A DNA stretch of 16,394 bases, from contig JAKAHL010000010.1 in NCBI GenBank assembly GCA_021815005.1, positions 1-16,394 of the forward strand. The letters run 5' to 3'. Position numbers and translations under genes: made by a program. Each line of letters opens with the position of its first letter. The first letter of the stretch is position 1. Below the pieces are notes generated by a model. It was not told the DNA's origin, did no database searches, and worked only from the letters and a program-made list of their open reading frames with translations. Positions 1 through 16,394 of this stretch are shown here, in pieces. Origin of the DNA: Chloroflexota bacterium. Lineage in GTDB: Bacteria > Chloroflexota > Limnocylindria > Limnocylindrales > CSP1-4.

Positions 1-140
1 CCAGCCCGGGCCCGCGCGCAACCCGCCCGGCACTGGCGCCCGCGCCCGCGACTGGCGCCCGAGCCTGACCGGCGCCCGACCCGCGCCCCAGCCGCGCCCC
101 ACCCGGGAGTGCCAGCGCGCCCAGCCCGGGAGTGGCGCGG

Positions 141-271
141 AGCGGGTGAACGGGAGGTCGAGACGCCCGCTCACCCGCTTGGTGCTCGATCTGGCAGCCT
201 GGCGTGCCGGCCCGCTTTGAGCCTGCGGCACGGAGCGGGCAGAACGGCGGACGAGCCTCCCGTTGGGCCGC
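141..271. repeat. Left copy of imperfect direct repeat flanking the XRE gene
   Basis: This segment resembles 1157-1285 on the other side of the XRE gene, at a near-constant offset of 1013-1016 bp. Both copies carry AACGGGAGG near the left end (148-156 and 1164-1172), TGCGGCACGG (224-233 and 1238-1247) and CCTCCCGTT near the right end (257-265 and 1270-1278). Within the 48 bp cores 224-271 and 1238-1285, 35 positions match without gaps. The left copy also contains a 9 bp perfect hairpin (141-149 with 171-179). The function is unknown. It could be an old duplication, a dispersed intergenic repeat family or a paired regulatory region. Confidence 0.6.
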
Positions 272-274
272 TGG

Positions 275-340
275 GTGCGCTCCCAGGCATCCCGCCAGCC
301 GGGTGCGGTGCGCTCCCCGGCATCCCGCCAGCCGGGGGCG
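275..340. repeat. Two 33 bp tandem repeat units
   Basis: Units 275-307 and 308-340 are near-identical, each starting GTGCGCTCCC and containing CATCCCGCCAGCCGGG. The second unit can fold: CCCCGGC and GCCGGGG form a perfect 7 bp stem around a 9-base loop. There are no spacers, so this is not a CRISPR. A similar-length tandem repeat of different sequence follows the right direct-repeat copy. Confidence 0.75.
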
Positions 341-412
341 GGACGGTCGAGTCGCCGGAGGCGCGACAAGCGGCGCCCGCCAGCCGGGGCCGGAGCGCGG
401 GGCGCGGGCGTG

Positions 413-1069
413 TCAGAGCCGCAGGATCCCGCTCGCCGCGGGGAGCCTGCCCGCCCGCAGGGCCCGGAGGATAGCGCCGCCGTCCAGCGGAAACTGGGGC
501 CGCAGCGCCTCCCGATGCTCGGAGAGGACCCGGCGGTTGTGGGCCGTGTCCGCCAGCAGCAGGATGACGACGCCAGCGTCGGGGTCGTCGCGCTGCTTGA
601 GGCCGATGCGCCGCTGCGTCGCCTGCACATCGAACAGGCGGACCTCGGCCTCGACGGAGGCATTCGCGTGGCCATCCGTCACGCGCAGGTCCCAGGCTCG
701 CTGGTCGCCCGGCATGGGCAGCCCGATCTCGCGTGCCACCCGCAGCCCGTTGCCGATCGCCGCTGCGAATCGCCCCTCGAGCGCGAGCTGGCCCTTGTCG
801 CGCAGCCGGGTGCCGTCCGGGTACAGCCTGGCCGCGAACGCCAGGCCGACCGCCCTCGATGCGCGGCAGATGGCCTCGAGCGAGGGGCGACGAAGCTCGC
901 CACGCTCCAGGCGGCCGAATTGCGACATGCTCACCCCGGCCCGAGCCGCGGCGAGGCGCTGGCTGGCGCCGGCGGCCCGCCGTGCCACGGCGATCTCCCG
1001 ACCGGCCGCTGCCGCCATTCGGCGCGCGTCCTCGATGCCGATGTCCGATGCCCGCCTTCGTGTCGCCAT
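413..1069 (-). CDS. XRE-family helix-turn-helix protein with C-terminal domain of unknown function
   Basis: The product is a predicted 218-residue cytoplasmic DNA-binding protein. Residues about 20-75 form a Cro/C1-type helix-turn-helix, with the pattern of A-G-A-S-Q, then A-G-V-S-M-S-Q-F-G-R-L-E-R-G and P-S-L-E-A-I-C-R typical of XRE proteins. The C-terminal half (about 85-218) has A-W-D-L-R-V, then E-A-E-V-R, R-I-G-L-K-Q-R-D and V-V-I-L-L-L-A-D-T-A-H-N-R-R-V-L. I recognise this arrangement from other high-G+C HTH proteins. It could be a degenerate PD-(D/E)XK-like fold, but that is a guess. The ATG at 1069 was chosen because residues upstream (to 1177) are low complexity. There is no clear Shine-Dalgarno sequence; a weak -10-like CATAAG lies at 1108-1103. 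The gene stands alone, divergent from the transporter gene and enclosed by two direct repeats. Its target is unknown. Confidence 0.8.
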   Translation of the reverse strand: MATRRRASDIGIEDARRMAAAAGREIAVARRAAGASQRLAAARAGVSMSQFGRLERGELRRPSLEAICRASRAVGLAFAARLYPDGTRLRDKGQLALEGRFAAAIGNGLRVAREIGLPMPGDQRAWDLRVTDGHANASVEAEVRLFDVQATQRRIGLKQRDDPDAGVVILLLADTAHNRRVLSEHREALRPQFPLDGGAILRALRAGRLPAASGILRL

Positions 1070-1156
1070 AGCGCCAGCATGGGCCGATCGGCTCAGCTCG
1101 GGCTTATGCGGCGCCGGGGCGCCTGCACTCCTCCGCGCGGACGACGGTGGCGCCCA

Positions 1157-1285
1157 GCGAGCGAACGGGAGGACCACGCGCTCGATGATCCGCCCGGTGC
1201 GACATTCGAGACCGGGCCGGACGGGCGTCGTCCGCGATGCGGCACGGCGCGGCTGAACTGGCGGTCCGCCCTCCCGTTCAGCCGC
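1157..1285. repeat. Right copy of imperfect direct repeat flanking the XRE gene
   Basis: This is the partner of 141-271. It shares AACGGGAGG (1164-1172), TGCGGCACGG (1238-1247) and CCTCCCGTT (1270-1278) in the same order and spacing. Its right end forms a much better hairpin than the left copy does. Confidence 0.6.
1249..1285. other. Nested inverted repeat (10 bp outer stem, 5 bp inner stem)
   Basis: GCGGCTGAAC (1249-1258) is perfectly complementary to GTTCAGCCGC (1276-1285). Inside lies a second palindrome, GGCGG-T-CCGCC (1260-1270). It could be an operator, a cruciform-forming site or the end of a repeat element. There is no adjacent T-run, so a simple intrinsic terminator is unlikely. It lies between divergent genes, where a terminator is not expected. 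Confidence 0.7.
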
Positions 1286-1373
1286 CCGGGCGCACCCCCG
1301 GCGGGCACCTGGACGCCGGGGCGCACCATCCGGCGGGACCCGGGGCCGGGGGGCCGGGCCGCCCGCACTCCAC

Positions 1374-1465
1374 GCGGGAACCGGGGCTGCGCGCCCGCAC
1401 CCCCCAGCGGGAACCGGGGCTGCGCGCCCGCACCCCCGGCGGGAATCCTCCCGCCCGCGTGCCGG
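1374..1465. repeat. 32-33 bp tandem repeats, two full and one degenerate copy
   Basis: Copies begin with GCGGGAA at 1374, 1407 and 1439. The first two are nearly identical (GCGGGAACCGGGGCTGCGCG followed by CCCGCACCCCC); the third diverges after its first ~8 bases. The units contain short GCGGG/CCCGC complementarity. No spacer sequence is present. Confidence 0.75.
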
Positions 1466-1499
1466 GACGGGCTCGGCCGGCCGATCGGGCGGTCACCGG

Positions 1500-1517
1500 T
1501 AGACTGCGCCCAGACCC
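1500..1517 (+). promoter_or_regulatory. Candidate -10 element for the VIT-family gene
   Basis: TAGACT at 1500-1505 matches four of six bases of a sigma-70 -10 box, including A2 and T6. Transcription would start near 1512, giving a leader of only ~6 nt before the ATG at 1518 and no room for a ribosome binding site. No good -35 box is visible. Confidence 0.35.
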
Positions 1518-2240
1518 ATGGATGAGCTGTCCACACCCGTGTCCGCGTCCCGCGGCCTGATCGCGCGCCTCCGCCACTCGCTGCTGGAGTCGATCGGCGA
1601 CGTTGCCTTCGGCATGGAGGACGGCGCGGTGTCGATCTCCGGCCTCGTGTTCGGCGTCGCGGCCAGCACCTCCGACGCGAGCATCGTGCTGCTGGCGGGG
1701 GCCACCGGGGCGGTGGCAGGCGCGGTCTCGATGATGGCAGGCACCTACCTCGACGTGCACTCGGAGAACAGCGTGGCGCGGGCAGAGGTGGAGCGCCTCC
1801 GGCGGCGGATCGAGGCGGATCCCGAGGGCACCCTCGAGCGCGTGGTGCGGCAGTTCCGCCAGTCGGGCTTCACGGATGACGAGGCGGCGGCGATGCGCCG
1901 GGCATTCGAGCGCAACCCGCGCGCCATGCTCGACCATGTCGCCGCCTACGAGGTGGGCCTGCCGCGCCCCAAGGGCGGTTCGCCCCGGGCCCACGCGCTG
2001 TGGATGTTCGCCGCGGACCTGCTGGCGGCCGGCGTGCCCGTCCTGCCGTTCGCGTTCCTCCCGATGGAAACGGCGCGACCCGTCTCGCTCGTCGTCACCG
2101 GCCTGCTGATGGCGACGCTCGGCGTGGCCCGCGGGATCATCGGCCACGAGTCGCTGTGGCGGACGGCGCTCCAGACGATGGCGATCGCCGGCGCGGCGGC
2201 GCTCGCCGGCGTGCTCATGGGACATTTCGTGACCGCATAG
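1518..2240 (+). CDS. VIT1/CCC1-family (DUF125-type) Fe2+/Mn2+ transporter
   Basis: The product is a 240-residue integral membrane protein, probably exporting Fe2+ or Mn2+ from the cytoplasm by proton exchange, as known for the VIT/CCC1 family. The first two helices (about 32-52 and 56-78) carry the signature E-D-G-A-V-S-I-S-G-L-V-F-G-V and S-M-M-A-G-T-Y-L-D-V-H-S-E. An amphipathic Glu/Arg-rich segment (about 85-150), with F-E-R-N-P and A-A-Y-E-V-G-L, is the cytoplasmic metal-binding loop typical of the family. Three more helices follow (about 160-180, 188-208, 213-238). Length fits the bacterial family. The ATG at 1518 follows no Shine-Dalgarno sequence and sits just after a -10-like box, so initiation is near-leaderless. 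The gene appears monocistronic, being followed by 320 bp of repeats. The metal is not determinable from sequence alone. Confidence 0.9.
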   Translation: MDELSTPVSASRGLIARLRHSLLESIGDVAFGMEDGAVSISGLVFGVAASTSDASIVLLAGATGAVAGAVSMMAGTYLDVHSENSVARAEVERLRRRIEADPEGTLERVVRQFRQSGFTDDEAAAMRRAFERNPRAMLDHVAAYEVGLPRPKGGSPRAHALWMFAADLLAAGVPVLPFAFLPMETARPVSLVVTGLLMATLGVARGIIGHESLWRTALQTMAIAGAAALAGVLMGHFVTA

Positions 2241-2330
2241 CGGGCCGGGCCCCCGCGCGACGCCCCGCAGGTCCGATGGCGGGCCGGGCCCCGCGCGACG
2301 CCCCGCGGGTCCGATGGCGGGCCGGGCCCG
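2240..2330. repeat. 38-39 bp tandem repeat after the transporter gene
   Basis: Unit 1 (2240-2278) and unit 2 (2279-2316) each run from GCGGGCCGGGCCCC to GGTCCGATG and differ by a one-base length change and a substitution. A third partial copy starts at 2317 and fades near 2330. Each unit contains a GCGGG/CCCGC self-complementary stretch. The array begins at the last base of the transporter stop codon, so it may end that transcript. The period is not a multiple of three, which argues against coding. Confidence 0.8.
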
Positions 2331-2560
2331 CCCGAGGGACGCGTTCACCCCGTCCGGGGAGGTGCCGTCTCCGCCCCCGATGCGATACTGGGCGACCGGG
2401 GGGCCCAGCCAAGGGTGGCCCAGCCCACGCCCCGAGGACCCGTCGTGTCCGCTACCGCCGCTACCGCCGCTACCGCCCCCACTGCCGCGAGCCTCGCCCT
2501 CTCCGGGGCCCAGCGCGCCGCCGTCAGCCATGCCCGGTCCGCCCGCGCCGGGCTGCCCGC
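2241..2560. other. Intergenic region before the hybrid kinase
   Basis: I find no gene in this 320 bp. It holds the 38-39 bp tandem array at its left end, an extended -10-like sequence (TGCGATACT, 2381-2389) and three 9 bp GCTACCGCC units in a row (2451-2477). The kinase frame stays open through this region, but the predicted residues are Arg/Pro-rich and unlike any PAS kinase N-terminus. Confidence 0.6.
2381..2389 (+). promoter_or_regulatory. Candidate extended -10 promoter for the kinase gene
   Basis: TGC followed by GATACT matches an extended -10 element (TGn, then A2, T3, A4 and T6 of the hexamer). It would start transcription near 2396, giving a ~165 nt leader before the ATG at 2561. No clear -35 box is seen. 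Confidence 0.35.
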
Positions 2561-5500
2561 ATGAGCCCTGTCGACACGGGTGGCCCGGAGCCGTCGGCGG
2601 CCTCGCTGGCCGCCCTCGTGGAGCACGCCGGCCCGATGCTGGCCATCGACGCGTCGGGCACGTGCTGCTTCGCCAACCCGGCGGCAGCGGCCCTGGCCGG
2701 CGACCCGTCCCGCCCGCTCGCCGGATCGCCGGTCGCCAGCCGTCTCGCGATCCTGGCCGGGGGCCCGGGCGGCGATGCCGTCGCGCGCGCGAGGCGCGGC
2801 CGACGGTCGGTGACCGACGTGATCGCGCCCGACTCGGGCCGTCGGTACACGGTCCGCGCCATCCCGGCCGGCGACCTCGTCCTGGTGTATCTCGACGAGA
2901 CCACCCAGCGGCAAGCCGCCGAGGCCAGGGCCCGCCAGGCCCTCGAGTCGGCGCGCCTGGCGAGCCTCGCGGGCACCACCGGCAGCTTCGAGACCGACCT
3001 TGTCAGGGCCTCGGCCTGGATGTCCGAGCGAGCGCAGCGCATCTTCGGGTTCGAGCCGGCGGAGGACTCCACCTACCCGCGGTCGCGATTCCTCGACGCC
3101 ATCCTGCCCGAGTGCCGCGAGGAACACGCCGCCGCCTTCGCCGAGGCGGTCGCCCATCCCGGCGGGGCCGTCACCGCCACGTACCGCATCCGACGCCCCG
3201 ACGGCGAGACCCGCACCCTCCACGTCGTGTGCGAGGCGGTCCCCAACCCCGGGGGGCAGCCGCACACCATCGTGGGCTCCATCTCGGACGTGACCGGGCG
3301 CGAGGCGGCCGAGTCCGCGCTGCGCCGCAGCGAGGAGCGGCTGCGCCAGATCCTCGAGGGCGTCGACGCGGTGGTCACCTACGTCCCCAGCCGGGGCGAC
3401 CCCAAGGTCCTGAGCCCCCAGGCCGAGCGCATCCTCGGCTACCCGCCCGAGACGCTGGCCGCCGAGCCGGCGTGGCATGCCCTGGTCCATCCCGAGGACC
3501 TGGAGCGCTGTCTGGCAGCGTGGCGGTCGGGCGAGCCCACCTGGGGGCTCACCTACCGGCTCCGGCGCGCCGACGGACGCTGGATCTGGGTGGACGACCG
3601 GGGCCAGCGGATCTACCACGACGACGGCCGACCCCCGGGGTACGTGAGCGTTGTGGTGGACGTCACCGATCGGGTCGAGGCGGGCCGGGAGCGCCGCCTG
3701 GCCGACGAGCGGCGGCGGCGGTTCTTCGACGCCAACATCGTGGGCACGGTGGTCGTGGACGCGGGCGGTCGGGTGCTCGAGGCGAACGACTACTGGCTGC
3801 GCCTCGTGGGGCGGAGCCGCGGCGAGCTGGAGCGCGGCGAGCTGGACTGGCGTGCGGCCACGGCCCCGGATTCGCGCGCCGCGGACGACGACGCCATCGC
3901 CCAGTGCCGCGCGACCGGGCGGAGCCGCCCGTACGAGAAGACCTACCTGCGCCCCGACGGGACGCCCGTTCCGGCCCTGGTCGTGCGGGCGTCCATGCCC
4001 GGTGCCGACGAGCAGTTCGCCACGTTCACGCTCGACCTGACCGAGCGCAACGCCGCGGCCGCCGAGACGGCCCGGCTGGCCGCCGCCATCGAGCAGACCT
4101 CGGAGTCCGTGGTCATCACCGACGTGGACGCCGCAATCCGATACGTGAACCCCGCCTTCGAGCGCGCGTCCGGCTACTCGCGGGACGAGGCGGTGGGCAG
4201 GAACCCGCGCATCCTCCAGAGTGGGGTCCAGACGCCGGCGTTCTACAGCGAGATGTGGGACACGCTCCTGCGCGGCGAGACGTGGCGCGGCGAGCTGGTC
4301 AACCGGCGCAAGGACGGCAGCCTGTACACGGAGGTCGCCGCCATCAGCCCCATCCGGGACGCCTCGGGCCAGACCACCGCCTACGTCGGGGTGAAGCGCG
4401 ACGTCACGGCGGAGCGTGCGCTCGAGGCGCGGCTGTCGCAGGCACAGCGCCTCGAGGCCATCGGCCAGCTCGCCGGCGGCATCGCGCACGACTTCAACAA
4501 CCTGCTCGCGGTGATCCGCGGCTATGCGGACCTCGCCCGCGCGGAGGTGCCGGAGGGCGGGCCCGCAGCCGACGACCTCGCCCGGGTGGTGCTGGCGGCG
4601 GATCACGCGAGCGCCCTCACGCACCAGCTCCTGACGTTCAGCCGCCGGGAGGCCACCGAGCCCACGGTGCTGGACCCGGCGGAGGTTGTGGGCGAACTGG
4701 CGCCGATGCTTCGACGCCTCCTGGGCGAGCACATCGAGCTCGAGGTGGCGGCAGCGGTGCCTTCGGTGGGGTGCGTGCGGATTGACCGCTCGCAGCTGGA
4801 CCAGGTGGCCATGAACCTGGTGGCGAACGCCCGCGACGCCATGCCCGACGGCGGCCGGCTCGCGATCCGCATCGAGCCGCTCGACGACGGCGCGGGGTGG
4901 GTGCGCCTCGCCGTCTCGGACTCCGGCGTCGGCATGGACGACGCCACGGCGCGGCGAGCCTTCGAGCCGTTCTTCACCACCAAGGACCCCGGGCACGGGA
5001 CGGGCCTCGGCCTGGCCACGGTCTACGGGATCGTGACCGCCGCGGGAGGCCGGGTGGGGCTCGTGTCGTCCCCCGGCCACGGAACCACCGTCACCGTTGA
5101 CCTGCCGGGCGCGGAACCCCCGGACGCGAATCCGGCCTTGGCGGGCGCCGGCGATGGCGCAGATGCGGGGGCGGGGGCGGGCGCGGGCGGTGGCGTCGGC
5201 ACAGCCGTCGGCACAGCCGTCGGCGCGGCTGCTGGCGCGGGCGCGAGGGCGGGCGCGGCGGGGGGCCAGCCCGTTGGCCCGGGGCCCGAGACGACGCCGC
5301 CGCTCGCGGTCCTGCTCGTCGAGGACGACGAGGCCGTCCGGGCCCTGACCCGGCGGATGCTCCTCTCCCTCGGCCACACCGTCACCGTGGCGGCTTCCGG
5401 CGCGGAGGCCATACAGCTCGTGGACGCCGCGGCGTCGCCCCCCGACGTGCTCGTGACCGATGTCCGCATGCCCGGCATCCAGGGCCCGGAGCTCGCCCGC

Positions 5501-5665
5501 ATCCTGCGCGACCGCCAGGCCGACCTGCCGGTGGTGTTCACATCGGGCTTCTCGGCCGAGCTCGGGGACAGCGTCGCGATCCCGGGCGCGCAGATCCTGG
5601 ACAAGCCGTTCGACCTTCGCCGCCTGGACGCGGCGGTCCGGGCCGCGGTGGCGGCGGCACGCTGA
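2561..5665 (+). CDS. Hybrid sensor histidine kinase with about five PAS domains and a receiver domain
   Basis: The product is a 1034-residue soluble sensor kinase with no transmembrane segment. Domains in order: PAS-like about 14-120, 130-247, 260-370, 384-497 and 508-620. The last is the most canonical, with [14 protein letters not shown]. Next come HisKA about 625-695 with the phosphoacceptor H643 in [11 protein letters not shown], HATPase_c about 735-850 (N-box N756, D787 in D-S-G-V-G-M, then a G-x-G-L-G-L box), an Ala/Gly/Pro linker about 855-914, and a receiver about 915-1034. The receiver has acidic pocket E921/D922/D923, phosphoacceptor D967 and K1015. All catalytic residues are present, so both halves should be active. 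The ATG at 2561 was chosen because the first PAS domain begins 13 residues later; the upstream frame is not protein-like, and no Shine-Dalgarno sequence is visible. No DNA-binding response regulator is adjacent, so the signal and output are unknown. Confidence 0.92.
5131..5270. repeat. Simple-sequence tract encoding the kinase-receiver linker
   Basis: The coding sequence here is made of GCGGGG/GCGGGC-type hexamers (about 5164-5192) and a repeated GTCGGCACAGCC unit (two copies near 5206-5229). It encodes an Ala/Gly/Val-rich linker between the kinase ATPase domain and the receiver. Such tracts change length easily while staying in frame. Confidence 0.7.
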
Positions 5666-5780
5666 GACGCCCCGCGCATCGGCCGACCGGTCGCGCCAGA
5701 GGTCCGTCCGGGGCGGCGACGGTCAGTGCCATGCCCGCGCCGGCTGCCGGACGAGCGAGCCCATCTTGGCCGCGCCAGGA
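5666..5780. other. Short convergent intergenic region
   Basis: This is 115 bp between the kinase stop (plus) and the nrtS-like stop (minus). I see no gene. A GCCCCG/CGGGGC pair near 5670-5716 could close a large, weak stem, but there is no convincing intrinsic terminator. Confidence 0.4.
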
Positions 5781-6020
5781 TCAGGGCGCCTTCGGCCGGC
5801 CGGTGAGCAGCCCCAGGTTCGACACCACGAACGGCGTCAGGAAGTTGGTCGCGACCTTGAGGGCGGTGGCCGTGGTGGCGGCGCCCGATAGCAGCACGTC
5901 GCCCTGGTTCGCCAGGGTCAGGATGGCGCCCACGACCAGGGCGATCGTCACGGTCCGGCGGAGGTGCGCCGGGCGCGCGCAGTAGGCGATGGCCTCCACC
6001 GCGGACGGTGCCGATGCCAC
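5781..6020 (-). CDS. nrtS: NrtS-like small membrane protein (putative nitrate/nitrite transporter)
   Basis: This 79-residue protein has two membrane helices (about 23-42 and 54-73). It resembles NrtS, a small protein known from cyanobacteria to support nitrate/nitrite uptake, in its T-V-x-I-A-L-V-V-G-x-I-L-T-L-x-N-Q-G-D stretch followed by a second helix with T-P-F-V-V-S-N. The GTG at 6020 is supported by a GAGGAGG Shine-Dalgarno sequence (complement of 6030-6037), and it lies 4 bases after the stop of the upstream redox gene, so the two are co-transcribed. No nitrate reductase, nitrite reductase or ABC uptake gene is in the window, so the substrate is inferred only from family resemblance. 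An uncharacterised small membrane protein is the alternative. Confidence 0.7.
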   Translation of the reverse strand: MASAPSAVEAIAYCARPAHLRRTVTIALVVGAILTLANQGDVLLSGAATTATALKVATNFLTPFVVSNLGLLTGRPKAP

Positions 6021-6024
6021 GTCG

Positions 6025-7239
6025 TCAGCCCTCCTCGCCCGCCCGGCGGGTGGCGATCTGGCGCCCGTCCTCGAGCCAGCGGCGGACCGAGAGCAGGGCG
6101 GCGATCCCCTCGCCCGCAGCGCTGCCCACCTGCTTGGTGGACCCGGCGCGGACGTCGCCGGCGGCGAACAGGCCGTCGAGGGAGGTGCGGTACCGATCGT
6201 CGGTGACGATGAACCCCTGCTGGTCGAGGTCCGCGGCGCCGCGCAGGAACGCCGTGTTGGGGTCGAGGCCCACGAACACGAACGCCGCGGCGGCGTCGAG
6301 CCGGAGCTCCGCGCCCGAGTCGCGCTCCGTGGCGAGCACCGCGGCCAGGCGCCCGTCGCGCGGCTCGAACGAGCGCAGGTCGATGCCTGAACGAACGGTG
6401 ATGCGCGGGTGGTTGCGGACCTTGTCGGCCACGAGCTCGCTCGCGCGCAGCCCACTCCGCGCCAGGATCGTCACGTGGACGGCAAGGGTCGCCAGGAACA
6501 GCGCCTCCTCGAGCGCGGAGTTGCCGCCGCCGATCACCACCAGCTCGCCCGCGCCCCGGTAGAACGGGCCGTCGCAGGTGGCGCAGTAGTGGACGCCGAG
6601 GCCGGTCAGCCCGTCCTCGCCGGGGATCCCCAGGCGCCGGTAGCGCGACCCGGTGGCGACAATCGCGGCCGAGCCGCCGTAGGCGTCGCCCGCCGCCGTG
6701 CTCACCATGACGCAGTCCGGCGCTCGGGTGACGCTGGTGACGTCCGCCGCGGACACGAGCTCCACCCCGTAGCGGCGGGCGTGGGCGACCAGGCGGTCGG
6801 CCAGCTCCTGGCCCCGGATCCCCTCCGGGAAGCCCGGGTAGTTATCGATCTGCTCGGTGGCGCCCGCCTGGCCGCCGAGCGCCCCCCGCTCGAGGACCAG
6901 CGCGTCGAGACCCTCGCGGGCGGCGTAGATGGCGGCCGAGAGACCGGCGGGCCCGCCGCCCAGGACCAGCAGGTCGTAGGCGGTGCGCCGGGCGCGCACG
7001 GTCAGGCCCAGCTTGGCGGCCAGCTCCGCGTTCGACGGCTCGAGCAGGTGCGAGCCGTCGGGGAAGACGATCGTCGGGATCGTCCGGCCGCCGTGCTGGA
7101 GCTCCTCCACGAAGCGGCGCCCGCTCTCGTCCCCGTCGATGTCCACCCAGCGGTACGGGATCCGCTGCTCGGTGAGGAACGCCTTGCTCCGGCGGCAGTC
7201 GGGGCACCACGGCGCGCCGTAGACGCTGATCTGGTCCAT
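6025..7239 (-). CDS. Glutaredoxin-thioredoxin reductase fusion flavoprotein
   Basis: This 404-residue cytosolic disulfide reductase fuses two domains. Residues 1-80 are a glutaredoxin/mycoredoxin-like fold with the active site W-C12-P-D-C15 and the T-I-P-T-I-V cis-proline loop. Residues about 86-400 are a thioredoxin reductase-type FAD/NAD(P) module. It has G-G-G-P-A-G (94-99) for FAD, redox-active C219-A-T-C222-D-G, the nucleotide-binding G-G-G-N-S-A-L-E-E-A (237-246) and the C-terminal G-L-D-P-N-T and G-D-V-R boxes. The HRRxxxR motif that binds the NADPH 2'-phosphate is not intact (A-R-S-G-L-R, 260-265), so NADH may be the donor; this is inference. The fusion implies that electrons pass from FAD through C219/C222 to the attached glutaredoxin domain. 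The ATG at 7239 has an AAGGAAG ribosome binding site. An upstream hairpin (7288-7311) separates it from the membrane protein gene. Confidence 0.92.
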   Translation of the reverse strand: MDQISVYGAPWCPDCRRSKAFLTEQRIPYRWVDIDGDESGRRFVEELQHGGRTIPTIVFPDGSHLLEPSNAELAAKLGLTVRARRTAYDLLVLGGGPAGLSAAIYAAREGLDALVLERGALGGQAGATEQIDNYPGFPEGIRGQELADRLVAHARRYGVELVSAADVTSVTRAPDCVMVSTAAGDAYGGSAAIVATGSRYRRLGIPGEDGLTGLGVHYCATCDGPFYRGAGELVVIGGGNSALEEALFLATLAVHVTILARSGLRASELVADKVRNHPRITVRSGIDLRSFEPRDGRLAAVLATERDSGAELRLDAAAAFVFVGLDPNTAFLRGAADLDQQGFIVTDDRYRTSLDGLFAAGDVRAGSTKQVGSAAGEGIAALLSVRRWLEDGRQIATRRAGEEG

Positions 7240-7287
7240 GTGGTCTTCCTTGCCGCCCGGCGCCTGTCCGGGCGTGGGTGCGGCGGC

Positions 7288-7311
7288 GGCCCCCGGGGGA
7301 CGCCGGGGGCC
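7288..7311 (-). terminator. Strong GC hairpin between the membrane protein and redox genes
   Basis: GGCCCCCGG (7288-7296) and CCGGGGGCC (7303-7311) form a perfect 9 bp stem with a 6-base loop. It lies after the minus-strand membrane protein gene and before the redox fusion gene. There is no T-run after it, so it may be a partial terminator, an attenuator or an mRNA-stabilising structure. Confidence 0.45.
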
Positions 7312-7364
7312 GTGGCCGCTTGGAGGGGAGGAGAGGGCGCCGGGCGACACGCCGCCCGAGGAGG

Positions 7365-7892
7365 TCAGCGAGCCGTCCGGAACGCGAACCGGCTGAGGAT
7401 GAGGCCGAGGACGGTGCCGAACATCACGGTGTGGGCGACGACCTGGACGGCGACGTTCTGGCCGTCGGGGAACCAGGACCAGCCGAACAGGCTGGCCAGC
7501 AGGAAGAAGTTGACGATCCACAGGCCGAACCCGGCGGCGCTGGCGATGCCGACGGTCGCGGCGGCCGAGCGGCGGAGCGCGGGCAGGGTCGAGATGACGG
7601 CCGCCACGGCGACGCCGTACATCATCGAGAGCGCCATGTGGATGACAAGACCGACGGCGCCCGCGGTGACGAGCGACGACGACGGGTCGAGGGCGGAGGC
7701 GCCGAGCCCGATCGCCCCGATCATTCGCAGCGGCATGAAGAAGGCACCGGTCCCGTTCAGGACAGCCGCGGCCATCATCTCGAACATGGCGAACACGATG
7801 CCGGCGACGGCCCCGCCGATCAGTCCGGTGCGGACCCAGGTCGCGGTGCTGGCGGTTCGGGCGGGGTTGAGGGAAGTGGTGCTGGCGGCCAT
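7365..7892 (-). CDS. Uncharacterised four-helix membrane protein
   Basis: This 175-residue integral membrane protein has four predicted helices (about 23-45, 76-101, 110-134, 146-168). A short re-entrant-like Gly/Met-rich stretch (about 46-68, including N-G-T-G-A-F-F-M-P-L-R-M-I-G) sits between helices 1 and 2. Two histidines sit in or near helices (H85, H154) and could bind a metal or haem, but no known motif is visible. The ATG at 7892 follows a GGAG Shine-Dalgarno sequence. I do not recognise a characterised family. The gene leads a minus-strand cluster with the Grx-TrxR fusion and the NrtS-like protein, and it diverges from the DsrE-like gene across a region with a CRP-type palindrome. 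A link to redox or anaerobic metabolism is inferred from this context only. Confidence 0.85.
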   Translation of the reverse strand: MAASTTSLNPARTASTATWVRTGLIGGAVAGIVFAMFEMMAAAVLNGTGAFFMPLRMIGAIGLGASALDPSSSLVTAGAVGLVIHMALSMMYGVAVAAVISTLPALRRSAAATVGIASAAGFGLWIVNFFLLASLFGWSWFPDGQNVAVQVVAHTVMFGTVLGLILSRFAFRTAR

Positions 7893-7965
7893 CGGGGTGT
7901 CTCCGTGCTGGGCTGGTGTGCCGTTGGGCTGGATGTGCCGTCACTGTGGGGCCTGCCGCCCGGCC

Positions 7966-7971
7966 ATTCTG
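7966..7971 (-). promoter_or_regulatory. Candidate -10 for the membrane protein/Grx-TrxR cluster
   Basis: CAGAAT (complement of 7966-7971) matches A2, A4, A5 and T6 of the -10 hexamer. Its last base lies 44.5 bp from the centre of the palindrome at 8003-8018, one helical turn more than on the plus-strand side. The transcript would have a ~65 nt leader. Confidence 0.35.
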
Positions 7972-8002
7972 TGCGCTGGCTTACAACCGGCCCGGCAAGG
8001 GG

Positions 8003-8018
8003 TGTGATCTGCCTCACA
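8003..8018. promoter_or_regulatory. CRP/FNR-superfamily operator TGTGA-N6-TCACA
   Basis: TGTGA (8003-8007) and TCACA (8014-8018) are separated by six bases. This is a perfect match to the consensus for CRP-type regulators, including GlxR and mycobacterial CRP. The centre (8010.5) lies 41.5 bp upstream of the A of the ATG at 8052. Together with the likely -10 at 8040-8045, this is class II activator geometry on a leaderless transcript. A second perfect site with the same spacing lies at 13752-13767. The regulator itself is not in the window. Confidence 0.75.
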
Positions 8019-8039
8019 GCCGACCCCCGCGCCACCGGC

Positions 8040-8054
8040 TACCGTGCGGCCATG
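8040..8054 (+). promoter_or_regulatory. Leaderless promoter of the DsrE-like gene
   Basis: TACCGT (8040-8045) places the -10 conserved A2 and T6 exactly where a start at the ATG (8052) would need them. No Shine-Dalgarno sequence precedes the ATG. The block ACCnTGCGGCnATG (8041-8054) recurs at 13790-13803 before the SRPBCC gene, at the same distance from its palindrome. Confidence 0.6.
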
Positions 8055-8465
8055 ACCGCCATCGCAAGCGCCCAGACCCCGACCCTCACCCCAGCCACCA
8101 AGATCCTGATCGTCCTCCAGGCCGGCACCGAGACCCACGAGGGCCAGGCCCGGGCCCTGCACAGCGTCCTGTACGCCACCGAGCTGGCCGATGCCGGCGC
8201 CACGGTGCGCCTGGTGTTCGACGGGGCCGGCACCGGCTGGCTCGCCCGCTGGACGGCCCCCGCCGACGCGCCGTCACGGGTGGCCACGCTGTTCGCGGCG
8301 CTCCGCGACCGCGGCATCGCGTTCGAGGTGTGCGACTTCTGCTCCGGGGCCTTCGGCGTGCGCGACCAGCTGGTCGACGCCGGCGTGCCGCTGACCGGCA
8401 AGTACCTTGACCACCCGAGCATCGCCTCGCACGTGCGCGACGGCTTCGCGGTGTGGATTCTGTGA
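8052..8465 (+). CDS. DsrE-like sulfur-relay/redox protein
   Basis: This 137-residue cytosolic protein has a DsrE/DsrF-type alpha/beta fold. It shows K-I-L-I-V-L-Q-A-G-T near the N-terminus, a central A-x-x-V-R-L-V-F-D-G-A-G strand and a C-terminal C94-D-F-C97-S-G-A-F-G-V motif, followed by the typical K-Y-L-D-H-P-S ending. In this superfamily a conserved cysteine carries persulfide or takes part in thiol exchange; here the two cysteines form a CxxC pair. The ATG at 8052 is preferred because it sits 41.5 bp after the operator centre with a -10 in register. The upstream frame overlaps the operator. The downstream glucosidase starts 7 bp after the stop, so they are probably co-transcribed, although the functional link is not obvious. 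The physiological substrate is unknown. Confidence 0.88.
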   Translation: MTAIASAQTPTLTPATKILIVLQAGTETHEGQARALHSVLYATELADAGATVRLVFDGAGTGWLARWTAPADAPSRVATLFAALRDRGIAFEVCDFCSGAFGVRDQLVDAGVPLTGKYLDHPSIASHVRDGFAVWIL

Positions 8466-8472
8466 CGGCGCC

Positions 8473-11235
8473 GTGAGCCGCGAGTCCGGTATCCGGGCCG
8501 CAACCGGCGGACGTGCCGGCCCCGGCGCCGGGCCCGCGCGACAGCGCGCCGAAGGCGCCGAGGCCGCCCGGCTCGCTGAGGCCCGGGCAGGCGTGCCGTG
8601 GAGGCGCTGGGGCCCGTACCTCGCCGAGCGGGCCTGGGGCACCGTGCGCGAGGACTACTCCGCGGACGGCGACGCCTGGGGCTCGTTCACCCACGACGAC
8701 GCCCGCCGACGCGCGTACCGCTGGAACGAGGACGGGCTGCTCGGGGTCTCCGACGACCAGCAGCGCCTGTGCCTCTCGCTGGCCCTCTGGAACGGCCGCG
8801 ACCCCATCCTCAAGGAGCGGCTATTCGGCCTGTCCAACCCGGAGGGCAACCACGGCGAGGACGTCAAGGAGCTGTACTTCCACCTCGACGCGGTGCCGTC
8901 CTCAGCGTACCTGCGCGCGGCGTACCTCTACCCGCAGGCCGCGTTCCCGTACGCGGACCTGGTTGCGGAGAGTGCCCGGCGCACGGGCGCCGACCCCGAG
9001 TACGAACTCCTCGACACCGGGGTCCTCGACGGCGACCGCTTCTTCGACGTGGAGGTGGAGTACGCCAAGGCGGGTCCCGACGAGATCCTCTTGCGGGTCC
9101 GGGCCCGCAACGCCGGTCCCGACGCGGCACCGCTCCACCTCATCCCCACCGCGTGGTTCCGCAACACGTGGTCGTGGGACGCCATCGCCCGGGAGGAGCG
9201 GCCGTCGCTGCGCCTCGCCGGCGGGCAGGTGGAGGCGCGCCACCCGACCCTGGGCTCGTACCGGATCGCCGCCCGCGCCGGCGGCGCCGAGGCCGGCTGG
9301 CTGTTCACCGAGAACGAGACGGCCCCGGACCGCGACGGCGCGACGCTCGACGGCGCGACGTCCCACGCTCCGGCGCGGTTCGCCAAAGACGCCTTTCACC
9401 GGTATCTGGTGGACGGCGAGCCGAACGCGGTCAACCCCGCCGGCACCGGCACCAAGGCCGGCTTCGCGGCCCGCTGGGTGGTCCCGCCGGGCGCCACGGC
9501 GGAGGTGGTCCTGGCCCTCAGCCTGGGAGGCGCCGCGCAGGCCGAGCGGCTGCTGGCCACGGCCGCCACGACCTTCGCGCTCCGGCGGGCCGAGGCGGAC
9601 GCCTTCTACGCGGACCTCGCCCCGGCCGGCGCCTCGGCCGACGAGCGCCTCGTCCAGCGGCAGGCCCTGGCAGGGATGATCTGGAACCTCCAGTACTACG
9701 AGCTGGACATGGCCCGCTGGCGCGCTGGCGATCGCATCCCGCCCCCGCCCGGCCACGCCACGACGCGGAACGCCGAGTGGGGCCACCTCCGAATCGGACG
9801 GGTGGTGAGCACCCCCGACGGCTGGGAGTTCCCGGGGTTCTTCGCCTGGGATCTCGCGCTCCAGGCGGTGACGCTCGGCCTGGTGGATCCCGAGCGCGCG
9901 AAGGAGCAGCTGCTGCTCCTGCTCGACGACCGGCTCCTCCACCCCGACGGCCAGATCCCGGCCTACGAGTGGGCGTTCTCCGACACCAACCCGCCGGTCC
10001 AGGCCTGGGCCGCCCTCGAGGTCTTCCGCCGCGAGCGCGCCGCCACCGGGACTGGCGACCGCGCCTTCCTCGAGCGCATGCTGCACGGCTTGGCGCTCAA
10101 CTTTGGCTGGTGGGTCAACCGCCGCGACCGCAGCGGGCGGAACCTGTTCGAGGGCGGGTTCCTGGGCCTCGACAACATCGCCATCGTGGACCGCAGCGCC
10201 GTGGCCGCCGAGCGTTCGGAGATCGACCAGGCCGACGCCACGGGCTGGATGGCGTTCCTCGCCCTCGGCCTCACCGAGATGGCGCTCGAGCTGGCGACCG
10301 ACGAGCCGGTCTACGCCGAGCTCGCCAAGCACTTCCTCGGCCGGTTCGTGGCCATCGGCGAGGCGCTCGCTTCCGTCGGCGGCGACGGTCTGTGGGACCC
10401 CGACGAGCGCTTCTTCTTCGACATCCTGTGCCGCCCAGGCGCCGAACCCGTGCGCCTCAAGGCGTTCTCGCTGGTGGGCCTAGTCCCGCTGCTCGCGACG
10501 CGGGTGCTCGACCCGGAGCTGCTCGCCGCGGTGCCCGGCTTCGAGGATCACCTCGACCGGCTCGCCGCCGACCATCCGACGTTCTTCGGCGACTGCCGCT
10601 GCTTCGCGTCGCCAGCGTCCGGCGGCCGGCACCTGCTGGCCTTGGTGGACGAGCATCGGTTGCTGCCGATCCTCGACCGCCTGCTCGACGAGGACCGGCT
10701 TTGGTCCGCCCACGGGGCCCGGAGCCTGTCGCGACGCCACGCGCGGGCAGACCTCCCGGTGGACGTGGAGGTTGGCGGCCAGCTCCGCCGGGTGGCCTAC
10801 GAGCCGGGCGAGACCGCCACCCGTATCATGGGCGGCAACTCCAACTGGCGGGGGCCGGTTTGGATGCCCTACAACTACCTGCTCGTGCACGCCCTGCGCC
10901 AGTACGCCCGCTACTACGGCGACGACCTGCGGCATGCCTACCCGTCACCGGACGGCGAGGCTGCCGGGCTGGCGGCCGTGGCCGAAGACCTCGCTGCGCG
11001 GCTGCTGGCGCTGTACCTGCCCGACGCCTCGGGCAGCCGCCCCGCGCTGGGAAACGACCCGCGCTGGCGCGACCACCCGGCGTTCCGCGAGCGGCTCCTG
11101 TTCTACGAGTACTTCCACGCGGAGACCGGGCGCGGCCTCGGTGCGTCCCACCAGACCGGCTGGACGGGGCTGCTGGCGAACCTCGTGGACGAGCTTGGCG
11201 CGTGGGACGAGGACCGGCGGGGGCCTGAGCAGTGA
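8473..11235 (+). CDS. GH63-type (MGH1-like) glucosidase
   Basis: This is a 920-residue glycoside hydrolase with no signal peptide, so probably cytoplasmic. The N-terminal ~400 residues match the beta-sandwich domain of bacterial 'glucosidase' proteins, with R-E-D-Y-S near the start, N-G-R-D-P-I-L-K-E-R-L-F-G-L and E-Y-E-L-L-D-T-G. The C-terminal (alpha/alpha)6 barrel carries F-F-A-W-D-L (D460, likely general acid), N-W-R-G-P-V-W-M-P-Y-N-Y-L, and Y-E-Y-F-H-A-E-T-G followed by Q-T-G-W-T-G (E879 or E884 is the likely general base). Known GH63 enzymes cleave alpha-glucosides such as kojibiose, or glucosyl/mannosylglycerate. The substrate here is open. The GTG at 8473 is the only start between the DsrE stop and the conserved region that leaves a normal-length N-terminus; it has no Shine-Dalgarno sequence, suggesting translational coupling. 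Its stop overlaps the next start (GTGA). Confidence 0.9.
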   Translation: MSRESGIRAATGGRAGPGAGPARQRAEGAEAARLAEARAGVPWRRWGPYLAERAWGTVREDYSADGDAWGSFTHDDARRRAYRWNEDGLLGVSDDQQRLCLSLALWNGRDPILKERLFGLSNPEGNHGEDVKELYFHLDAVPSSAYLRAAYLYPQAAFPYADLVAESARRTGADPEYELLDTGVLDGDRFFDVEVEYAKAGPDEILLRVRARNAGPDAAPLHLIPTAWFRNTWSWDAIAREERPSLRLAGGQVEARHPTLGSYRIAARAGGAEAGWLFTENETAPDRDGATLDGATSHAPARFAKDAFHRYLVDGEPNAVNPAGTGTKAGFAARWVVPPGATAEVVLALSLGGAAQAERLLATAATTFALRRAEADAFYADLAPAGASADERLVQRQALAGMIWNLQYYELDMARWRAGDRIPPPPGHATTRNAEWGHLRIGRVVSTPDGWEFPGFFAWDLALQAVTLGLVDPERAKEQLLLLLDDRLLHPDGQIPAYEWAFSDTNPPVQAWAALEVFRRERAATGTGDRAFLERMLHGLALNFGWWVNRRDRSGRNLFEGGFLGLDNIAIVDRSAVAAERSEIDQADATGWMAFLALGLTEMALELATDEPVYAELAKHFLGRFVAIGEALASVGGDGLWDPDERFFFDILCRPGAEPVRLKAFSLVGLVPLLATRVLDPELLAAVPGFEDHLDRLAADHPTFFGDCRCFASPASGGRHLLALVDEHRLLPILDRLLDEDRLWSAHGARSLSRRHARADLPVDVEVGGQLRRVAYEPGETATRIMGGNSNWRGPVWMPYNYLLVHALRQYARYYGDDLRHAYPSPDGEAAGLAAVAEDLAARLLALYLPDASGSRPALGNDPRWRDHPAFRERLLFYEYFHAETGRGLGASHQTGWTGLLANLVDELGAWDEDRRGPEQ

Positions 11236-12854
11236 ACCCGCCGCTCCGTCTCGGGACCACCGGCCACCCCATCCTGTTCGCGCTCGACACGCGCAGCTGG
11301 CTCGACCGCCTGAGCCGGGAGGCGGGCCGGCGGGTGCGCTTGGGCGACGTGCCCGAGGAGGCGATGGACGCGATCGCCGCGACCGGCTGCGACGCGGCGT
11401 GGCTGATCGGCGTGTGGCGGACCGGGCCGGCGGGGCGCCGGATCGCCCAGGCGCGTCCGGACGTGGTGCAAGCCGCCCGGGCGGCGCTTCCGGACTTCAC
11501 GCTCGACGACATCGTCGGCTCGCCGTTCGCGGTCTCCGCCTACGAGGTCGCCGCGGAGCTCGGCGGCGAGGCGAGCCTGGCCGTTCTCCGCCGTCGGCTG
11601 GCGGGACGCGGGATCGGCCTGGTCCTTGACTTCGTGCCCAACCACACGGCGCTCGACCACCCGTGGGTGCGCCGCCATCCCGACTGGTACGTGCACGCCG
11701 ATCCCGCGGCCGAGGGCAACGAGCCCGCCTCGTGGCTGCGGGTCAGGGCCGACGGCCGGCTGCACCGGCTGGAGCACGGGCGCGACCCGTACTTCCCCGC
11801 CTGGCCGGACACGCTGCAGCTGGACTACCGCGTCCCCGACGTGCGCGACGCGATGACCGCGACGCTCCGGGCCATCGCCACCCGCTGCGATGGCGTGCGT
11901 GCCGACATGGCGATGCTGGTGCTCGACGACGTCTTCCGGGCAACGTGGGGCTCGCGCTCGGCGGCCGGCGACGGCGGCCCGGGCCGGAGCGCCGCTGACG
12001 CGGCCGGCGAGTTCTGGTGGCATGCGATCCGGAGTGTCCGGGACGCCTATCCCGGGTTCCTGATGATTGCCGAGGCGTATTGGGGGCTCGAGTACCGGCT
12101 CCAGCAGCTGGGGTTCGACTACACGTACGACAAGGTCCTGCTCGACCGCCTGCGCTCCGGCGATGGGCCCGGGGTTGCGGCACACCTCCGCGCTGATCCC
12201 GAATACCAGCGGCACTCGCTGCGGTTCCTGGAGAATCAGGACGAGCCCCGGGCGGCCTGCGTGTTCGACGCCGACCGGTACTGGGCGGCCGCGCTGGTGG
12301 TGGCCACAGCGCCGGGGATGCTGCTGCTCCACGACGGGCAGCTCGAGGGCGCGCGGGTGCGCGTCCCCGTCGAGGCGCGGCGACGGCCGGTCGAGGCGGC
12401 TGACGCGGACGTCGCCGCGCTCTGGCATCGGGTGCTGGGCGCGCTTGGCGGGCCGGCCTTCCGCCGCGGCGTCCCGATGCGGCTGGAACCCCGGCCGACG
12501 GGCCCGGGCGACACCACCAGCGAGTCGTTCGTGTCGTGGCTGTGGGCATCGCCCGAAGGGTCGGTCCAGCTCGCGGTGGCCAACCTGGGCGGCGCTCGGG
12601 GCCGTTGCTGGCTGCCAATCGCCGTCCCCGCGCTGGCCGGGGAGGCGATTGTCCTCGAGGACCTGCTCGGCGACGCCCGCTACGAGCGGTCGGGCGACGA
12701 GCTGCTGACGCAGGGCCTCTACCTCGACCTGCCGGCCGGTGGCCGCCACCTGTTCCGCGTCCTCGGTGCGGGGGCGCCGGAGGGTGGCGTCTCAGCGGCG
12801 GACCCAGCCCCGGAGGCCAGTCGCGGGCGAACGGTCTCCCCCGGCATCGGCTAG
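11232..12854 (+). CDS. GH13 alpha-amylase family enzyme
   Basis: This 540-residue alpha-glucan-active enzyme has no signal peptide. The GH13 motifs are present: region I D133-F-V-P-N-H138; region II G-V-R-A-D225 (nucleophile); region III A-E281-A-Y (acid/base); region IV E334-N-Q-D337-E-P-R (transition-state stabiliser D337). In region IV the usual His before the Asp is Gln, as in some members acting on unusual acceptors. The architecture is an N-terminal TIM barrel (about 15-420) and a C-terminal beta domain (about 445-515). The last ~25 residues (Gly/Ala/Pro-rich) look like a non-conserved tail. It starts with GTG in a 4 bp overlap with the GH63-type gene, so the two enzymes are translationally coupled and probably act on the same glucan or glucoside. 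Exact specificity (hydrolase or transferase) cannot be told. Confidence 0.9.
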   Translation: MNPPLRLGTTGHPILFALDTRSWLDRLSREAGRRVRLGDVPEEAMDAIAATGCDAAWLIGVWRTGPAGRRIAQARPDVVQAARAALPDFTLDDIVGSPFAVSAYEVAAELGGEASLAVLRRRLAGRGIGLVLDFVPNHTALDHPWVRRHPDWYVHADPAAEGNEPASWLRVRADGRLHRLEHGRDPYFPAWPDTLQLDYRVPDVRDAMTATLRAIATRCDGVRADMAMLVLDDVFRATWGSRSAAGDGGPGRSAADAAGEFWWHAIRSVRDAYPGFLMIAEAYWGLEYRLQQLGFDYTYDKVLLDRLRSGDGPGVAAHLRADPEYQRHSLRFLENQDEPRAACVFDADRYWAAALVVATAPGMLLLHDGQLEGARVRVPVEARRRPVEAADADVAALWHRVLGALGGPAFRRGVPMRLEPRPTGPGDTTSESFVSWLWASPEGSVQLAVANLGGARGRCWLPIAVPALAGEAIVLEDLLGDARYERSGDELLTQGLYLDLPAGGRHLFRVLGAGAPEGGVSAADPAPEASRGRTVSPGIG

Positions 12855-12857
12855 CTA
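12852..12857. other. Abutting convergent stop codons
   Basis: The plus-strand GH13 gene ends with TAG at 12852-12854 and the minus-strand selenoprotein gene ends with TAG at 12857-12855, inside the palindrome CTAGCTAG (12851-12858). There is no intergenic DNA, so any terminator for either gene must lie inside the other. Confidence 0.85.
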
Positions 12858-13646
12858 GGCCTCCTTGCGCAACTGCCGCTCGCGCAGGTCGTCGAGGTCC
12901 CAGCGAAAGCCGAGGTCCACCACGGAACCCGCGGGGTGGTCCTCCAGGGCGGCCCGGAACGTGGCGTCCAGCACGCGCCGATGGGTGGCGTCGTCACCCA
13001 CGGCGCCCAGCGTCAGCCCGAACGGGTGCCCCACGAAGCAGGTGAGCGACGGGCGGGCGTGACGGGTGATCTCCGGGGCGAGGGTGATCGAGACGGTGGC
13101 GATCCCGTGGGCGTCGATGGCCCGCTGTAGCAGTCCGACCGACTGCTGGCAGACCGGTCAGGCAGGGACGAGGAAGGCAAGGTCCACCCGTTCCGCCAGG
13201 AGCCCCTGCGCGATGGCGGGCCCGGTCTCGTTGAGGAGCACGTCGGTCTGGGTCGCGTAGCCCATGGTGCTGTAGGCGTGCGGCGCCAGCCGTCCGATCC
13301 GCCCCTCCCCGACATAGGCGCGCAGCAGCGCGAGCGGGAACACGACGTCAGGATCCGCGACGGCATTCCGGACGTTGTAGCCAACGTGGTTGAAGCGCAG
13401 CTGATCGGCAGGCGTGTCGGAGGGGAACACGCGGTAGGAGGGGTCGCCCTCGCGCACGGCCTCGAACCGGGGCTGGCTCTCCAGGCGGGCGCCGCCCGTG
13501 CCGACGAGCGCGACGGTCGCCTGCTCTAGCGGCACGGCGATCCGATGCCGCGGCGAGGGTTCCGGGAACTGCCGCCAGTCGAATCCCGGGATGAACCGCT
13601 GGAGATACTCCCGCTCGACCAGCGCGAACCCCTCGACCTCCGCCAT
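12855..13646 (-). CDS. GrdB-related (glycine/sarcosine/betaine reductase selenoprotein B family) selenoprotein, in-frame UGA
   Basis: The frame opens at ATG 13646 after a strong GGAGG Shine-Dalgarno sequence, reaches a UGA at 13160-13158 (codon 163), then stays open for 100 more codons to TAG. Read as Sec, the product has 263 residues. The N-terminal part has family features: E-G-D-P-S-Y-R-V-F-P then D-T-P (about 67-79), L-R-F-N-H, D-P-D-V-V-F-P-L-A-L-L (98-108) and A-P-H-A-Y-S-T-M-G-Y (121-130). The UGA falls in D-L-A-F-L-V-P-A-U163-P-V-C166-Q-Q-S-V-G-L, where relatives have C-P-V-C. The part after it (A-H-G-I-A-T-V-S-I, F-V-G-H-P-F-G-L) also fits the family. A SECIS-like hairpin follows. 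The UxxC motif suggests a thiol/selenol redox enzyme; the substrate is unknown. A TGC-to-TGA sequencing error or a nonsense mutation is the alternative. Standard gene callers would report only residues 1-162. Confidence 0.85.
13122..13157 (-). other. Bacterial SECIS-like hairpin after the Sec UGA
   Basis: Counting from the base after the UGA, nt 11-17 (AGCAGTC, 13147-13141) pair perfectly with nt 23-29 (GACTGCT, 13135-13129) around the loop GGTCG (nt 18-22, 13140-13136). Outer CTG/CAG (nt 6-8 with 31-33) and CCG/CGG (nt 1-3 with 34-36) pairs extend the stem past small internal loops. Known bacterial SECIS elements have a short apical loop about 16-37 nt after the UGA with a G among its first two bases. 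All these conditions are met. Confidence 0.75.
13158..13160 (-). other. UGA codon predicted to encode selenocysteine (U163)
   Basis: This in-frame UGA stands in place of the first Cys of the conserved CPVC motif of the family, giving U-P-V-C. The reading frame has no other interruption between 13646 and 12857. Confidence 0.8.
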
Positions 13647-13661
13647 GTCCACCTCCGTGCG

Positions 13662-13686
13662 GCCCGCCGCCCCTGCGGCGGCGGGC
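13662..13686 (-). promoter_or_regulatory. Leader hairpin just upstream of the selenoprotein ribosome binding site
   Basis: GCCCGCCGC (13662-13670) pairs perfectly with GCGGCGGGC (13678-13686), a 9 bp stem with a 7-base loop. On the mRNA it ends about five bases before the GGAGG of the selenoprotein gene, so it could affect translation, act as an attenuator or protect the 5' end. No riboswitch class is recognisable. Confidence 0.5.
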
Positions 13687-13704
13687 TTGCTTGTCATCGC
13701 GATC

Positions 13705-13710
13705 ATTTTG
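13705..13710 (-). promoter_or_regulatory. Candidate -10 for the selenoprotein gene
   Basis: CAAAAT (complement of 13705-13710) lies in a notably A/T-rich island for this DNA. Its last base is 54.5 bp from the centre of the operator at 13752-13767. It would give a leader of ~50 nt containing the hairpin at 13662-13686. Confidence 0.4.
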
Positions 13711-13751
13711 CTTGACGATCCGCAACCGCTGGATATCGCCCGCGACCACGC

Positions 13752-13767
13752 TGTGAGCGGGCTCACA
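13752..13767. promoter_or_regulatory. Second CRP/FNR-superfamily operator TGTGA-N6-TCACA
   Basis: TGTGA (13752-13756) and TCACA (13763-13767) lie within an 18 bp interrupted palindrome (13751-13768, CTGTGA...TCACAG). The centre at 13759.5 is exactly 41.5 bp before the ATG at 13801. Geometry and consensus are the same as for the site at 8003-8018, and it also lies between divergent genes. Confidence 0.75.
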
Positions 13768-13788
13768 GCGGCGCTGGGCGCCCTGGGG

Positions 13789-13803
13789 CACCATGCGGCA
13801 ATG
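13789..13803 (+). promoter_or_regulatory. Leaderless promoter of the SRPBCC gene
   Basis: CACCAT (13789-13794) has the key -10 bases A2 and T6, with T6 seven bases before the ATG, as at 8040-8045. The block ACCnTGCGGCnATG is shared with the DsrE promoter. There is no Shine-Dalgarno sequence. Confidence 0.55.
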
Positions 13804-14313
13804 AGCCTGGACCCTGGTCGCGGGGCGACGCTGCCCGCCGGACCTGTGCAGATGGAGATCGGCGCCCCCGCCGCGCTCGTCCGCCAGATGCTCGCCGCGA
13901 TCGGCCAGGGGGTCCAGCGGCCCGGCGAGCGGGCGGTGGTCCTGGAGCGCGACGGCGATCGGCTCGTCGCCGACTTCTGGACGCCGGTCCGGCTCCCGCT
14001 GGGGCGACGGCGCATCGTGCGGACGCGGGAGGCGGTCAGTCTCGCCTCGCCGGACCGCGTCGAGTACGAGCACCTCGACGGGCCGCTGCGCGGGCTGCGG
14101 GAGGCCATCGCGGTGCACCCCGTCGGCGCGGGGCGCTGCCGCATCGTCTACGAGGGCGCCTATCCGCCCCGCGGCTGGCTGGACCGCACCCTGTACGGCG
14201 TCGTGGCGCGCCGCTCGCTCGAGCGGGCGGTGCGGGCCCACCTGGAGGACCTGCGACCCCGCGCCGAGGCGCGGGCGGCCCGCAGCCGCGTCTTCCCGCC
14301 AGACCCCGCCTGA
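13801..14313 (+). CDS. SRPBCC-fold (START/polyketide cyclase-like) protein
   Basis: This 170-residue cytosolic protein has no signal peptide. The layout is typical of the SRPBCC helix-grip fold: an N-terminal strand and helix (about 15-37, Q-M-E-I-G-A-P-A-A-L-V-R-Q-M-L-A-A-I), a series of antiparallel strands (about 45-120, including A-V-V-L-E-R-D-G-D-R-L-V-A-D-F and V-E-Y-E-H-L-D-G-P-L-R-G) and a long C-terminal Arg/Ala-rich helix (about 135-160). Members bind hydrophobic ligands or act as cyclases, hydrolases or stress proteins; no catalytic residues can be assigned here. The ATG at 13801 is chosen because it fits the leaderless promoter and the operator spacing. It is divergent from the selenoprotein gene across a shared 154 bp control region. 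Ligand unknown. Confidence 0.8.
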   Translation: MSLDPGRGATLPAGPVQMEIGAPAALVRQMLAAIGQGVQRPGERAVVLERDGDRLVADFWTPVRLPLGRRRIVRTREAVSLASPDRVEYEHLDGPLRGLREAIAVHPVGAGRCRIVYEGAYPPRGWLDRTLYGVVARRSLERAVRAHLEDLRPRAEARAARSRVFPPDPA

Positions 14314-14328
14314 TCGCGCGAGGCGAGC

Positions 14329-14350
14329 GCCCGCGCACCGGCGCGCGGGC
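14329..14350. terminator. Convergent GC hairpin between the SRPBCC and methyltransferase genes
   Basis: GCCCGCGC (14329-14336) pairs perfectly with GCGCGGGC (14343-14350) around a 6-base loop. It lies 15 bp after the SRPBCC stop and about 55 bp after the minus-strand methyltransferase stop, so it could end both transcripts. No T-run is present, as is common in very G+C-rich genomes. Confidence 0.5.
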
Positions 14351-14405
14351 ATCGGCGGGACCGGTCGACGGGCCCGCGGCGCGGCGTTCGCGGCCACTCT
14401 GACCC

Positions 14406-15272
14406 TCAGCGCGCCCGGGCGATCACGGCCACGTAGCCGATCTCGCCACGGCGCACGGCGGCACGCACATCGTCAGCGAGGTGGCGCGCAGCGTCCGGAC
14501 CGCCGCTCGCGAGCGAGCCCAGCCCGGCCAGCTCCGCCAGCCCGGCAAGGTCAAGACTCGAGCCGCGGGCCACGGCCAGCGCCAGCCGCACCCGCGATTC
14601 GATCCGGTCCACCAGCTCGACCACCGTCTCGCTGCGGTCCCACCGTCGCTCGATCGTGAACCCGGCCTCGGCGAGCTGGTCCTCGATCTCCCCCGGGAGC
14701 CACGCGTCGCCGATGCAGAGGGCCGCCCCGAGCAGCCGGTCGGCGATGGCGAGTGGCGCCGCTCCCGAGGTCACCACATCGCTGAGCGCGAGCGTGCCGC
14801 CGTCACGAAGGACCCGCCGAAGCTCTGCAAGGGCGTGGCCCCGAGCGGTGGTGGACAGCACGCACTCGCTCAGGACGCCGTCGAATGTGCCGTCCGCCGC
14901 CGGCAGGGCCAGCAGATCGGCGCGCGACCAGACCACCTCCCCGGCGGTGTCCCTGGCCACGGCCCGGGCGACGATAGCCGCGCTCGCGTCGACCGCCTCC
15001 ACGCGCAGGCCGAACTCGGCGGCCGCGAGGCGGGCGCTCGTGCCCAGACCGCATCCGGCGTCGAGGAGCCGCGCCCCGCACGGCAGCCGAGCCGCGGCGA
15101 GCAGCATGCGCGTCGACTCGAGGCCGCCCGGGTGCAGGGACGGGCCGACGAGCAGCTCGGCGAGCGGGCTCCCGTACACCGCCGAGCAGCATGCCGCGAC
15201 CGCAGCGGCATCGCCCGTCGTCTCGATGCGGGGCGTCGCCGCGCGGGCCGGCGCGACTGGCTCGCTGGTCAC
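14406..15272 (-). CDS. Class I SAM-dependent methyltransferase, resembling the DVU_1556 family
   Basis: This 288-residue cytosolic methyltransferase has motif I L-L-D-A-G-C-G-L-G-T-S-A (about 69-80), the acidic motif II E-A-V-D-A-S (about 93-98), A-D-L-L-A-L-P-A-A-D-G-T-F-D-G-V-L-S-E-C-V-L-S (about 118-140) and a post-motif L-R-D-G-G-T-L-A-L-S-D-V. Upstream, L-H-P-G-G-L-E-S-T (about 46-54) and, downstream, C-I-G-D-A-W then A-G-F-T-I-E-R-R-W-D-R-S fit what I recall of the family NCBI names after Desulfovibrio DVU_1556, found beside radical SAM and other redox genes. The GTG start overlaps the radical SAM stop (GTGA), so the two are coupled. The last ~50 residues are Ala/Gly/Leu-rich. Methyl acceptor unknown; a generic UbiE-like enzyme is the alternative. 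Confidence 0.85.
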   Translation of the reverse strand: MTSEPVAPARAATPRIETTGDAAAVAACCSAVYGSPLAELLVGPSLHPGGLESTRMLLAAARLPCGARLLDAGCGLGTSARLAAAEFGLRVEAVDASAAIVARAVARDTAGEVVWSRADLLALPAADGTFDGVLSECVLSTTARGHALAELRRVLRDGGTLALSDVVTSGAAPLAIADRLLGAALCIGDAWLPGEIEDQLAEAGFTIERRWDRSETVVELVDRIESRVRLALAVARGSSLDLAGLAELAGLGSLASGGPDAARHLADDVRAAVRRGEIGYVAVIARAR

Positions 15273-16393
15273 GGCACCGACTCGGGCACCGGAATCGGCC
15301 GGCTGCCCTTGCGGGCGGCCAGCCGCGCGCGCTCCTGCTCCCGGTACCCGACGGTGTTGTACGTGCAGAATGGGATCATCCGGCCGTCAGTCTGGAGAAT
15401 CCCGATGCAGCACTTCATCGCGCGCTTGACGTCGAACGTCCAGGGGTCGAGGAAGTCGCGGACCTGGACCATGAACACGCGCCGGGCCAGGTCCGTCAGG
15501 GCGGGCAGGTCCAGATCGCAGGCGGCGCACAGGAGGCGATCGCCGGTGGGCTCGCCCGGGACCGAGCCGGCGGACCACAGCCCCTCGAGCGCGTGGAGCA
15601 CGTCCCGGTCGATCCCCGGCACTGTGCGGTTGGTGATGTAGTCGAGGTACTGGTCCACCTCGAGCACGCGTGGCAGCGGGATCGCGCCGCCGTCGTCGTC
15701 GACGTAGGCGTAGGTCACCGAGCTGCAGGTCGGCGAGCAGCAGGGGATCGGCACGAAGTCGCTGGCCCGGAACGTCTCGCCGCCCGTCTCCACCGCCCGC
15801 AGGACGTCCGGGACGGTCATTCGCCGCATGGGATCGTGATCCGGGTGGCGCCCGGAATGGGTGACGGGCTGGAACATCACGCCACGCACGGCCGGGTGCC
15901 TCAGGCCGAACTCGATGAGCGGTCCGGCCTCGTGCTCGTTGACGTCCCGCTCGATCGCCGCCACGAGGATCACGTGCAGGTCGGCCTCGGCCAGGCGGTC
16001 GAGCGCCCGGAGCTTCGTCTCGAGCAGCGGCTCGCCGCGGATCGTGCGGTACGTGTCGTCCGTGAGGCCGTCGAACTGGAGGTAGACCAGCGGGCGCAGG
16101 GCCGCGAACGCGGCGAACCACGCAGGGTCATCCGCGATCCGCAGGCCGTTGGTGTTGACCATCACGTGGCGGATGTCGCGGGCCTGCGCCGCCGCGATCA
16201 TCTGGAGCAGGTCCGGGTGGATCGTCGGCTCGCCGCCGCTGAACTGGACGAGCTCGGGGTGGCCCTCGAGCTCCACGAACCGGTCGAGCATCGCCTCGAC
16301 CTCGGGGACCGTGAGGTTGAAGCCGGCGCCCGCGTTCGCGAAGCAGACGGGGCAGTCGAGGCTGCACGCGGTGTTGACCTCGATCAGCGCCAG
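15269..16393 (-). CDS. Radical SAM protein related to Tes/MJ0619 (5' end outside the window)
   Basis: The frame is open to the right edge, so the N-terminus is missing; 374 residues are visible. The radical SAM cluster motif C10-S-L-D-C14-P-V-C17-F-A-N-A is at the start of the visible part, followed by F-S-G-G-E-P-T-I-H-P. A cysteine-rich C-terminal half follows: I-P-C-C-S-P-T-C, L-L-C-A-A-C-D, F-L-D-P-W-T-F-D, K-C-C-I-G-I and a final P-F-C-T-Y-N-T. This pattern resembles the tetraether lipid synthase Tes and MJ0619 group, whose members carry extra Fe-S clusters bound by such cysteines. The reaction here is unknown: C-C bond formation or methylation are family possibilities. Its stop overlaps the start of the methyltransferase, and the pair probably acts in sequence. 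The ATG at 16291 is internal, because it falls after the radical SAM motif. Confidence 0.9.
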   Translation of the reverse strand: MALIEVNTACSLDCPVCFANAGAGFNLTVPEVEAMLDRFVELEGHPELVQFSGGEPTIHPDLLQMIAAAQARDIRHVMVNTNGLRIADDPAWFAAFAALRPLVYLQFDGLTDDTYRTIRGEPLLETKLRALDRLAEADLHVILVAAIERDVNEHEAGPLIEFGLRHPAVRGVMFQPVTHSGRHPDHDPMRRMTVPDVLRAVETGGETFRASDFVPIPCCSPTCSSVTYAYVDDDGGAIPLPRVLEVDQYLDYITNRTVPGIDRDVLHALEGLWSAGSVPGEPTGDRLLCAACDLDLPALTDLARRVFMVQVRDFLDPWTFDVKRAMKCCIGILQTDGRMIPFCTYNTVGYREQERARLAARKGSRPIPVPESVP

Positions 16394-16394
16394 G

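Follow-up and report, generated by a model that had tools for sequence, protein, structure and literature searches.

Reading frame at the locus

This locus raises the question of whether a reading frame that stops at a UGA codon encodes a protein of 162 residues, or whether the UGA is decoded as selenocysteine (Sec) within a longer protein and, if so, to which family that protein belongs. The window, that is, the whole stretch of 16,394 nucleotides that was analyzed, carries the frame on its reverse strand. From an ATG at 13646, the frame runs through 162 codons to a TGA at 13160-13158 and then through 100 further codons to a TAG at 12857-12855 (Table 1). The original prediction had described this frame with the same coordinates, strand, and codon counts, the motif U163-P-V-C166, and an extension that starts with PVCQQSVGL, and all of these were recovered when the frame was re-read.

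The window DNA has a GC content of 0.747, and its 16.4 kb contain 88 ORFs that are 60 aa or longer. Because open frames come cheap in such GC-rich DNA, the case for the gene rests on comparison. The continuity of the frame past the UGA is more than chance, due to the alignment of the 100-residue extension with homologues bearing UGA or Cys at that column.

Table 1. Features annotated around the in-frame UGA of the window.
Feature	Position	Strand	Remarks
Predicted PrdB-like selenoprotein gene	12855..13646	(-)	263 residues with Sec163, TAG stop included
In-frame UGA, putatively read as Sec163	13158..13160	(-)	First position of the U163-P-V-C166 motif
bSECIS-like hairpin 3' of the UGA	13119..13155	(-)	Upper stem 13129-13147, loop GGUCG
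Polyketide_cyc2-domain gene	13645..14313	(+)	Divergent, start uncertain; 27.5 bits, cut-off 27.4
DVU_1556-like SAM methyltransferase gene	14406..15272	(-)	Upstream, same strand; NCBIfam 132.7 bits, cut-off 155
TrsS-like radical SAM gene	15269..16394	(-)	Truncated at the window end; NCBIfam 215 bits, cut-off 490

Sec/Cys column among the homologues

The protein search resulted in 47 matches, the first of which was the window's own truncated form; the database homologue P0002 is 79% identical to the window protein and points to Chloroflexota as the window's phylum. Alignment A1 comprised 20 database homologues other than the window's own form. Nineteen of them end just before the UGA, as expected from the claim that automated annotation would truncate the gene, and public protein sets thus cut this selenoprotein group at its active-site residue. 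The remaining one, P0026, is a full-length Cys homologue with CPVCQQS, reading CPVCQQSVALLQRAL against UPVCQQSVGLLQRAI in the window. Taken at face value, the truncated entries would favor a genuine stop or recent damage, with a 162-residue protein and a downstream frame that is a remnant, and the low cost of open frames in this DNA points the same way.

For the codon count, 96 profile matches were aligned, and after removal of two without a residue at the column, duplicates, and pieces shorter than 60 bases, 71 homologous genes from 69 loci were retained. At the position of the window's UGA, 52 of these genes, from several phyla, have TGA, 14 have TGC, four have TGT, and one has GAC (Asp), although the sequences are related and the counts are not independent trials. 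The UxxC motif is present in 48 of the 52 UGA genes, a set that includes the distant GrdB-like branch L075, L076, and L089, and 14 of the 18 Cys genes have CxxC. All 52 UGA genes continue in frame beyond the UGA, and the sequence of the 100-residue extension is conserved. With UGA, TGC, or TGT in 70 of the 71 genes, the expectation of Sec or Cys at residue 163 was borne out, and both a plain stop and a base error are therefore very unlikely. The latter would have changed TGC or TGT into TGA in the window's assembly, the only one in which the locus was observed; however, independent assemblies of the closest full-length relatives (L025, L026, and L027) likewise carry TGA there.

In the tree, the window groups with these three Actinomycetota sequences and then with L123, all of them with UGA. 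The tree needs five Sec/Cys changes, four of which are forced by well-supported branches. Genus g147 holds both forms, UGA in L056 and L060 versus Cys in L062, and offers a natural Sec/Cys comparison.

A scan of named genomes resulted in 17 loci. Ten are PrdB-like with UGA (three from Actinomycetota and seven from Chloroflexota such as SAR202); five come from Acidobacteria and lack the UGA, and two, from Clostridia, are GrdB-like and have it. Within the window's phylum, the PrdB profile matched in 100 of 400 sampled genomes, a figure that includes GrdB-like matches not separately counted, and none of the 400 passed its cut-off. Of 177 genomes from the window's class, seven have a match. The window's genome is the only one of its genus among them, and the gene was not found in 11 further genomes of that genus. 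Given this patchy distribution, the gene may have been acquired horizontally.

Several homologues depart from the common arrangement. The Acidobacteria homologues L030, L037, L038, and L039 have Cys at the Sec column and Ser at the second Cys (CxLSHQS), and L033 has Asp at the first motif position. Locus L124 (genome G421) carries three PrdB-like UGA genes within 5 kb (8382-13350). At L118 (2919-2930 and nearby; G342), a PrdB-like gene has two UGAs in the motif (UPIU) and is possibly a double-Sec form.

Hairpin after the UGA

The 45-base piece starting at the UGA folds at -23.7 kcal/mol, with a z of -3.6 against shuffles, and a 54-base piece gives a z of -1.9. The five-base loop GGUCG begins at the 18th base past the UGA, which suits the placing of the loop in a bSECIS element, and the hairpin is therefore called bSECIS-like here. 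Considered alone, the window hairpin is marginal, as 6.4% of 2000 synonymous variants fold equally well.

The hairpin was then compared among the homologues, with the proviso that the counts come from related sequences and are not independent trials. At least five of the six upper-stem pairs are present in 42 of 51 UGA genes, whereas only 3 of 18 Cys genes have them, and these three all lie outside the 14 CxxC genes (0/14). The UGA set omits L064, which has a 3-base insertion (with it, 42/52), and the GAC gene was left out. Among the 52 UGA genes, 33 have A-U and 13 have G-C at pair 17-29, and 26 have G-C and 21 have C-G at pair 18-28. In total, 271 of 306 cells are paired in the UGA genes, against a mean of 188 (sd 6) when the 3' letters are shuffled among sequences. 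Additionally, under synonymous resampling the mean folding energy of the hairpin rose from -11.15 to -7.11 kcal/mol for UGA genes, a weakening not seen in Cys genes (-6.02 before, -6.38 after).

The hairpin is thus kept in the UGA homologues and lost in the Cys homologues, and the window carries it. With this result added to the codon count, we regard a genuine stop or recent damage as highly improbable and a base error in the assembly as slightly more improbable still.

Selenocysteine machinery

The window's genome (G000) comprises 2.05 Mb in 317 contigs and is 72% complete. The machinery that Sec decoding calls for was found in it: selA, selB, selD, and tRNA-Sec all scored over their cut-offs, selB and selA lie side by side on contig C4, tRNA-Sec lies near selD on contig C84, and ARAGORN reported a tRNA-SeC with anticodon tca. 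Across genomes, selA gave no separation between the two forms: of 59 genomes with the UGA form, 56 have selA, as do 13 of the 16 with Cys forms only. The composition of the window contig fits its bin without proving it, and mis-binning is possible.

We estimate a probability of about 97% that the window gene decodes its UGA as Sec. Both Sec insertion and a redox function are predicted for the protein.

Family assignment and partner subunits

The original prediction had assigned the gene to the GrdB family. This assignment stood at the level of the Pfam family GRDB (PF07355), which the window protein matches with 43.7 bits (cut-off 22) over profile positions 222-344 of 347. It did not stand at the level of the curated families, as the nearest of these is PrdB, and neither the PrdB nor the GrdB cut-off is reached. 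The best NCBIfam model is PrdB TIGR04483, with 108.3 bits over profile positions 22-232 of 238 against a cut-off of 300. The four models for betaine, sarcosine, and glycine reductases gave 40 to 50 bits, all under their cut-offs of 65 to 800; among them, GrdB TIGR01917 gave 40.4 bits against 602.2. By profile score, the window protein is nearer to PrdB (108 bits) than to GrdB (40 bits).

Both PrdB, the Sec subunit of D-proline reductase, and GrdB, selenoprotein B of glycine reductase, are listed as selenoproteins in portions of two reviews (PMC13188914 and PMC9312934), and both have Sec in a UxxC motif according to a portion of PMC13188914. The window protein resembles PrdB in this motif, in its similar size, and in matching the profile almost throughout, but falls far below the curated cut-off. 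With GrdB it shares the PF07355 match and the motif; however, the alignment of its 263 residues spans only 219-418 of the 431 positions of TIGR01917.

A further comparison concerned the partner subunits. We searched 18 genomes for PrdA. The match was strong in the Lutispora control G522 (4e-297) and weak in G523 and G312, and there was none in the other 15, including the window's. Among the 13 other genomes of the window's phylum, only G312 matched (3.9e-5). The GrdA search gave the same split, with matches in G522, G523, and G312 only; the one in G312 was clear and again the sole match among those 13 genomes, and the window's genome, 72% complete, was without a match. A passage of PMC9751293 gives GrdE as a homologue of PrdA, and the weak PrdA-profile matches may be GrdE. 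Additionally, prdA was not found in 94 fetched loci, many of them short.

For the window's genome alone, these absences weigh little due to its incomplete and fragmented assembly. Its missing part could hold the partner genes, and the protein would then be the Sec subunit of a working D-proline or glycine-type reductase. PrdB is indeed its best curated profile, and some sources label its relatives 'D-proline reductase (dithiol) PrdB'. Against this reading stand the score of 108 where 300 is required, the lack of any passing genome among the 400 sampled, and the failure to find PrdA in 12 of the 13 other phylum genomes, so we consider it unlikely. As the partner subunits were not found, the PrdB-like protein probably does not serve as a proline or glycine reductase subunit, and the complete genome would presumably also lack a PrdA or GrdA partner. 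We conclude that the gene most likely encodes a selenoprotein of a PrdB-like kind, a subunit of neither PrdAB nor Grd. The names D-proline reductase and glycine reductase are not supported by the gene content seen in the PrdA and GrdA searches.

Gene neighborhood

In the window, the Polyketide_cyc2-domain gene sits between the PrdB-like and methyltransferase genes, and there is a 4-base overlap between the methyltransferase gene and the TrsS-like radical SAM gene. The visible part of the TrsS-like protein has Cys and no internal UGA; TrsS appears among the selenoproteins listed in a portion of PMC13188914. The methyltransferase and TrsS-like radical SAM proteins are possible functional partners of the PrdB-like protein. 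As a guide to function, however, the neighborhood gave weak leads only, and neighbor genes are treated here as leads to a pathway, not as proof.

A related gene set was found in L105, from another family of the phylum. Its methyltransferase is 36% identical to the window's, and the locus also carries genes for PrdB-like (UGA) and glutaredoxin-like proteins, although genes for a Crp-type regulator and a flavodoxin-like protein lie in between. At the start of L105, just before its methyltransferase, a 33-residue stretch weakly matches the end of the radical SAM protein. The window methyltransferase had also clustered with ORFs of L123, but L123 was rejected because only L105 held in direct comparison and tblastn; no NCBIfam match was found for the L123 pieces in that cluster. 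A relative of the Polyketide_cyc2 gene lies near the PrdB-like gene of L123.

In the other clades, the commonest neighbor is a peroxiredoxin-like gene. BLAST clusters placed it in 12 of 50 loci, in seven of which it is adjacent or overlapping on the same strand, and did not place it in the window's clade (L025, L026, L027, and L123). The domain scan of 136 neighbor proteins (137 were picked, and one long protein was left out) gave AhpC-TSA as the most frequent domain, with seven members.

Two further arrangements were observed. At 6025-7210 (-) of the window, glutaredoxin/mycoredoxin-like and thioredoxin-reductase-like domains occur in one frame, and L105 contains a relative of the glutaredoxin part. 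In L027 (8001-12774), genes for hydantoinase/oxoprolinase A and B come after the actinobacterial PrdB-like UGA gene, with overlapping ends.

Structure and proposed mechanism

The AlphaFold model of the window protein, with Cys modeled for Sec, reached a pLDDT of 95 and a pTM of 0.93. It shows a strand at 156-160, followed by Sec163-Cys166 at the start of a helix at 164-178. A search for a significant relative among solved structures found none. Selenolate/thiol pairs placed where a helix begins are well known from redox proteins, and the likely chemistry is therefore selenenylsulfide exchange or reductive cleavage.

In the mechanism we propose, the gene product would be a selenoprotein of 263 residues that belongs to the PrdB-like part of PF07355. 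The hairpin immediately 3' of codon 163 would direct SelB with selenocysteyl-tRNA to decode the UGA there as Sec. The Sec163-x-x-Cys166 pair at the helix start would form and break a selenenylsulfide; the selenolate would attack a substrate, and cellular thiols would regenerate the Sec/Cys pair. We somewhat favor a stand-alone reductase or redox partner as the role of the protein.

By a narrower margin of confidence, we suggest that the short PrdB-like selenoproteins of the window's phylum, Actinomycetota, and SAR202 form a separate enzyme family with its own function, misnamed after the proline and glycine reductases and working without PrdA or GrdA. One clade may serve peroxide/thiol redox, with the adjoining peroxiredoxin, and another may act with the TrsS-like radical SAM protein and the SAM methyltransferase, a gene set present in the window and partly in L105.

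Environmental relatives

The window gene is new, and its family is already known as Sec-containing. According to portions of PMC1088965 and PMC2398784, Sec-containing 'PrdB' proteins have been known from ocean metagenomes since 2005. In the portion concerning the Sargasso Sea (PMC1088965), 42 Sec sequences with UxxC are given, and Sec-form 'PrdB' is the third most abundant selenoprotein family of the set; its true function therefore bears on selenium use by environmental bacteria. In the GOS table (PMC2398784, in part), where 'PrdB' stands under pfam07355 with UxxC, 235 Sec and 110 Cys sequences are given. These 'Proline reductase PrdB' sequences are like the window protein in having UxxC and in the presence of Sec and Cys forms within the family, as described in those portions, but they are marine. 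The SAR202 relatives L029 and L031, which would correspond to the GOS 'PrdB' set, belong to another clade and read UPLCHQSGGL or UPICHQSGGL where the window has UPVCQQSVGL.
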